From Anatilimnocola floriformis (GTDB taxonomy: Bacteria; Planctomycetota; Planctomycetia; Pirellulales; Pirellulaceae), in NCBI RefSeq assembly GCF_024256385.1, contig NZ_JAMLFW010000001.1:5332001-5396000 (forward strand): DNA of 64,000 nucleotides. The letters are read 5' to 3'. A model generated the notes under the pieces. That model worked only from the letters and a program-made list of their open reading frames with translations. It was not told where the DNA came from and ran no database searches. Positions 1 to 64,000 of the stretch are shown piece by piece. Position 1 is the first letter of the stretch, and every line of letters starts with the position of its first letter. The position numbers were made by a program, and so were the translations under genes.

Positions 1-1
1 G

Positions 2-1153
2 CTGCTGGGCCTCGATATCGTTTGGCTGGAAGCCGAATGCTCGCGGTATGAATTCTTCGCCGACGTGGTCAGCCAGACCAAGCCCGACATCGGCATCGTC
101 TGCATCGACAGCAATCCCGAAAAGGGTCTGAAGCTCGTCGAAACGCTCCGCGACACTTCGTCGGAGTGTGCGATCCTCGTCGTCAGCGCTTCGAATGACG
201 GCCAGGTGATTCTGCGAGCCGTTCGCGCCGGTGCCAAAGAATTTCTCACCGCCCCAGTCGGTGTGGAAGATCTAGTTGGCGCCGTCGATCGCATTAGCGT
301 TCAAAAATTCGGCGGCGGCAGCGGCGGCACTCGTAGCTGCCAGGTCATCGCTGTGGCTGGAGCTACCGGCGGCGTCGGCACGACCTCGGCGGCGGTCAAT
401 CTGGCCTGTGTTCTGGCCGCTGAACCGCGCAACCAAGTGGTGCTCGTCGATCTCGACATGGCCCTCGGCGATGCCGATGTGTTCCTCGACGCCATTCCCG
501 ATTACACACTCGTCGACGTCGCGCAAAATATTTCGCGGCTCGACTTCTCGCTCCTCAAGCGGTCGCTCACCAAGCACGCTTCAGGGTTGTATCTGCTGCC
601 GCGCCCGGTGCAGCTGCAAGATTCCTCGCACGTAACGCCCGACGATTTGACGCGCGTGCTGGGTCTGCTCAAGGCGACATTCACGCACCTGATCATCGAC
701 CTGTCGAAGAGCTATAGCGAACTCGACTTCGTCGCGCTCAAGAGTGCCAAAGATATTCTGCTGATCACGCAGCTCGACCTCCCTTGCCTTCGCAACGTCG
801 TTCGACTGATGATGTCGTTCGGCGAAACGGACGGTTTGAAGGACAAGGTCAAGATCGTCGTCAACCGCGTCGGTCTCGGCAGTGGCGAAATCAGCTTGAA
901 GAAGGCCCAAGAAACCATGGGCCGAGAAATCTTTTGGCAGCTGCCAAACGACTATCGCACGATGGTCGAAGTTCGCAACAACGGCGTGCCGTTGATCGAA
1001 CAGGCGCCGAAAGCTGCCATCACGCAGGCCTTCATCACCTTGGCTGACGCTCTCAGCAAGAGTGACGAAAAGGCCAAAGAACCCGACGCCGCCGCGGCTG
1101 GCGCCGGAGCCAAGAAGGCCGGCAGCTGGCTGGGCTTCCTCAAGGGTAAGTAG
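2..1153 (+). CDS. cpaE: CpaE/TadZ-like pilus assembly ATPase, 5' end outside window
   Basis: The reading frame is open to the left edge, so the true start lies upstream; a GTG at 65 is only an internal candidate. The N-terminal part looks like the end of a receiver-like domain (VVSAS, then AGAKEFLTAPV). It is followed by a MinD/ParA-type ATPase domain with a deviant Walker A (GGVGTTS, lacking the usual lysine) and the strand VVLVDLDMALGDAD. CpaE/TadZ proteins localise the Tad type IVc pilus machine at the inner membrane. The C-terminus is an Ala/Lys-rich tail. Other tad genes would be expected to the left. The family call is firm; which pilus system it serves cannot be seen. Confidence 0.85.
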   Translation: MLGLDIVWLEAECSRYEFFADVVSQTKPDIGIVCIDSNPEKGLKLVETLRDTSSECAILVVSASNDGQVILRAVRAGAKEFLTAPVGVEDLVGAVDRISVQKFGGGSGGTRSCQVIAVAGATGGVGTTSAAVNLACVLAAEPRNQVVLVDLDMALGDADVFLDAIPDYTLVDVAQNISRLDFSLLKRSLTKHASGLYLLPRPVQLQDSSHVTPDDLTRVLGLLKATFTHLIIDLSKSYSELDFVALKSAKDILLITQLDLPCLRNVVRLMMSFGETDGLKDKVKIVVNRVGLGSGEISLKKAQETMGREIFWQLPNDYRTMVEVRNNGVPLIEQAPKAAITQAFITLADALSKSDEKAKEPDAAAAGAGAKKAGSWLGFLKGK

Positions 1154-1156
1154 TCG

Positions 1157-2953
1157 TTACGGCGTGAGCCGATACGGTACTTCAAGCAGCAGCGGCGTGC
1201 CGCTCGCTCCCCACATCAATTGCAGCGTCGTCGTCTCCGGCTTCGTCAGCGTAGGCGGCACACGAATCGGCGAACCCGCTGATTCCAACGTCCAGCGATA
1301 AGCCCCCGCCGGCAACTGCAACGCGGCCCGAGCTTCATTCGTCACGAGTTGAAACGAACCGTCGCCACCCGTCACTGCAAACCCAATTGCCTGCGGCGCG
1401 CCCGATTGCATGTCGTAAATCGTGACCTGCATTTCCGCGAGCGTTTGCTCACCTGACCGCAACACTCCCGCCGTGCCGCCCGTCACCGGCTTTGGTCCGC
1501 CGCAACCCAGCAAACAAACCGCCAGGAACGCCGCAGCCGCGCTGCCGATGGCGATGCGCGGCGCTGGCAAACCGAGCCATTTGCGAACCGGCGGAATCCG
1601 CCGTAGAAGCAACCATTCGAACAGCAGCACGACAATCAGCGACGTGCCGAACAGCGGCAGGTAAATGCCGAGCGCAACGACGATCGCCAACAGACTGAAC
1701 GAGACGCGCGGACTAAGAATCGCTGGTGGTGCACCGAGCACGCCTTGGTCGCGTCGTCGCCACCACAGGACCACGCCGCTGAAACAAATCAGCAGCAGAC
1801 CGAGCACCGTCAGCAAGCCGAGCAATTGATTCGGCCAACCGAATAGCGCGCCTTCGTGCGCAGCAATGCCGATCGCCACGGCTCTGTCGATCCAATGCTT
1901 TTGCCGAAAGCCATCGCGGCTGACCACCGTTCCTGTGTCAGGATTGATGGCGATATTCTCCCGCCACGGCCGATTGGCCGTCATCGATTTCACGGCCCAG
2001 TTTTTCGATTCACCACTCGGCGGCGCAATGGTGATCGGATGCGCGAGCCCCAGCGGTTGCACGACCGGAATGATGCGATCAACGGCCGATAGTTGATCGG
2101 CAGTGAGTTGCTTTCCGGGCCCGCGATTCCGCCCTCCTCCGCCGCCGCCATGATCGCCATGTCCACCAGAGTCGCCGCCGGCAGATTTCTTTTTCGCGGT
2201 CGTGTCGCTCGAGTTGCTCCAGTCTTGTTGCGCGACGGCGGTGTTCGTCAATCGCCTCGCCGCTTTCAAATAATTTCCCCACGACTTCGCCCAGGGCAAA
2301 CCGCTGATGAGCAGAAACAGCGTGAAGCCCGACAGCCAGATGCCGGTCACGGCGTGGATATCGCGCCAGAAAATCTTCTTGCCGCTGGTGAGTCGCGGAT
2401 AAAGCATGCCGGCGAAACCGGCGTTGCGCGGCCACCACAAATACAAGCCTGTGAGGATCATGATGATCGTCCACGATGCGGCGAGCTCGACAATCATCGA
2501 ACCGCGGTCCCCCATCAGCAGTTCGCCGTGGATCCGAAAGATGGTTCGGCTGAAGCGGTCGTTGTCGGGAAAGGTGCGCAAGACCTCGAGCGTGCTCGGA
2601 TGCACATAGCAGCGAATCGCGGCTCCTTGTTTGTCGCGAACAATTACCCGCGCGGCACTCTTCGGCGACTGCGGCAATTCGTATTCGCGCAGCGTGCTAT
2701 TGGGCACAGCAGCGAGCGCGGCTTGGATTTGTTCGGCCGCGGGTTTCGCCTCGCCAGTGATTTGCAGATCGTCGTAGGCACGTTCGTTCCAGGCTTCGAT
2801 CTGCGGCTTGAAGAGATAAATGCCGCCGGTGATCGAGAGGATGATGACGAACGGAATGCAAAACAGGCTTGCGTAAAAATGCCAGCGCCAAACGGCGCGG
2901 TAATCGGGCCAGGTTTTGGGTTTGGTGGGAGTGGGGACGATGTTGGGAGTCAT
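1157..2953 (-). CDS. PepSY-associated membrane protein with a C-terminal lipoprotein-like module
   Basis: A protein of 598 residues. The N-terminal two thirds match PepSY_TM proteins, often iron-regulated: a WRWHFYASL start into the first membrane segment, a PepSY stretch, further membrane helices (WTIIMILTGLYLWWP, HAVTGIWLSGFTLFLLISG) and a Gly/His-rich loop around residues 270-290. Helices LLGLLTVLGLLLICFSGVVLWW and a following pair end in CLLGCGGPKPV, which reads like a lipobox. After it come about 110 residues resembling the carboxypeptidase-regulatory beta-sandwich found in planctomycete lipoproteins. It converges on cpaE with only 3 bp between the stops. Function is inferred as an inner-membrane reductase or metal-linked protein; substrate unknown. 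Confidence 0.8.
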   Translation of the reverse strand: MTPNIVPTPTKPKTWPDYRAVWRWHFYASLFCIPFVIILSITGGIYLFKPQIEAWNERAYDDLQITGEAKPAAEQIQAALAAVPNSTLREYELPQSPKSAARVIVRDKQGAAIRCYVHPSTLEVLRTFPDNDRFSRTIFRIHGELLMGDRGSMIVELAASWTIIMILTGLYLWWPRNAGFAGMLYPRLTSGKKIFWRDIHAVTGIWLSGFTLFLLISGLPWAKSWGNYLKAARRLTNTAVAQQDWSNSSDTTAKKKSAGGDSGGHGDHGGGGGGRNRGPGKQLTADQLSAVDRIIPVVQPLGLAHPITIAPPSGESKNWAVKSMTANRPWRENIAINPDTGTVVSRDGFRQKHWIDRAVAIGIAAHEGALFGWPNQLLGLLTVLGLLLICFSGVVLWWRRRDQGVLGAPPAILSPRVSFSLLAIVVALGIYLPLFGTSLIVVLLFEWLLLRRIPPVRKWLGLPAPRIAIGSAAAAFLAVCLLGCGGPKPVTGGTAGVLRSGEQTLAEMQVTIYDMQSGAPQAIGFAVTGGDGSFQLVTNEARAALQLPAGAYRWTLESAGSPIRVPPTLTKPETTTLQLMWGASGTPLLLEVPYRLTP

Positions 2954-2999
2954 TTGGTTGAAATATTGGGGGCGATCGCGGCGCGGCCCCTCACTCCAG

Positions 3000-3029
3000 C
3001 CCTCTCCCCGGAGTACCGAGGAGAGGGAG
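3000..3029. repeat. Dispersed 30-bp hairpin repeat, copy 1
   Basis: The arms CCCTCTCC and GGAGAGGG flank a short centre containing GTACCGA. A second copy at 27712-27741 differs at one base. The flanks also resemble each other, with a C-rich stretch beginning GCCCCTC just to the left in both. It lies between two minus-strand genes and so could act as a terminator or REP-like element. Confidence 0.75.
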
Positions 3030-3064
3030 TAGGGAGGCGCAGCTGCGCTGCTTACAAATCTTGA

Positions 3065-4159
3065 CTACTGAAGTTGAGAAGCCTCGCCACCATCGCCACT
3101 GTGCAAGGCACGGTGAACGAGGGTGTCGATGCCATTGGGAAGGAGGCGAACGCTGCCGTCGCCCATGGCGGCAACCGCGCCGCCGGCGTGATAGCTCCGC
3201 GGCGCGAAGAAGCCCGTGAAGTGAGTCACCACATCCGGGATCGGACTATTTGGCGGCGTGTAGCCGTTGGTGAGCGTGCTCATCGCGCCTGAGTGTGCCC
3301 ACGATGTGCCACGGCCGCGCAGAGCAGCGCTCGCAGCGCCGCGCCAGTTGGTCATCTGCGGCCAGATGCTCGCCAGGTTCGGGTTTTCAATCACACCACT
3401 CGAGCCATTCGTCCAACCGCTCCCCGTGCCGGCGAGCCCTTGCGTCGCTTGCAACGCCGAGTTTACACCCGTCGAGCCATTGAGCGTGGCTTGATAGGGC
3501 GCCTTCGGCAGTTGGCCTGCCGGTAGTGTGAAATCGGGACCGACGCTGCGGACCGTTTCGCTCATCAGCACCGTGTTCGACGAACCATCGGTGATGTCGC
3601 TGAACCGCACGCCGGAGTTTTCAAACACAAAGCCATCGGTCCGCCAGCGCAGATCGTATTTGGCTCCGCTGCCGCTTCCCATGCTCACCATGTAGTTGAT
3701 GCCGGAGTACTGCGAACCGCCGGCGCCGGTATTCATGATCGGCGCGGGATCGCTCGGGCAGAGGGCCACTTTAATCTGCGTGGCAAACGCCGCCGCAAAC
3801 AGCGGGTTCGGCACGAGCGCATTAAACGGCCCGGTAAACGCCGGCTGTGAAAAATCGAACTGGGCCTGCAAGTTCGACTGCTCGATGAACGGCAGGATGC
3901 GAGCCTGCGGCGAAAAGCCTTGCACGTTGGGCTGATAGTTCTGCGCATTCGTCATCGCGAAGGCGTTGAACGTATCGTGATAATTATGAGCCGCGAGGGC
4001 CCATTGTTTGATCTGGTTGGTGCACTGCGCTCGGCGGGCTGCTTCGCGGGCCGCTTGCACGGCAGGAAGCAACAGCGCCACGAGGATGCCGATAATCGCA
4101 ATCACCACCAGCAACTCGACAAGCGTGAAGGCACGCTGCCGCTGATGCGGGTGAAACAT
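3065..4159 (-). CDS. DUF1559 domain protein with prepilin-type N-terminus
   Basis: The start is taken at the ATG ending at 4159, which places the type IV pilin methylation motif ([16 protein letters not shown]) about 10 residues in; a longer frame reaches 4234 but adds an unlikely basic tail. The protein is 364 residues. It shows the planctomycete DUF1559 pattern: a hydrophobic helix, [25 protein letters not shown], and near the end [18 protein letters not shown] followed by an ALHSGDGGE tail. DUF1559 proteins are numerous in Planctomycetota and are thought to be pseudopilin-like surface proteins; no specific role is known. It is a paralogue of the gene at 12687-13613. Confidence 0.9.
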
Positions 4160-4291
4160 AAAAACTCCGTCGGTGTGACGAGGCCGATTGGCTGGAGCGC
4201 AAAGTCGCCGGGACAGCGAAGCGCGCAGGCGCAATCGAAATGGACCTCGGAAATAAAAAGCAGGTACAACTACGCACTCACGCGCAGCTGC

Positions 4292-4930
4292 CTACACCGG
4301 CCGGAGCAACGGCTCTTGAGCGGGAGAAAAATAGATCGGCAGGACTTCGCTGATAGAGACAGTGGTCAGAACTTCCATCGCGAATTCCACCGGCAACGGC
4401 GGCGGAGCAACCATGCCCGCTTGGATCCACTCGACCCCCGTGCCACGGCATTTTTGAGCAGCGATGGCCAGGACCCATTGAAGTTGAACTTCGTCGCTCT
4501 TCACTTCACTCTTCGCAACGGCTGACGTACAGCAACTGACTTCTTTCTTCGCACTGCAGCAGCTGGGCTTCTTCGTCTGGCAGCAAGTCTTGGCTGGTTG
4601 CTCCAGTTTTGCCGCGAAGGTGAATTCGGTTTTCTCTTCAGCCGTGAGCACGGCGACTTGATCGGGATCGATGTTTCGCTTCACGGCCCAAGCGACTCGT
4701 TCGCGCTTGCTATGGCAACAACAACTCGTGCGACATTGATCGGCTGTTTGACAGCCGCAGTTGCTGAACTGGCAAGGAAACGGGCGATCGCTGTTCTTGG
4801 CGACGACTTTCCAAACGGGATAGCCGAACTGGGCGAGGCCGAGCGACAGGATCATCAGGAGCGAGGTCGTAGCGCGCAGCGTGAACTGCATTCCCGCCGA
4901 CCAACCGCTGATGATTCGCAAGATACCCAT
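4292..4930 (-). CDS. Cysteine-rich membrane-anchored protein of unknown function
   Basis: The start is set at the ATG ending at 4930 (MGILRII); a TTG at 4966 is possible. About 212 residues. An N-terminal hydrophobic segment (LLMILSLGLAQFGYPVW) is followed by a cysteine block, FPCQFSNCGCQTADQCRTSCCC, continuing into an ER..WAV segment, and later more pairs (KTCCQTKKPSCC, SCCT). A CGC...C...CCC block of this kind is one I associate with planctomycete proteins near metal-handling genes, but that is recollection, not evidence. It lies 45 bp downstream of the protoglobin on the same strand, so the two may be co-transcribed under Rrf2 control. A metal, cluster or redox role is inferred. Confidence 0.65.
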   Translation of the reverse strand: MGILRIISGWSAGMQFTLRATTSLLMILSLGLAQFGYPVWKVVAKNSDRPFPCQFSNCGCQTADQCRTSCCCHSKRERVAWAVKRNIDPDQVAVLTAEEKTEFTFAAKLEQPAKTCCQTKKPSCCSAKKEVSCCTSAVAKSEVKSDEVQLQWVLAIAAQKCRGTGVEWIQAGMVAPPPLPVEFAMEVLTTVSISEVLPIYFSPAQEPLLRPV

Positions 4931-4975
4931 GGCGGCTAATTTACCTCGCCGCCACGGCTGACACAATCATTCGCC

Positions 4976-5560
4976 TCAAACCGCGACCGCGGCAGCGTAG
5001 TGTCGCGTGATCAAATCGTTCTGCACCCACAGCACCTTATTAAATGCGCGGAGCGTGCGAACTTCCGTCGCCCGGTCGAGGCCCAAGCTGCAAACGGTCG
5101 CGATCACGGCATCCGCAACAAAACCCATCAGAGCGTTCATCTGCACCAGCGGCACGTCGAGATCCTTCGAGCCGGCGAGCGGTGTGTGCATGCGGCCGAC
5201 CATGTCGAGGTAGCTCAGCATCTTGGCGTCGTACGGACGCGTGACGAGTGCGGCCAGGTAACGGCCGAGATGCTGCTTACGAAACTGAATCATCTCGTGA
5301 TCCGCCGTCAGTGTTTCGACCCCCTCGGGCAACGGCCCGCTGTAGCCCGATTGCCGCGGTACGAAGTGGCGCTTGGTGGCGTCGTAGCTGAAGAGCTTTT
5401 CGTAAACTGCGTCGACGAGCTGCGGCACGATCGGTCCGAGAACCGCCGCCGAGCCATGCAGCGCGGCAATGTCGTCGGCGCCAAAGCCCATAAATTCCGT
5501 GACATAGCCGACGCGATAAGCCAGATCGGTTTCCAAGCGGGTTTCGTCAATGTGTTTCAT
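4976..5560 (-). CDS. Protoglobin (single-domain globin)
   Basis: The protein has 194 residues, the usual length of a stand-alone protoglobin. Features include the Z/A-helix region (YVTEFMGFGADDIAAL), VDAVYEKLFSYDATKRHF, and an F-helix region with HLGRYLAALVTRPYD and GRMHTPLAG, typical of the haem pocket. Protoglobins bind O2, CO and NO in the cytoplasm. An AGGAG precedes the ATG. It is divergent from an Rrf2 regulator, and two operator-like repeats lie at 5600-5660, 40 and 82 bp upstream of its start. NO detoxification or sensing fits this context but is inference. Confidence 0.88.
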   Translation of the reverse strand: MKHIDETRLETDLAYRVGYVTEFMGFGADDIAALHGSAAVLGPIVPQLVDAVYEKLFSYDATKRHFVPRQSGYSGPLPEGVETLTADHEMIQFRKQHLGRYLAALVTRPYDAKMLSYLDMVGRMHTPLAGSKDLDVPLVQMNALMGFVADAVIATVCSLGLDRATEVRTLRAFNKVLWVQNDLITRHYAAAVAV

Positions 5561-5599
5561 CGCCCATACTCCTCACAAGACGTTTGCCTGACACCTGCC

Positions 5600-5660
5600 A
5601 TAATTGGACATCGCTGTCCACTTAATGTAATCTATCGGCCTATAATTGGATGTCAATGTC
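5600..5660. promoter_or_regulatory. Twin operator-like repeats in the protoglobin/Rrf2 intergenic region
   Basis: Two copies of an approximately 20-bp element begin at 5600 and 5642, both starting ATAATTGGA and continuing with TC..TGTC at the same offsets. Their 42-bp spacing is about four helical turns, placing them on one face. The first copy contains an inverted repeat, GGACA-TCGC-TGTCC. They lie between the divergent starts at 5560 and 5690, where an Rrf2 dimer would be expected to bind both promoters. Confidence 0.6.
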
Positions 5661-5689
5661 TAGTTTGTGGGTTTGCCGAGGAATTTTCC

Positions 5690-6148
5690 GTGCTTTCTCA
5701 AACCGTTGAATACGCGCTGCGGGCGGTTGTCCACTTGGCGAGCGTTGCTCCCGAGGCCCGCACCACCGAGCAGATTGCCACAGCGACGCTCGTGCCGCGG
5801 GCGTACTTGTCGAAAGTGCTGCAGAGCCTGGCCAAGGGTGGCGTGGTCCTTTCGACGCGAGGACTGGGCGGCGGCATGTCGCTGGTAAAGAAGCCGGAGG
5901 AACTGACGATTTTGGAAGTAGTGAATGCCGTCGAGCCGATTCAGCGGATCCACACTTGTCCGCTGGGACTGACCGCCCATGGCGTGCATCTGTGCCCGTT
6001 GCACCGCCGCGTTGATAACGCTCTCGCCACCATGGAAGAAGCCTTTGGCCAGTCGACGTTGGCCGAGATCCTCGCCGAGCCGACGAAGAGTATTCCGCTG
6101 TGTCCATTTCCGAATGAAAAAATGAAAACCAAAAAGGCGAAAGCGTAG
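5690..6148 (+). CDS. Rrf2 family transcriptional regulator
   Basis: The start is a GTG at 5690 with GAGG at 5678-5681; the open frame runs far upstream but only this start gives the canonical MLSQTVEYALRAVVHLA N-terminus. The protein is 152 residues: a winged helix (TTEQIATATLVPRAYLSKVLQSLAKGG) with wing TRGLGGGMSL, then a dimerisation helix and CPLGLTAHGVHLCPLH. The two spaced cysteines plus a C-terminal CPF could bind an Fe-S cluster as in NsrR or IscR, though the spacing is not classic NsrR. Context with a protoglobin suggests an NO- or redox-responsive regulator; the ligand is inferred. Confidence 0.88.
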   Translation: MLSQTVEYALRAVVHLASVAPEARTTEQIATATLVPRAYLSKVLQSLAKGGVVLSTRGLGGGMSLVKKPEELTILEVVNAVEPIQRIHTCPLGLTAHGVHLCPLHRRVDNALATMEEAFGQSTLAEILAEPTKSIPLCPFPNEKMKTKKAKA

Positions 6149-6253
6149 TTCCGACCGCGGGACGGACAAAACTGAACTTCTCGGGGCGCTGCTCATGGTG
6201 ATATGTTGCCGGATGCGGTGAGTGATCAATGCTAGCGTGCAAGGAGTCGCACG

Positions 6254-7333
6254 ATGTTTCGTAATGGATGGACAGCCGTCGTTTCCCTGGGGTTCGCCGT
6301 TGCGCAAATTGCGGCCCAGCAACCCGTCGAGCCCAACCGCATCCAGCCCGCGGGCTTCACGGCCAAGCCGATCGATAAAACCGCCCCGCCCGAGCCGCCC
6401 GCCGTCGATGTGCCCATCCAGCAACTCGGCAAGCAGTTCCGCTTGCTCGGCAAATTGAAGTTGCCGCTGGGCGAAGTTGCTCGGCTGAAAGGCCTCATCG
6501 TTCAAACACCTGGCAAGGGCCCGGAAGATGGCTTGAGCGTGCGCGTCTTCCGCATCAACGGCACGGCCACGCAGGAGTTCATTCAGTTCAAGCTCAGCGA
6601 TTACTACGGCCGCGATGAATTGCCGGTGCAACCCGGCACCATCTACGAGCTCGAGGGTTTCGAAACGGGGGGCTTCATCGGCATGTCGGCCGAAGCAGTA
6701 CAGATTGGCGGCCCCGTCACGCGCACCACTGCGTATCGCTTCGTGCACGAGTTCAAAGTCATCCACGCTAGAGAAATCACGCTGCAGCCCTTCTCGCCGG
6801 TGGATTTTCTCGGACGAGAAATGCTTGTGCAGGGACAAGCGGTTACCGAAGGTGGCTCGGCTTATATCGCCAGCAACAAGTGGAAGGTGCTCATCGACAA
6901 CGGCACGCCTTGGCCGAAGAACACCGAGGGAAAAACCGTCGAAGCCCGCGGCGTGATCCGCAACATCGGCAAGTCGGCGACCTACCGCCTCGAAAACGGC
7001 GGCAAGAACAACAACGCCCACCTCGTCGATCTCGTCGACCAGGCCGGCAGACAGGTGTCGCTCCGCGGCACGATTATCGAGATCAAAGGCGAAGCCTTCT
7101 TTCGCTACCGCGGCGTGGTCATCACCGTCGAAGGACTGCGCCAACTCATTAACCAGGCCGGCTTGGCGATCGATCAGGAAGCGCAATTAACCGGCACACT
7201 CGAGTCGAAGCAAACACCCCTGCAATTCAACGACGGCACGACCGAGACTCGCACCAACCTGTTGGTGCGAAAGGGAAACCTCAAAGCAACCGATCCGTTA
7301 CTGGCAATTGAACGAGCTGAGCCGGTTGAGTAG
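6254..7333 (+). CDS. Secreted protein of unknown function
   Basis: The protein has 359 residues with a signal peptide (MFRNGWTAVVSLGFAVAQIAA) and an AAGGAG just upstream of the ATG. The mature part starts with a Pro-rich stretch and then contains mostly beta-type sequence. Two segments look like OB-fold-type units: VEARGVIRNIGKSATYRLENGG, and VSLRGTIIEIKGEAFFRYRGVVI followed by AQLTGTLESKQTPLQF. No catalytic motif was recognised. It is followed at 22 bp by a short cytosolic gene on the same strand. Export is likely; function is unknown. Confidence 0.7.
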   Translation: MFRNGWTAVVSLGFAVAQIAAQQPVEPNRIQPAGFTAKPIDKTAPPEPPAVDVPIQQLGKQFRLLGKLKLPLGEVARLKGLIVQTPGKGPEDGLSVRVFRINGTATQEFIQFKLSDYYGRDELPVQPGTIYELEGFETGGFIGMSAEAVQIGGPVTRTTAYRFVHEFKVIHAREITLQPFSPVDFLGREMLVQGQAVTEGGSAYIASNKWKVLIDNGTPWPKNTEGKTVEARGVIRNIGKSATYRLENGGKNNNAHLVDLVDQAGRQVSLRGTIIEIKGEAFFRYRGVVITVEGLRQLINQAGLAIDQEAQLTGTLESKQTPLQFNDGTTETRTNLLVRKGNLKATDPLLAIERAEPVE

Positions 7334-7354
7334 GGTGACAGGAAGGAGAATCGC

Positions 7355-7591
7355 ATGACCTTCGCTGAGCAAGCCAAACAAGTCTACGAAACCAATTGGC
7401 GTTCCGAACTGGAAGCCAGTCATCGTAACCGCTTTGTTGCCATCGAGCCGATCTCACGATCCTACTATCTGGGCGATCAATTCATCGACGCAGCCCTCGC
7501 CGCAAAGCAAGCCTGGCCCGATCGACAGAATTTTGTCATTCGCATCGGCCGCGACGCGGCGTTTCATTTGGGAGGCGGAGTTGCGAATTAG
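7355..7591 (+). CDS. Small conserved-looking protein
   Basis: The protein has 78 residues, with a good ribosome-binding site (AGGAAGGAG) 7-10 bp before the ATG. The sequence reads FAEQAKQVYETNW, then FVAIEPISRSYYLGDQFIDAA, then FVIRIGRDAAFHLGG. The central pattern, in which an 'IEP' strand is followed by a helix that walks to an (I/V)G(R/H) strand, resembles small uncharacterised proteins of the DUF5678 kind, but this is a weak impression. It ends tail-to-tail with the minus-strand gene starting at 8809; the stops abut with no spacer. Confidence 0.65.
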   Translation: MTFAEQAKQVYETNWRSELEASHRNRFVAIEPISRSYYLGDQFIDAALAAKQAWPDRQNFVIRIGRDAAFHLGGGVAN

Positions 7592-8809
7592 TTATCGATG
7601 CGGAGATTTCCCCTTTTTCTTGCGTTTGGCCTTTGGGTACTCGTCGCTTGGAACGGTACGTAGCCGCGAAGGTCTGAAGTAGTTCAGCTCGTCTTGAATG
7701 GCGAGAGCCTTGGCAGCATCTTCTGCGGTCCACTCGGGCTGATCGAAATGCAGGATCGTAAGTTTGCGACTACCATCCTCTAGGTTCGTAATTCCGATAC
7801 CGACCACCGCGGAAGTCTGTTTAGCAAGGCTTCTTGCCACGAAGCATCGAAGTTCAAGTTCCTCCAAGGTTTTCTTTTCACCTAACGGCATATTTAGAAA
7901 CACGTAAGACATCCCGCTCGGCGACTGTGCGAACCGAGCTCGAATCTTCCGGGATTTCACATCATCAACGAAGCTTAGGAATGCGTTTCCTAAACAGCGG
8001 CGGCAGAATCGATCCTCACGAGCCATTGCCCTCATGGCTAATTCACACTCTCGCATCCCCGGGCCAACCTCAAGGCCACCTACCAGAATGTCTCGTGAAA
8101 CCAACTCTATAAGTTCGTCCCATGCATAGCTGTCTTTGTTTGCTGCATCTCTACGCTTAAACTCCGGCCTTTTAATGAGTGCATCCCAAAGGTCGTTTGG
8201 CACCATCAAAAAGTCAGCCCCCTTCGGAAAGGAACGTCCTTGGTGCAGGTACAAGGCAAGCAGGTTCTCTTCGCCCTCGAAGATTACCGAAGCTCGCTTA
8301 GTTAGGCTTTCTTTTTCGACCAAATATTCCACGAAATCGCTGATTGTATCCAACTCCGAGAGCAGGATCCGAAAAGCGAGTTCGTCGAAGACGTGAACAT
8401 AACCTTTGCCGAAATCACCGACCGAAAAACCCACTTTACCTTCTGCTCCAAATGCGATTGCAATCCGATGCACGCGCCGGGAGCTTGATTTCGGTATCGC
8501 GAGGCCGTTTGAGCCGTCTATTCGAACTACACTCTCTGCGCTGTTGAGCCAACGTTCTGCACCATAAAGCTGCTTCACCGAATCGTCGATCGCGCGTTTT
8601 GACCAACGCTCGTGCGCAACTTGCTCACCATCCTGCAGCTTGATGTCCTTAACACTGATGATGATGATGTCCGGGTCGCAAACAATTAGTATGTCGCACA
8701 GCTCCTTACCACCCTTTCCTCTCGGGGCAGCGTAGCTCCACAGCGAAAGGAATGACTGCTGGCAAGTCCAGTACACTAATTCCTCGGAAGGATTCAGCTC
8801 TTGGGTCAT
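7592..8809 (-). CDS. Putative PD-(D/E)XK nuclease-like protein, AT-richer than neighbours
   Basis: The protein has 405 residues. The N-terminal 90 residues contain an early Glu helix (SEELVYWTCQQSFLSLWSY), then GKELCDILIVCDPDIIIISVKD, which resembles the D-x(n)-(E/S)xK core of the PD-(D/E)XK fold, then a helix rich in charged residues. The remaining 300 residues show no motif I recognise except a terminal basic tail (KRKKKGKSPHR). Base composition is visibly lower in G+C than the flanking genes, suggesting transfer. There is no clear Shine-Dalgarno sequence. It stands alone with no methyltransferase or helicase partner. Nuclease function is inference. Confidence 0.6.
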   Translation of the reverse strand: MTQELNPSEELVYWTCQQSFLSLWSYAAPRGKGGKELCDILIVCDPDIIIISVKDIKLQDGEQVAHERWSKRAIDDSVKQLYGAERWLNSAESVVRIDGSNGLAIPKSSSRRVHRIAIAFGAEGKVGFSVGDFGKGYVHVFDELAFRILLSELDTISDFVEYLVEKESLTKRASVIFEGEENLLALYLHQGRSFPKGADFLMVPNDLWDALIKRPEFKRRDAANKDSYAWDELIELVSRDILVGGLEVGPGMRECELAMRAMAREDRFCRRCLGNAFLSFVDDVKSRKIRARFAQSPSGMSYVFLNMPLGEKKTLEELELRCFVARSLAKQTSAVVGIGITNLEDGSRKLTILHFDQPEWTAEDAAKALAIQDELNYFRPSRLRTVPSDEYPKAKRKKKGKSPHR

Positions 8810-8919
8810 TCATTGGCTCCACGACGTAGTGCTGGACTAATTCAAGGACATCGAAGCTTAGCTTTGGTTCTACTTTGCATGGAAAAAACAACCAAATTCC
8901 AATTGCTCATGCCTAGGCA

Positions 8920-10086
8920 CTACCTCTTCCCAAACTTCTCCACCGCCCAATTCTTAAACACGCCCTGGGCTTTGCCGCCGTCGCCGACGAAGCCGGCGTG
9001 CTGCACCATCCACACCACGGCAATGCCTTGCTTCGGGCGGATCTCCATGTTGGTCGCATGAGCGCCGCCGTGGCCGAAGAAATCGCCGCCGACCGAGAAG
9101 CCCAAGCCGTAGCTGTCTTTCACCGTAGTTGGTGTTTGCCGGGTCGAGTGCTCGCGAATGGCATCTTCACTCAGATAGCGTTTGCCGTTCAGTTCGCCGT
9201 TGTTGAGCAACATCTGGCAATAGATGCCGACGTCGTTCGCCGTGGAAAACAAACCGCCAGCCGGCATCGGATAGCGATGAGCCCGGTCCGTTAGCGGATA
9301 GATCAACTGCCCGACGGGGAACGCCTCAAGATCGGTCTTCTCTTTGTTGGGACGATACGACTTCGCGACCCGGGCTGCTTGTTCTTCGTTGGGCCAAAAC
9401 GTCGTGTCCTTCATGCCCAGCGGCGTGAAGAGCCGTTCCTGCATGAAGTCTTCGTACTTCTGCTTCGTCACCACTTCGATGATCCGCGCCGCGGTGTTGA
9501 TGCCCGCGTTGGAATACTGATACTTCGTCCCCGGCTCGGTTTGCAGCGGCGTCATCGCGTAGGTTCGCACCGCCGTGGCCAGCAGCAGACCATCGAGGGT
9601 CGGCTCTTCCGCGGCCGACTTAAACGGCAAGCCGCTCATGTGACTGAGCACATCGCGAATCGTCACCGGCCGCGACGGCTTCTTTAGCAGCACGTGCTCG
9701 CCATCCTTCTCAGCAACCACCATCTGGCCGCGAAACTCGGGCAGGTATTTCTCGACCGGATCGTCGAGCTTGATCTTCCCCTCATCAACCAGCATCAGCA
9801 CTCCGGTCGCAGTGATGGGCTTGGTCTGCGAGGCGATCCAAAACATCGAATCGGCAGTGATCGGCTTCTTCTCACCAATGTCCGCAAACCCGACCGACTC
9901 GACCGCGAGCACCTTTTCGCGATCGACCACCAGTGCGACTGCGCCGGCCAATTCATGTTTCTCGACAAACGGCGTGAGCAGCCCAGCCACCTTCGCCGGC
10001 GCCTCGGCGTGCAGCGAAACTGGGGCAACAAAAGATCCCAGCGAACAACACCAAACGGCGACAATCGGCAACCAGTTGCGAGACAT
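8920..10086 (-). CDS. Serine hydrolase of the class C beta-lactamase family
   Basis: The protein has 388 residues with a signal peptide (WLPIVAVWCCSLGSFVAPVSLHA). The catalytic SxxK appears as SQTK (in FWIASQTKPITATGVL), followed by YSN within YQYSNAGINTAARIIE, and a C-terminal HGGAH in place of KTG. It is therefore a periplasmic or exported penicillin-binding-protein-like esterase or peptidase rather than a proven beta-lactamase. EstB-type hydrolases share this layout. It is monocistronic, with a 500-bp intergenic region on its 5' side. Confidence 0.9.
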   Translation of the reverse strand: MSRNWLPIVAVWCCSLGSFVAPVSLHAEAPAKVAGLLTPFVEKHELAGAVALVVDREKVLAVESVGFADIGEKKPITADSMFWIASQTKPITATGVLMLVDEGKIKLDDPVEKYLPEFRGQMVVAEKDGEHVLLKKPSRPVTIRDVLSHMSGLPFKSAAEEPTLDGLLLATAVRTYAMTPLQTEPGTKYQYSNAGINTAARIIEVVTKQKYEDFMQERLFTPLGMKDTTFWPNEEQAARVAKSYRPNKEKTDLEAFPVGQLIYPLTDRAHRYPMPAGGLFSTANDVGIYCQMLLNNGELNGKRYLSEDAIREHSTRQTPTTVKDSYGLGFSVGGDFFGHGGAHATNMEIRPKQGIAVVWMVQHAGFVGDGGKAQGVFKNWAVEKFGKR

Positions 10087-10591
10087 CGAATTTTCTCACA
10101 GAGAGGATTTTCCAGGCAGACACTTTGGCCACCATCATGGGAAGTCAAACTGCGACATGCAACATCCACACGCACTTGTCATCTCGCCACCACCTACACC
10201 AGGGGTCACAAGGCCACGAGTTCCACAACAGTTGTTACAGCTTGCGAAATCTCCTAACCCTTTCTCGACCCTAATGTTGCAAAAAACAACCGTGTTTTTC
10301 TCACAACCTTTTACAACAACTTTCCCCCGTTTTACAACAACCTGCTGACGTATTCACAACCAAGTGCTAACGAATGCAACACCACGAGCCTCCTGTGACT
10401 CTGCGCAGCGGCCATCGGCGGCACGATGCGAGAAACCACACCAGCACGAGCAATCACGGAAGGCCGCAGCGATTTTATACAGATGTCCACTTCCGTCAAG
10501 TGACAAATCTGCCAGTCCCGTTTGCCAACCAGTCCACCCGCTGCCCAATTAATTCTAGCGGCCGGATTCGGCTCAAGCCTAAAATGCCTAG
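10087..10591. other. Intergenic region with repeated ACAAC motifs
   Basis: About 500 bp with no credible gene. The left half is the upstream region of the serine hydrolase (minus strand) and the right half that of the secreted protein at 10592. It is richer in A, T and C than the neighbours. It contains two copies of TTTTACAACAAC (10309-10320 and 10330-10341, 21 bp apart) and several further ACAAC words. Confidence 0.6.
10309..10341. repeat. Two TTTTACAACAAC direct repeats, 21 bp apart
   Basis: Identical 12-mers start at 10309 and 10330, exactly two helical turns apart, and are preceded by CACAACC at 10302. Such phased repeats can be activator sites or DnaA-independent binding arrays; no regulator is known here. 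Confidence 0.5.
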
Positions 10592-11023
10592 ATGGACAAG
10601 CAGCGAACCGCCTACGCGACGTTAACCCTGACCCTGGGTCTGCTTCTGCCTTCACTTGGCTTGGCCCAGGAAAAATTTGAAGGCGAAGAGCTATTTGGGG
10701 AATGGGAAGTTGTGCAGATGGTCTTCAAGGGAAAGAGACAAGCCCCAGAGAAGGGGAAGGAGCACATCAAGTTTGAAAGGGGCGGCATATCGCTGTCTTA
10801 CGGTGGCGCGCGTGCTTACGCACCAATCAAATGCACATTTCGACCCGGCGAGTTTGACATTACAGCAGAGCCATTTGCGAAGTTCGATATCAAGGCGAAG
10901 TACGAAATTGAAGGGAACAGACTGCGAGTCATTTGGCGTGAAGAAGGCGAGCGTCCAACTGATTTTGACGCCCTGAAAGACAAGGGACTGACACTGCGGG
11001 TGTTGGAGCGCGTCGCCAAGTGA
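10592..11023 (+). CDS. Secreted TIGR03067-like protein
   Basis: The protein has 143 residues. A signal peptide (ATLTLTLGLLLPSLGLAQ) is followed by FEGEELFGEWEVVQMVFKGK, a middle strand IKFERGGISLSYGG, and YEIEGNRLRVIWREEGERPTDF. The order 'G-W-x-V', then 'Y-x-(I/L)-x-G-x-x-L', then 'RP-(T)-(D/E)F' is the signature of the planctomycete TIGR03067 domain, whose function is unknown. It is monocistronic. A second ATG at 10584 is out of frame. Confidence 0.75.
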   Translation: MDKQRTAYATLTLTLGLLLPSLGLAQEKFEGEELFGEWEVVQMVFKGKRQAPEKGKEHIKFERGGISLSYGGARAYAPIKCTFRPGEFDITAEPFAKFDIKAKYEIEGNRLRVIWREEGERPTDFDALKDKGLTLRVLERVAK

Positions 11024-11177
11024 AGCGCGCTCCGCGAGCTAACTTGTCTGATTTTCGCCGGACACTAGACGGACCTAAAAAGAAAGGCACGCGCAATCAA
11101 TCGATGCCTGACTCCCACGCAGCAGGCCTCACCTTTCGGTCGATTTGCTCCAAGGGCTACTTCCCAAATACAGCAGC

Positions 11178-11612
11178 TTAGTTCGGTTGGCTTGCTGCAT
11201 CGGCCAAATCTTCGGCACGCATCACGCTTGGCAGGCGGCAAAGAACTGCGATCAAAAGCGTGCAGCCAGTCGCCACTTCTATCAGAATGGTGGCGTTCAT
11301 CGCGAACGTGTGCCGGGAAATATCCGCGATGGCGTAGTGATCCAAGCCGCAAAAACCCAGACTTGCAAACAGAGCCAGCGACAGGTAACCCAACGTCGGC
11401 AAACGATTGCGGACGAGGATTCCGCCGATTACTCCAAAGCTTGCGACAAACGCCCACGCGACCATAACTCCCAGCGGAGTGAGCCAGCGAGGCATGTTCG
11501 GATAGTCGGCCAAGTAGATCGTGTTGTGAACGTGATGCGCAAAACTTGCAGTCCCGTAGAGGAATGCCAGCGCGAACACGTGGTCGATTTTGGGGTGAGA
11601 CACGCTAGCCAT
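11178..11612 (-). CDS. Four-helix integral membrane protein of unknown function
   Basis: The protein has 144 residues with about four membrane segments: VFALAFLYGTASFAHHVHNTIYL, PLGVMVAWAFVASFGVIGGILV, YLSLALFASLGFCGL, and ATILIEVATGCTLLIAVLC. Conserved-looking polar residues sit in the first helix (HHVHN) and after the third (DHYAIADISRH), a His-rich arrangement that could bind metal or haem. No family was recognised. It lies upstream of, and on the same strand as, no close partner; the gap to the SMR gene is about 80 bp. Confidence 0.65.
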   Translation of the reverse strand: MASVSHPKIDHVFALAFLYGTASFAHHVHNTIYLADYPNMPRWLTPLGVMVAWAFVASFGVIGGILVRNRLPTLGYLSLALFASLGFCGLDHYAIADISRHTFAMNATILIEVATGCTLLIAVLCRLPSVMRAEDLADAASQPN

Positions 11613-11695
11613 GATTACTCCCGAACGATGGAGCAGAAAGGTGACAACTAGTCGCTGCCCGCCGCCACGAACTCTAGCGGAGCTTTTTCACGCAC

Positions 11696-12013
11696 TCAAT
11701 GACTCGTGAACTTCAGCCCCACGATCGCCACTAGCAACAGCGCGAGAAAGAACATCCGGGCAGCATTTATGGGTTCGCCCAGGAGGATGATGCCGAGGAT
11801 GACCGTGCCGGCGGCGCCGATGCCGACCCACACGGCGTAGGCGGTGCCGATGGGAAGGGTGCGGGCCGCGACCGACAGCAAGTACATGCTGACGACGATG
11901 CCCGCGATGGTGGCTACGCTGGGCCAGAGTTTGGTGAAGCCCTCGGTGTACTTCAGGCCGATGGCCCAGCCGGTTTCGAGAAGTCCCGCGACAATCAAGA
12001 TAATCCACGCCAT
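11696..12013 (-). CDS. sugE: SMR family guanidinium exporter (Gdx/SugE)
   Basis: The protein has 105 residues and four transmembrane helices, the exact SMR size. The N-terminus is [20 protein letters not shown], with the essential Glu in helix 1 (E13). [12 protein letters not shown] follows, then the conserved [19 protein letters not shown] of helix 3, and GLKFTSH at the end. The W-x-x-G-L-K-Y and AYAVWxGIG signatures place it with SugE/Gdx rather than EmrE. Gdx dimers export guanidinium in exchange for protons. The assignment is supported by a guanidine-III riboswitch directly upstream, with its ribosome-binding site inside a switchable helix. Confidence 0.93.
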
Positions 12014-12014
12014 T

Positions 12015-12075
12015 ACGACGCTCCCTTAGTAAGGGCGTCGTCTTTGCATATCCCGGTACGGCGCGTCTCGTCGGG
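12015..12075 (-). promoter_or_regulatory. Guanidine-III (ykkC-III) riboswitch with translational expression platform
   Basis: On the minus strand the aptamer runs 12075 to 12035. It carries the class core GACGAG, then GCGCCGUACCGGG, then AAGACGACGC. P1 pairs 12075-12072 (CCCG) with 12055-12052 (CGGG). The pseudoknot pairs 12064-12058 (GCGCCGU) with 12041-12035 (ACGACGC), with one C/A mismatch. The same ACGACG segment can instead pair with CGUCGU (12020-12015), extended by CCCUU against AAGGG, which buries the Shine-Dalgarno AAGGGAG (12027-12021) 7 nt before the sugE AUG. Ligand binding would free it, giving an ON switch. The aptamer match is from memory of the class consensus. Confidence 0.85.
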
Positions 12076-12142
12076 GGCCAACAGGCCACGTTTCAACTGT
12101 AGCAGGCAAGCGGCCGCGGTCAATGTCGGCTGGCCGCAATCA

Positions 12143-12553
12143 CTATGGCTTCGAGCTCAACTCAAAATCAAACTTATTCGAGCCAGCCTTCACTTCGGCC
12201 GCAAAGCCGCTCTTGGTGTGCTCGCCATATTTCGCAGGAGTGAGCAACTTGGGAACCGGATCGGCGCCTCCTTCGCCAACGGCGGGCACTTCTGTGGCGC
12301 TGATCGCAACCTGGTAGGTGCCGACCGTCAAACCGATCGCCGTGCCGGAGTTGAGCCGGTAGTTTCCGCTCGCATCGCTCTTGCCATAAGCGACCGTACC
12401 GCCGCTGGCTGAGGTAGGACGAAAGCTGATGTGCGCATTCGGCAGAGGGGCGCCGTCGAGCATGATCTTGCCCGAAACTGTTGCCGGCAATTCGCCGCAG
12501 CCAGTGAGGAGCGCGAGCACGAAACAGACGGCGAGGAGTTGTCCGAGTTTCAT
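12143..12553 (-). CDS. Lipoprotein with carboxypeptidase-regulatory-like domain
   Basis: The protein has 136 residues. The N-terminal signal ends in a lipobox (ALLTGCGE), predicting a lipidated exported protein. The rest is a single beta-sandwich of the transthyretin/carboxypeptidase-regulatory type: VSGKIMLDGAPLPNAHISF, then GKSDASGNYRL, then GTYQVAISA. Planctomycete genomes commonly place such a lipoprotein after a DUF1559 gene, as here, 130 bp downstream of the gene ending at 12687. A dispersed hairpin repeat separates them. The role is unknown and presumably structural at the cell envelope. Confidence 0.85.
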   Translation of the reverse strand: MKLGQLLAVCFVLALLTGCGELPATVSGKIMLDGAPLPNAHISFRPTSASGGTVAYGKSDASGNYRLNSGTAIGLTVGTYQVAISATEVPAVGEGGADPVPKLLTPAKYGEHTKSGFAAEVKAGSNKFDFELSSKP

Positions 12554-12573
12554 CAGGGTTGGGCTTCGATGAA

Positions 12574-12650
12574 ATCAGCCGCAAGGCGCTAGCCCACGGC
12601 TTGGTTGTTGGTGGCCGGGTGAAGCCGGAGGCTAGCGCCTGGCGGCTGAT
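12574..12650. repeat. Inverted repeat with 21-bp arms containing GGCGCTAGCC
   Basis: The left arm is 12574-12594 (ATCAGCCGC then AAGGCGCTAGCC) and the right arm 12630-12650 is its reverse complement with one mismatch. The centre is 35 bp. It sits between a DUF1559 gene and its lipoprotein. The CAGCCG..GGCGCTAGCC word looks like a dispersed planctomycete repeat, either a REP/MITE element or a terminator. Confidence 0.75.
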
Positions 12651-12686
12651 GACACAATCCAAAAAACGACGAAGACGAACAACTTG

Positions 12687-13613
12687 CTACGGCACTTGCA
12701 CAGCTTCGCCACCCGCGCGTGTGGAGAGCGCGCGCCACAAATCATAGTTGATGTTCTGTTGAATGAACCGCACCGACGCATCGCCGAGCGTGAACTGCAA
12801 ACCGCCCGGATGCAAGCTGCGAAAGGATATGACGTTTGGCCAATCGGTGGGAGTCGGCGGCTTGGGAAAATAGTTCGGCGGGGCGTGGCATACGGCCCAG
12901 TCGCCGTTGGCATTGAAGGCGCCGGAATGGACGTTTTGCGTGGGGAGGTCCTCGCCAATCATCAGCGTGTTGGCCGTGCCGTCGGTGATGCTCTTCAGAC
13001 CCATCGGCTCGAGATAGTCGTTGCGATAGAACAAGCCGTTGCAACCTTTGGTGTTGTGGCAATCGGGATTGGGGCTCGGGTGAATGCTGGTGTTGTTCAG
13101 CTTGTGATCGCCCAGCACCCCTTTGTAATTGGTGCCGGTAATTTCGATGCCCGAAAACTGCGGCTGGCCGGTGACGTACTTCGTGGCGTTGGGATCCGTG
13201 GGGCACTGAATCGCCTTCAATCGAGTCTTCAGCAACTCGCGACAATCAGGATGGTTGAGTCCACCGCCGGAGCCAAAGTCGCCGTTAAAAAACGGCTCGA
13301 ACTTTTGATAGAGGGGCATCTGCTCCATCTGCGGTAGGATGCTGGTGATCCAACCCTTGCCGTTGACCGCAGCGAGCGTGGTGCCCCCTTCGCGGCCGTA
13401 GCTAATGCTGATCGGCAAGTAATTCCACGTGTCGTGGTAATTATGAACGGCCAGGCCGAGCTGCTTGAGATTGTTCGCACACTGCGTCCGCCGCGCTGCC
13501 TCACGCGCGGCCTGCACGGCGGGCAGCAGGAGCGCCACCAATACACCGATGATGGCAATCACAACCAGAAGCTCAACGAGAGTAAACCCGCGCGAGAAGC
13601 GTTGTCGTGGCAT
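12687..13613 (-). CDS. DUF1559 domain protein with prepilin-type N-terminus
   Basis: The start is chosen at the ATG ending at 13613 ([20 protein letters not shown]), giving 308 residues; a TTG at 13649 would add 12. The methylation site, hydrophobic helix, [29 protein letters not shown], a mid-domain metal- or cysteine-containing region (PNPDCHNTKGCNGLFYRND), and the C-terminal SLHPGGLQFTLGDASVRFIQQNI are all characteristic. It is a paralogue of the gene at 3065-4159 and is followed by a lipoprotein gene, the usual planctomycete pairing. Confidence 0.92.
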   Translation of the reverse strand: MPRQRFSRGFTLVELLVVIAIIGVLVALLLPAVQAAREAARRTQCANNLKQLGLAVHNYHDTWNYLPISISYGREGGTTLAAVNGKGWITSILPQMEQMPLYQKFEPFFNGDFGSGGGLNHPDCRELLKTRLKAIQCPTDPNATKYVTGQPQFSGIEITGTNYKGVLGDHKLNNTSIHPSPNPDCHNTKGCNGLFYRNDYLEPMGLKSITDGTANTLMIGEDLPTQNVHSGAFNANGDWAVCHAPPNYFPKPPTPTDWPNVISFRSLHPGGLQFTLGDASVRFIQQNINYDLWRALSTRAGGEAVQVP

Positions 13614-13738
13614 GGAGGCGCCAATGCGTCGAGAGAGAGGGGGAGGCAAAGCCCGCGTAATCTACTCCTCGCGCCAGTGAAAATCCATCTGGAAATCACG
13701 AAAACCCACCGGGAGCGCGACACCTTCAAGAAACAACT

Positions 13739-13770
13739 CAGGGGATGCGATCTGGCGATTGCATCCCCTG
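13739..13770 (-). terminator. Strong hairpin, probable terminator
   Basis: The arms CAGGGGATGC (13739-13748) and GCATCCCCTG (13761-13770) are a perfect 10-bp inverted repeat. On the minus strand it lies 55 bp past the stop of the lipoprotein gene at 13825 and is followed by a T-rich stretch (TTGTTTCTT), consistent with factor-independent termination. Confidence 0.6.
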
Positions 13771-13824
13771 AAGATTGATTTGGTCGATTCCATCGCATCA
13801 GGAAATGATGCGACGGCTGCTTAA

Positions 13825-14094
13825 CTAGGGAGCAGCAGGAGCTGGGGCGGCAGGAGCAGCGCCTTCGGCCGGAGCGGCCGGGGCAGCAGGAGCTTCCGGA
13901 GCCGGGGTGGCCGGGGCCGGCGGAGCGGCTGGGTCAACAGCAGGCGTGGCGGGAGCGTCAGCGGGCTTGGCTGGTTCAACAGCGGCCGGCTTGTCGCCTT
14001 CCTTCGCCTTCGGCGGGGCCGGATCGCCACCACCGCAACCAACGAACGAAACGCCGCAGCCAGCGATCAACAACAGAGCGAACAACTTCTTCAT
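13825..14094 (-). CDS. Small Pro/Ala-rich lipoprotein
   Basis: The protein has 89 residues. The signal (KKLFALLLIAGCGVSFVGCGGGD) ends in a lipobox cysteine, most likely the one in FVGCGG. The remaining 65 residues are low complexity, almost only Pro, Ala, Glu and Lys (PAKPADAPATPAVDPAAP...), with no fold. It looks like an envelope spacer or an anchored unstructured tether. TAG at 13825 is followed by TAA at 13821. A ribosome-binding site (GGAAGAGATG) precedes the start. Confidence 0.75.
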   Translation of the reverse strand: MKKLFALLLIAGCGVSFVGCGGGDPAPPKAKEGDKPAAVEPAKPADAPATPAVDPAAPPAPATPAPEAPAAPAAPAEGAAPAAPAPAAP

Positions 14095-14432
14095 GTCATC
14101 TCTTCCTAGATAGAAACCAAAAACAATACACGATTCGCGGGACGATCCCGCGGAAGTTTCGAATTCGGATAACCGGGGTCAGGCCCACAAAACAGCCCGC
14201 TGGAAGTACGAGCCAGCATTTGCCGGCCTTATTCCCAGACCTACGAAAATAATTCCCGGAAATTTCACGGGGCGTTTGCGGGACTAGAATCGCCCCGCTA
14301 CGGCGAATCTAGGTCGCGGCCGGCGGATCCGTGGCCGTGCTGGCACTTTTTTCCCAAGATCCGTCACCAGCGCGGCGAATTTCGGGAATAATCACGACTT
14401 GTAACGGTTCTACCTCCTGAGCGAGGCGGTCA
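14095..14432. other. Intergenic region between a lipoprotein and an ECF sigma gene
   Basis: No gene was seen. There is a perfect 7-bp hairpin at 14136-14152 (CGCGGGA-CGA-TCCCGCG), and a longer-range pair CGGGGCG (14268-14274) / CGCCCCG (14291-14297). The two divergent promoters must lie here. GGAATAAT at about 14380 with TTGTAACGG 20 bp on could be part of an ECF-type promoter, but this is not secure. Confidence 0.5.
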
Positions 14433-15071
14433 ATGGCGGATCGGCCCCGGCCGGATAATACGCATTCCACACCCAACCGAGCGGGTTCTCAGCCCGAGGC
14501 GGTTGCGTGTTCGTCGAAAGACGCGTCTGCGGATCCAGCCGACCAAAGGCCATTGCCCGCGCTGCCGGACCTGATCCGCGAGTTTGCCGCGCCGTTGTTT
14601 CGTTATGCCTTTCGGCTGACGGGGCAAGCCAGCGACGCCGAGGATTTGGTGCAGCAGACCTTTTTGGTTGCTCAGCAGAAGTTGCATCAGGTGCGCGAAG
14701 CCGAGCGGGCTTCGGCCTGGCTGTATGCCGTGCTGCGAAGTTGTTTTTTGAAGTCGCGGCGGAAACCGATTCCGCAAACGATGGAAGACAGCTTCCCGCT
14801 CGACAGCCTAACCGATCACCGCGGCGGCGAGCCAGTAAGTGATGACAGCGAACCGTGGCTCGACCGCGAGGCGCTGCAATTGGCGCTGGCCGAGTTGCCT
14901 GATGAGTTTAAGATTGTCGTGTTGATGTTTTATTTCGAAGAGCTGTCTTACAAGGACATTGCCGAGCAACTCGAAATTCCCATCGGCACTGTGATGAGCC
15001 GGTTGTCGCGCGGCAAAGCTCATTTGCGGCGACGGTTGGAAGTAGAGAAGGGGCTAGGGGCTAGGAATTAG
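14433..15071 (+). CDS. ECF-type RNA polymerase sigma factor
   Basis: The protein has 212 residues. Region 2 is FRYAFRLTGQASDAEDLVQQTFLVAQQKL and region 4 is LPDEFKIVVLMFYFEELSYKDIAEQLEIPIGTVMSRLSRGKAHLRRRL, the classical sigma-70 region 4 helix-turn-helix. A disordered 40-residue N-terminal extension is unusual for ECF factors. The last residues (KGLGARN) are encoded inside an inverted repeat that spans the stop codon. The next gene encodes a probable membrane anti-sigma factor. The target regulon is unknown. Confidence 0.93.
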   Translation: MADRPRPDNTHSTPNRAGSQPEAVACSSKDASADPADQRPLPALPDLIREFAAPLFRYAFRLTGQASDAEDLVQQTFLVAQQKLHQVREAERASAWLYAVLRSCFLKSRRKPIPQTMEDSFPLDSLTDHRGGEPVSDDSEPWLDREALQLALAELPDEFKIVVLMFYFEELSYKDIAEQLEIPIGTVMSRLSRGKAHLRRRLEVEKGLGARN

Positions 15072-15134
15072 GGACTTGGGAAAGACAGAAAAGCTTTGCA
15101 TTTCCCCAGCCGCCAGATCCTAGCCCCCAGCCCC
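15050..15134. repeat. 17-bp inverted repeat spanning the sigma factor stop codon
   Basis: The left arm is 15050-15066 (GGGGCTAGGGGCTAGGA) and the right arm 15118-15134 (TCCTAGCCCCCAGCCCC), with one mismatch. It overlaps the last codons of the sigma gene and lies in front of the putative anti-sigma gene, so it may attenuate or set the ratio between the two. CTAG-rich repeats of this sort are probably dispersed elements. Confidence 0.7.
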
Positions 15135-15149
15135 TGCCTTAGAACTGAC

Positions 15150-15944
15150 ATGATTGAAAAGCCTTCACTTCGCGAACTGCTCGACGCCTGCCGCGCCGAT
15201 CAGCATGATCCGCAGCGACCTGAGCTCGCCGCGGAACTCGCCCCCCTCGCGCGCGAATTGCAGGCCAATGCTGAGTTGCAACAAGCGGCTGAAAAATCAG
15301 AGCGGTTCGATCGCAGTGTGCGCGCCGCGCTCGACGATGTTGCCCTGCCGGCTGGGTTGCTGGAACGAATGTTGACCGGCTGTGAAGCAGCGGTCGTCGC
15401 GCCTGCCGAACCTCTTGCAGAAGCCACGGCAACCTCGCGCCGCTTTTCGCGTCGCCAGGCAATCGCCCTGTTCGCCGCGGCTGCGAGCTTACTGATTGCG
15501 GTAATGGGAGCCTGGCTGTTTGGGGATTGGTGGAACCGGCCTCGACCAGTTTCGAATGACCAACTGGCCCAATCGGCGATGACTTGGCTCGATCAGTCGG
15601 GGCCTGCTGCACAGTGGTCAACAGCTGCCGCGCCGGCCAAAGAATTTCCGCTCGACGCCGCGCTGGTCTATCGGCCTGTTCGCTGGCGTTATCTCGACGC
15701 TGCCAAGAAGGACGCCGTCGTCTACGAGATGCGGCACGAGTCGCAACGGGCATTGCTCTTTGTCTATAAGTTGAAGCAACCTCATCCTAACGTTGGGAGC
15801 TACCCCTACAGTGCTCTTACGGCCTCAGGTGGCGTTTCGCTTGGAGCCTGGCAGCGCGGCGGCATGGTGTATGTGCTGGCGGTCGTTGGTGGCAACGGGC
15901 GACGCCCCGTCGATACCTTTGTTCGCCGGCCGAAATTCACGTAG
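15150..15944 (+). CDS. Probable membrane-bound anti-sigma factor
   Basis: The protein has 264 residues from the ATG at 15150 (MIEKPSLRELLDACRAD). The cytosolic N-terminal 110 residues are helical and acidic, with PELAAELAPLAREL and LLERMLTGCEAA. One transmembrane segment follows at about residues 110-135 (RQAIALFAAAASLLIAVMGAWLFG). The periplasmic part contains VYRPVRWRYLDAAKKDAVVYEM and a terminal YVLAVVGG. There is no zinc-binding ZAS motif. The anti-sigma role rests on its position directly after an ECF sigma gene and the single-span layout. Confidence 0.6.
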   Translation: MIEKPSLRELLDACRADQHDPQRPELAAELAPLARELQANAELQQAAEKSERFDRSVRAALDDVALPAGLLERMLTGCEAAVVAPAEPLAEATATSRRFSRRQAIALFAAAASLLIAVMGAWLFGDWWNRPRPVSNDQLAQSAMTWLDQSGPAAQWSTAAAPAKEFPLDAALVYRPVRWRYLDAAKKDAVVYEMRHESQRALLFVYKLKQPHPNVGSYPYSALTASGGVSLGAWQRGGMVYVLAVVGGNGRRPVDTFVRRPKFT

Positions 15945-16153
15945 TTCCGCCGCTGCGGCAGCCTGCTATCACGGCTTTTCGCCGCACTCTTTTCCTAGGC
16001 CGTAAAGTTTGACACGACTTTAACGGCTGTGCGCGTTGTATTGGTTTTTTCGCGCAGGACAGGCCGAATTCGAGAAGGAAGCCCGACGCGTAAGCGAGGA
16101 AATAGCGGGCGTTAAGTACATCAAAAGATGCTCCCGCAGCAAGGATGTCTGCC

Positions 16154-16594
16154 ATGAAGAAGGTCGTCGTCAGCGTTTGTTTGCTCACGCTCATTTGCGT
16201 TTCCGCCGCGCACGGGCAGGATCCGATTCCGTTCGTCGCCCAGGCAATTCCGAGCCCCAGCGACGCGCCTTCCACGCCGCCGTCGATTCCCGGCGTGTCG
16301 CCCTCGCAGATGACGCCGCAGATGTATCTCTATCTGCACGAACAAAAACGGCAAGACGACCCGCAGCAGGCCGTTCGCCGCAAAGCCGAACTGAAGACGG
16401 CGCAGCGCAATCAGCGACTCGCGGCCCAGAAGTGGTTCGGCGTTTCGAACTCTCGGCCGATGGCTTCGGCTCAGCCCTTCATGGATTTGTACTCGCCCCG
16501 CTGGACCGGCAACGGCTACAACTCCTTCGACTGGCAAGGCGCTCAGAACGGCGTGGCTCCGATCGTGGTGGTTGATCCCACGATTCGCCGCTAA
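16154..16594 (+). CDS. Small secreted protein of unknown function
   Basis: The protein has 146 residues from the ATG at 16154, with AAGGA 7 bp upstream; an in-frame ATG at 16145 is less likely. The signal peptide is MKKVVVSVCLLTLICVSAAHG. The mature region is Pro/Ser-rich, then has a basic helix MYLYLHEQKRQDDPQQAVRRKAELKTAQRNQRLAAQKWFG, and ends with an aromatic/Asn-rich tail (PFMDLYSPRWTGNGYNSFDW). No domain was recognised. It is monocistronic and well placed for export. Confidence 0.65.
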   Translation: MKKVVVSVCLLTLICVSAAHGQDPIPFVAQAIPSPSDAPSTPPSIPGVSPSQMTPQMYLYLHEQKRQDDPQQAVRRKAELKTAQRNQRLAAQKWFGVSNSRPMASAQPFMDLYSPRWTGNGYNSFDWQGAQNGVAPIVVVDPTIRR

Positions 16595-16609
16595 TTTAGC
16601 TGTGAAAAC

Positions 16610-16936
16610 CTATCGCAACTTTTGGCCGCGATAGGTGAATTCCCAGTTGCCCAGCGCCGCGAGCTCTGCCGCGGCGAGCAACTGGTTGATAATCGCTGTG
16701 ACTCTCTCTGAGCTGAAGTCGCGGTGATTGCGGATCTCGATTTTTCCGGGCGAAACCATGCCGGCCAGCGCGGTGCCGGCCGATTCATCGGCGTAGGAAA
16801 GGCCCGGCATTTTCTGGTCTCGATGCTGTTCATGGACCGGAAAGAAAATGGCGCCGTTGTGGTTGAAAACCACTTTCGCCGTGAAGTTTCCATCGGCGAT
16901 CTGATTTGCCAGAAATTCGACCCCAATGAGTTTCAT
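16610..16936 (-). CDS. Unknown protein in operon with a zinc-ribbon acyl carrier protein
   Basis: The protein has 108 residues. Its sequence (IGVEFLANQIADGNFTAKVVFNHNGAIFFPVHEQHR, then GLSYADESAGTALAGMV, then ISDFSSERVTAIINQLLA in similar form) is a small alpha/beta protein without signal or membrane segment. The start ATG at 16936 overlaps the stop of the acyl carrier protein gene by 4 bp (ATGA), so the two are translationally coupled. That coupling suggests a role with the carrier, such as a dehydratase- or hotdog-like partner, but no catalytic motif is evident. Confidence 0.65.
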   Translation of the reverse strand: MKLIGVEFLANQIADGNFTAKVVFNHNGAIFFPVHEQHRDQKMPGLSYADESAGTALAGMVSPGKIEIRNHRDFSSERVTAIINQLLAAAELAALGNWEFTYRGQKLR

Positions 16937-17268
16937 GGCCTTCTAAACCTGCCATGGCGGCGGATGTAACGAATCGCGTCAGCGATCGTGCGGATCTGGT
17001 CCGCATCTTCATCAGAAATCGTCAGCTCAAATTCTTCTTCAAGCTGCATCGCTAGCTCCACGGTCTCGATCGAATCGAAGCCCAGATCGGCAGCCCATTC
17101 CAGATCAGGACTGATCGCCGGCAGTCCGAGCTTGTTCCCGAACCAGCCCAGCAGATTCCCACAACTCGGGCAGCAGGCATCTCCTTGCAGCGACGGCTCG
17201 ATGGCGGTGCGCTCGCCGCAAATCGGGCAATGCAGCGGCGAGCCTTCTGGAGTGCGAGAAGAGATCAC
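16933..17268 (-). CDS. Acyl carrier protein with N-terminal zinc ribbon
   Basis: The protein has 111 residues. Residues 14-45 carry a zinc ribbon (CPICGE, then CCPSCGNLLGWFG). The C-terminal 65 residues are a phosphopantetheine carrier domain with the modification serine in LGFDSIETVELAMQLEEEF and ISDEDADQIRTIADAIRYI. A housekeeping ACP lacks the zinc ribbon, so this is a specialised carrier. It is coupled to the unknown gene at 16610-16936. No ketosynthase or adenylation gene is in view, so the acyl or aminoacyl cargo cannot be predicted. Confidence 0.85.
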   Translation of the reverse strand: MISSRTPEGSPLHCPICGERTAIEPSLQGDACCPSCGNLLGWFGNKLGLPAISPDLEWAADLGFDSIETVELAMQLEEEFELTISDEDADQIRTIADAIRYIRRHGRFRRP

Positions 17269-17461
17269 GGTGAGGCGGGGCTGGGAACTGGGGAAAACTG
17301 CATTCTATCGTCGGTGTGGAATGACGGTCTGCATCCCCTAGATCCTAGCTCCCGGATCTCAGCTCTTTCTCAATCAGACCATCTTTCCTGTTCGACGCAG
17401 ATTCGTTTCTTAACGTAGCCGTCTCATCTTACCGATATTAAACGTATCAACACCCCGCCAA

Positions 17462-17514
17462 AGTTGCCTGACCGTCATCCCCCACCGGGTATCCCCGGCA
17501 AACTGCAGGCAACT
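17462..17514 (+). promoter_or_regulatory. Structured leader before the gene at 17548
   Basis: AGTTGCCTG (17462-17470) and CAGGCAACT (17506-17514) are perfect 9-bp complements. Between them lies a second small hairpin, CCGGG-TAT-CCCCGG. The element ends about 33 nt before the ATG and could modulate translation or mark the transcript end of the upstream region. Confidence 0.45.
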
Positions 17515-17547
17515 CACCCTTTGATCCTTTCATCTTGCGGAGCCAAC

Positions 17548-17847
17548 ATGGTGGCCAGCGCCCTCCCCATCGAAGATCTGGAAGGTTTGCGTCGTTACGT
17601 TCAAGAATCCCTGTGTGAGCAAAATCACTTAGAGCTTGGTGCTTTTGAGATGTCCGAACGAATCCTGGTCCGCGGCAAGCGGCCTTGCGGTTTGTTCTTT
17701 TGCTTGCACGGTCCTCGCAGCGTCAAGCTGACGGCGATCTGGGAAACCGATCGTAACACGATTTTGTTTTACAACTCGCAAGGCGAGCGAATTCACAAAA
17801 CGAGCCTGCTGCGGGCTCCGAAGTTCGCTCCGGCGGAAGTGGCCTAA
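17548..17847 (+). CDS. Small hypothetical protein
   Basis: The protein has 99 residues from the ATG at 17548 (MVASALPIEDLEG), with CGGAG upstream; the longer frame from 17464 crosses a structured leader and is not credible. The sequence LRRYVQESLCEQNHLELGAFEMSERILVRGKRPCGLFFCLHGPRSVKLTAIWETDRNTILFYNS suggests a compact alpha/beta protein, similar to small proteins common in Planctomycetota. It sits directly before csrA, separated by three hairpins. There is no signal peptide. The function is unknown. Confidence 0.75.
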   Translation: MVASALPIEDLEGLRRYVQESLCEQNHLELGAFEMSERILVRGKRPCGLFFCLHGPRSVKLTAIWETDRNTILFYNSQGERIHKTSLLRAPKFAPAEVA

Positions 17848-17865
17848 AGCCACGTTGACTTATGG

Positions 17866-17960
17866 GCCTTCGCGACTGGCGAAGGCAGACGTCTTCTCGC
17901 TGCGGGAAGACCTTGGATGGTTCGGTTCGATTGACCCACGCCTTTCGCGGAGCGAAAGGC
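17866..17960 (+). promoter_or_regulatory. Three consecutive hairpins upstream of csrA
   Basis: Hairpin 1 is GCCTTCGC-gactg-GCGAAGGC (17866-17886). Hairpin 2 (17891-17911) has arms GTCTTC and GAAGAC and extends to a short loop. Hairpin 3 (17940-17960) has 9-bp arms closed by the trinucleotide GGA at 17949-17951. CsrA recognises GGA in hairpin loops, and another GGA lies in the csrA Shine-Dalgarno (GGAGG, about 17989). Autoregulation is therefore plausible. Alternatively, the hairpins terminate the gene at 17548. Confidence 0.5.
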
Positions 17961-18001
17961 ACAGAAATTCATCACACATTTAATACACGGAGGTAGGTTC
18001 C

Positions 18002-18199
18002 ATGCTCGTACTATCGCGGAAAGAGACCGAGAGAATTCGCTTGGGTGATTCGATTGTCGTGACCGTTGTCCGGGTTTCCGGCGACAAGGTTCGACTGGGA
18101 ATCGACGCGCCCCCGAATGTGGTAGTCCTGCGCGAAGAACTCGAGCCCCTGCCGGCCGCGGATGTGTCGATGGATGAAATGGCGCTGGGGCTGAGCTAG
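18002..18199 (+). CDS. csrA: Carbon storage regulator CsrA
   Basis: The protein has 65 residues: MLVLSRKETERIRLGDSIVVTVVRVSGDKVRLGIDAPPNVVVLREEL. The LVLSRKxxE start and the VRLGIxAPxxVxVxREE segment carry the CsrA RNA-binding residues (L4, R6, R44-equivalent). It is an RNA-binding homodimer regulating translation and stability of GGA-containing messages. A strong ribosome-binding site (GGAGG) precedes it. FliW, its usual antagonist, is not in the window. Hairpin arrays flank it on both sides. Confidence 0.95.
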   Translation: MLVLSRKETERIRLGDSIVVTVVRVSGDKVRLGIDAPPNVVVLREELEPLPAADVSMDEMALGLS

Positions 18200-18214
18200 G
18201 CCAGTCGTTCGGAG

Positions 18215-18348
18215 CCGACGCTGCCAGCGTCGGTGATGAATTGGCCATCATTTTGGAGGCGCCGCTGCTGGCAGCAGCGGGTACCAAGCCCCCGCGCCGG
18301 CTGCCCTTGTTGGTTGCGGCGCAACATCTTAAGATTACGGCGCGGGGG
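18215..18348. repeat. Hairpin array between csrA and yajC
   Basis: Two 19-nt palindromes lie at 18215-18233 (CCGACGCTG-c-CAGCGTCGG) and 18262-18280 (CCGCTGCTG-g-CAGCAGCGG). An 11-bp inverted repeat follows, CCCCCGCGCCG (18289-18299) and CGGCGCGGGGG (18338-18348), enclosing a further GTTGC-GGC-GCAAC. The first may terminate csrA. The last looks like a dispersed element. Confidence 0.65.
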
Positions 18349-18479
18349 GAATCTAGCCCGGCGCTGGGCACGGATTTGTTGCTGCGAGTACGCAGGCTTG
18401 TTGCTGCGAATGCTTCCTAGCACTGCGTTGCAGCATTGCATTGCCAGGTTCCCGCCCTCGTTGTTTTAAGGAGCGGGTC

Positions 18480-19040
18480 TTGAGCGGATTGTTAGCTTTT
18501 CTCTACCTCAGCACACTGCTGCTCGCACAGGCCTCTGACGACGCCGCGCCGGCCAAAGCCGAAGCGCCGCCAGTTGCCGCCCAGGCACCCGCTGCGAAAG
18601 CGCCAGCTACGCAAACGCCGGCTGTCAAAGCAGATGCCAAGCCACGCACCGTCGATGACACGGGCGACCCCAGTTCGGAAGAACCAGCGCCAGCCGCCAA
18701 TAATGGTGGTGGCGGTTTGACCGACGCTCTGTTCAGCACTTATGCGCTGCCTCTCGGCGCGATGCTGTTGCTCATGTATTTCATGTTGCTGCGGCCTGAG
18801 CAAAAGAAGCGGAAGGAAGTCGAGTCGACTCTCTCCAATCTGAAGAAGAACGATCACATCGTCACCATCGGCGGCATTTGCGGCACGGTGGTGAATATTT
18901 CGCCGAATTCGACGTACATCACCATCAAGGTAGATGAGTCGAACAACACCCGGCTCAAGATTCTTCGTTCCGCCGTGGCCCGCGTGGGCCAGGTGGAAGA
19001 TGTGGACAACAAGATCGAAACCAAAAAGGAGTCGGCGTAG
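18480..19040 (+). CDS. yajC: Sec translocon accessory subunit YajC
   Basis: The start is read as TTG at 18480, preceded by AAGGAG (18468-18473), which gives 186 residues; an in-frame ATG at 18441 would overlap the leader. A signal-like N-terminus and a long Ala/Pro/Lys linker (about 60 residues) precede the single YajC membrane helix (LPLGAMLLLMYFMLLRPEQKKRKE) and the cytosolic domain LKKNDHIVTIGGICGTVVNI. The domain is canonical; the long N-terminal extension makes it larger than the usual YajC of about 110 residues. It precedes secDF, as in many bacteria. Confidence 0.93.
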   Translation: MSGLLAFLYLSTLLLAQASDDAAPAKAEAPPVAAQAPAAKAPATQTPAVKADAKPRTVDDTGDPSSEEPAPAANNGGGGLTDALFSTYALPLGAMLLLMYFMLLRPEQKKRKEVESTLSNLKKNDHIVTIGGICGTVVNISPNSTYITIKVDESNNTRLKILRSAVARVGQVEDVDNKIETKKESA

Positions 19041-19150
19041 AGACGCCCTCCACGAGCAGAGCCTGATCCCAGTTTCGACAGGCCGCTCCTTCTGCCGGCG
19101 ATGGGCCGGAAGTGTTGATTCATTCCGTTCGTGTTTTGGGATATCGTGAC

Positions 19151-22100
19151 ATGCTCTCCCCTTTCTTTCTTTCGCTGCTGGCCGCCGAAAACCGCATTCT
19201 GGAGAAACTGCCTCCGATCTTCGGCCTGCCGACGGAACTGCTGCTGCCGTTAGTGCTGATCATCGTGTCGATGATCCTCGGCGTGATGTACGGCAAAAGC
19301 ATCCGCATGGAAGATCACGGCTGGAAGCTCGGCCTGATCGCGGCCAGCTTTCTGGCTTCGCTGGCCATCATTCTCTTCTGGGAATACAAACTGGGCGTCG
19401 ACCTGCAAGGCGGGGCGATTCTCGTGTACGAAGTCGACGAAAAACTCACGGCCGACAACCATCCGCAGGGCCGGGCCGACGACTGGAAAATGTCCGACCT
19501 GATGGAAGTTCTCAAGCGGCGTTTGAATCCCGACGGTTTGAAGGAAATCGTCATTCGCCCCTTCGGCCCGAAGCAAATCGAAATCGTCGTTCCTGAAGTG
19601 GATGCGGCGGAAATTGAAGAGCTGAAGAACAACATCACCAACGCCGGCGTGCTCCGCTTTTTGATTCTCGCCGACAATGCGACACGCGACGGCGCCATCT
19701 GGGACGCTGCACGCGAACAATTGCTGTCGAATGAGACGCGGGTCCGCATGGATCGCAATGTGAAAGACCCCAATGATCCCAAGGAAGATAAACGGATCAT
19801 CGGCTTCTGGGCCGAAGTGAAGCGCAAGCCCGGCACCGCCGAGCCGCAAGACTTTGTCGAAGGCTCGGCCCTCAGCGGCTTGACGTTGCTCCGCGACGGC
19901 GACACCGGCGTGCTGATTCCCATCGATCGAACGGTGCAAGATCAACAAGAGTTTGGCGCGAGCCCGGTGCAGTTCTTTTACAAGCGCGGAATCAAGAAGG
20001 TGCAGGTCCTGATGGCTTGCGATCCTGAAGTCGACATCCGCGGCAGCGACCTGGCCAGCGCGTCCGAGAGCATGGATGAAAGTGGTCGCCCCTGCATCGA
20101 TTTTCAAATGAAGGTCGATAGCGTTTGGAAAATGAGCGAAATGACCGGCTCGAATCGCCCGGTTGGCGCGGTGACTCGCAAGCTCGGCATCATCTGGGAC
20201 GGTGTGCTCGAATCGGCTCCGTCAATCCAAAGCCAAATCAATCAACGCGGTCAGATCACGGGCGCCTTCAGCCACAAGGAAGTGCGTGAAAAGGTCGAAC
20301 TGCTCCGCTCGGGAAGTATGCCGGTCGTGCTGTCGCATGAGCCGATCAGCGATGACCGCATCGGCGCCACACTGGGCGCCGACACGGTTCGCAAAGGCAG
20401 CTCGTCGATCATGATCGCCCTGGCGATTGTGTTCGGCTTTGTGATGTTCTATTACCGCACGGGTGGTGCGATTGCCTGCTTCGCGCTGGGGCTCAACCTG
20501 TTGCTAACCGTGGCCCTGATGTTTGCCATGCGGGCGCCGTTCACGCTTCCGGGCTTGGCGGGGCTCGTGCTGACGGTCGGTATGTCGGTCGACTCCAACG
20601 TGCTGGTTTACGAGCGACTACGCGAAGAAATGGAACGCGGGGCTTCGCTCCGAATGGCCATTCGCAACGGCTTTGATAAGGCCTTTGTGACGATCGTCGA
20701 CTCGAACGTGACGGTCTTGCTCACCTCGATCATCTTGTACGTCATCGGTACCGATCAGGTCCGCGGCTTCGGCATGACGGTTATGTTGGGTGTGATCACC
20801 AGCATGTTCACCGGCGTGTTCGCCTCCCGCGTCCTGCTCGAAGTGGGCGAGAAGGCTTATCGCTGGACCACGATGGGCATGGTGAAGTGGTTCACGCATC
20901 CCAACATCGACTGGATGAAGCTCTTTATTCCGACGTCGATTGCCTCGGCAATCATCATCGTGATTGGCCTCGTGGGCGTCGTTGCCCGTGGCGCCGGCAT
21001 TCTCGATGTCGACTTGAACGGCGGTACGAGCGTGCAGTTCGTGCTCGATCCCAAGGAATATCCCGATCCGACCGATCCCGAGGTTCGTGAAATCCTGGAG
21101 AAGGCCTTTGACAAAGTAAAGGTTGGTAAGGACGGTAAACTTGCCGACACCGGCGATAGCGTTGAACACAACGTTTATCAGACCTTCTCGGGTTCGACAG
21201 CCGATGGTGAAAAGGGCAAGGAACTGAAGTTCTGGAAGGTCGACAGTTCACTCACGGAAGTCGCCGATCTGCAAAAGGTCGTCCGCGATGCCTTCCGTAA
21301 GGACGGCCGCGAAGGCATTCAAACGTATGCGTTGACGGCTGGCGAAATCAAGGAAGTCGCTGCGGAGACTCCCGTCACCCCGCCAGCCCTTCCTCCTGTC
21401 GGCCCAACCACGCCGCCTGACGCTCCGGATTCTCCCAAACTGGAAGCACCGAAGAATGATCCGCCGAAGGTAGAGACTCCCAAGACTGAAACGCCTAAGA
21501 CCGAAACTCCCAAAGAAGAGCCGAAGGCGGAAACTCCAACGGAACCCAAGAAGGAAGAACCAAAGGCCGAAACTCCGAAAACGGAAACTCCCAAGGCCGA
21601 AACGCCGAAGGCCGACGAACCGAAGAAGTCGGAAGGAGAAGATTCGTCCGATTGCCAACCGGCTGAGGAAAAGAAGGACGAACCCAAGAAAGAAGAAGCT
21701 AAGTCTGACGACAAGAAACCAGAAGATCCCAAGCCGGAGCCGGCTGCCACTGAACCGGCGAAGCCAGAGCCCGCCAAGCCGGAGCCGACTAAGGTCGAAC
21801 CGGTTGTCCCGGCTGTTGATCCTGCCGGTCAGATTCCGCCGGTGCCTCCTGTTGTTCCCGCGCAACCGGCAAAGGGCGCCACTGCTCGCTCGCAAGTGCA
21901 GATCAACCTCGAAAGCAAGATCAACGCGAACGCGTTGCTCGAACGCATCAGCGCTGCCGCGGAGAAGACGATTGGCCGCAAGGTATCAGCCGAGTTGTCT
22001 GCCCGCGGTTGGAACGGCGTCGACAACTCGGCCTACACCGAATGGCAAATCTCCTTGCCGCTCGCCAAGGACGATGCGTCGAAGACGATGGTGCAATTGG

Positions 22101-22750
22101 AACAAGACCTCGAGAAGGAACCGGTTTGGCAGACATCGAGCAAGATCGGTGGCCAGGTCGCCGGTGACACGCAATATCGCGCGTTGTTCGCGATCATCGG
22201 CAGCCTCTTTGTGATGATCCTTTACATGTGGATTCGCTTCCACAAGATCAGCTGGGGCATCGCGGCTGCAGTTGCTCTCGCCCACGACGCGCTCGTGATG
22301 CTGGGTGCGATCGCGATCAGCTACTGGCTGGCGCCGGTGCTGGGCTTTATGCAGGTCGAAGAGTTCAAAATCAGCCTTCCGGTAGTGGCGGCGTTTTTGA
22401 CCCTCATCGGTTATTCGGTCAACGACACGATCGTGATCTTCGACCGCGTTCGCGAACTCCGCGGCAAGAGCCCGGTGTTGACCGGCCAGATGGTGAACGA
22501 CGCGGTCAATCAAACGCTCAGCCGGACCTTCCTCACGGGCGGTCTGACGCTGGTCGTGGTGATCATCCTGTACTTCTTCGGCGGCTCGGGCATTCACGCG
22601 TTTGCGTTCTCGCTCGTGGTCGGCGTGATCAGCGGGTCGTACAGCACGGTGTTCATCGCCGCGCCGCTGCTGGTGTACCTGATCGGTCTCGATCAAGAAG
22701 AAGGTCAGAAGAAGAAGCTGCCGCCGAGCGAAACCCGCGGCGCGGCTTAA
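19151..22750 (+). CDS. secDF: Fused protein-export membrane protein SecDF with Pro/Glu/Lys-rich insert
   Basis: The protein is 1199 residues from the ATG at 19151 (MLSPFFLSLLAAEN). The SecD half has GVDLQGGAILVYEV, DGVLESAPSI and the membrane block with GLVLTVGMSVDSNVLVYERLREE. The SecF half has VDLNGGTSVQF and VAFLTLIGYSVNDTIVIFDRVRE. Between the first SecF periplasmic strands and QINLESKINANALLERI lies an approximately 170-residue insert, encoded by 21365-21880, made of ETPK/EEPK repeats. SecDF uses the proton gradient to pull preproteins across the membrane. It follows yajC at 110 bp. Confidence 0.95.
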   Translation: MLSPFFLSLLAAENRILEKLPPIFGLPTELLLPLVLIIVSMILGVMYGKSIRMEDHGWKLGLIAASFLASLAIILFWEYKLGVDLQGGAILVYEVDEKLTADNHPQGRADDWKMSDLMEVLKRRLNPDGLKEIVIRPFGPKQIEIVVPEVDAAEIEELKNNITNAGVLRFLILADNATRDGAIWDAAREQLLSNETRVRMDRNVKDPNDPKEDKRIIGFWAEVKRKPGTAEPQDFVEGSALSGLTLLRDGDTGVLIPIDRTVQDQQEFGASPVQFFYKRGIKKVQVLMACDPEVDIRGSDLASASESMDESGRPCIDFQMKVDSVWKMSEMTGSNRPVGAVTRKLGIIWDGVLESAPSIQSQINQRGQITGAFSHKEVREKVELLRSGSMPVVLSHEPISDDRIGATLGADTVRKGSSSIMIALAIVFGFVMFYYRTGGAIACFALGLNLLLTVALMFAMRAPFTLPGLAGLVLTVGMSVDSNVLVYERLREEMERGASLRMAIRNGFDKAFVTIVDSNVTVLLTSIILYVIGTDQVRGFGMTVMLGVITSMFTGVFASRVLLEVGEKAYRWTTMGMVKWFTHPNIDWMKLFIPTSIASAIIIVIGLVGVVARGAGILDVDLNGGTSVQFVLDPKEYPDPTDPEVREILEKAFDKVKVGKDGKLADTGDSVEHNVYQTFSGSTADGEKGKELKFWKVDSSLTEVADLQKVVRDAFRKDGREGIQTYALTAGEIKEVAAETPVTPPALPPVGPTTPPDAPDSPKLEAPKNDPPKVETPKTETPKTETPKEEPKAETPTEPKKEEPKAETPKTETPKAETPKADEPKKSEGEDSSDCQPAEEKKDEPKKEEAKSDDKKPEDPKPEPAATEPAKPEPAKPEPTKVEPVVPAVDPAGQIPPVPPVVPAQPAKGATARSQVQINLESKINANALLERISAAAEKTIGRKVSAELSARGWNGVDNSAYTEWQISLPLAKDDASKTMVQLEQDLEKEPVWQTSSKIGGQVAGDTQYRALFAIIGSLFVMILYMWIRFHKISWGIAAAVALAHDALVMLGAIAISYWLAPVLGFMQVEEFKISLPVVAAFLTLIGYSVNDTIVIFDRVRELRGKSPVLTGQMVNDAVNQTLSRTFLTGGLTLVVVIILYFFGGSGIHAFAFSLVVGVISGSYSTVFIAAPLLVYLIGLDQEEGQKKKLPPSETRGAA
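21365..21880 (+). repeat. Low-complexity PK/ET-rich coding insert in secDF
   Basis: The segment is imperfect repetition of 15-18-bp units coding for ETPKTETPK, EEPKAETP and PAKPEP motifs. It remains in frame and is the only low-complexity part of the gene. It encodes an extended, charged periplasmic linker inside the SecF domain. Confidence 0.8.
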
Positions 22751-22754
22751 CGAC

Positions 22755-22862
22755 GTAGGCCGGACCGAGCGGTACTCCGCGCTGTTCCGGCATGGACTGC
22801 GAAAGAACGTGCAATTGCCAATCCCGCCGGAACCTCGCTGAGTACAGCTAGTTCCGGCCTAC
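22755..22862. repeat. 108-bp hairpin element with GTAGGCCGGA ends
   Basis: The terminal arms GTAGGCCGGA (22755-22764) and TCCGGCCTAC (22853-22862) are perfect complements, and the inner 24-nt arms are imperfect complements (about 75 %). It begins 5 bp after the secDF stop and looks like a MITE or REP-type element that may also serve as a terminator. Confidence 0.7.
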
Positions 22863-22874
22863 AAGGCTACTGCC

Positions 22875-23867
22875 ATGCACGACCGCCGCACCTTTCTCGC
22901 CGGAACCGCTGCCACGATCATGGGAGGATCGCTTGTGAGTAGTGCAACAGCAGCGGAAGGGCGCTTCGCAATCGCTCTGCACGGTGGCGCGGGAACCGAG
23001 CCCGAAAAGATGACCGCTGACGAACGGAAGGCCATGGAAGCCTCGCTCGGCAAAGCACTCGATGTGGGTCTCGAGATCTTGCAGAAGAAGGGGAGCAGCC
23101 TCGACGCCGTCGAGCAAGTGATCCGCGCTCTCGAAAACGATCCGCTCTACAACGCCGGTCGCGGCGCGTGCTTCAACCATGTCGGTAAGCACGAACTCGA
23201 TGCCTCGATCATGGATGGCAGCAACAAAGCCTGTGGCGCGGTCGCGGTAGTTCGCACCGTTCGCAACCCGATTACGCTTGCTCGCCTTGTGATGACCAAA
23301 ACGCGGCACGTCCTGCTGATCGGCGATGGGGCCGAGGCCTTTGCCGATGAGATGCAGGTGCCACGCGTCGAGAACAGTTACTTCTCGACCGATTTCCAGC
23401 GGAAGAAATGGGAAGAAGCCAAGGCTCGCGAAAAAGCAAAGCAAGCCGATACGACAAAGAAGATGGGAACTGTCGGCTGTGTCGCGCTCGATGTGAATGG
23501 GAACCTCGCAGCCGGCACGAGCACCGGTGGCATCACAAACAAGCGCTGGGGCCGCATCGGCGATTCGCCCATCATCGGTGCCGGCAACTACGCCGATAAC
23601 AGCACCGTGGCCATCTCCTGCACTGGCACCGGTGAGGAGTTTATCCGCCACAGCATCGCCCACGAAGTTGCAGTCCGCGTTGGCTATAAGGGCGAGACGT
23701 TGCCCGCCGCCGTTGATCATGTGCTCCGCAAGATCTTGAAGCCTGACGATGGCGGCTTGATCGCGGTCAGCAAGACCGGCGAGATCGTGATGGACTTTAC
23801 CACCGACGGCATGGCCCGCGCAGCCGCTGACTCGACCGGCAAACGCGAAATCAAGCTCGGCCGGTAG
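22875..23867 (+). CDS. Exported isoaspartyl peptidase / L-asparaginase (Ntn hydrolase)
   Basis: The protein has 330 residues. A Tat-like signal (HDRRTFLAGTAATIMGGSLV) is followed by FAIALHGGAG, the start of the asparaginase_2 family. The family hallmarks are YNAGRGACFNHVGKHELDASIMDG, then GTVGCVALDVNGNLAAGTSTGG. The Thr in KKMGTVG is the predicted autocleavage site and catalytic nucleophile of the beta subunit. TGTGEEFIRHSIAHEVAVRV follows. Unlike most cytosolic family members, it appears to be exported folded. It converges on the kinase gene and overlaps it by 17 bp at the 3' ends. Confidence 0.92.
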   Translation: MHDRRTFLAGTAATIMGGSLVSSATAAEGRFAIALHGGAGTEPEKMTADERKAMEASLGKALDVGLEILQKKGSSLDAVEQVIRALENDPLYNAGRGACFNHVGKHELDASIMDGSNKACGAVAVVRTVRNPITLARLVMTKTRHVLLIGDGAEAFADEMQVPRVENSYFSTDFQRKKWEEAKAREKAKQADTTKKMGTVGCVALDVNGNLAAGTSTGGITNKRWGRIGDSPIIGAGNYADNSTVAISCTGTGEEFIRHSIAHEVAVRVGYKGETLPAAVDHVLRKILKPDDGGLIAVSKTGEIVMDFTTDGMARAAADSTGKREIKLGR

Positions 23868-26013
23868 TCGCCGAAGTTTCTGCCGGCAGCAGCGCGAGGG
23901 TTTCTCGTAGGCTCGCGCTGAGTTCCGCTGCCGCCGCTTGAACTCGTGGCCAACATTCCGCCACGCGGGCAGCCGAGACTCCTTCCGCGGCAGCTTCCAA
24001 TTCTTGTGCTGCGTCGACCAATTCGCTGGCATCGAAATTCGCGGCTTGCCCCTTTAGCAAATGCGACGCGCGAGCGAGTTGGCTGAATTGTTGCTGCGTG
24101 GCGAATTGCTGGAGCTGCTGCAGACTCTCCGGCAATTGCTCAAGGAAGATCGTTGCTACATCGCGAAACAATTCCCAGTTTCCTTGCAACCGAGCGAGTG
24201 TTGCACTCCAGCGCGAGTCATCACGGCTAGCGGTCTCGGATCGCGATTGAACGGATAACTGCTGGCGGAGCTGATCGATGCTCACGGGCTTGATGAGGAT
24301 GCGATCCACGCCAGCGGCTTGCAGTTTTTCTGCGGCGATGCCTGCCGCGGCAGAGATTGCCACGATCGGCGTGCGCGTCTGCTGCTGCGTTGTCTCCCAC
24401 GAGCGAATCCGTCGGGCGACATCCAGGCCATCGAGCCCCGGCATGTGCCAGTCGAGCAGGACCAGGTCGAATGACTGTTCCTGAAAGAGGTCCACGGCTT
24501 GCATGCCATCGGCCGCCACGACCGCCGTGTGCCCCAGCTTCTGCAGAAAATCGACCAGCAGGCGCTGATTGACAATATCGTCGTCGGCGAGCAACACGCG
24601 GCAGCTGGCAAGCGGTTGCTCGACCTCGGTTGCTGCCGGCAAATTCTGTGTGCCTTGCACATCAGCAGTCGGCAGTTCGAACCAAAAGCAACTTCCCGCG
24701 CCAGGGCTACTCTCGACTCCGATGCGGCCGTTCATCAGTTCGACGAGGCCGGCGGAAATGGCCAAGCCCAAGCCGACGCCGGAAAACTCCCGCCGCGAAC
24801 CGTCATCGACCTGCGTGAACGCGGCGAAGATTTTGTGCTGCATCTCGAGCAGAATTCCCGGCCCCGCGTCTCGCACCTCGACTCGCAGCGATTCTTCCTG
24901 CTGAGCAATGCTGAGCGAGATGCTGCCGCGCTCGGTGAATTTCACCGCGTTGCCGAGCAGATTCAGCAGCACTTGTTGCACCCGCAGCGGATCGCCCGCC
25001 GCGAAGAGTTCTGCAGCAGGCTTCGTATACTCCACTCGCAATTGCTTGCGCGCTGCCAGCGGCTGAACCATCGCGATCGAGCGCTCGGCGAGGGCTCGCA
25101 AATCGCAAGCTGTCGGTTGCACCCGCAATTTGCCGGCCTGGATGCAGGCCAGATCGAGCAAGTCGTTGACGAGGCCGAGCAGCGCGCGGGCCGACTCTTG
25201 CATGGTGTCGACCTGCATCCGCTGTGCAGGATCCAGCGGCGATTCGAGTGCAAGCTCGGCGTTGCCGAGAATCGCATGCAGCGGATTCCGCAACTCATGG
25301 CTGAGCGTGGCCAGGAACCGCGTCTTCTGTTCGTTGGCCGACTCCGCCGCTTCCTTGGCAATTCGCAGTTCGTGGGCAGCTTGATGAATGCTTTGCACGG
25401 CGGGGCGGAAGACGAGAAAGCCCTCGCCAATGAGAACGACGAGGGTGAGCGTCAGCAGCAACCACTCGATGCGCTGCAACCGGGCGACGCGAGCCTGGGC
25501 CTCGCGATCGAGCTGAAACACCGCCGCATCCATTGCTCCCAGATAAACGGGCTCTCGGGCGAGCAGCGTTTGCAGTTGTGCTTGCTGTACGGCAGGATCT
25601 TTCGTGGCGACTAACTTTTCCGCAGCAGCAGCCATCTCATCAATGATCGGCTGCAGTTTGGCGACTTCAGCGCTGGCTGGCTGCAGGCCAAGGTGCGAGC
25701 GCTGCCAGAGTTCAAGCGTGCTGCGAATCTCAGTAGCGCGATTGCTTTGTTCGGCCTGGTCAGCAGCGTGTGTCCAAGCCAGCGCGGCCTTGGTCAACTT
25801 TTGGCTGAGCATCCGTTGGCGGCCGGATATGTTGACGATCGTCGAATCGCCCCGTTGTTGCTGCAGTGCCCGCTGCACGAGCAATTGCCCCGTGATCGAT
25901 AGCGCCGCGACGGCGGTGAGAGCTGCGACATAAAGCCAGGTGAGTCGCGCTGTACGGCGATCGAGTCGCAAGTCAGAAGGTGAAGGGCTCATCAACACGG
26001 GCCCAGCGTTCAC
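23851..26013 (-). CDS. Hybrid sensor histidine kinase with PilJ/NarX-type sensor, receiver and HPt
   Basis: The protein has 720 residues from a GTG at 26013, which overlaps the upstream regulator stop (GTGA); an ATG at 25992 is an alternative. The layout is TM1 (LTWLYVAALTAVAALSITGQLLV), a PilJ-like sensor with NISGRQRMLSQKLTKAAL (residues about 40-170), and TM2. The kinase follows: HisKA (FLATLSHELRNPLH), HATPase (DAGPGI, GVGLGLAISAGLVELMNG), a receiver with Asp in LLDWHMPGLDG (about 510), and HPt with His in RASHLLKGQAANFD. The sensor resembles that of nitrate-sensing NarX, and the nitrate locus is next door. A nitrate signal is inferred. Confidence 0.92.
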   Translation of the reverse strand: MNAGPVLMSPSPSDLRLDRRTARLTWLYVAALTAVAALSITGQLLVQRALQQQRGDSTIVNISGRQRMLSQKLTKAALAWTHAADQAEQSNRATEIRSTLELWQRSHLGLQPASAEVAKLQPIIDEMAAAAEKLVATKDPAVQQAQLQTLLAREPVYLGAMDAAVFQLDREAQARVARLQRIEWLLLTLTLVVLIGEGFLVFRPAVQSIHQAAHELRIAKEAAESANEQKTRFLATLSHELRNPLHAILGNAELALESPLDPAQRMQVDTMQESARALLGLVNDLLDLACIQAGKLRVQPTACDLRALAERSIAMVQPLAARKQLRVEYTKPAAELFAAGDPLRVQQVLLNLLGNAVKFTERGSISLSIAQQEESLRVEVRDAGPGILLEMQHKIFAAFTQVDDGSRREFSGVGLGLAISAGLVELMNGRIGVESSPGAGSCFWFELPTADVQGTQNLPAATEVEQPLASCRVLLADDDIVNQRLLVDFLQKLGHTAVVAADGMQAVDLFQEQSFDLVLLDWHMPGLDGLDVARRIRSWETTQQQTRTPIVAISAAAGIAAEKLQAAGVDRILIKPVSIDQLRQQLSVQSRSETASRDDSRWSATLARLQGNWELFRDVATIFLEQLPESLQQLQQFATQQQFSQLARASHLLKGQAANFDASELVDAAQELEAAAEGVSAARVAECWPRVQAAAAELSASLRETLALLPAETSATTGRA

Positions 26014-27524
26014 GAGGCGAGTTCTTCGATGTCGTGCGGGCGTTCTTCGTCGGCCGCCTGCTCGTCACTTGTTGCATCATCGCTCGCCGCAGGGAGAATT
26101 CCCAGCGAACGGAGCTTCTTCCGCAAATTGCCACGAGTAATGCCGAGGATCCGCGCAGCGCGAGCTTGATTGCCAGCCGTGCTCTCGAGCACGCGGGCGA
26201 CTACGTGCCGTTCCATCTCGGCGATGGCTTCGCTGTAAACCTGGGTCGATTCGCGCTCGAGTCGTGAATCGACAAACTGCTGCCAGTATTCAGCAGAAAG
26301 TTTCCCCGCGGCGGGCGTCGTGGTGCTGGATCCATCGCGGCGGAGCGACTTCAGCAACGAGCCACTGGCGAGAACTGTGCCGGTGTTTTCGATCAACGCC
26401 TGATGCAGCACGCTCTGCAGTTCATCGAGATTGCCGGGCCAATCGTGCTCGACGAGAAGTTCGATGGCTTCGGGCGAAACACGCACTTGCTGCTGGTTGT
26501 GCTGCGTGCTGAAGTGCATGAACCGCTGCACAAAGTGATCAACCAGCGCCGGCAAATCTTCGCGCCGTTGTCGCAGCGGCGGTAGCGTGATTGAGAGCGA
26601 GCGGAGTGCGTAATACAAGTCCGCCCGAAACTGACGTGCGGCAACGAGCGGCTCCAAGTCCTGCGAGGTGGTGCAGAGGAGTCGCACATTGGTCGCAATC
26701 TGCCGGCCGAAGTTGCCGCGCTCGAACGTGCCCGTGGTGAGCAAACGAAAGAGCTTGCTTTGGACCAGCGGCGATAGTTCGGAAATTTCTTCCAGCAGCA
26801 GTGTGCCATCGTTGCATTGTTCAAGACGGCCGACGTATTCGCCGCTGCCGGGCGTATCGAGGCCGAAGAGTTCTTGATCGAGCTGCAACGGTTCGAAGTC
26901 GTTGCATTTGACAACACGAAACGCCTTATCGCTGCGTGCGCTGTTTTGATAGATGGCGCGGGCGGCCAGCGCCTTGCCGGTGCCAGTTTCGCCTTGCAGC
27001 AACACGGGCACATCGCGCGCGGACGCACGGCCGATGGCTTTGAAAACTTCCGACATCAGCGGACCGTGGCCGACGAGGGCTTCGAGTGTGTTCTCCCGAG
27101 CGGTCATTTCCGCGGCGATGACGACAGGCTCATGCATCAGGCGGCGGGCTTCGAGCGCGAGCTGAACCTGGTGCTCGAGCACGGCGAGATCGAGCGGCTT
27201 GTGCAAATAATCGAACGCGCCGCGCTTCATGGCTTCGATGGCAGTCTGACTGGTGCCTCGCGCGGTGATGAAGATCACCGGCAAATGCGGATCCAACTTG
27301 CGGGCCTCCGCGAGCACGGCGAGGCCATCGAGATCGGGCAACACATTGTCGAGAATCAACACGCTAGGACGCTGAGCGAGTTGCGCGAGGGCTTGTTCAC
27401 CCGAGCGCGCCGACAAGTGCGTGAATCGTTCGCCATCGAAGAGGCTTTGCGTCAAACGAATCACCAGCGGGTCGTCGTCGACGACCAGGATGCGGGGAAG
27501 ACGTTTGCCGCTCGCTGGTTGCAT
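26010..27524 (-). CDS. NtrC-family response regulator lacking the GAFTGA loop
   Basis: The start is placed at the ATG ending at 27524 (MQPASGKRLPRILVVDDD), giving about 504 residues. It comprises a receiver (Asp in LILDNVLPDLDG, K in YLHKPLD), an AAA+ domain and a Fis-type helix-turn-helix (GNQARAARILGITRGNLRKKLRSLG). Walker A is GETGTGKALAA and Walker B is GTLLLEEISE (canonical: FLDEIGE). The sigma-54-contacting GAFTGA is absent: the loop reads LGLDTPGSGEYVGRLE. The arginine finger region FRADLYYAL is retained. It is translationally coupled to the hybrid kinase. Confidence 0.9.
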   Translation of the reverse strand: MQPASGKRLPRILVVDDDPLVIRLTQSLFDGERFTHLSARSGEQALAQLAQRPSVLILDNVLPDLDGLAVLAEARKLDPHLPVIFITARGTSQTAIEAMKRGAFDYLHKPLDLAVLEHQVQLALEARRLMHEPVVIAAEMTARENTLEALVGHGPLMSEVFKAIGRASARDVPVLLQGETGTGKALAARAIYQNSARSDKAFRVVKCNDFEPLQLDQELFGLDTPGSGEYVGRLEQCNDGTLLLEEISELSPLVQSKLFRLLTTGTFERGNFGRQIATNVRLLCTTSQDLEPLVAARQFRADLYYALRSLSITLPPLRQRREDLPALVDHFVQRFMHFSTQHNQQQVRVSPEAIELLVEHDWPGNLDELQSVLHQALIENTGTVLASGSLLKSLRRDGSSTTTPAAGKLSAEYWQQFVDSRLERESTQVYSEAIAEMERHVVARVLESTAGNQARAARILGITRGNLRKKLRSLGILPAASDDATSDEQAADEERPHDIEELAS

Positions 27525-27711
27525 GGGTTGGATTCGCAAATCTAGAAATTGAGACCACCAGCAGTTTAGCAATCGGTATGCCGCTTGCTTGGTAACACAC
27601 GCAGCACCGCAAAACGGGGCAAAAGTTTGAAAATGAACACTGGCGGCGGGGGAGTGGTGCGCAATTACTGGGCAATACAGCGCAGAGGATGGTCAGCCCC
27701 TCTCATCCTAT

Positions 27712-27741
27712 CCCTCTCCCCGTAGTACCGAGGAGAGGGAG
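27712..27741. repeat. Dispersed 30-bp hairpin repeat, copy 2
   Basis: The element is identical to 3000-3029 except for one base in the centre (GTAGTACC instead of GGAGTACC), with the same 8-bp arms CCCTCTCC and GGAGAGGG. It lies in the gap between the porin gene end (27759) and the regulator start, where it could terminate porin transcription. Confidence 0.75.
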
Positions 27742-27758
27742 CACATTGCGTTAACGTC

Positions 27759-29354
27759 TTAGAAATTCCAGTGGTACTGCACGTAGAAGAAGTCGGCGCT
27801 GTTCGGCAATGCCGGAGCGGTCGAATAGTAGCTCCCCGCCCAGAAGTGCGAATAACCGACGAGCACATCCATGCGGTTGTTGAGCGAATACGTGGCGGTT
27901 AGATCGAGCTCATGCCCTAGATCGCGACCACCGCCGGGCGGCGGCACTTGCAAGTAGGGAGTCATGTTCACGTTGTAGGGCGTGTCGTTGCCGTTTTGCA
28001 GAAAGAAGTAGTAGTACCACGCGAGCAGCTTCAGCTTCTCGTGCGGCTGGCAGGTGAACTGCACGTTGGGCGTTTCGATGTTGCTCCGGCCGAAGAGATC
28101 CATGAAGCCCAGGTACTTGTGAGCCAGCGGAAAGAGTTGATTGAACCCTTGTCCTGCAGCGCGAACATCTCCACCCTCGGCCCAATCGTAGTAGGCCATG
28201 ATCTGCGGCTTCCAGCAGTGATCGCTCCACTTGCGACCGAAGCCGGCAGTCCAGAAGGCGGCATCGTGACTGCTGCCTGAGGTGTTTTGGCCGAACTGAT
28301 AGCCCCCTTCGAGTTCCCACAGCCAATCGCAATTGGTACCCAGCCAACGGCCGCCCAGCGTGGTGTACTGAAAGTTTTGTGGGGCCAGCGAATTGTTGAA
28401 TTGAATCGCGTACAGATCGATCGTTTGATCCTTGATCGCCTTGTAAGTTCCCCACAAGCCGAAGAAGTCCTGCTGTTCGATCGGAGCATCGAAATTGCGT
28501 GGATCGACGGCGACCGGCTGCGTATAAAAGCCGTCGATATTCCAATCATCGTCGGTCCACATGAATTTCACGCCGTCAAAGGTGCGGCGAGTATTCGCCC
28601 AGTCGAGCGGCGAAATCAAACGCTCGCTGCCGTAAAGAAGTTCCTGCCGACCGACGCGGCCGGTCAACTTGCCACCGCAACAGTCTTCATGAACGACGTA
28701 ATCGATGAAGCAGTTGAGCAAGTCCGAGCGGTTGACCTCGATCGCCCGCGGCAGAAAGAACTCGTTGTTGCTCTCGGCATCGAGATATTCGACGTAGGCG
28801 CGAAAGCGATCACCGATTTTCAAGTTGCCAAAGATCCGTGTGCGTTGCAGCAGAAAGTCGTCATCGTTATTCGACAAACCCAAGCCGCGATGGTTGCGCT
28901 CCATGTGGTAGCGGGCCCGATACTGCCCGCCGATATCGAGCGTCGAATTCTGCCCCAGCGGAATCGGAATCTGCTTGAGCGCATCCCCGGGATACCAGTC
29001 GTTGTAGAGGGGATTGTTGATGTACGAAAAATTGTTGTCGTAGAAGACGGGCTTGTAGGCCCCCTTCACCGCTTTGGCGAGGGCTTCCTTTTTCTTCTTC
29101 AGATCGGCGGCCGCTTTCTTCTTTTGGCATTCCGCGCAGTTGCAGCCGGGCGTCGGTGCCATCTCGGCAAGGTCGGCATGCACTGCCACGGGAAATTCCG
29201 CCGTGTCGCCGGTTGGCTCCGCAGACTGGTCTTCTGAGGGGGATTCGATTCCACCCAGGGAAAGGTTCTCGGCCGCAGACACGCGTATCGGGCCGCAGAT
29301 AGCAACGAGCGACAGGAGCGCAGCAAAGGCGCGCAGCAGGAGACCGGCGTTCAT
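27759..29354 (-). CDS. Outer-membrane beta-barrel porin (alginate-export-type)
   Basis: The protein has 531 residues. After a signal peptide (LLLRAFAALLSLVAICGPIRVSA) come about 60 linker residues with a CNCAECQKKK motif, then a barrel domain beginning TLDIGGQYRARYHMERNHRGL. Strand-like repeats ending in aromatic residues (RIFGNLKIGDRFRAYVEY, VGRQELLYGSERL, YSHFWAGSYY) run to a C-terminal FYVQYHWNF. This matches the alginate_exp barrel family. It is divergent from nrtA, 516 bp away. A role in nitrate passage across the outer membrane is a contextual guess. Confidence 0.8.
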   Translation of the reverse strand: MNAGLLLRAFAALLSLVAICGPIRVSAAENLSLGGIESPSEDQSAEPTGDTAEFPVAVHADLAEMAPTPGCNCAECQKKKAAADLKKKKEALAKAVKGAYKPVFYDNNFSYINNPLYNDWYPGDALKQIPIPLGQNSTLDIGGQYRARYHMERNHRGLGLSNNDDDFLLQRTRIFGNLKIGDRFRAYVEYLDAESNNEFFLPRAIEVNRSDLLNCFIDYVVHEDCCGGKLTGRVGRQELLYGSERLISPLDWANTRRTFDGVKFMWTDDDWNIDGFYTQPVAVDPRNFDAPIEQQDFFGLWGTYKAIKDQTIDLYAIQFNNSLAPQNFQYTTLGGRWLGTNCDWLWELEGGYQFGQNTSGSSHDAAFWTAGFGRKWSDHCWKPQIMAYYDWAEGGDVRAAGQGFNQLFPLAHKYLGFMDLFGRSNIETPNVQFTCQPHEKLKLLAWYYYFFLQNGNDTPYNVNMTPYLQVPPPGGGRDLGHELDLTATYSLNNRMDVLVGYSHFWAGSYYSTAPALPNSADFFYVQYHWNF

Positions 29355-29870
29355 AAGAAACTCTTGGGGGAGTTTGGTGGTAGGTAGTGAACGCTCTCCG
29401 CCGAGAGAGACTGGACAAACGCCGAAACGTTTATGCCGGGTATTCCAATCAATCGGGCCGCACGCGCGAAAATTGCATAACCGTGAGCTTGTTGCGACTA
29501 TCCGGCACAGCCGGCAAACTCACTGCCTGTGAAAGCGCCAGCACGGCAGCAGAATGATTTCGCTGAATCCGCCAGTGGTCTCTTTGACACCACTTTCTAC
29601 ATGACGTAACGGCACGGGTGCTAAGCAACCGTGCTGCGCAACTTTGCAGCAACTGGCGTGAGTGCGCCTGGCGAAATCGCGCAGCAACATTCCGCAACTC
29701 GTTGTCGCATCATGGACTTGCTGCATTTCTTGGCGGCACTTGGCGGCTGTGCTTTTTTCTTTGGCACAGTGCTCGCGTAATAAGTGGCAGGCGGATGCGG
29801 GCGAGCGCGAAGTAACCAGCCCAGCGCTCGCATCACTCACTTCGAAACTCGGCAGAACAAAAGAATAACG
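29355..29870. other. Divergent regulatory region between porin and nrtA
   Basis: No gene was seen in 516 bp. It holds a small palindrome CTCTCCGCCGAGAG (29394-29407), which recurs at 33009-33022, and a stretch with TGGCGGC words (about 29731-29749). A sigma-54-like element follows at 29762-29776. This is the likely place for nitrogen or nitrate control of both directions. Confidence 0.55.
29762..29776 (+). promoter_or_regulatory. Candidate sigma-54 promoter of the nitrate operon
   Basis: TGGCAC-AGTGC-TCGC matches the -24/-12 consensus TGGCAC-N5-TTGC except for one T to C change. The invariant GG (29763-29764) and GC (29775-29776) are exactly 10 nt apart. The element lies about 95 bp before the nrtA ATG. 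Confidence 0.45.
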
Positions 29871-31187
29871 ATGCACTCCGCCCCTCGTTCAAAATCACCC
29901 TTGCAGCATCGGCGGACGTTTCTCGCAGGCTCGCTAAGCGCCGCAGCTGCCGCACTGCTGGCGGGCTGCGAATCGTCATCCACCGCAACGTCTGGTTCGC
30001 CAGTCGCGCCCGGAACGGTGCCCGCCGGCGCCATCGCTGGCGACGCTCCGGAAGTGCCGGAGCTGCGAATCGGCATCATCGCGCTCACCGATTGCTCGCC
30101 GTTTGTGATTGCTCATGAGAAAGGGCTGTTCGCGAAGTACGGCATTAAGTCGACGATCAGCAAGGGAGCCAGCTGGGCCGCGATTCGCGATGGCTTGCAC
30201 AACAACGACATCCAAGCGACGCATTTGCTCTTTGGAATGCCCTTCGCTTCGACCATGGGTCTGCTCGGTGCGCCGAAGCGTCCCGTCGTGATTCCTTGGC
30301 TCCTCAATCGCAACGGCCAGGCCATCACACTGAAGGCAGACTTGAAAGGCAAAGTCGCCGCCGATCCGAAGGCTCTCAAGCCGCTGGTCGACGAAGCCAA
30401 GGTCGCCGGCAAACCCATGACGTTCGCCATGACGTTTCCACCCGGTACGCATGCGATGTGGATGCGTTACTACTTGGCCGCGGGCGGCATTCATCCGGAT
30501 CAAGACGTCGCACTGTCGACCGTACCGCCGCCGCAGATGGTGGCCAACATGAAGGTCGGCAAGATGGACGGCTTTTGCGTCGGCGAACCGTGGGGCACAC
30601 GCGCAATCGGCGATGGCATCGGTTTCACCGCGATCACTACGCAGGAAATTTGGAAGGACCATCCCGAAAAGGTGTGCGCCTTCACCGAGCCGTTTGCAGA
30701 GAAGAATCCGAAGACGGTGAAAGCGGTGCTGAAGGCGCTGCACGAAGCGAGCGTTTGGCTTGACGACATGGCCAATCGCCCGGAGCAAGCCCAGATCGTT
30801 TCGGCTCCTTCTTACATCAACTGCTCACCGGAAACGATTCTGGGCCGGCTCGAAGGGAAGTGCGACTACGGCGATGGCCGCATCAATAACGACCTGCCAT
30901 ACATGATCTTTCACGATCGCAACTGCAACTATCCACAAGCCAAGTACGGCCTGTGGTGGCTGTCGCAGTTCCGTCGCTGGGGCATGGTCGAAGGTACTCC
31001 TGATTACGCAGGCACAGTCAAGCGCGTGTTGCGGGCTGACATCTACGAAGAGGCGATGAAGGAAATCGGCTACTCGCATGGCGGTGCGAATAGCGAACCC
31101 GAAACACTCTTTGACGGTGTGACGTTTGATCCAGCGGATCCGGAAGCGTATGCCAAGTCATTCGCTGTAAACAACCTGAAAGGTTGA
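29871..31187 (+). CDS. nrtA: Nitrate ABC transporter substrate-binding lipoprotein
   Basis: The start is placed at the ATG at 29871, giving 438 residues with a Tat-type signal (QHRRTFLAGSLSAAAAALLAG) ending in a lipobox cysteine. The family pattern of NrtA/CmpA is clear: RIGIIALTDCSPFVIAHEKGLFAKYGI, then GASWAAIRDGLHNNDIQATHLLFGMPF, then YNRNGQA-type LLNRNGQAITL, then TFPPGTHAMWMRYYLAAGGI, and FCVGEPWGTRAI. It binds nitrate or nitrite in the periplasm for import with NrtBCD. It is the first gene of the operon, and a 25-bp inverted repeat follows it. Confidence 0.93.
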   Translation: MHSAPRSKSPLQHRRTFLAGSLSAAAAALLAGCESSSTATSGSPVAPGTVPAGAIAGDAPEVPELRIGIIALTDCSPFVIAHEKGLFAKYGIKSTISKGASWAAIRDGLHNNDIQATHLLFGMPFASTMGLLGAPKRPVVIPWLLNRNGQAITLKADLKGKVAADPKALKPLVDEAKVAGKPMTFAMTFPPGTHAMWMRYYLAAGGIHPDQDVALSTVPPPQMVANMKVGKMDGFCVGEPWGTRAIGDGIGFTAITTQEIWKDHPEKVCAFTEPFAEKNPKTVKAVLKALHEASVWLDDMANRPEQAQIVSAPSYINCSPETILGRLEGKCDYGDGRINNDLPYMIFHDRNCNYPQAKYGLWWLSQFRRWGMVEGTPDYAGTVKRVLRADIYEEAMKEIGYSHGGANSEPETLFDGVTFDPADPEAYAKSFAVNNLKG

Positions 31188-31194
31188 TCGCACT

Positions 31195-31265
31195 GTAGCT
31201 GAATTCGCCAGAATTCAGATCCGTCTTTTTGCGAAAGTCTTCTGAATTCTGGCGAATTCAGCTAC
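31195..31265. repeat. 25-bp perfect inverted repeat between nrtA and nrtB
   Basis: Arms 31195-31219 and 31241-31265 are exact reverse complements, beginning GTAGCTGAATTCGCCAG. Each arm is itself nearly palindromic (CTGAATTC-gcca-GAATTCAG). The 21-nt centre contains a T5 run. It starts 8 bp after the nrtA stop. It may be a REP-like element that stabilises the nrtA message or partly terminates before nrtB. Confidence 0.85.
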
Positions 31266-31277
31266 TGAGTAACCGCC

Positions 31278-32063
31278 ATGCCTGATAAACGCTTTCCCTT
31301 CGATTACATCGTGCTGCCGCTGATCGCCATGATCGGCTGCGTGGTGATCTGGTCACTCATCAGCTCCCACATCGCTCCGGATCTGCCATCTCCGAGCAAA
31401 ACCTGGGAGCAAAGCAAAGCATACGTCATGGCGCCGTTTGCAAAACGCGGCGAGCTCGATCAAGGGATTCTGCGGTTCACTTGGTACTCGCTGATTCTGG
31501 TCGCCAAGGGTTACACACTCGCGATCATCCTCGGCACGCCTCTCGGCTTTTTGCTCGGCATGTCGAAAATGGCCAGTCGGGCGATCGATCCACTGATCCA
31601 GATTCTGCGGCCCGTGTCGCCGCTCGCCTGGTTGCCGCTGGGCTTGCTCTTGTTTCAACGCTCAGAGCCCGCAGCCGTCTTCACGATTGCGATTTGCTCG
31701 ATGTGGCCCACCGTGCTCAACACCGCCGTCGGCGTGCGAGCGATTCCACAGGACTATCTCAACGTCAGCAAAGTCCTGCGACTGTCGAAGTGGACGATGC
31801 TTTGGAAAGTGCTCCTCCCCGCCACGCTGCCGTACATGTTCACCGGGTTTCGTCTCAGCCTCGGCATCGCCTGGCTGGTGATTGTCGCTGCCGAGATGCT
31901 CACGGGAATTCCCGGCGTCGGTGGTTTTCTCTGGCAGGAATACAACAGCAACATTCACGCTCACATCATCCTCTGCATCCTCACGATCGGCGTTGTCGGC
32001 TTCGTGCTCGATCGCCTAATGAACGTCGTCGAGCAACGCCTAAAGGTTTCGATGTCGTCCTAA
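31278..32063 (+). CDS. nrtB: Nitrate ABC transporter permease
   Basis: The protein has 261 residues with the membrane layout of the BPD_transp_1 family: a signal-anchor helix (FDYIVLPLIAMIGCVVIWSLI), GYTLAIILGTPLGFLLGMS, PVSPLAWLPLGLLLF, and the coupling motif EAA-like region RAIPQDYLNVSKVLRLSKWTMLWKVLLPATLPYMFTGFRLSLGIAWLVIVAAEM. The LPAxLPYxxxGxRxSxGxAWxxIVAAEM string is typical of NrtB/SsuC/TauC. It forms the membrane channel with two ATPases downstream. Nitrate specificity comes from the neighbouring nrtA, nasA and nirA. Confidence 0.92.
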   Translation: MPDKRFPFDYIVLPLIAMIGCVVIWSLISSHIAPDLPSPSKTWEQSKAYVMAPFAKRGELDQGILRFTWYSLILVAKGYTLAIILGTPLGFLLGMSKMASRAIDPLIQILRPVSPLAWLPLGLLLFQRSEPAAVFTIAICSMWPTVLNTAVGVRAIPQDYLNVSKVLRLSKWTMLWKVLLPATLPYMFTGFRLSLGIAWLVIVAAEMLTGIPGVGGFLWQEYNSNIHAHIILCILTIGVVGFVLDRLMNVVEQRLKVSMSS

Positions 32064-32096
32064 CTACGAACTAAGAACCACGAACAAACAATTCGC

Positions 32097-32999
32097 ATGT
32101 CCTACCTATCCCTCAATCACGTCACCAAATCCTTCGGCCCGCCGCAGCGGCGAAACGAAGTGCTGGCCAACGTCAACCTGCAAGTCGAGCGCGGCGAGTT
32201 CGTCGCGATTCTCGGCTATTCCGGCAGCGGCAAGACGACGCTCATCTCGCTGATCGCTGGTTTGCAAATGCCCGATCGGGGCGAAGTCCTCGTCGATGGC
32301 AAAGAAGTCACTGGCCCGGGCGATGATCGCGGCGTGGTCTTTCAAAACTATTCACTCCTACCCTGGTTGTCAGTTTTCGACAACGTGCTGCTCGGTGTGA
32401 ACCAATCGCATCCGCACTGGAACACTCAGCAGAAACAGCTGCACGTCGAAAAGTATCTCGCCATGGTCAACCTGGCCGCCGCGCGCAACAAAAAGCCGCA
32501 GCAGCTTTCAGGTGGCATGAAACAACGTGTCGCAGTCGCTCGAGCACTCGCCATGAGCCCCGAGATCTTGCTTTTGGATGAGCCTCTGGCCGCACTCGAC
32601 GCATTGACTCGTTCCACCCTGCAAGACGAGATCGAGCGCATCTGGGAACAAGAACGCAAGACCGTCGTGCTGATTACCAACCACGTCGACGAAGCGCTGT
32701 TGCTGGCCGATCGCATCGTGCCGCTCACGCCGGGACCGCGAGCCACTCTCGGGCCATCGTTCGTCGTCGATATTCCTCGCCCGCGCGATCGCAAGGGATT
32801 GAATCACGATCGCCGCTTTCAACAACTCCGCAGCGAAGTGACGGAATATCTGCTGAGCGTCAAAGCCAAGAGTTCCGCAGATGGCGTGCGCAACGCAGCT
32901 GCCATTGAAGTGCCTCAGCCGATCGAACTTCCTCCGCGTCGTCGCCTGTGGCCTGCATTTTCCTGGAGTGCCTTGACTGGTGCGCAGAAGAGCGTGTGA
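32097..32999 (+). CDS. nrtC: Nitrate ABC transporter ATP-binding protein
   Basis: The protein has 300 residues. It has Walker A GYSGSGKTT, Q-loop GVVFQNYSLLPWLSVFDNVLLGV, ABC signature LSGGMKQRVAVARAL, Walker B EILLLDEPLAALD and the switch His in ITNHVDEALLLADRI. Cyanobacterial NrtC has an extra C-terminal substrate-binding-like domain; this one has only a 40-residue Pro-rich tail, so it is NrtD-like in size despite its position. It pairs with the second ATPase at 33110. The gap between them contains a hairpin. Confidence 0.9.
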   Translation: MSYLSLNHVTKSFGPPQRRNEVLANVNLQVERGEFVAILGYSGSGKTTLISLIAGLQMPDRGEVLVDGKEVTGPGDDRGVVFQNYSLLPWLSVFDNVLLGVNQSHPHWNTQQKQLHVEKYLAMVNLAAARNKKPQQLSGGMKQRVAVARALAMSPEILLLDEPLAALDALTRSTLQDEIERIWEQERKTVVLITNHVDEALLLADRIVPLTPGPRATLGPSFVVDIPRPRDRKGLNHDRRFQQLRSEVTEYLLSVKAKSSADGVRNAAAIEVPQPIELPPRRRLWPAFSWSALTGAQKSV

Positions 33000-33033
33000 A
33001 CAACGAAACTCTCCGCCGAGAGTCGAACTGAAT

Positions 33034-33071
33034 GGCTGGGACTGCCGGGGCAGTATCCAGCAGTCCCAGCC
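33034..33071. repeat. 12-bp perfect inverted repeat between the two nitrate ATPase genes
   Basis: GGCTGGGACTGC (33034-33045) and GCAGTCCCAGCC (33060-33071) are exact complements around a 14-nt loop. It lies 34 bp after the nrtC stop and 38 bp before nrtD and is preceded by CTCTCCGCCGAGAG at 33009-33022, which also occurs at 29394. Probable dispersed hairpin. Confidence 0.7.
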
Positions 33072-33109
33072 TTCAGCCGTAGCCAGTTAACGAGTAAAGG
33101 TTTCCGATC

Positions 33110-33982
33110 ATGGCCGGTTATGTCGAGTTGTTTCGCGTGGGCAAAAGCTATCCGTCGCCGAAAGGACCGGCGGTGATCGTGCACGACTTTTCGCTCAACA
33201 TCGACCAGGGCGAGTTCGTCGCGCTGATCGGCCATTCGGGCTGCGGAAAAAGCACCGTGCTGAGCATGATCGCCGGTCTGAGCGAATGCACGACCGGCGC
33301 CATCGTCGTTGCCAATCGCGAAATCGACGGGCCAGGTCCGGATCGCGGCGTGGTCTTTCAATCGCCGTGCTTGCTTCCTTGGTTGAACGCACTCGAAAAC
33401 GTACTGCTCGGAGTTGATCGGGTTTATCCGCATATTTCGCGGACGCAGCGGCGCGAGTTGGCTGCTTATCACCTGCAACTCGTCGGCTTGGGCGATTCGC
33501 TCGAACGGCGAGCCAATGAAATGTCGCAAGGGATGCAACAGCGCGTCGGCATTGCTCGCGCGTTTGCGATCTCACCGAAGATGCTTCTGCTTGACGAGCC
33601 GTTTGGCATGCTCGATTCATTGACGCGCATGGAACTGCAAGAAGTGCTCGCCGATCTGCTGGCCCGCGATCGAAAGACAAGCCTGATGGTGACTCACGAC
33701 GTTGACGAAGCCCTGCTGATGGCCGATCGCATTGTGATGATGACCAGCGGCCCGGCAGCAACCATCGGCGAGATCGTTGACGTGCCGTTTGCTCGGCCGC
33801 GCAATCGCACAGCAGTTCTAAATCATCCCGACTACTATCCGCTTCGCGAACGGCTGATCGAATTCCTCGAAAATCAGGCGCACCAACCAGCGGAGCCCGG
33901 TGCCGTCGTTCGTTTTGACTCAGCCGAATCGGCTACCAGTACCCATCAACCTCAAACGGCTGCGGTAGCTCGCCGCGCATAG
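33110..33982 (+). CDS. nrtD: Nitrate ABC transporter ATP-binding protein
   Basis: The protein has 290 residues. Walker A is GHSGCGKST, the Q-loop [23 protein letters not shown], the signature reads [15 protein letters not shown] (LSxGM replaced by MSQGM), Walker B is [12 protein letters not shown] and the switch is [15 protein letters not shown]. The [17 protein letters not shown] and [11 protein letters not shown] strings are typical of NrtD. The C-terminal tail is Ala/Pro-rich. It is the second NBD of the nitrate importer. Its stop and the next start are 1 bp apart. Confidence 0.9.
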
Positions 33983-33983
33983 C

Positions 33984-35663
33984 ATGTCTCTGTTCACTCC
34001 ACTGCCGAAGATGCCGCCGATCGCAGCGACAAATACTGCGCCGTCGCTCATCGATTTGCTGCTCGCCGAGCAACAGACGTTGCCAGCCGTGCAGCGGTTT
34101 GCGGCCTGGCATGACGAGCACGAACAAGCTTGCCAGGTTCCCGCGCCACACGCTGCCTATCGTTCGCTCATCCCCCTCACCACGCCGGGCCCTGGTGAGC
34201 AGTACGCTTTTGAAGTTGATCTCGATGCCTGCTCGGGTTGCAAAGCCTGCGTTACGGCCTGCCATAGTTTGAATGGCCTTGATGAACATGAAACCTGGCG
34301 CGATGTCGGCCTGCTCCTGAGCAACGACGAGCGTCCCTCGCTGCAATACATCACCTCGGCCTGCCATCATTGCGTCGAACCGGCCTGCCTCGCCGGTTGC
34401 CCGGTGAAGGCCTACGACAAAGATCCCGTCACCGGCATCGTGCGGCACTTGGACGATCAATGCATCGGCTGCCAGTACTGCATCCTGATGTGCCCTTACG
34501 ACGTGCCGAAGTATAGCCATTCGAAAGGGATCGTCCGCAAATGTGACATGTGTCGGCAACGTCTGGCCGCCGATGAAGCACCGGCCTGCGTCGGTGCTTG
34601 TCCGAATCAGGCGATTCGAATCACCACAGTGAAGAAGGCCGACATGATCGCCGCGGCGGCATCGGGGGATTTTCTGGCAAGTGCGCCAGATCCTCGGCAG
34701 ACGATTCCGACCACGCGGTACATCTCGAATGAACTCACGCCAGTCGCGCAACAATCCTGGCAAGCCGCCGATGCAGCGCATGTGAAACCCGCGCACGCAC
34801 ATTGGCCACTCGTGGTGATGCTCGTGCTGACGCAAGCTTCGGTCGGCGTACTGCTGGCGGAGCGAATTCTCAGTTTTGCCACTTCGACTCATTCGCTGAT
34901 TCTGCTGATCATTGCTTTGATCCTCGGCGGCGCTGGCGGACAAACGGCGGCGTTGCACCTGGGCCGTCCGTTTGGCGCTTGGCGAGCCTGGCTTGGACTG
35001 GGGACGAGTTGGCTGAGTCGCGAAATCGTGGTCTTCGGCGCTTACAGCGGACTCTTGGGAGCGGCCGTTGGACTCGAAATTGCTTTCACGCGCGGTTGGG
35101 TGGAACGGACTCCACTTACTGCGTGCGTAACTAGCGGTTTGGAATGGACCGCACTCCTGCTGGGTATCGCCGGCGTTTTCTCCTCCGCGATGATTTACGC
35201 CGTGACGCGTCGGCCCAGTTGGAACCTACTTCGTAGCGGCGGCAAATTCTTTCTTACTGCGCTGGTCTGCGCCGGTCTGGCCGCTGCCGCCAGCCACGGC
35301 GAGTTTTGGTTTGTCGCAATCGGCTTGGCTGTAACCAAGTTGCTGTATGAAGTCATGTGTAACTGGCATTCGCTCGATATGTATGGCCGCGTCAGCGATT
35401 TCTATTCGCCACTCGGCCAGGCCGCCCGTTTGGTTCGCGGACCGCTCGAACGATTGCAAGCTTTGCGGACTGCGATCGGTTGCATCTCGATCGGGGCCAT
35501 GATTTTCACTGCGGCCATCAGCAGCGCAGGTACGAACGACAGGCTCGCTCTGATTGCGGCCGCAATCGTCGCGGTGCTCGTCATCGCGGGCGAAATGTGC
35601 GAGCGGACGCTCTTTTTCACGGCGATGTCGGCTCCCAAGATGCCGGGAGGAGTCGCCACATGA
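33984..35663 (+). CDS. Fused DmsB/DmsC-like iron-sulfur and membrane-anchor protein
   Basis: The protein has 559 residues. Residues 70-230 hold four [4Fe-4S] motifs: [39 protein letters not shown], and [21 protein letters not shown]. From residue 260 there are eight or nine membrane helices of the DmsC type, including [23 protein letters not shown]. DmsBC normally moves electrons from quinol to a molybdoenzyme. Its gene overlaps nasA by 4 bp (ATGA), so it most likely feeds the nitrate reductase. There is no Tat signal, so it faces the cytoplasm. Confidence 0.87.
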
Positions 35664-37867
35664 GCACTAAGGCAAATCATTTGTTGCGGCAGTGGGATGG
35701 CCCGCTCACACGCGATCTGGTTCTTTCGCCCGGCGAGTTCGGTCTCGGCCAGGTGCCGCTGAAGTTGTCGCCGAATCAAACGACGCGCACCGTCTGCGGC
35801 TATTGCTCGACCGGCTGCGGTCTGCAGGTTCACCTCCGCGACGGCGAAGCCATCAACCTAAGCCCAGCGACCGATTACCCAGTAAACATGGGGATGGCAT
35901 GTCCCAAAGGTTGGGAAGCGCTGAGTGTTCTCAGCAGCAGCGATCGCGCCACCAAGCCACTCTTACGAAACGAACACGGCGAACTGCGAGAAACTACCTG
36001 GGAAGTCGCTCTCAAGACGTTCTGCGAGCGTTTCAAGCAAATCCAACAAACGCATGGACCAGGAAGCGTGGCACTGCTCGGCACCGGGCAAATCCCTGTC
36101 GAAGAAATGGTGTTGCTCGGCATCCTGTCGCGCTTCGGCATGAATTTTCAACACTGCGATAGCAACACGCGACAATGCATGGCCACCGCAGCCGTCGCTT
36201 ACAAGCAGTCGTTCGGCTTCGATGCTCCGCCATATACCTACGACGACTTCGAGGAATCCGATCTGCTGATTTTCGTCGGAGCCAATCCGTGCGTCGGTCA
36301 TCCGATCCTGTGGGAGCGCGTCCTGCGTAACCGCCGTGGTGGCAAGATTGTGGTGATCGATCCGCGACATACCGAAACGGCGCAAGCGTCGGACATGCAT
36401 TTGCCGTTGCTGCCGAAGTCGGACCTGGCGTTGTTCTATGGTCTCGCGAATCAGCTAATTCAGTGCGGCGCGACGAACCACGCATTCATCGACGCGCACA
36501 CGAACGGCTTCGCTGAATTCGCCGAGTTCGTCCAAGCCTGGCCGATCGAACGCGTCGTTCGAGAGACGGGATTATCTCGCAACGAACTGCATCAGCTCGT
36601 CGATTGGATCGCCATGGCCGAGCGAACTTCGTTCTGGTGGACGATGGGCGTCAATCAGAGTTATCAGGGAGTTCGCACCGCCCAGAGCCTAATCAATCTT
36701 GCCCTAATGACCGGCAACATCGGCCGACCAGGAACCGGCGCGAATTCGATCACGGGCCAATGCAACGCGATGGGTTCGCGAATTCTGAGCAATACTTCCA
36801 CCCTCCTCGGCGGCCGCGATTTCGCCAACGCAGATCACCGGCGCGAAGTGGCGAACATTTTGCAGATTGACGAAGCGAAAATCCCAACGAGCAGTGGCTA
36901 CACCTACGATCAGATTCTCGATGCTGTCGACCGCGGCGAGATTCGTGGGCTGTGGATGATCGCCACCAACACCGCTCACTCCTGGATGCAGCAGGAGAGA
37001 ACGCGAGCGACGCTCGCCAAGCTCGATTTTCTCGTCGTGCAAGACATGTATCACTCCACGGAGTCAGCCCGGCAGGCTCATCTCGTGCTTCCCGCTGCTG
37101 GTTGGGGTGAGAAGGAGGGGACCTTCATCAACTCCGAACGCCGGATTGGCTTGCTGAAAAAAGTGGCTCGCGCGCCAGGGCAGGCTTTGGCGGATTTTTC
37201 GATCTTTCGCCTGATCGCGCATTTCTGGGGCTGCGAGGAACTGCTCGAGAACTACGATCAACCGGCGAAGGTTTTTCAGCTGATGAAAGAACTGACTCGC
37301 GGCCGCCCTTGCGACTTCAGCGGCATTGACGGCTATGAAATGCTCGAGCGGGCGGGCGGCATTCAGTGGCCGTTGCCGGCGGGAACCGAACTTAAGGAAA
37401 CGGAACGCCGATTATTCGCCAACGGCAAATTCTTTCATGTCGACGGCCGGGCGAAGTTTCATTTCACCGAACCCCAGGCGATGCCGGAACCGGCCTGTGG
37501 GCAATTTCCTTTGGTATTGCTCACAGGCCGGGGCACTGTCTCGCAGTGGCACACGCAGACTCGCACCTCAAAGTCTGCCGTGCTGCGGAAGCTCTACCCC
37601 AAAGGCGCCTATATCGAGATTCATCCGCGCGATGCCCGCGAGCGCGGCATCGAATCGCTCGACCCGGTCGAAGTCGTCAGCCGCCGCGGCCGCACCTTGG
37701 TGAAAGCAATGGTCACGCCCACCGTCGGTCTCGGCCAGGTGTTTATGCCCATGCACTATCCCGAAACCAATGTCCACACGCTGCCGCATTTCGATCCGCA
37801 CTCGCGGCAACCTTCGTACAAAGACGCTGCGGTGGAAGTCCGCTTGAGTCAGGAGAAACGCTCATGA
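35660..37867 (+). CDS. nasA: Assimilatory nitrate reductase catalytic subunit (molybdopterin)
   Basis: The start is the ATG at 35660, overlapping the dmsBC stop, giving 735 residues; the open frame begins further upstream but has no sensible start. An N-terminal [4Fe-4S] motif ([10 protein letters not shown] with a final Cys in MGMACPKG) and a bis-MGD Mo-ligand Cys in [14 protein letters not shown] follow the NapA/NarB pattern. Other family blocks are [65 protein letters not shown] and [16 protein letters not shown]. No Tat signal: cytoplasmic. It reduces nitrate to nitrite. Confidence 0.93.
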
Positions 37868-39674
37868 GCGACTCAGCTACCGATCAGGGTTTCACGGCCG
37901 AACAGCAACAGTACCTGCAAGGGTTTTACGCAGGGTGCGAAGCGCTGCGTGCTTCGCCAGCACTGCCAACATTCGCCGCGACACTGGGCGTTTCGCCCAC
38001 GGCGAAATCAGATAATTGCCCCGCTGACGAGCGTCGCTTGCACGCGAATGCGCAAGATAAAACCCTCGCCGAGGGAAAGAAGCTGTCGCCGGAAGAGCAA
38101 GCGAAGCGATCGAAAGACCCGTTTCAAATGTGGGATGAAATCGCGGCTAATGCTGCGGCCGGCAAGTTTCCCAAAGGGACTGATATCTTCCTGTACAAGT
38201 ATCACGGCTTGTTCTTTGTCGCGCCGGCGCAGAACTCGTTCATGTGCCGAATGCGTTTCGCCGGCGGCATGACGAACTCGCATCAGCTCCGGGGCGTTGC
38301 AGACCTGGCCGAGCAATTCGGCGGCGGTTATGTCGATGTCACGACTCGGGCGAATCTGCAGATCCGTGAGATCAAAGCAGAGCATTCGATGGAGATCATC
38401 AACGGCCTGATCGATCTCGGGATCGTCGCTCGTGGCTCCGGCGCCGATAACATTCGGAACATCACCGCCACGCCGACAGCGGGAATCGATCCAGTCGAGC
38501 TTTTCGATGTGCGGCCGCTCTGCCGCGAGATGCATCATTACATCATCCAACATCCAGAGATGTACGGCCTGCCACGGAAGTTCAATATCGCCTTCGATGG
38601 TGGCGGCACGATCAGCGCGCTGGCCGACACGAACGACGTCGGCTTTTTTTCCGTGCGTGTCGGTGAAGGAAAGTGCCTGCCACCGGGCATCTATTTTCGG
38701 ATGGAACTCGGTGGCATCACTGGCCATGGTGACTTTGCTCGCGATGCAGGAATTATGCTGAGAGCCGATCAGTGCGTGCAGGTCGCCGCGGCGGTTCTGA
38801 AAGTCTTTCTTCGTGAGGGTGATCGCACCGATCGCAAAAAGGCCCGGCTGAAATATGTCCTCGATCGATTTGGTCACGAAGGCTTCTTGAAAGAAGTCGA
38901 AAAGCTGCTGCCGCAACCGCTCACGCGGACTCCACTTCACGAATGCGAATCGCGTCAGAAAACAAATCCACTGGCGCACTTCGGCGCTCATCCACAGCGG
39001 CAAGAGGGTTTGCATTACGTCGGCGTCGTCCTGCCGGTCGGCCGCCTGCAGTGCGATCAGGTTCGCGGCCTGGCCGATATCGCGCAGCGTTACGGCAGCG
39101 GCACCGTTCGGCTGACGGTCTGGCAAAATCTGCTGATCTCCGATATTCGCACGTCTGATTTGCCGGACGTTGAAAAGGCGATCGAAGCCCTGGGACTGAC
39201 GACGTCGGTGACCAATATTCGCGCTGGTCTCGTCGCTTGCACCGGCAATGCGGGGTGTCGTTTCGCTGCCGCAAACACCAAGTTGCATGCGAAGCAACTC
39301 GCCGAATATCTCGAGCAGCGTCTAGAACTCGATCAGCCGCTGAACATCCATCTCACTGGCTGTCATCACTCGTGCGCCCAGCACTACATCGGCGACATCG
39401 GGATGCTGGCGACAAAAGTGGCCGTTGGCGAGGAGATGGTTGAGGGCTATCACGTCTTCGTTGGCGGCGGCTATGGCGAGAATCGCGAGATCGGCCGGCA
39501 GATTGCGACGGGAGTTCCCGCCAGTGAACTGCCGCAGCTACTCGAGCGAATTCTGCTCCACTATCTATCCCACCGCAGCGACGATGAGCAATCCTTTCGA
39601 GATTGGTCTCGCGCTCAAGATCTGACTTCTCTCCTTTCAATCACCTCATCCCTTCAGCTCGCAGGAGCAGCCTG

Positions 39675-39675
<1 letters not shown>
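37864..39675 (+). CDS. nirA: Assimilatory nitrite reductase, sirohaem/4Fe-4S (NirA-type)
   Basis: The protein has 603 residues from the ATG at 37864, overlapping the nasA stop (ATGA). Family signatures are [48 protein letters not shown], and the sirohaem/Fe-S ligands in CTGNAGC (about residues 459-465) and [10 protein letters not shown] (about 500). It reduces nitrite to ammonium in one six-electron step. The N-terminal start [15 protein letters not shown] resembles the start of the downstream reductase. The electron donor is probably that reductase or ferredoxin. Confidence 0.92.
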
Positions 39676-41297
<1,622 letters not shown>

Positions 41298-41321
41298 CGT
41301 TCCCTATGCTCCGGAGTCTGC

Positions 41322-42350
41322 ATGTTTCTCGGCATCGAAATTGGCGGCACGAAGCTGCAGCTGGGCGTGAGCGATGGGAAGAACACTCACCTAACTGCGA
41401 TCGAGCGGCGGGACATTGATGCTCGTCGCGGCGCGGCGGGCATTCTCGATAGCATCGAATCGGTCGGCAGTGCGCTGCTGCAGCGGCACAAGATTCAGCG
41501 GATCGGCATCGGCTTTGGTGGGCCGTGTAACGCAGCGACTGGCGTGGTGACGAAGAGCCATCAGATCGACGGTTGGGAGGACTTTCCGCTGGTCCGTTGG
41601 TGCCAGGAGATTTTTCAGCTTCCTGCCGTGATTGGCAACGACTGCGATGTGGCCGCGCTCGCCGAGTGGAAGTTCGGCGCAGGTCGTGGCAGCCAAAGCT
41701 TGCTCTATGTCACGGTCGGCACCGGCGTGGGTGGCGGTTTGGTTCTGGGCGGCAAGGTGCACGGCAGTGGTCGACCTGCCGTTGCCGAGATTGGTCATCT
41801 GCGGCCTGGTTTGCACGACGATCGTCCGGAGATGACGGTCGAGTCGCATTGCAGCGGCTGGGGCATTGCCGCGACTGCGCTCGCGCGCATCAGCGGCGAA
41901 GTATCGCGTCGGCTGGAAGTACTGAGCGGCGGTGTCACGGCTGATCATCGACAGCAGATTTTGCAGCGAATGACGCTCGTGGCTGAAACAGAGCGCGAAT
42001 ACATCGCCGATCTCTTGCAACGTTGCCAGCAGGATCCAGAAAAACTCACGGCCAAGATCATCGCGCAGGCAGCCAATGAAGGGAACGACATCGCTCGCGA
42101 TGTATACGATCACGCTTGCCAGGTGCTCGGTTGGGCGATTGCGCAGACGATTACGCTTGTCGCGCCAGAAGTAGTCGTGGTCGGTGGCGGTGTGTCGCTC
42201 GCGGGCGAGCAGACTTTCTTCGAGCCCCTCGGTCAGCAGATCGAACGGTATGTCTTTCCCGCCCTGCGCGGTTCTTATCGACTAGTTCCTGCGGAGCTTG
42301 GTGAATTGACAGTGGTCCACGGCGCGCTGGCGCTCGCGGCGACAGCCTAG
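41322..42350 (+). CDS. ROK family protein (sugar kinase-like) lacking the zinc motif
   Basis: The protein has 342 residues. The ATP phosphate-1 motif is FLGIEIGGTKLQLGV, and the sugar site shows IGNDCDVAALAEWKFGAGRG and VGTGVGGGLVLGG. The ExGH motif is AEIGHLRPG. The usual CxCGxxGCxE zinc site is replaced by VESHCSGWGIAA. There is no N-terminal helix-turn-helix, so it is a kinase-type ROK rather than a repressor. It starts 25 bp after the reductase and may be transcribed with the nitrate genes. Substrate not predictable; possibly glucose or N-acetyl sugars. Confidence 0.85.
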   Translation: MFLGIEIGGTKLQLGVSDGKNTHLTAIERRDIDARRGAAGILDSIESVGSALLQRHKIQRIGIGFGGPCNAATGVVTKSHQIDGWEDFPLVRWCQEIFQLPAVIGNDCDVAALAEWKFGAGRGSQSLLYVTVGTGVGGGLVLGGKVHGSGRPAVAEIGHLRPGLHDDRPEMTVESHCSGWGIAATALARISGEVSRRLEVLSGGVTADHRQQILQRMTLVAETEREYIADLLQRCQQDPEKLTAKIIAQAANEGNDIARDVYDHACQVLGWAIAQTITLVAPEVVVVGGGVSLAGEQTFFEPLGQQIERYVFPALRGSYRLVPAELGELTVVHGALALAATA

Positions 42351-42378
42351 CAATTTCTCTCTCTTCTCTCGGTGAACC

Positions 42379-43239
42379 GTGAGACCAACGCAACCAGAAT
42401 GGCCTGCTTTCTGGTTTCTGGGTGCGATGCTCGCGCTCCACTTCGTCTGGCGGTGCCTCGCCTTTGTCTGGATGCCGATCAATCTGCAAACCTGGCCGGG
42501 CGCTTGTGTGGAAGCGTCAGCAATCGCCAGCACCAGTTGCCTGGTCACGTGGCTGATGCTGGCCGATGCGCCGTTGTGGTGGCGGATTGTCATCACACTG
42601 TCGCTCTTTGTGCCGCTGCGGTTGTCGCAAGTCCTCGGGATTTATTGGCACGGGTGGCGACTGGAGCAAACGATCATTCCAGAATTAAAAATTCTCAGCG
42701 ATGTCGACTATCAGGCCGCGGCTTGCTCGTTGGCCGCTGCGGCTCTGCTGCGCTGGCTGACAGGCTGGCGAAACACGCGCTCGTCGAGTCGCGTCACTCA
42801 AACAAATGACGAAGCGCCGCTGCAGTTCAAACTGAGCCAACTTTTTCTGTTGACCGCGATTGTCGCAGTGCTGTTCGGCTTGGCTCGCATTAAGTGGCAG
42901 AAACAATGGGCCGAGAGCTACGAATCAATCCTCTTTTTGCATGCCAGCACCATCGCCGTGGCCGTTTTGCCGGCGATACTCTGGCTCAGGCCGCGGCTGA
43001 TTTGGGCGACGCTGGTCCTGGTGATCGTGTGGTTGGTCGAGCCTGTGGCGATCGCTGGCTACTTCCAATTTGCCGGCTGGTTTCCATTCGAATGGGAAAT
43101 GATCCGGCATCTGATAACGACCGTCGCGGGGCCCGCCGTGACTGCAACGATGCTGGCCTTGGCCTTGCGATCTGCCGGCTATCGCCTCCGTTCATTGCCG
43201 CGCGCGACACAGCAGGTTAGCATCGGGGACTCTCCGTAA
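42379..43239 (+). CDS. Multi-pass membrane protein of planctomycete type
   Basis: The protein has 286 residues from a GTG. Six to seven membrane segments include FWFLGAMLALHFVWRCLAFVW, IASTSCLVTWLMLADAPLWW, and ASTIAVAVLPAILWL. An internal QFKLSQLFLLTAIVAVLFGLARI matches the motif 'FSLRxLLLLTTVVAVLLG' that many planctomycete membrane proteins carry after a soluble segment. No transporter or enzyme family was recognised. It lies between the ROK gene and the PVC dehydrogenase, with gaps under 30 bp, so it may belong to either unit. Confidence 0.65.
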   Translation: MRPTQPEWPAFWFLGAMLALHFVWRCLAFVWMPINLQTWPGACVEASAIASTSCLVTWLMLADAPLWWRIVITLSLFVPLRLSQVLGIYWHGWRLEQTIIPELKILSDVDYQAAACSLAAAALLRWLTGWRNTRSSSRVTQTNDEAPLQFKLSQLFLLTAIVAVLFGLARIKWQKQWAESYESILFLHASTIAVAVLPAILWLRPRLIWATLVLVIVWLVEPVAIAGYFQFAGWFPFEWEMIRHLITTVAGPAVTATMLALALRSAGYRLRSLPRATQQVSIGDSP

Positions 43240-43262
43240 GTCAGCATTCGTGGAAATCAGCT

Positions 43263-46121
43263 ATGCACTCTCTCCTGATCGTTCTCTCTCTCCTCGCCGC
43301 CGATCCGAATCCGCCGAAGATTCATGACGATCGGCTCGAAATCAAGTTGTTTGCGATCGATCCGCAGGTGACCACGCCGACGGGAATCGCGGTCGATGAA
43401 AAAGGGATCGTCTACGTTGTCGAGAACAACACGCACTTCAGGCCGAAGGAATACAACCGGCCGGAGCTCGATCGCATTCTGCGAATGCAAGACACCGATG
43501 GTGATGGCCGGGCCGACAAGGTCGACGAGTTTTACACCGGCCTGCGGAACACGATGAGCATCGCGTTCGAGGTCGATGGGTCGATGTTGGTCGCCACGCG
43601 GATGCAGATCTTTCGCCTGCGCGACAAAGACGGCGATGGTAAGGCCGAAGAGCGAACCGATTTGGTCAAGCTCGATACCAAGGGCGACTACCCGCATAAC
43701 GGTCTGTCGGGTTTTGCTCTCGATTTCAGCGGCAATATCTACTTTGGCTTCGGTGAAAACCTGGGCGCCGATTACAAGATCAGCGGCAGTGATGACAAAG
43801 GCCTAAGCGGCGGCAGCGAGGGTGGCAACATTTATTGCTGCGACCCAGCCGGCAAGAATCTGCGGCTGGTGGCAACTGGCTTTTGGAATCCCTTCCATGT
43901 GACTTTCGATACCTACGGCCGGCTGTTCACGGTCGACAACGATCCCGATTCGCGTCCGCCGTGCCGGTTACTGCATGTCGTCGAAGGTGGCGACTATGGC
44001 TTTCGCTTTCGCAACGGCCGCAAGGGAGTGTCGCCATTCACGGCTTGGAACGGCGAATTGCCGGCAACGTTGCCGATGGTGGCCGGTACTGGCGAAGCAC
44101 CTTGCGCGGTGATGGCATATGAGTCGGACAATCTGCCGGCCGAATACCGCGGCGAATTGCTCGTCACCAGCTGGGGCGATCATCGGCTGGAACGCTTCAC
44201 GCTACAGCCACGCGGCGCTTCGTTCTCGGCGACGATGAAGCCCGTTGTCACCGGCGATCAAAACTTCCGCCCCGTCGGTCTGGCGCTGGCCCCCGATGGT
44301 TCGCTCTTCATGAGTGATTGGGTCGACAAGAGCTACCCGATTCACGGCAAGGGCCGCATCTGGCACCTGCGAGCCAAGAATCCCCAGAAGCGCGAACCGC
44401 TGAGCGATGATCCCGCGCTCGCGTTGGCCCATCCGCATCGTCCTTGGCGAGAAGCGGCGGCGCGGAAGTTGACTCGCGAGAAGGCGATTGAGATCGCAAC
44501 TACCGACAAAAATGAACGAGCGCGATCGGCGGCCGCGAAGCAAAGCTTTTCCGACGTCCCGTATTTGGAAGGGGGGCAACCAGCAGAAACCATCGCACGG
44601 CTTCAACCACAGTTGTTCGTCACTCTCGCCCGCTTTCACGAGCTCTCCCTCAAAGAGGAACAACGCAAGCAACTTACGCCGGCAGAAAAAGCGGAGTTGG
44701 AAAGGCTGGGCCAGAAGGTTGTCAGCGATATTGGCGACTTGAGTAAGCTCGCGGATAAGCCAGAGCTGTTGCAGGCAGTCATTGCGGTCAACGCGCCGCT
44801 AGATATGCAGCAACTTCCCACTGCAACCATCTATGCGGATCCTTGGTTGCAACTTGCCGCTTACCGAACGTTCCCGCCGGATCTGCAGAACTCCATTCGC
44901 ACTGGAAAGGTGTCGCCACTCGATATCTGGGAAGCAGCGGCACTTCAGCAGGTTGACGCGCCGAACTCGAGAGTAATTATTCCTAACCTATTAGATGCCG
45001 CAAATGCGGATCTGCGTTTTATCGGCATCCGTTGGGCCGCCGAGAGCAAGCTGACGGATCTCGTTCCCAAGCTCGAAAAGCAGATGGAAAAAGAAGCCGA
45101 CAACAGCCGTAACTTTGCAGCCCTGCTGCTCGCTCTCGATCGTCTTTCCGGTCGTAATCATGAAAACACCGGCGAGTATTTTGCCGCGAAGTTTTTGATT
45201 TCTAATTCCAAGAGCGTGCCTGCCAAGATCATGGCTTTGCGGATGGTCTCGCCGAATCATGCTGATCTGTCGGCCAAGTTTTTGGTCGATCTGTCGAAGC
45301 AGGAAGACAAGACGCTGCAGCGCGAAGCGGTTCGCGCCTTGCGATTGCGCGGGGGAGATGAGGCACTCGCGCGACTGCGCGAGATTGCCAGCGATGAAAC
45401 CGGCGACGTACAACTCCGCAGTGAAGCATTGCTGGCCTTATCGGCTACAGACAAGCAGGATCGTACGCTGCTGCTGGCAATCGCACACCAAGCCAAAAAC
45501 AATCCGTTGCGAATGGAATCGCTACGGATGCTGACGGGTTCCGAATTGTCCGAGCCGGAGACCCGCGACTTGTTGATATCCATGGGGCAAGTGGATGTGC
45601 GCTACAGCGAATTGCTGAAGCGAGTGCTTGAACCCAAGACACCCGCGACAAGGCCTGAACCGAAGGATCAAGCGGCGTGGCAAAAGCTCACCGAAGGGAA
45701 AGGTGATCCCACCGTCGGCGAACGACTCTTCTTTCATCCCAAGGTCGCCAGCTGTTTCAAGTGCCACGAGTACAAAGGTCGCGGTGGCAAGATCGGGCCT
45801 GATCTATCGACGGTGGCAAAATCGATGACGCGCGAGCGGTTGTTGCAATCGATTGTCGATCCCAGCCGTGAGATCGCGCCGCAGTTCACTCCGTGGGTAA
45901 TTCAAGCGGCGGATGGCACCGTGAAGACGGGCGTGTATGTCGGCGAAGAAATCGATGGCACGGTTCGCTACGCCGATAGCGAGGGGAAGATTTTCAAGCT
46001 GCACCCGCGCGATGTGGAAGACAAAAAAGCCAGCGAAAAATCGATCATGCCTGAGGGGTTAGCGGCGACGCTGACAGCGCAGGAACTGCGCGATCTGCTG
46101 GAGTTTTTGCTCCAGCCGTAG
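43263..46121 (+). CDS. PVC-type dehydrogenase: beta-propeller, HEAT repeats and cytochrome c
   Basis: The protein has 952 residues with a short signal (LLIVLSLLAADPNPPK). The propeller half has TPTGIAVDEKGIVYVVENNTHF, DTDGDGRADKVDEFYTGL, ATGFWNPFHVTFDTYGRLFTVDNDPDSRPP and PVGLALAPDGSLFMSDWVDK. HEAT-like repeats follow (about 470-790, with LRGGDEALARLREIASDE). A C-terminal monohaem domain carries CFKCH and an axial Met in SIMPEGL. Planctomycetes encode many of these secreted oxidoreductases. The Asp-rich loops likely bind Ca. The substrate is presumably a sugar or polyol. Confidence 0.92.
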   Translation: MHSLLIVLSLLAADPNPPKIHDDRLEIKLFAIDPQVTTPTGIAVDEKGIVYVVENNTHFRPKEYNRPELDRILRMQDTDGDGRADKVDEFYTGLRNTMSIAFEVDGSMLVATRMQIFRLRDKDGDGKAEERTDLVKLDTKGDYPHNGLSGFALDFSGNIYFGFGENLGADYKISGSDDKGLSGGSEGGNIYCCDPAGKNLRLVATGFWNPFHVTFDTYGRLFTVDNDPDSRPPCRLLHVVEGGDYGFRFRNGRKGVSPFTAWNGELPATLPMVAGTGEAPCAVMAYESDNLPAEYRGELLVTSWGDHRLERFTLQPRGASFSATMKPVVTGDQNFRPVGLALAPDGSLFMSDWVDKSYPIHGKGRIWHLRAKNPQKREPLSDDPALALAHPHRPWREAAARKLTREKAIEIATTDKNERARSAAAKQSFSDVPYLEGGQPAETIARLQPQLFVTLARFHELSLKEEQRKQLTPAEKAELERLGQKVVSDIGDLSKLADKPELLQAVIAVNAPLDMQQLPTATIYADPWLQLAAYRTFPPDLQNSIRTGKVSPLDIWEAAALQQVDAPNSRVIIPNLLDAANADLRFIGIRWAAESKLTDLVPKLEKQMEKEADNSRNFAALLLALDRLSGRNHENTGEYFAAKFLISNSKSVPAKIMALRMVSPNHADLSAKFLVDLSKQEDKTLQREAVRALRLRGGDEALARLREIASDETGDVQLRSEALLALSATDKQDRTLLLAIAHQAKNNPLRMESLRMLTGSELSEPETRDLLISMGQVDVRYSELLKRVLEPKTPATRPEPKDQAAWQKLTEGKGDPTVGERLFFHPKVASCFKCHEYKGRGGKIGPDLSTVAKSMTRERLLQSIVDPSREIAPQFTPWVIQAADGTVKTGVYVGEEIDGTVRYADSEGKIFKLHPRDVEDKKASEKSIMPEGLAATLTAQELRDLLEFLLQP

Positions 46122-46130
46122 TCGTCTTTC

Positions 46131-47270
46131 CTAGGTATTCCGCAGGTACTTATCCAGCGGATGATCGCCGGTCAGTCGCCACGCGCCGTTCTTTTCCTTA
46201 CGGCGTGCGCCGGGGCCGGCGTCGTTGTTCGACGTTGAACCCGTCGGTGGCAGCGGTTTGAGTTCGCCGATAAAGCGGAAGCCGGGCCGAGCGCCTTGCC
46301 ATTGCATCCAATCTTCGAGGAGCCGCTGTGTGTTTCCCTTTTGCGGATGAACGACACGATCCCCTTTTTGGATCACCAGTTCGTGCGCCCCGGTCCAGCC
46401 GAACCAGCCGTAGCAAGCAACGTGGACCGGCAGCCAATGGCCTTCGCCTTTGTCATTGGTCAGGTAACACTCGGCCCAATTGTGATTCGGCACCCATACG
46501 AGCCGCGCGGGAATCTGCAACGAACGGCAAAGCGCAACAAAGACGGCCGACATCTCCTCGCAGTCGCCCCGTTTGGCTTGCATGGCTTTGGCCACGCTCG
46601 TGTAAGCGCCGATTTGGGCTTTGATCGTCTCGCGAATCCAAGCACTGATGGCCAGGGCTTGATCCCAAGGATGCTTGTTTTTTTCGGCGATGGCCTGGGC
46701 GACTTTGCGAACTTCGCTGTCGCTGGTTTGAATGCCCGGGCTATCTTGCAGGTAGTTCTTTTTGATATCAACCGGCAGCTTCGGTTGCTTCTCGGGAAAC
46801 TGTTCCTTGGCGAACCCGTGATACTGCTTGAGCAGCGTCAGCTTCATCTTGGCGATGGCGCGGATGACTTGTCCCTTGGCGATGCCGGGGGCTGCTAGTT
46901 CGAGTTGAGCGGCACCGCTGGTGAGTGGTTGCACGCGGGCTTCGCAGCCTTCGGTCAATACTTCGAGAGATTCGATTTTCTGTTCGGGAAATTCGCTCGG
47001 GACGGGTGTGGTGGCCTTCAACTGACTCGCCGAGCCGTTGCCCTGAAATTCGAGACCGATCGAGACCTCGAAGGTTCGCGGCTCGAGATAACCCGTTTGA
47101 TCTTTGGGCGGCTCGTTCCAAATCCATTTGCCATCGCCCACAACGGGCGTGACGCTGTGCGTCGGACCGAGGAAAGACTCATCCTGCAAGCCTGACCATC
47201 CGCGCTGAGAAGGCCAGGCAGCAACTGCCGCGCACGCCGCCGCTGTCCGCAACCACGTTCGCCTGAGCAT
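46131..47270 (-). CDS. Exported transglutaminase-like cysteine protease fold protein
   Basis: The protein has 379 residues. The signal resembles a Tat type (RRTWLRTAAACAAVAAWPSQRG). The catalytic triad region is clear: Cys in KRGDCEEMSAVFVALCRSLQIPARLVWV, His in NHNWAECYL and Asp/Glu following in ND KGEGHWLP-like context. An N-terminal beta domain (about 60-180) precedes it with PRTFEVSIGLEF. Members of this family hydrolyse or crosslink protein amides. It converges with the dehydrogenase gene (9-bp gap). Confidence 0.85.
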   Translation of the reverse strand: MLRRTWLRTAAACAAVAAWPSQRGWSGLQDESFLGPTHSVTPVVGDGKWIWNEPPKDQTGYLEPRTFEVSIGLEFQGNGSASQLKATTPVPSEFPEQKIESLEVLTEGCEARVQPLTSGAAQLELAAPGIAKGQVIRAIAKMKLTLLKQYHGFAKEQFPEKQPKLPVDIKKNYLQDSPGIQTSDSEVRKVAQAIAEKNKHPWDQALAISAWIRETIKAQIGAYTSVAKAMQAKRGDCEEMSAVFVALCRSLQIPARLVWVPNHNWAECYLTNDKGEGHWLPVHVACYGWFGWTGAHELVIQKGDRVVHPQKGNTQRLLEDWMQWQGARPGFRFIGELKPLPPTGSTSNNDAGPGARRKEKNGAWRLTGDHPLDKYLRNT

Positions 47271-47376
47271 TGCTTATCCTTTTGTTCGAGCCCCGCCAGC
47301 CTTCATCGTAGCTGTCGAACCCAAAACCACCAGGACTAAATGTCCGCCCAGGCACATTTGTAACCAAGCAAACGAA

Positions 47377-47706
47377 CTAAGCAGGCTCTGGCGCGCCCGT
47401 TCGCAACTGTTCGGCAACCAGCACGAGATCATGGAGCGCCGCTTCGAGTTCCGCGGCCGGCGCCGTGTGCTTGGCTAGTTGTTCTAGCCGGGAAGCGACG
47501 GGCGTCAATTGCGGAAAGCCATAGCTGCCGCCGGCGCCTTTGAGCTGATGGGCAAACCGGGCGAGTTCGCTCCAGTTGGCTTCTTCGAGATGCTGCTCGA
47601 GCACGGCCAGTCGATCTGGCATCTCCTGGACAAAGAGCTCGATGAGCTCCGTCATGTCCGGATCGTGACAGTAAGTGGAGAAATAACCTGTTGCGACGGC
47701 CGCCAT
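47377..47706 (-). CDS. Orphan HPt (histidine phosphotransfer) protein
   Basis: The protein has 109 residues from the ATG at 47706 with GGAAGGG upstream; a GTG at 47721 is possible. It is a bare HPt: TELIELFVQEMPDRLAVLEQHLEEANWSELARFAHQLKGAGGSYGFPQLTPVASRLEQ. The His in FAHQLKGAGGSYG is the phosphorylation site. No kinase or regulator is adjacent, so its partners are elsewhere. A similar HPt domain is fused to the hybrid kinase at 23851-26013. Confidence 0.9.
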   Translation of the reverse strand: MAAVATGYFSTYCHDPDMTELIELFVQEMPDRLAVLEQHLEEANWSELARFAHQLKGAGGSYGFPQLTPVASRLEQLAKHTAPAAELEAALHDLVLVAEQLRTGAPEPA

Positions 47707-48201
47707 GTTCAACCCTTCCACGCAATGTGACTCGCCGCCAGTGACTGACTGCGAGTCGCTGTTTCTGAATCCCAGCCACCAGCGGCGGCGGTTGGGAAGC
47801 CTGCCCGAGCAAATCTAGGTCAACGGAATTGGTCCGCCAGCAACCAGCCCGGCAGGAAACGCCGCCGAGCTGGGCGCTTAGAGAGACATTACTGCTAGCA
47901 ATGGCCTCCCATGCGGCACATTCGGCTCAATCCGGACCGTTGACGTAAGCGGCCCGGGGGCTTGGAGAAAATGGCTGGAAATGTGCCGATTGGTCAAGCA
48001 AGGAAAGCGGGGTAGACGATAGCACCTTCAGAACGGTAATTCAAATTACCGGTTCAGTCGCTGAACGTCAGAGTCACGGCTGCCGCACTCCCTTGAGGAC
48101 TATCAACCCTTGAGCGACGCGGGGCCGGCGGTTCCGGCGACACGTAGTTCCCCGTTGTTTCCGTTTCCGTCTCCCTGTGTTATTGGTTTTTGGAGTTTCC
48201 C
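47707..48201. other. Long leader region before the cysteine-rich gene
   Basis: No gene was seen in about 495 bp. The right part contains two adjacent perfect inverted repeats (48035-48050 and 48052-48066) and the leader of the cysteine-rich secreted protein. The left part holds the HPt gene's upstream region. Confidence 0.5.
48035..48066. promoter_or_regulatory. Two adjacent palindromes upstream of the cysteine-rich gene
   Basis: GGTAATT-CA-AATTACC at 48035-48050 is a perfect 7-bp-arm palindrome typical of a dimeric repressor operator. GTTCAG-TCG-CTGAAC follows at 48052-48066. They lie about 140 bp before the ATG at 48202. A metal or redox regulator would fit a cysteine-rich product, but no regulator gene is nearby. 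Confidence 0.5.
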
Positions 48202-48681
48202 ATGAAGAGCCGTATTGCTGGTTTGTGTGTTGCTGCTGTTATGTTCTGTATCGCGTCGAGCGCTTCGGCGTTTGAACTCCTCGGTGGTTGCGGCTGCGAA
48301 GCTGCTCCTTCTTGCCAGCCGACCTGCTGCGTGAAGTACAAGAAGGCTCGTTGCCACCACAGCCGTTGCTGCAAGCCTTCGTGCTGCACGCCGAGCTGCA
48401 CCGCCGCTGCTCCTACTTGCAGCGCTCCTGCTCCGACCTGTGCCGCTGCTGCCCCGACTTGTGCCGCTGCTGAACCGACCTGCGCCGCTGCTCCTTCTTG
48501 CGGTTGCGAAAACAGCTGCTGCAAGCAGAAGTGCTGCAAGCAGAAGTGCTGCAAGACCAAGTGCTGCAAGCAGCCGAAATGCTGCCAACCGAAGTGCTGC
48601 AAGCAGAAGTGCTGCAAAGTCAAGTGCTGCAAGCCGGTTTGCTGCGTCGCCGCTGCTCCTAGCTGCGGTTGCGGTGGCTAG
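48202..48681 (+). CDS. Secreted, highly cysteine-rich repeat protein
   Basis: The start is taken at the ATG at 48202 (MKSRIAGLCVAAVMFC), giving 159 residues. A signal peptide ends in SSASAFE. The mature 136 residues contain about 37 cysteines. The first part has the heptad-like AAAPTC repeats, and the second consists of eight CC-x-x-K units (CCKQK, CCKTK, CCQPK, CCKVK) ending in CCVAAAPSCGCGG. No domain is known to me. It may be a metal-binding or disulfide-crosslinked cell-wall protein. Planctomycete walls are protein- and cystine-rich, which makes the latter attractive. Confidence 0.8.
   Translation: MKSRIAGLCVAAVMFCIASSASAFELLGGCGCEAAPSCQPTCCVKYKKARCHHSRCCKPSCCTPSCTAAAPTCSAPAPTCAAAAPTCAAAEPTCAAAPSCGCENSCCKQKCCKQKCCKTKCCKQPKCCQPKCCKQKCCKVKCCKPVCCVAAAPSCGCGG
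48517..48645 (+). repeat. Tandem 15-bp coding repeats (CCKxK units)
   Basis: Eight imperfect copies of a unit beginning TGCTGCAAGCAGAAG, plus one 18-bp variant, encode the cysteine pairs of the secreted protein. Copy number is likely to vary between strains through slippage or unequal recombination. Confidence 0.85.
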
Positions 48682-48752
48682 TTTGTAAATCACAAGCGAC
48701 TATCAGCCGCATATACCACTGCGGCTGGTTGATTCGCCTGTAACCATACAAG

Positions 48753-48785
48753 AAGCCCTCGGTCGCAAGACTGAGGGCTTTTTGC
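48753..48785 (+). terminator. Factor-independent terminator after the cysteine-rich gene
   Basis: AAGCCCTCGGTC (48753-48764) pairs with GACTGAGGGCTT (48769-48780) through 11-12 bp with one G-T wobble and a GCAA tetraloop, followed by a T-run (48779-48783). Confidence 0.85.
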
Positions 48786-48837
48786 GTTCTTGGTGTCTCA
48801 GAACTCAGAACTCAGAACTCAAAACTTAGAACTACTC

Positions 48838-50367
48838 TCAAAACAGCCCACCGCCGCCGCCGAAGCCGCCCTTCGAGAAGTACGCCTTGTCCACGTTCTC
48901 GGCCAGTTCCTTCACATCCGGATCGCTGTCGCGACGAGCACGTTCCACGAGGGGAACCAGATTGGGCGGAATTTTCCAGAGGCCGGACATCTGTGTCGAA
49001 GCCGATCGGGCAAACTCTTCTCGCTCGGCGAGAATCTGGCGGATCAGCATGACGGCAGCGCGGCGATTCTCGGGTTGCGAATCATCGAGCGCCTCATCGA
49101 GATACGGCGCGATTTCGGTCTGCCAGGTTGCCCGCAGTGGGGCCGTGGAAAGTCGTTGATCACTCGCGCCCAGCAGACTCCACGGCTCTTTTCCAAAGTT
49201 TGTGCGGACGATGGGGAGGAGTTCGTTAAAAATCGCCGACCGGTTCGGCGGATCGACGGCGAACATCTTGCGCAGCAAATCGACGGCGGCCTCAGGAGAG
49301 TTGATCGCCAACTGGCGACTTTCTTCAAGCAAAGGTCGGAGGTGCTTTTCCCGCGAATTCGGAATGTGGCGATAGCTCTCCCAACGCGCAGCCGCGGCCA
49401 ATTGCGGCGTGGTCTCGCTGATATTCGCCAAGGCCGCTGCGAACGGCTCGCTCTTGCCACCGACTTGGATCACAGCCAAGATCGCCGCGAACTGCACGTG
49501 TGGCTGCTCCCTCTTCGCGGCCCACTTTTCAAGCAACGGCAAAGCGGCGGGACCAAAGTCAACAGCGGTACTGAGCAAGGTCACCTGCTGCGCGATATCT
49601 CCCTGCTCGATCCGTTTGGTCAGTTGCTCCAACTGAGCGTCGAACACCTCTTTCGGCAATCCAGATACGTATTGCCGCGCGACGAGCTTCTGCGTTTCGG
49701 CAGATCGTTCCTGCCAGTCGCCAGACTTCTTTCCTTGTTGATACTCGCCCGCCGCGATGAGTTCACCTTGCTCGTTCCATTCTTCCCACTTGCCGCTGCG
49801 CTCATCTTGATCAAACTTCCCTGCCGCGGCGAGTTTACCGCTCACGTGCCAGTACTTCGCCGGTCCTTGTCGCCGATGGGGTAGCCATTGATCGGAAGTG
49901 TGTAGCACATAGGTAACTTCACTCACCTGTTGGCCGTCAACGTCCCACGTCTTCCACACCCCGATTCGCCCGCCGGTCTGCATTCGCCCCTGCACGGCAA
50001 TTCGGCCGTTGGGATGATAGGTCGTCCACCAGCCATGCTGCTGATCCTGGCGATAGTGACCATCGACGAGCAAGTTTCCTTCGAGATCCTTGATCCGCCA
50101 AAAACCGTCGTTGATATGCGTAACCTCAATCGGAGTGGAAAACCCCGCGTTGCCATTGTTCGTGTTCATCACGCCCCGATACTGTCGCTGCAGCACCAAG
50201 TATCCGCCCGCGATCTTTTCGTCTTGCTGCTTTGGCAACAGGTAATACCAACACGCCGCGCTGGCAATCGCCATCAGCACCAGCAGCGTCCGCAGGCTGA
50301 ACTGCCATGGTTTGAAACGGCGGTACCAAGGTTTGGCGACGATGGCCGGTTGATTAATTTCACTCAT
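48838..50367 (-). CDS. Membrane-anchored MORN-repeat and HEAT-type protein
   Basis: The start is the ATG at 50367, which overlaps the preceding gene by 8 bp, giving 509 residues. A membrane anchor sits in FSLRTLLVLMAIASAACWYYLLP. MORN-type repeats follow (about 100-240): NLLVDGHYRQDQQHGWWTTYHPNGRIAVQGRM, GKLAAAGKFDQDERSGKWEEWNEQGELIAAGEY. Then comes an alpha-helical HEAT-like half. The C-terminus ends GGFGGGGGLF. It is the last gene of a three-gene operon with two large modular proteins; the function is unknown. Confidence 0.8.
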   Translation of the reverse strand: MSEINQPAIVAKPWYRRFKPWQFSLRTLLVLMAIASAACWYYLLPKQQDEKIAGGYLVLQRQYRGVMNTNNGNAGFSTPIEVTHINDGFWRIKDLEGNLLVDGHYRQDQQHGWWTTYHPNGRIAVQGRMQTGGRIGVWKTWDVDGQQVSEVTYVLHTSDQWLPHRRQGPAKYWHVSGKLAAAGKFDQDERSGKWEEWNEQGELIAAGEYQQGKKSGDWQERSAETQKLVARQYVSGLPKEVFDAQLEQLTKRIEQGDIAQQVTLLSTAVDFGPAALPLLEKWAAKREQPHVQFAAILAVIQVGGKSEPFAAALANISETTPQLAAAARWESYRHIPNSREKHLRPLLEESRQLAINSPEAAVDLLRKMFAVDPPNRSAIFNELLPIVRTNFGKEPWSLLGASDQRLSTAPLRATWQTEIAPYLDEALDDSQPENRRAAVMLIRQILAEREEFARSASTQMSGLWKIPPNLVPLVERARRDSDPDVKELAENVDKAYFSKGGFGGGGGLF

Positions 50368-52984
50368 GAAATTCTCCCACGACCGGAATCGGGCTCGTCC
50401 TGTACGGACGCCGTCGTTGCGGAATCGAATTGAAAGGGAGATCGTCAGGCATCGCTGGCAAGGCCTTCCGCTGACCGCTACGCAGTTCACGCAAGGTTTG
50501 CTCGATGCGTGCTTTTACTTCCGGTGTACCAAGATGGTAGCAATGCAGCAGGTTGCCGAATTGAAAATGTGCATTCAGAACCGGCTGCCTCGGCGCACTG
50601 GCTGCGGAAGAATCCATGGGATATTGAGCCTCTTCCAAAGTGCGGGAAAGTTGCAAGGGAAGCAATGTTCCCCGCGGCGCGACGAGATCATCAACGCAGT
50701 ACAAATGGGCTACCCAGTCCGGCTGCGGCTCGGCGCCGGTCTTGTCGATCCGCACCACGCCGTCGACGACCACAATCTGCTGTTCACGCGGATCGCCAAT
50801 TAACTGCTGCAGCACTTCGACGAGCGGCTGTGCTTGCGCATCGATCGAGACCAGATCGGTCACCTTGATGTCGAGTGCCGTAGTTGCATTGGCAGGTACA
50901 ATCGCATCACCATCGAGGCCGTAGGGCACTTCTTGAAGCACCAGTGGCAAATCAAATTGCCGGGCCAGCTTTAACAGCGCATCACCCCGCGATTCACTCT
51001 CGATCTTGAACGTCGCCTTCTCCTGCAACTTCTGGAGTAGCTCGTCCGAACGCTCGACAAACCACTCGCGCTGAATCGCCGCAGCGTCGCTGTCGCCGAA
51101 TAAATCGAGCGGACTGTTAAGTGCCTCGCCGGCCAACTGCTGGCCTCGCCAACGCTGGTTGCCGCTCGCTGTGTACTCCTCCAACACTTTCAGAAACAGC
51201 TTGATGCGAGCCATGACGCGCGGATGTGCACAGACAACCAGGGTCTCTTGAAATTGAGCGCAGCTGCCAAGCCCGCCCAAGTCCTGCCAACTGTCGGGGT
51301 CCACTGCGGCGGTTAGCAAATCTCCGACGCTCAACGGTGTATGTTGCGTCGCCAGCCACGGCCGCAGATCAAAGATCTCGCACACTTCCAGCCGAGAGTC
51401 GTCGAAGTGGCCGTCGTCGCGCAGTTCCGTAACTTGCTCCAGGTGATGCAGCTCGACATCACTGGCGGCCAGCAGCAGTTGCAGATTCTCCCGCAACGGC
51501 CGTTTCGGCAGATGCGCCCACACGCGTCGGGCGTCTGAGAACAAGGCGGCAGGAATGCGAATGTTGCTCGTTTGCGTAGCGTCAGGCTCTCGCACAGCCC
51601 GCAGGTCAATTGCTTTTGCCTCGGCCAGCCGCTCTCGCATCGCCGGCAACATTACCGGGAGCGGCCGAATCGGCGAGAGCACTGCGTGACGCACCGCGCC
51701 GCTGCGAACTTGTCGCAGCTTCGTAAGTAGCTCCAAGATTGGCTCGCAAGCTTCTAAGTTGTGTGATATCAGCAGCAACTCTCCATCCGCGCAGCTGCTG
51801 ATCCGACCGGCGCCGCTGACGTCTTTCCACAGTTCAGTACCCAACGTGTTCGTGATTAAGTCGATCAACTCGTCAATAAAGTACTCGCCATCGCGCTTGA
51901 CCAGATCCGCGACCGGGTACGCAAAAAGTGTTTCCGTCTCAAACCGATACAACTGTCGGCGGTCCTTGCGATCAAAAATGACGAGCAATCGTCCCTCGGC
52001 GCCGATTGCAAATTCGAGCTGCAGCTTCGGCTGCCAGGTGCGCAACACATCGCGGAGTGGCACTCCTTGCAGCTCACAGTTGATCAAACCTTGATGGGCA
52101 ACTTCCTCTTGCGTATTGCGAACCAACACCTCGTTCTCGTGCGAAGTGATTGGGAACTTCGCTTGCGCACTAAGCCGTTCAACAAACTCCGCATAGGGCA
52201 TGTTGACTGCTTTTAGTATGATTGGGCAATCCAAGGCTTGTTGCAGGCGTTGAAAGGCTTCCCTATCGCAATCGAGGCAGATCGGCTCGCCGGCCACTGC
52301 GTTCCACTTCAACGCAGGAACTCGCTCTTTTGCTTGCCGGCAGGCAGCGCTCAGCCGCTGCATAAAACGCTCCGTACGCAGGTGGCCGCGGAGCGGTTGA
52401 TACGTTGTAACGCCAGCCGGCGTTTCCTCCGCTGCACGCGGTCCACCGACAGAATCCCACTCATCAGGATCGATTTTCGAAGTGAGCAGGTCCAGCCATT
52501 CATCAACCGATATCTGGGGACCATCCGGCAGGGCATAGTTCTGCCAGTAACGCGGTTCATCTTTGACTTCACCGTAGAGAATCACATTCCCGTCGCTGCG
52601 TTCTCGCCAGGTGAAGTTGCGCAGCTTCCCCACGGTTTCGAGCCATTCGAAGGCAGTCAGAGGCGGCAACTGGCAATCAATCGGCGCCTTCAGATATCGC
52701 TTCATCTCCGCACTATCCGAGCGCCAATGGACCTCGATGCCGGTCTGTTGCTTGAAACCCGCAAACAAGTCGAGTAGCGATGTCGCCTTCGAATCGGCGA
52801 AGACCACTTCCGTTTGAAATCGCTGGCGCGACTTGACTGCGGCGTTGTACTCCTCGGCCAGGCGTGCCAGGCGCGATCGTTCCGCAATCCAGCGATAGCC
52901 AATTACCGTGAGCGCACTCAGCAGCGCCGCGACAATGAGCCAGCGCCAGACGGAACGGAGCGGTTTTTGCGGCGTCTTGCTCAT
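50360..52984 (-). CDS. Large modular membrane-anchored protein of unknown function
   Basis: The protein has 874 residues. A transmembrane segment (WLIVAALLSALTVIGYRWI) is followed by repeated alpha/beta units resembling the N0/secretin or STN domain type, for example FEWLETVGKLRNFTWRERSDGNVILYGEV. Several units contain a 'YPVADLVKRDGEYFIDELIDLITNTLGTELWKDVSGAGRISSC' pattern (aromatic-V-x-DL...W...GG) that recurs in planctomycete proteins. It overlaps its paralogue at 52981 by 4 bp and the MORN gene by 8 bp. The function is unknown. Confidence 0.75.
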   Translation of the reverse strand: MSKTPQKPLRSVWRWLIVAALLSALTVIGYRWIAERSRLARLAEEYNAAVKSRQRFQTEVVFADSKATSLLDLFAGFKQQTGIEVHWRSDSAEMKRYLKAPIDCQLPPLTAFEWLETVGKLRNFTWRERSDGNVILYGEVKDEPRYWQNYALPDGPQISVDEWLDLLTSKIDPDEWDSVGGPRAAEETPAGVTTYQPLRGHLRTERFMQRLSAACRQAKERVPALKWNAVAGEPICLDCDREAFQRLQQALDCPIILKAVNMPYAEFVERLSAQAKFPITSHENEVLVRNTQEEVAHQGLINCELQGVPLRDVLRTWQPKLQLEFAIGAEGRLLVIFDRKDRRQLYRFETETLFAYPVADLVKRDGEYFIDELIDLITNTLGTELWKDVSGAGRISSCADGELLLISHNLEACEPILELLTKLRQVRSGAVRHAVLSPIRPLPVMLPAMRERLAEAKAIDLRAVREPDATQTSNIRIPAALFSDARRVWAHLPKRPLRENLQLLLAASDVELHHLEQVTELRDDGHFDDSRLEVCEIFDLRPWLATQHTPLSVGDLLTAAVDPDSWQDLGGLGSCAQFQETLVVCAHPRVMARIKLFLKVLEEYTASGNQRWRGQQLAGEALNSPLDLFGDSDAAAIQREWFVERSDELLQKLQEKATFKIESESRGDALLKLARQFDLPLVLQEVPYGLDGDAIVPANATTALDIKVTDLVSIDAQAQPLVEVLQQLIGDPREQQIVVVDGVVRIDKTGAEPQPDWVAHLYCVDDLVAPRGTLLPLQLSRTLEEAQYPMDSSAASAPRQPVLNAHFQFGNLLHCYHLGTPEVKARIEQTLRELRSGQRKALPAMPDDLPFNSIPQRRRPYRTSPIPVVGEFHE

Positions 52985-55506
52985 CCAAAGGGATCCAGTG
53001 GAATAGGTTTTGGCCTCGCAGGCAGCGGCAACTCGGGACGCACATCGTCTTCTTCCACAGGCAGCGACTGCAACTCACCAGTGCGAAGTGCATGCAGCGT
53101 GCGTTGGATTTCGACGAGCTCATCTAACTGGGCGGTCACGCTCAAGAAACGATCGAGACAAAAACGATACTCCGCACGACCTGAGCGAGATGTTTGCCAG
53201 TTCTTATTTAGCGTTCGCAGCAATTGCCCCGGCTGCAATGGCCCTGCTGGCTTCACCAAGTCAGCCACATCAAACAAACAGCAGTCTCTCACGCTACCCT
53301 TGGCCATGGTGGACTGCCGATCCCAGGTCTGGATCACGCCACCCACGACGATCCATTCTTTGAAACTTCCCGGTCGCAGCAACTGTCGCAGGATTTGGGC
53401 CACTGGCTGATCGGTCGCCGTGAGCGAAACCCTTTGATCGGGGTTCACATCGACATAGAGCGAACCTGGGTTCACGACCGGCAAGTGATGTTTGCGAGCG
53501 ATCTCCAATAAGGCTTCGCGCACGGTAACGTCGGGCAAGGTGACCGAATCGCGCGTCGTCAGCAATTGCTGTTGCAAGTCGCTGAAGGCAGGATCGTTCG
53601 ATTGGTTTCGCAGCAATTCTCCTCGCAGGAAAGGAGCCGATTGATTCTTGGCCGCGAGCGCCGCCACTTCGGCGGGCTGCAAGAAGTTGTGTTCACGCAG
53701 GGCCTGAAAAATGGGCCGTGTGCGCGACAGCACGCGGGGAAAATGTTGCAACACCAGTAGATCGCCCAACCGGTAAGTCTGCCCTTCGCCCCCATTCAGT
53801 CGCCAAATGTAAGGATCGAGATTGTGAACTAACTGCTGAATCTGCTCGTTCCTCGCGGGTGCTCCAGCCGTCAATGATTGCAAGTCATGCACTTCGAGGG
53901 CGAGCGCTGTGCCGTCGTTGCCACGTGCCGCTTCGTCCTGCGCGGCGATCAGCAAATGATCGTCCTTGACGATGACGGCCAGAAAGTAGGGCTCGAGCAA
54001 CCGCCGCAGATTGTCGCCGAGCGGCTGCTCTGGCAAATGGCACCACAGGCCTTCACCGGACAAATTTCCTTCGGTCACTTTCTTACTCAGCTTCACGGGC
54101 AAGTGAAAGCGTTTCTCAATATCCGCAGCGATCTCAGCGATTGGAACGTTGAGGTAAATCAGCTCGGCGGGTTGCTCGAGCTGTTTTTGCAAGGGATGCG
54201 GCGGCAACTCGGGGCGCTCAGACGGGCCGTATCCGGCCAGTGCACGGCGAATCGCGGCGAGCAACTCGCGAACTTGCTGATGTCCTTGCGGAGAACTAGT
54301 GATGACTAACGAATCGCCAAAGCGACTCATTTTCTCTTCGGTTCCGCGGCGCGAATCCATCTTCGTGATGGAAATGCTGACTAGTTCGCTGAGTTCACCG
54401 AACGACAACGGCTTGTCACCATGCAGCAAGTCGCCAATCGGATACAGCCAGGTCGGCTGACTGAAATCTTTCGATCCTGTGGTTCTCCCGCGGATCACCA
54501 GTGCTCGACCATCGCCGGTGGGTGAGATACTCAGCCCGATGTCGCCAAGCCAATCGATCGACGTTGCCTCCTCAACCAGTGTGCGGAGCGTAGCTTGTTG
54601 AACATCAACGTTCACTCCCCTGCGCGGTCTCGCAAACGGAAACTCACGGGTGTATTTCGTATCAAGGACGATGGGGAAATTGACTCGTCGCGAGAGTTGC
54701 CAGGCCAATTGATCGAATGTCTGATCTTCGAACTGCAAATCAACTCGTTGATCGAGCGCCGCCAGGGCCCGTTGCATTGCCGCGGGATCGGCGCTGATGC
54801 AATGCTGCTGCCAAGCCGGATCGTTCGATGAAATGACCGCCAACTGTCGAACTCGCTCTTCCGCTGCTGCCATGCTTTGCAGCCATTGCTCGATCTCCAG
54901 TTGAATGGAGCGGCGCTGCCTGACCTGCAACGCGCCGGGCACGGCAATGATCGCATTCGGCTCCGAAAACCAATCGATATGCGCTGTTTCGAGCATCGTG
55001 GCCCAATGCTCGGGCGGAATTCCACTGCGCGATAGTGGATAGGTTCTCAGTTCCAGCGGAAACAACTCAGGATTGGCCGTGAGCATGATCCTGCCATCCG
55101 CCTGTGGAATCCAATCGAGATAACCCGAGAGTCGCGACAACGCTTGCAGCGACTCACGAGCACTCATCGGCGGCAAGTAAACACGAACGAGGTCTTTCGT
55201 GACAATCAACTTGGTACCTGCCGCCAAGTACAACGGCACGCCGGTCTGCCGTTGCCATTCTTTCATCCACTCCTTCAGCTGGAGAGGTTGTTCGGAACGC
55301 ATGTCAACCGTGACTGCAAGCCGCTCGTCCCAAGCACGCTCGGCCTGCCAGGCTGCGAGTCGCTCGTTGGCGTTGCGACGGGAAAGATAGACGCGGTAGG
55401 CACCGACTACCAGCGCCAGAAAGATTAAGACAAGCAACAGCGCGCGAGCAAACGCCGACCGAGGAAGCCGGGCGCTGGCTGCGTTGGAGAGCGCGCGCAG
55501 AATCAT
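52981..55506 (-). CDS. Large modular membrane-anchored protein, paralogue of the next gene
   Basis: The protein has 841 residues. A transmembrane segment (FARALLLVLIFLALVVGAYRVYL) precedes units alike in order to those of the gene at 50360-52984: PLQLKEWMKEWQRQTGVPLYLAAGT, VLLDTKYTREFPFARPRRGVNVDVQQATLRTLVEEA, and YPIGDLLHGDKPLSFGELSELVSISITKMDSRRGT. The N-terminal unit reads like an STN domain (LNVxxATLRTLVEEA). The first gene of the operon and the paralogue after it point to an ancient duplication. The role may be a multivalent envelope scaffold. Confidence 0.75.
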   Translation of the reverse strand: MILRALSNAASARLPRSAFARALLLVLIFLALVVGAYRVYLSRRNANERLAAWQAERAWDERLAVTVDMRSEQPLQLKEWMKEWQRQTGVPLYLAAGTKLIVTKDLVRVYLPPMSARESLQALSRLSGYLDWIPQADGRIMLTANPELFPLELRTYPLSRSGIPPEHWATMLETAHIDWFSEPNAIIAVPGALQVRQRRSIQLEIEQWLQSMAAAEERVRQLAVISSNDPAWQQHCISADPAAMQRALAALDQRVDLQFEDQTFDQLAWQLSRRVNFPIVLDTKYTREFPFARPRRGVNVDVQQATLRTLVEEATSIDWLGDIGLSISPTGDGRALVIRGRTTGSKDFSQPTWLYPIGDLLHGDKPLSFGELSELVSISITKMDSRRGTEEKMSRFGDSLVITSSPQGHQQVRELLAAIRRALAGYGPSERPELPPHPLQKQLEQPAELIYLNVPIAEIAADIEKRFHLPVKLSKKVTEGNLSGEGLWCHLPEQPLGDNLRRLLEPYFLAVIVKDDHLLIAAQDEAARGNDGTALALEVHDLQSLTAGAPARNEQIQQLVHNLDPYIWRLNGGEGQTYRLGDLLVLQHFPRVLSRTRPIFQALREHNFLQPAEVAALAAKNQSAPFLRGELLRNQSNDPAFSDLQQQLLTTRDSVTLPDVTVREALLEIARKHHLPVVNPGSLYVDVNPDQRVSLTATDQPVAQILRQLLRPGSFKEWIVVGGVIQTWDRQSTMAKGSVRDCCLFDVADLVKPAGPLQPGQLLRTLNKNWQTSRSGRAEYRFCLDRFLSVTAQLDELVEIQRTLHALRTGELQSLPVEEDDVRPELPLPARPKPIPLDPFG

Positions 55507-55609
55507 GCCGCTGTAAGCCGGAAAGAAAGTTGCCCCGGCTGGAGTTTAATCGAGCAGCACGGGACGGGTCAAACTTTCACTGCGGTTACTTCGTGCGGAA
55601 CTCTGGCAG

Positions 55610-57202
55610 TTATTCCGCAACTTTTGCCGGCAACAGCAAGTGTTTCCGCGCGAGCGCCGGCAAAGCATCTTCCAGCACCTTCGAGAGAATCACGCGAATC
55701 TGATCCATATCGGTGACTGGCTTACCCTTTTCATGCACGACGAGCGTCTTGTCGGCGACGAGCTTCGCCAACGTTTCGATCACGGCCTGCCGATCGCGTG
55801 TGCCATCGAGAAGTTTGGCAACCTGCCGTTCGAAATCGCCGAGCTGCACCACTTCGTGCTGCAGATTGGTCACTGCGCCGGGCTGACTGGCTTGCAGTTG
55901 CGCGAGGCGCGAGATGGCCGGCAGTTCTGGAACGACCGAAGCCACATCCGGCGGGTCGGCATGCAGGTCGACGTGCGTCGTCGCGTAGCAACGCAATAAC
56001 GGCCGGGCGAGATTCTTCGCATCGTTGGCGGCCCGCTCGGCATCAATCACCTGCGAACCGGGATGCAACCGGCCGCGGGCTGCCGACAAGAGCTCGCGAA
56101 ATTGAATGGGCCGCGGCCACGCCGCCCGCAACTCCAGCATCGCGGCTTTCAGCAGCGGCTCTTTAGTCGTGAGGGTGGAACCAGGGCGTTTGAATGTCAC
56201 CGGATCCCAGCTGCGCGGGTCAAAGTCCTTGCCACCTTCGGCTTCCGAAGACGAAGCAACATACAGATCAAAAATCCGCTCCGCCGGAATCGTTCGATCG
56301 AGTACCGCGCTTTTATGACATAGCAGCGTCTGTCGGAAGAGGCGATTGCGCACGAGATCCATGTACTGCTCGGTCTCAATGATGTCATTGGCGAGCTTCT
56401 TCAGCGTCGCTTCTACCTCCGGCGGAAAATTGCTGGCCAGCATCGTGCTGTAATCGGCTTCGCCCAAATATTGCAGCTGGTGCGAATGGGCGCGATCCAT
56501 GAATTGATGGAAGTAATCAGGCTCGTTGACTTCTTCCAGATACTCATGAATGAGATACCAATCCTGCTTCGGCCGAATGTGGTTCACCTCATCGGCCAGC
56601 AGAATGCCATACGCGTTGTTCTTGGTCGAAACCGACTCGGCGAGAAAGTCGAGCAGGGCCCGCGATTCGCGGAGCTTTTCGGCGGGATTGCTGATGTTGC
56701 GGGCGCGGTAGGTCATGATGTCGCGAATCATGCCGCGCAGCCGCCAACCCGGATTGGTGTTGTAACTGATATACGCAATGCCGTTCGGCGACAGATGCTC
56801 CTGGCAGATGCGCAGAATCGCATCTTGCACATTGGCTGGCACCCACGAAAAGACGCCATGCGTGATGATGTAATCGAACTGGCCGTAGTGCTTCGAGAAC
56901 TTCAAAATGTCTTCGTGCAGCAGCGAGAGATTTTTCAACTGCAGGGCGTTCAGCGTTTCTTTGCCGAGCGCAATTTGCCGCGCCGAAGCATCGATGCCGA
57001 CGAACTCGCTATCGGGATAGCGCTCGGCCAGCGGCAGGATGTTGCCACCGCTCGAGCAGCCGAGTTCGAGCACCCGGCACTTGTTGAGCGGCGCCGGCGT
57101 CATGCCGAAGAGTTTGCCGATCGTCGCCAGCCGGTTCGGATGTGTCTGGGCAAAGGGATGGCTTTCGTACAGCACTTCGTCGTAAGCATTAGGCGACGAC
57201 AT
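55610..57202 (-). CDS. SAM-dependent methyltransferase with regulatory domain
   Basis: The start is placed at the ATG at 57202 (MSSPNAYDEVLYESHPF), with AAAGGA 7 bp before, giving 530 residues. The class I Rossmann domain has CRVLELGCSSGGNILPLA (motif I), FVGIDAS and ITHGVFSWVP. The middle and C-terminal part (LRARDIMTYRARNIS-like, then LDRTIPAERIFDLYVAS) matches the 'methyltransferase regulatory domain' found in bacterial and methylated-toxin related proteins. It probably methylates a small molecule or protein; substrate unknown. Confidence 0.88.
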   Translation of the reverse strand: MSSPNAYDEVLYESHPFAQTHPNRLATIGKLFGMTPAPLNKCRVLELGCSSGGNILPLAERYPDSEFVGIDASARQIALGKETLNALQLKNLSLLHEDILKFSKHYGQFDYIITHGVFSWVPANVQDAILRICQEHLSPNGIAYISYNTNPGWRLRGMIRDIMTYRARNISNPAEKLRESRALLDFLAESVSTKNNAYGILLADEVNHIRPKQDWYLIHEYLEEVNEPDYFHQFMDRAHSHQLQYLGEADYSTMLASNFPPEVEATLKKLANDIIETEQYMDLVRNRLFRQTLLCHKSAVLDRTIPAERIFDLYVASSSEAEGGKDFDPRSWDPVTFKRPGSTLTTKEPLLKAAMLELRAAWPRPIQFRELLSAARGRLHPGSQVIDAERAANDAKNLARPLLRCYATTHVDLHADPPDVASVVPELPAISRLAQLQASQPGAVTNLQHEVVQLGDFERQVAKLLDGTRDRQAVIETLAKLVADKTLVVHEKGKPVTDMDQIRVILSKVLEDALPALARKHLLLPAKVAE

Positions 57203-57466
57203 CAACAAATCCTTTAAGGGCTGCAGCGGACAAAAGAGGAGCAACAAACTCTACCCGATTCTTACGGTGACATCGCAATGGAGCCGTTAAATTTTGCCAA
57301 ACAGTTAAGCCTTATCGATGTTGCGACAAGATGGTGCGCTGAGACGGTTACAACTCGACTCCCCCACATCAAAGGCCTTTCAGTTCGCAGCGGAAATGCC
57401 GAAGAATCCTTATATCGGGGAAGGATGCATTCTTCCCGCTAGCTGAATTATGACGGAGGCTGCGAG

Positions 57467-58306
57467 ATGTCGAATGGAATGTGTCTGCCATCGGCTGCGC
57501 TAGAAATTCGCGAGCGTCCTCCCGTCCTTCGCGCGCTCGGCGCTCAGGATTTGCCAAGCACCGTCGTCGTGCAGGGCGCAGAGTATCAGTTGCTCGAAAC
57601 CTTCAAGCACGACACTTGGGCAGCTACGGGCTTGTATGCGGCTGGCGAGCGGCAAATCGTTTGTAAGTTCAATCGCGAGCAATCCATCTTTCTGTTTCCG
57701 GGGAGCCTGATCGGCTCGATTCTCGCCCACCAAGAGCGGAGCGTGATGCAACGCCTGGCCGGCATCGAGGGCATTCCGACTGAACTAGGCCCCGTGTACG
57801 TAGCCGGCTCGCTCCGCCGCAATGCGGTCGCGCGAACGTTTATTCCCGGCGAGATTCTCACCGGTCAAAAAGTGCCGGCCGGGTTCTTCGGGAAGCTAAG
57901 ATCGCTGCTGCAACAGTTGCACGGCCGCGGCGTGGCTTACACCGATCTTCACAAAACCGAAAACATCCTGATCGGCGACGACGGTAAACCCTACTTGTTC
58001 GACTTCCAGATTTCGCAGATGAGTTCGACCGGCATGCTGGGCATGTTCAGCCTGCCGTCCTTGCTGATTCGGTGCCTGCAACAGAGCGACCTTTATCATT
58101 TGCGGAAGCATGTGTTGCGCGATGAACTTGGCGACATTCGAGCCGAGGTCAAGGATCGTCCCTGGTGGATCGAGTTGCACCGCCTGGTCGCGGTGCCGTG
58201 GCGCACCTTTCGTCGCCGACTGCTGGTTGCGCTGCGCATTCGCGCTGGCGAAGGCGCAGCGACCAGCGAAGCGCATCCCGAAATGGCCTTTCGTTCCCGA
58301 GCGTAG
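57467..58306 (+). CDS. Rio-like / lipopolysaccharide-kinase-like protein kinase
   Basis: The protein has 279 residues, with GGAGG 8-9 bp upstream. It shows the protein-kinase-like fold: VCKFNREQ (ATP lysine region), VARTFIPGEIL, the catalytic loop GVAYTDLHKTENILIGDDG (D-x-H-K-x-x-N, Rio/WaaP style), and a magnesium loop YLFDFQIS with DFQ in place of DFG. The C-terminal 100 residues contain helices typical of Rio or KdkA kinases acting on lipopolysaccharide. It is divergent from the methyltransferase across a 264-bp gap. Substrate unknown. Confidence 0.8.
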   Translation: MSNGMCLPSAALEIRERPPVLRALGAQDLPSTVVVQGAEYQLLETFKHDTWAATGLYAAGERQIVCKFNREQSIFLFPGSLIGSILAHQERSVMQRLAGIEGIPTELGPVYVAGSLRRNAVARTFIPGEILTGQKVPAGFFGKLRSLLQQLHGRGVAYTDLHKTENILIGDDGKPYLFDFQISQMSSTGMLGMFSLPSLLIRCLQQSDLYHLRKHVLRDELGDIRAEVKDRPWWIELHRLVAVPWRTFRRRLLVALRIRAGEGAATSEAHPEMAFRSRA

Positions 58307-58315
58307 TTCTTAAGC

Positions 58316-59185
58316 TCACTTCGCGCGCGGCTTCTCGATGCCGCTGTAGGGATACTGCGAAACCGTCTCCCAGGCGATCCGCTGCAAGATCGCGTTCTGC
58401 TCTTCGCTCACGCTCCGCTCGATGTTCAGCGGCAGTCCTTCCGGACTCTGGCGATAGATAGCCGCGAAGTTGCAATACGCCGCCAGTGCCATCACGTGAC
58501 CATTGCCGTGGCCGATCGGATCGCGAAAGAGTTGCGATTGCTTGGTGATGCCCGGAAACTTCTCGTCCACAATCAGCGAGCGGAGTTTCACCACCGCATC
58601 GCCGACGGGCACGATGAAGACCGCTTCCTTCTCGTACTTCTTGTTCAAAGCATCGGTCTGCTCTTCGAGCTTCTTCCGCCATTCATCGACCGGAGCTTGC
58701 AGGGCGGGAATCTTCGCGGCGTCGCGGGCTGCGTTGTCACGAATAAAGCCTTCCGCCGTAGGAGGCACGTCGTAGGGATACCACGAGGCTTGCAGCAGCA
58801 GTCGCAGATTCGGATTGTGCTTCAAGCCGAGTTCCACAAAGTTGTCGATGCCCGGATCGGGAATCATCAAGTGTGGCGCCATGGTGAAGACATCGACTTC
58901 ACCCGTCAGAAGCGCCTTCTTAGCATTGTTCTTCTCATCCTGGAGATCCCAATGCTGAATCACCTTCGAGCCGCCGATCCCTTGCTTGCCGGCCAGTTTG
59001 TGTCCCTCGATCTTGGCGAGCGGCACCATCCGTTCGACCATATCCGGCACGAACATGTGAAAGCTGTGGCCGGTGTAGAAGACGCGCTGACCTTTCGGCG
59101 GCGATTGCTTCGCGGCTTCTTGAGCCGTGGCGAAGCTGCTGAGCAAGCACAGAGAGAGGACAAGAAAGTGTCGGCGGAGGTTCAT
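58316..59185 (-). CDS. Secreted SGNH-hydrolase-like protein
   Basis: The protein has 289 residues from the ATG at 59185 (MNLRRHFLVLSLCLLSSFATAQ). A Pro/Lys stretch leads to GQRVFYTGHSFHMFVPDMVERM. Here TGHSFH takes the position of the GDS block of SGNH hydrolases, with the Ser in GHS. DVFTMAPHLMIPDPGIDNFVELGLKHNP resembles block III. HxxD near the end appears as DPIGHGNGHVMALAAY. A large charged helix insert sits at about 190-220. The hydrolase activity is likely but not certain. Confidence 0.6.
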   Translation of the reverse strand: MNLRRHFLVLSLCLLSSFATAQEAAKQSPPKGQRVFYTGHSFHMFVPDMVERMVPLAKIEGHKLAGKQGIGGSKVIQHWDLQDEKNNAKKALLTGEVDVFTMAPHLMIPDPGIDNFVELGLKHNPNLRLLLQASWYPYDVPPTAEGFIRDNAARDAAKIPALQAPVDEWRKKLEEQTDALNKKYEKEAVFIVPVGDAVVKLRSLIVDEKFPGITKQSQLFRDPIGHGNGHVMALAAYCNFAAIYRQSPEGLPLNIERSVSEEQNAILQRIAWETVSQYPYSGIEKPRAK

Positions 59186-59268
59186 GAGAGGGCTCGCGGA
59201 AAATGACGGTGAGAGTTCAACCGTCATACCGCGTTTGCCGGCGCGATGCAAATTTGCAGCGCTGAAGA

Positions 59269-60672
59269 CTAATGCTGGGCTTGCGGCAACTTATCGATGC
59301 CGAGCCGCTTCATCTTTTTGTAAAGCGTCGTGCGGTTGATGCCCAGCGCGTCCGCGGTGGCGTTGCGATTCCAGCGGTTGTTCTCGAGCATTTCGAGAAT
59401 GATCGCGCGTTCGGGAACCGACATCGCTTCTTTCAAAGCCTTGCCGCTAAGTTGATCGAGATTCACCGGCTGACCAGCCGCGATCTGCGGCGGCAGATCT
59501 TCGAGCGTGATCTTGTTGCCGCGACCGAGCAGCACAGCCCGTTCGATAGTGTTCTGCAATTCGCGGACGTTGCCTGGCCAGTTATACCGCTGCATCGCTT
59601 GCAGGGTTTCATCGGTCAGACCATCGGCCACACGGCCCGCTTCTTCGCAGGTCTTCGCTTGAAAGTGCGCGGCCAGCAACGGGATATCGGCGATCCGCTC
59701 TCGCAGCGACGGCAACTCAATATTGATGACGTTGACGCGATAGAACAAATCCTGGCGGAAGCGGCCGTCGGCGACGGCTTCGCTCAGGTCTTCGTTCGTG
59801 GCGAGGATCACGCGGCTATCGACTTTGATCGTCTTAGTGCTGCCGACCGGTTCGAACGAGAACTCTTGCAGCACGCGGAGCAACTTGACTTGCAGCGTCG
59901 GCGATGCGGTCCCGATTTCGTCGAGGAAGATCGTGCCCTTGTCGGCGTGAGTAAACTTGCCAATCTTTTCACCCACGGCGCCGGTGAACGAACCGGCGGC
60001 ATGGCCGAACAATTCGCTCTCGAGCAGCGCTTCGGGCATCGCTCCGCAAGCTACTTCGACAAACTGCTGATCGCGGCGGCTGCTGCGGCGATGAATCGCG
60101 CGGGCCAGCAAGCTTTTGCCCGTACCACTTTCGCCGGTAATCAAAACCGTCGCGCGAGTATCGGCAATTCGATCGACCAGGTCGTAGACCCGCTGCATGC
60201 GATGATCGTGACCAACGATGCTCTCTAAACCGAACCGCAGGTCGAGTTGCTTCTTTAACTGCTGGTTCTCGACGAGCACGCGATTCTGCGAAAGTGCTCG
60301 CTGAATCGACATTTCTAATTCTTCATCGATTAACGGTTTTGTTAAAAGATCGAATGCTCCGGCGCGCAGCGCTTCGATGCCGGTCTCGACTGTTCCATAG
60401 CCCGTTAGCAAAACCACCATCAGTTCAGGACGGTTTTGGCGCACCCACGCCAACACATCAAAGCCGTCGTCATCGCCGAGACGAATGTCGACGATCACGA
60501 GGTCGAACTGTTCTTTGCGCAGTTGCTCGAGAGCCGTCGCGCAGCTTCGCGCGGTCAGGCAAAAATACCCCTGTTCGCGGAGCCAGCTCGACATCGAATC
60601 CAGCAAGTGAACATCATCGTCCACCAGCAGGAGACGGCCCGGCTTTGTATTGTCGCGTGCAGCAGTAGCCAT
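59269..60672 (-). CDS. Sigma-54-dependent response regulator (NtrC family)
   Basis: The protein has 467 residues. The receiver has DDDVHLLD, Asp in IVDIRLGDDDG and K in LTKPLIDEE. The AAA+ domain has Walker A GESGTGKSLLA, the sigma-54 loop as GSFTGA (in HAAGSFTGAVGEK), Walker B GTIFLDEIG, and the sensor RQDLFYRVNVI. The Fis-type helix is NRWNRNATADALGINRTTLYKKMKRLG. All the catalytic residues are intact. It is an orphan; the kinase is elsewhere. Its 5' side faces a 519-bp gap and the LuxR-type regulator. Confidence 0.94.
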   Translation of the reverse strand: MATAARDNTKPGRLLLVDDDVHLLDSMSSWLREQGYFCLTARSCATALEQLRKEQFDLVIVDIRLGDDDGFDVLAWVRQNRPELMVVLLTGYGTVETGIEALRAGAFDLLTKPLIDEELEMSIQRALSQNRVLVENQQLKKQLDLRFGLESIVGHDHRMQRVYDLVDRIADTRATVLITGESGTGKSLLARAIHRRSSRRDQQFVEVACGAMPEALLESELFGHAAGSFTGAVGEKIGKFTHADKGTIFLDEIGTASPTLQVKLLRVLQEFSFEPVGSTKTIKVDSRVILATNEDLSEAVADGRFRQDLFYRVNVINIELPSLRERIADIPLLAAHFQAKTCEEAGRVADGLTDETLQAMQRYNWPGNVRELQNTIERAVLLGRGNKITLEDLPPQIAAGQPVNLDQLSGKALKEAMSVPERAIILEMLENNRWNRNATADALGINRTTLYKKMKRLGIDKLPQAQH

Positions 60673-61191
60673 AGATTTCTTTTCAGGCAGTAGGGCCGAA
60701 ACCCGGTAAACGAAGTGCGATTCCCCGCAGATTGGTGCTGACGGGGTACGTCCCGCCCTTGAAGCGCGGTGCTATCAGCGGAACAATAGTGCGTCCGTGG
60801 GATATTTAGGTCACACTGACGCGGTGGTCAAATTGCACGCAACTCGTTGCGAATTAGCAACGGATTCATACGAATTGCGGTAGTAAGCGTAACCGCTGTA
60901 CTGAGTTGTAATTCCGCAATTGAACGGCGGAGAAACCGCATTTTTTCGATACAACCGGATTTTCCCTCGCTTTACCCCCGCAAAAGCGTAGGATATCTAG
61001 GTCGATGTCTGCGAATTTCTCACTTGGCGGATTTACCTCGGTAAGAATTATTCCTAGTATTTGTCAGAGCTCCAGCTACGGGAAGAAAAACGCCAATGTG
61101 AGCAGATGTGGGGGTGCAGATTTTGCTTTGCAGATTGAGTCGGCTGGATTGACTTTACTGAATCAACCAACGGAATATAGAAGGGCCGCTT
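60673..61191. other. Divergent intergenic region between two response regulators
   Basis: No gene was seen in 519 bp. It has A/T-rich segments and a few short inverted repeats (GTTGC-gaatta-GCAAC about 60845, GCGGT-n-ACCGC about 60875). It must carry both divergent promoters. An AAGGG precedes the start at 61192. Confidence 0.5.
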
Positions 61192-61824
61192 ATGACCATT
61201 AGTTTGCTGATCGCCGATGACCACGAGGTTATCCGCACCGGCGTCAAATCGATGCTGGAAGGTTCGGATATCCAGGTTGTGGCCGAGGCCTCAACCGGAA
61301 ACCAGGCGATTGAAGCAACGGTTAAGCACCACCCAGACGTGGTGTTGCTCGATGTGCGAATGCCGGAGACCGACGGTCTCGAGGCGCTAGAACGAATCAT
61401 CGATCGCAGTCCTCGGACTAAGGTCGTCATGCTCACCGGTCACGATAACCCCACCTACATCGCGCGGGCCGTTGCCCTGGGCGCTGCTGGATACCTTTTG
61501 AAGGACTCCACTCGCGACGTCATCTTGGGCGCCATCAACCGCGCTCACACTGGCCTGCCGCCAGATGCTGATAGCTTGCTGGGCCGCGTCCGCAACACGA
61601 TGGCTCGCCGTCGCCCGACCTACGACGACGACATTCCGCTCACCAATCGCGAAGTCCAAGTGCTGCGTCATGTGGCTCTCGGTCTCAGCAACCGCGAGAT
61701 CGGCAAGTCGCTCGAAATCAGCATCGAAACCGTGAAGGAGCATGTGCAAAACATCCTTCGCAAGCTCGAAGCTGGCGATCGTACCGAAGCAGCTGTTTGG
61801 GCCGTGAAAAAGGGCCTCGTTTAG
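61192..61824 (+). CDS. NarL/FixJ-type response regulator
   Basis: The protein has 210 residues. The receiver has ADDHEVIRTGV, phosphoacceptor Asp in VVLLDVRMPETDGLE, T in VMLTGHD and K in YLLKDSTRD. The LuxR-type helix-turn-helix is LTNREVQVLRHVALGLSNREIGKSLEISIETVKEHVQNILRKL. It binds DNA as a dimer when phosphorylated. The kinase is not in the window. A strong terminator lies 56 bp after the stop. Confidence 0.94.
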   Translation: MTISLLIADDHEVIRTGVKSMLEGSDIQVVAEASTGNQAIEATVKHHPDVVLLDVRMPETDGLEALERIIDRSPRTKVVMLTGHDNPTYIARAVALGAAGYLLKDSTRDVILGAINRAHTGLPPDADSLLGRVRNTMARRRPTYDDDIPLTNREVQVLRHVALGLSNREIGKSLEISIETVKEHVQNILRKLEAGDRTEAAVWAVKKGLV

Positions 61825-61879
61825 GCCTGTTCGGTTTGCTCGCACAACAACATTGACCTGCAGCTTTGACTCTCCCAAG

Positions 61880-61905
61880 GCCTCCGGTTTTGCCGGAGGC
61901 TTTTT
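61880..61905 (+). terminator. Factor-independent terminator after the LuxR-type regulator
   Basis: GCCTCCGG (61880-61887) pairs with CCGGAGGC (61893-61900) around a TTTTG loop, and five T follow (61901-61905). A second small hairpin, CATTCC-CCTA-GGAATG, follows at about 61915-61930. Confidence 0.9.
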
Positions 61906-62082
61906 CGTGGAGTGACATTCCCCTAGGAATGCCGTCCTAGAAACTGAGGTGCAGTCACTCACCGACTCGCAACCAAGGCCTTGGACCCAGCGGCACTGCT
62001 GCGCGATTCTTGTAATCGCCATGCAGCCCGTACGCGCCAAACCATCGTTGCCGAGTTAGCGACTGACGCGCCTCCAAGATCG

Positions 62083-62985
62083 TTACGAAATGCGCGCTCG
62101 CGGATGAGCGCGCTCGTACACGGCTTTCAAGCCTGCGGTGCTGACGTGCGTGTAGATTTGCGTGGTCACCAGGCTCTTGTGACCCAGCAACTCTTGCACG
62201 CTGCGAATGTCAGCGCCGCGGTCGAGCAGATGCGTCGCAAAAGAATGACGCAACGTGTGCGGCGTGGTTCGCCGATCGAGGCCTGTTGTTTTCAAGTATT
62301 TTTCCAGCATGCGAGCCACGCTGCGGGTCGTGAGTCGCCGGCCGAACTTATTCGTGAAGATCGGCGCCAGCGGTCCTTGTTTTTCCTTGGGAGAAAGGAC
62401 CCGTTCTTTCAGCCAACGCTTGAGCGCACCGAGTGCAAACGAACCGAGCGGCGCGAGTCGTTCTTTGCGGCCTTTGCCGCGGATGCGGACGATACCTTCC
62501 ACGAGGTCGAGATCGCCGCTGTTCATGCCCACGACTTCACTCACGCGGAGACCCGCCGAGTAAGTCGTTTCTAAGATCGCGCGATCGCGTAAGCCCATCG
62601 CATTTGCGGGGGGCGCGTCGAGCAGTTTGCCGATCTCTTCGTTCGAGAGAAAGTGCGGCAATTTGCGATCGCGGCGGGGATTCCGCAACGGTTTTGCGGG
62701 ATTGGCGCTGGCGATCCCTTCGCGCTGAGCAAACTTGAAGAACGTGCGAAGGGACGCGAGTCGCCGCGAGATCGAGGTCTTCGCATAGCCCGCTTCATGC
62801 ATGGCCGAAACATAGCCGCGCAGATCGAGAGGCGTGATTTCCGCGGGATCTGCAGGCCGTTCGTAGGCTTGGCCCAAGTATTCGTCGAGGGCAGTCAAAT
62901 CCTCGCGATACGACTTAACCGTGAGCTCGGCCGCGTTCCGTTCGACCTCGAGAAACCGGAGAAACTGCAGAATCGCGGCTTGCAT
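62083..62985 (-). CDS. Tyrosine recombinase (XerC/XerD family)
   Basis: The protein has 300 residues from the ATG at 62985 (MQAAILQFLRFLEVERN); an in-frame start at 62991 is also possible. N-terminal SAM-like core: ELTVKSYREDLTALDEYL. The catalytic Arg is in AGLRVSEVVGM, with Lys in RIRGKGRKERLAPL, the HxLRHSFATHLLDRGADIRSVQ box, and H/Y in LGHKSLVTTQIYTHV. This is the size of XerC/D, which resolve chromosome dimers at dif. No dif site was found in the window, and the gene is not tied to any mobile element here. Confidence 0.9.
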   Translation of the reverse strand: MQAAILQFLRFLEVERNAAELTVKSYREDLTALDEYLGQAYERPADPAEITPLDLRGYVSAMHEAGYAKTSISRRLASLRTFFKFAQREGIASANPAKPLRNPRRDRKLPHFLSNEEIGKLLDAPPANAMGLRDRAILETTYSAGLRVSEVVGMNSGDLDLVEGIVRIRGKGRKERLAPLGSFALGALKRWLKERVLSPKEKQGPLAPIFTNKFGRRLTTRSVARMLEKYLKTTGLDRRTTPHTLRHSFATHLLDRGADIRSVQELLGHKSLVTTQIYTHVSTAGLKAVYERAHPRARIS

Positions 62986-63185
62986 AACCATTACCGGCGG
63001 CGCGACGGAAACATTTCTAACGAAACCTAACGGGCGCGACACTTGGGACCCGTGACGCGGTTAGCCGAAATTCGCCTCGCGCACTAATGATTCGCGCGCT
63101 AACGATTCTCCGAGCCCGCAAGAACGCGGCTCGGCACGCATGGATCACAGTGACTGCGTCAATGCGCGCCGTCGTGTGCCGCAGC

Positions 63186-63548
63186 TTATAACTCGTCGTC
63201 AGCCAGCTCACTCGCGCTGTCGGCGACGGGAAAATTGAACCGCGGCCGGCTGTGCGGGCGGGGAACCGCCGACGATCCGGAAGCTCCCGGCAGCACGCCA
63301 GGATGCCGCTTTTCGATCGCATCATTTTGCGATTCGTGCGACTGTTCGGCGGCTTGTTCATTTTCCGGCACGGTGCTGCGAATGCGCTGGCTGAGAACAG
63401 CCGCGTCGTACCAGCTGAAACTCAGCTCGGGATTCGAAGCAAAACGACCGAGGGTCCGCAGGGCTTCGGCACGGCGCTCATCATCGAACAGGAAGATGTA
63501 ACGCTCTTCGCCTTTGACCAGCGCTAGCACATTGATGTCTGAACTCAC
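63186..63548 (-). CDS. Small hypothetical protein
   Basis: The start is placed at a GTG at 63548 (VSSDINVLALVKGEERYIFLFDDER) with AGGAG 10 bp before it, giving 120 residues. The first 60 residues look folded: YIFLFDDERRAEALRTLGRFASNPELSFSWYDAAVLSQRIRS. The remainder is polar and low complexity with a Pro/Arg-rich stretch. There is no signal peptide. It lies between the recombinase and the right-edge gene on the same strand. No family was recognised. Confidence 0.6.
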   Translation of the reverse strand: MSSDINVLALVKGEERYIFLFDDERRAEALRTLGRFASNPELSFSWYDAAVLSQRIRSTVPENEQAAEQSHESQNDAIEKRHPGVLPGASGSSAVPRPHSRPRFNFPVADSASELADDEL

Positions 63549-63658
63549 GGAGCTGGATCTCCTGGGGGCTGCCAGCGCTATCACTGCTGTGGTTGAACGG
63601 GGACCACAGCGGTGAACTCGGGGGAGACTGGCGAAAGAGGATTCCGGTAACCTCTTCC

Positions 63659-64000
63659 CTATCGACTAATGGGCCAGCGCCACAACACTCGCGATTCCCC
63701 AGCCCCACCTCTCGCTGCGAGCGTTTCAGTCACGTGCAAATAGCAACAAAAACGGACGAAGTCGGCGGGACGTTGAAGATATGTTTGCCAACCGCCGAAA
63801 CGGGCATCGTCGCGCGACTCATAGTAGGCTTCGAGTCGCTGCGTGAACTCTCCGTCTTGTCCGTGAAACAAACGAGTGTGCGTGATGATCGGCTCGTACT
63901 GCGGGCGCAAACCTGGCGGGCTTGCTGATGGCGCGAGAGGCACAAAGCCGCGCGGATCAGGCCATGGCGGCACTGGCTCTGCTGCGCCGCCATTGCCATT
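63659..64000 (-). CDS. Hypothetical protein, 5' end outside window
   Basis: The frame is open to the right edge, so the true start is upstream of the window. About 113 residues are visible: an Asn/Gly/Ala/Pro-rich lead (about 25 residues) and then PGLRPQYEPIITHTRLFHGQDGEFTQRLEAYYESRDDARFGGWQTYLQRPADFVRFCCYLHVTET. The second part is aromatic and helical, apparently folded. No family was recognised. The next gene downstream starts about 110 bp away. Confidence 0.6.
   Translation of the reverse strand, partial: NGNGGAAEPVPPWPDPRGFVPLAPSASPPGLRPQYEPIITHTRLFHGQDGEFTQRLEAYYESRDDARFGGWQTYLQRPADFVRFCCYLHVTETLAARGGAGESRVLWRWPISR

Follow-up and report, generated by a model that had tools for sequence, protein, structure and literature searches.

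A guanidine-III riboswitch upstream of a Gdx-type exporter gene in the planctomycete Anatilimnocola floriformis, a probable translational ON switch

The guanidine-III riboswitch of T. fusca (5NWQ; PMC5696562) is an H-type pseudoknot of helices P1 and P2 with an ACGAG/CGUACC/AAGACG core and the pocket nucleotides C6, G7, and G17, and it is placed upstream of an SMR exporter gene. In the published model for the class, guanidine frees the Shine-Dalgarno sequence (SD) (PMC5696562); a review gives the same prediction and adds that the class is predicted to protect mRNA from RNase E (PMC12186494). On the protein side, the nearest described systems are Gdx-Clo and the Gdx-subtype SMR exporters, in which W16 is conserved where Qac transporters have Gly or Ala (PMC7695847). 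Guanidine-II (mini-ykkC, RF01068) responds to the same ligand (PMC12186494) with an unrelated RNA fold, and in our collection it precedes other planctomycete sugE genes (L048, L181, and L183), that is, the same kind of gene in the same phylum or family. The guanidine-III class has been assigned to Actinobacteria and delta-Proteobacteria in the table of Weinberg et al. (2010) and mainly to Actinobacteria in the review (PMC12186494).

Here, we describe a locus on the minus strand of a 64-kb stretch of the A. floriformis genome (the whole stretch analyzed is called the window) that shares with T. fusca the P1/P2 pseudoknot, the core, the three pocket nucleotides, and the position upstream of an SMR exporter gene, and to which the ON logic published for the class would also apply. 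It differs from T. fusca in having C·A at pair 15:38 and a third strand with A10 and C11 (T. fusca has C15-G38, G10, and U11), in the 21 nt that lie between C41, the last base of P2, and the AUG at 12013, and in that the P2 strand is itself the anti-SD arm. We regard it as highly probable that the element, as a guanidine-III riboswitch, turns on translation of a Gdx-type guanidinium exporter when its ligand is bound; we infer ligand binding, switch direction, and transport. Translational ON control by the class is already published, and the element is otherwise ordinary. It adds a member to a known class, from a phylum for which the cited parts of these sources do not list that class, which is a statement about the literature and not about databases; no paper joining guanidine, riboswitch, and Planctomycetota was found in the open-licence literature. 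The locus would place guanidine sensing and export in Planctomycetota.

Aptamer, promoter-like site, and exporter gene

A covariance-model search with the Rfam guanidine-III family, which the preliminary description of this DNA had proposed as a check, matched RF01763 over its full length (model positions 1 to 67 of 67) at 46.6 bits, above the gathering score of 36, and E = 1.6e-6 (64-kb window, both strands, 4,227 families). This was the sole Rfam match at gathering score within the window and the only RF01763 match in the whole genome (8.93 Mb); when 14 control genomes were searched with the same model, a match was found in one, that of Deinobacterium chartae. The full match extends past the interval first delimited (12015 to 12075) because the model includes a GGCC-UGUU-GGCC hairpin ahead of P1 (Table 1). 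Within it, every letter of the guanidine-III core lies in the order and on the strand first given, P1 reads CCCG/CGGG as had been claimed, and the counterparts of C6, G7, and G17 (numbering of PMC5696562) are all present, at 12070, 12069, and 12059. Judged from the letters and the covariance model, the element is a real guanidine-III aptamer that had been named correctly.

Table 1. Positions of the riboswitch, its neighboring signals, and the downstream gene in the window.
Feature	Positions	Strand	Basis
Promoter-like pair: −35 TTGACC (12123-12118), 16-nt spacer, −10 TACAGT (12101-12096), TG before −10	12096-12123	−	Consensus match only, 9/12
Guanidine-III (ykkC-III) aptamer, full Rfam match	12032-12092	−	RF01763
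5′ hairpin GGCC-UGUU-GGCC ahead of P1	12076-12087	−	Rfam structure line; −7.3 kcal/mol
P1 5′ strand CCCG, pairs with 12055-12052	12072-12075	−	Letters
Core/third strand ACGAGAC (A5-C11, T. fusca numbering), bears pocket C6 and G7	12065-12071	−	Letters; PMC5696562
P2 5′ strand GCGCCGU (G12-U18), bears pocket guanine G17	12058-12064	−	Letters, Rfam; numbering PMC5696562
GCGCCGUACC	12064-12055	−	Letters
P1 3′ strand CGGG	12052-12055	−	Letters
AAGACGACGC	12044-12035	−	Letters
P2 3′ strand ACGACGC (A35-C41), common to the 5′ arm of the anti-SD hairpin	12035-12041	−	Letters, Rfam
Predicted OFF-state hairpin holding the SD: 12041-12035/12021-12015 plus CCUU/AGGG	12015-12041	−	−14.9 kcal/mol; in leader MFE
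Shine-Dalgarno AAGGGAG, 7 nt from AUG	12021-12027	−	Sequence
sugE/gdx, 105-aa SMR exporter, Gdx subtype (E13, W16, S42, Y59, W62)	11696-12013	−	NF008512, PF00893, PDB match

P1 was compared across 56 distinct aptamers, a count that takes only those fitting the core pattern (others were dropped), the pattern fixing C1 and C21 but not the pairing. All four pairs were kept in 56 of 56, as CCGG/CCGG in 49, CCCG/CGGG in 5 (the window's own included), and CCTG/CAGG in 2. We read these variants as compensatory changes, with the window's pair 3:22 being C-G where 49 of the 56 have G-C.

A promoter-like pair stops 3 nt before the aptamer match. Two such sites were found in 701 bp on both strands (shuffle mean, 0.2), and among 39 distinct upstream regions of the planctomycete set (described below), the window's included, 14 carried promoter-like pairs, compared with a mean of 0.63 and a maximum of 3 in 100 rounds of dinucleotide shuffling. 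Transcription would accordingly be placed near 12089, and the pair just before the aptamer, together with its recurrence in the planctomycete set, makes a transcript start 3′ of the aptamer unlikely. Terminator-based control was also considered and rejected: of two terminator-like matches, one is on the plus strand and the other, on the minus strand (12021 to 12007), spans the sugE start codon, and neither resembles an attenuator ahead of sugE.

The gene that follows on the same strand had been described as encoding a Gdx-type exporter, and its product bears this out. It passes the SugE equivalog NF008512 narrowly (127.6 bits against a cutoff of 126), matches the SMR domain PF00893, and has as its best PDB match Gdx-Clo 6wk5, ungapped over 104 residues (E = 1e-34). 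E13, S42, Y59, and W62 are all present, as is W16. Given the equivalog pass, the Gdx-Clo alignment, and these residues, the product of this planctomycete sequence, likened to Gdx-Clo by sequence alone, is likely a guanidinium exporter. A Qac-type exporter was rejected on W16 and on the PDB ranking, in which Gdx-Clo is far ahead of EmrE (best E = 6.4e-11). Downstream of sugE on the same strand there is a 144-aa open frame (11612 to 11178) that matches neither Pfam nor NCBIfam at E = 0.001.

The pseudoknot pair 15:38

The preliminary description had noted one C/A mismatch in the pseudoknot as the only blemish of the aptamer. The mismatch is present: P2 (12-18/35-41) is Watson-Crick in six of its seven pairs, and at the exception, 15:38, C12061 (C15) faces A12038 (A38). 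Its standing as a blemish did not hold up, as the pair is non-Watson-Crick throughout the planctomycete set (40 loci, 29 distinct aptamers), with C·A in 22 and A·A in 7. This set includes L021, the record title of which names no phylum. L022 and L024, which come from the genomes already represented by L116 and L124, are not part of it, nor are the class matches G549, G568, and G597. C·A was also found in 9 of 9 distinct aptamers of a mixed set (12 loci, of which 8 are assigned to Myxococcota by record title or tree label) and in 7 of the 8 distinct aptamers of 30 further myxobacterial loci, the eighth having U-A. In the actinobacterial set, 13 aptamers gave 7 C-G, 4 C·A, 1 U-A, and 1 U·G, with L134 counted as C-G and 6 of 19 loci dropped as off-pattern. 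The Rfam alignment shows no nonstandard mark at 15:38, which, by the print convention of Infernal, we take to mean that the family model does not penalize the mismatch.

On these counts, C·A or A·A at 15:38 is the norm of the lineage and a feature of the triple-helix region rather than a defect; in the T. fusca structure, this place is occupied by a C15-G38·G10 base triple (PMC5696562). The trait that looked like a defect is lineage-wide, and it is invisible to work resting solely on the T. fusca sequence. The same counts bear on the idea that the aptamer is decayed and nonfunctional, which its score might suggest, since 46.6 bits is the lowest of the 13 matches in the phylum (another family member reaches 66) and the pseudoknot holds a mismatch. 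Against this, the same type of mismatch occurs in every distinct planctomycete-set aptamer, the change in P1 is compensated, the pocket letters named in PMC5696562 are in place, and the promoter-like site and anti-SD hairpin are intact; we therefore consider decay very improbable.

In nearest-neighbor energies, P2 alone is worth −5.3 kcal/mol with the mismatch and −12.5 kcal/mol with a C-G pair, a cost of about 7 kcal/mol. By this estimate the mismatch would prevent P2 from forming without ligand and tilt the RNA toward OFF. In published in-line probing, RNAs of the class have P1 and P2 formed without ligand, with just the third strand docking (PMC5696562), so the planctomycete lineage may differ from the published behavior. 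One tentative proposal, to which we give clearly less than even weight, is that C·A and A·A at 15:38 mark a deep guanidine-III subtype in which P2 is too weak without ligand, so that switching would depend on the formation of P2 in addition to third-strand docking, the step proposed for the Watson-Crick T. fusca type, and the freed strand would be the anti-SD arm. Such a subtype would span Planctomycetota, Myxococcota, and scattered others, largely tracking one SugE lineage.

In the A15·A38 aptamers (L019, L021, L107, L111, L116, L117, L118, and L124), U9 replaces G9 in six of seven distinct cases, as if base triples had been rebuilt together.

Folding of the start region in the window and in related leaders

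As first described, the 3′ strand of P2 is also the 5′ arm of a hairpin that buries the sugE SD, and both the letters and the computed fold bear out this geometry. The helix ACGACGC/GCGUCGU has seven uninterrupted pairs, to which CCUU/AGGG adds four, one of them G-U in the computed fold. Since P2 and the anti-SD helix need the same seven bases, the aptamer fold and the anti-SD fold are mutually exclusive, which agrees with the original claim.

Most likely, the ligand-bound fold frees the ribosome-binding site and the pump is made as guanidine accumulates. In the mechanism we propose, transcription would begin just ahead of the aptamer and, without guanidinium, ACGACGC would quit the weak P2 and pair with GCGUCGU next to the start codon, so that the SD is buried. 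Guanidinium would stabilize the P1/P2 pseudoknot and its triple helix and so lock ACGACGC in P2, leaving a weak 4-bp hairpin alone over the SD (−0.4 kcal/mol, residual ON state) and allowing the exporter to be made. The OFF hairpin, at −14.9 kcal/mol, is far stronger than bare P2, so the decision may fall during transcription; the competitor strand starts 14 nt after P2 ends. On these energies, which are soft and leave out pseudoknot, triplex, and ligand, a switch working purely at equilibrium seems difficult, and the decision may have to be kinetic.

We estimated how much energy it takes to open the start region (−14 to +3) when the P2 strand is free and when it is tied up in P2. For the window, the cost was 11.5 kcal/mol with the strand free and 7.7 kcal/mol with it tied up; the difference of 3.8 kcal/mol was equaled by 11 of 400 permuted strands. 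These permutations, and the ease with which short GC-rich inverted repeats arise by chance, are what might be said for the view that the likeness arose by chance ahead of an SMR gene and that the hairpin in the leader is merely a constitutive weak ribosome-binding site. The Rfam E value, the single match in the genome, and the same element preceding related sugE genes in other genomes all speak against such an origin, which the covariance-model match and the fitting gene have already effectively refuted and to which we attach a negligible probability.

Among 38 distinct planctomycete-set leaders (from 40 loci, leaving out L013, for which no start was found, and one duplicate leader), the difference had a mean of 3.26 kcal/mol and a median of 1.88 kcal/mol and was at least 2 kcal/mol in 19. 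Control leaders, to which the same strand was added artificially, belong to sugE genes that lack the aptamer (n = 64 of 72 candidates; guanidine-I or -II switches occur in some, and at least one pair, L020 and L175, is near-duplicate); they had a mean of 0.58 kcal/mol and a median of 0.25 kcal/mol, with 14 of 64 at 2 kcal/mol or more (p = 0.0009 for planctomycete set versus control). The start codons of L012 and L103 appear to be misassigned, and both stay in the counts. The other sets did not differ convincingly from the control in this model: 1.73 for the mixed set (n = 12, p = 0.12), 1.21 for the actinobacterial set (n = 8 of 19 loci, p = 0.16), and 1.79 for the myxobacterial set (n = 21, p = 0.049), with p values uncorrected. 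A cruder measure, the unpaired probability of the SD with the strand blocked, gave a weak result: the mean over 51 leaders was 0.31 OFF and 0.37 ON, and 12 of the 51 were scored as switches; the window's own values, 0.23 OFF and 0.29 ON, hardly separate the states.

Half of the planctomycete-set leaders (19 of 38) gain less than 2 kcal/mol, and all eight loci of genus g3 are among them (L003, L004, L007, L008, L100, L102, L103, and L106). In g3, the sequence complementary to the 3′ strand of P2 is found largely on the 5′ side of the SD, and the start region is not closed by the P2 strand (differences of −1.5 to 1.5 kcal/mol), so the switch there may act otherwise (by steric effects, mRNA decay, or a second rearrangement). 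The SD left unburied in this one planctomycete genus is also a point for the view that a true guanidine-III aptamer controls the gene mainly through mRNA stability, the folded aptamer blocking RNase E scanning, and not through SD release; control of this kind has been reported for the class (PMC12186494, citing Richards and Belasco 2021). The window's own SD, however, sits in a hairpin that shares the P2 strand, and leaders of the planctomycete set have their start region buried by that strand more strongly than the controls do; we consider mRNA stability an unlikely main route here. SD release remains our preferred reading, and the modeled folds support the anti-SD arrangement for the window and for many, not all, of its relatives.

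Distribution of guanidine-III among genomes and SugE relatives

With the genome of A. floriformis counted each time and with filters that lose some weak matches, RF01763 was found in 13 of 392 genomes across the phylum Planctomycetota, in 36 of 397 class genomes (35 of them above the cutoff), and in 8 of 60 relatives; the same searches found none in the single other genome of the genus. For comparison, matches were found in 19 of 149 genomes in the phylum of Peterkaempfera (14 over the cutoff) and in 48 of 146 in the phylum of Myxococcus. One actinobacterial genome (G860) has two guanidine-III aptamers, L125 and L143; no SMR-like start was found downstream of L125.

The nearest of the collected SugE loci is from a Pirellula sp. 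(80%). A SugE tree of 158 rows and 109 columns, poorly resolved and with unsettled bootstrap values, groups 91 rows in one cluster, of which 79 have guanidine-III and 12 lack it. The guanidine-III rows from planctomycetes and myxobacteria fall in this cluster, as do 3 of the 15 from actinobacteria; the other 12 actinobacterial rows fall outside. At L175 (G369:C25), a SugE 81% identical to the window's has no aptamer match, and no aptamer remnant was recognizable by eye upstream of the gene, possibly a loss of the switch beside a conserved exporter.

An Rfam scan of 80 SugE loci found guanidine-III in 15, guanidine-II in 9, and guanidine-I in 7. In the other genome of the genus (G392), the best SugE match (L184) is 55% identical to the window's and is without a guanidine-III aptamer; upstream of it, two GGGACGACCC-type hairpins that look guanidine-II-like can be seen by eye, but the Rfam guanidine-II score there is 19.5 bits, short of the gathering score of 32. 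Guanidine-II is above gathering in two family members (L181 and L183), from which sugE genes and their switches may have been swapped within the family.
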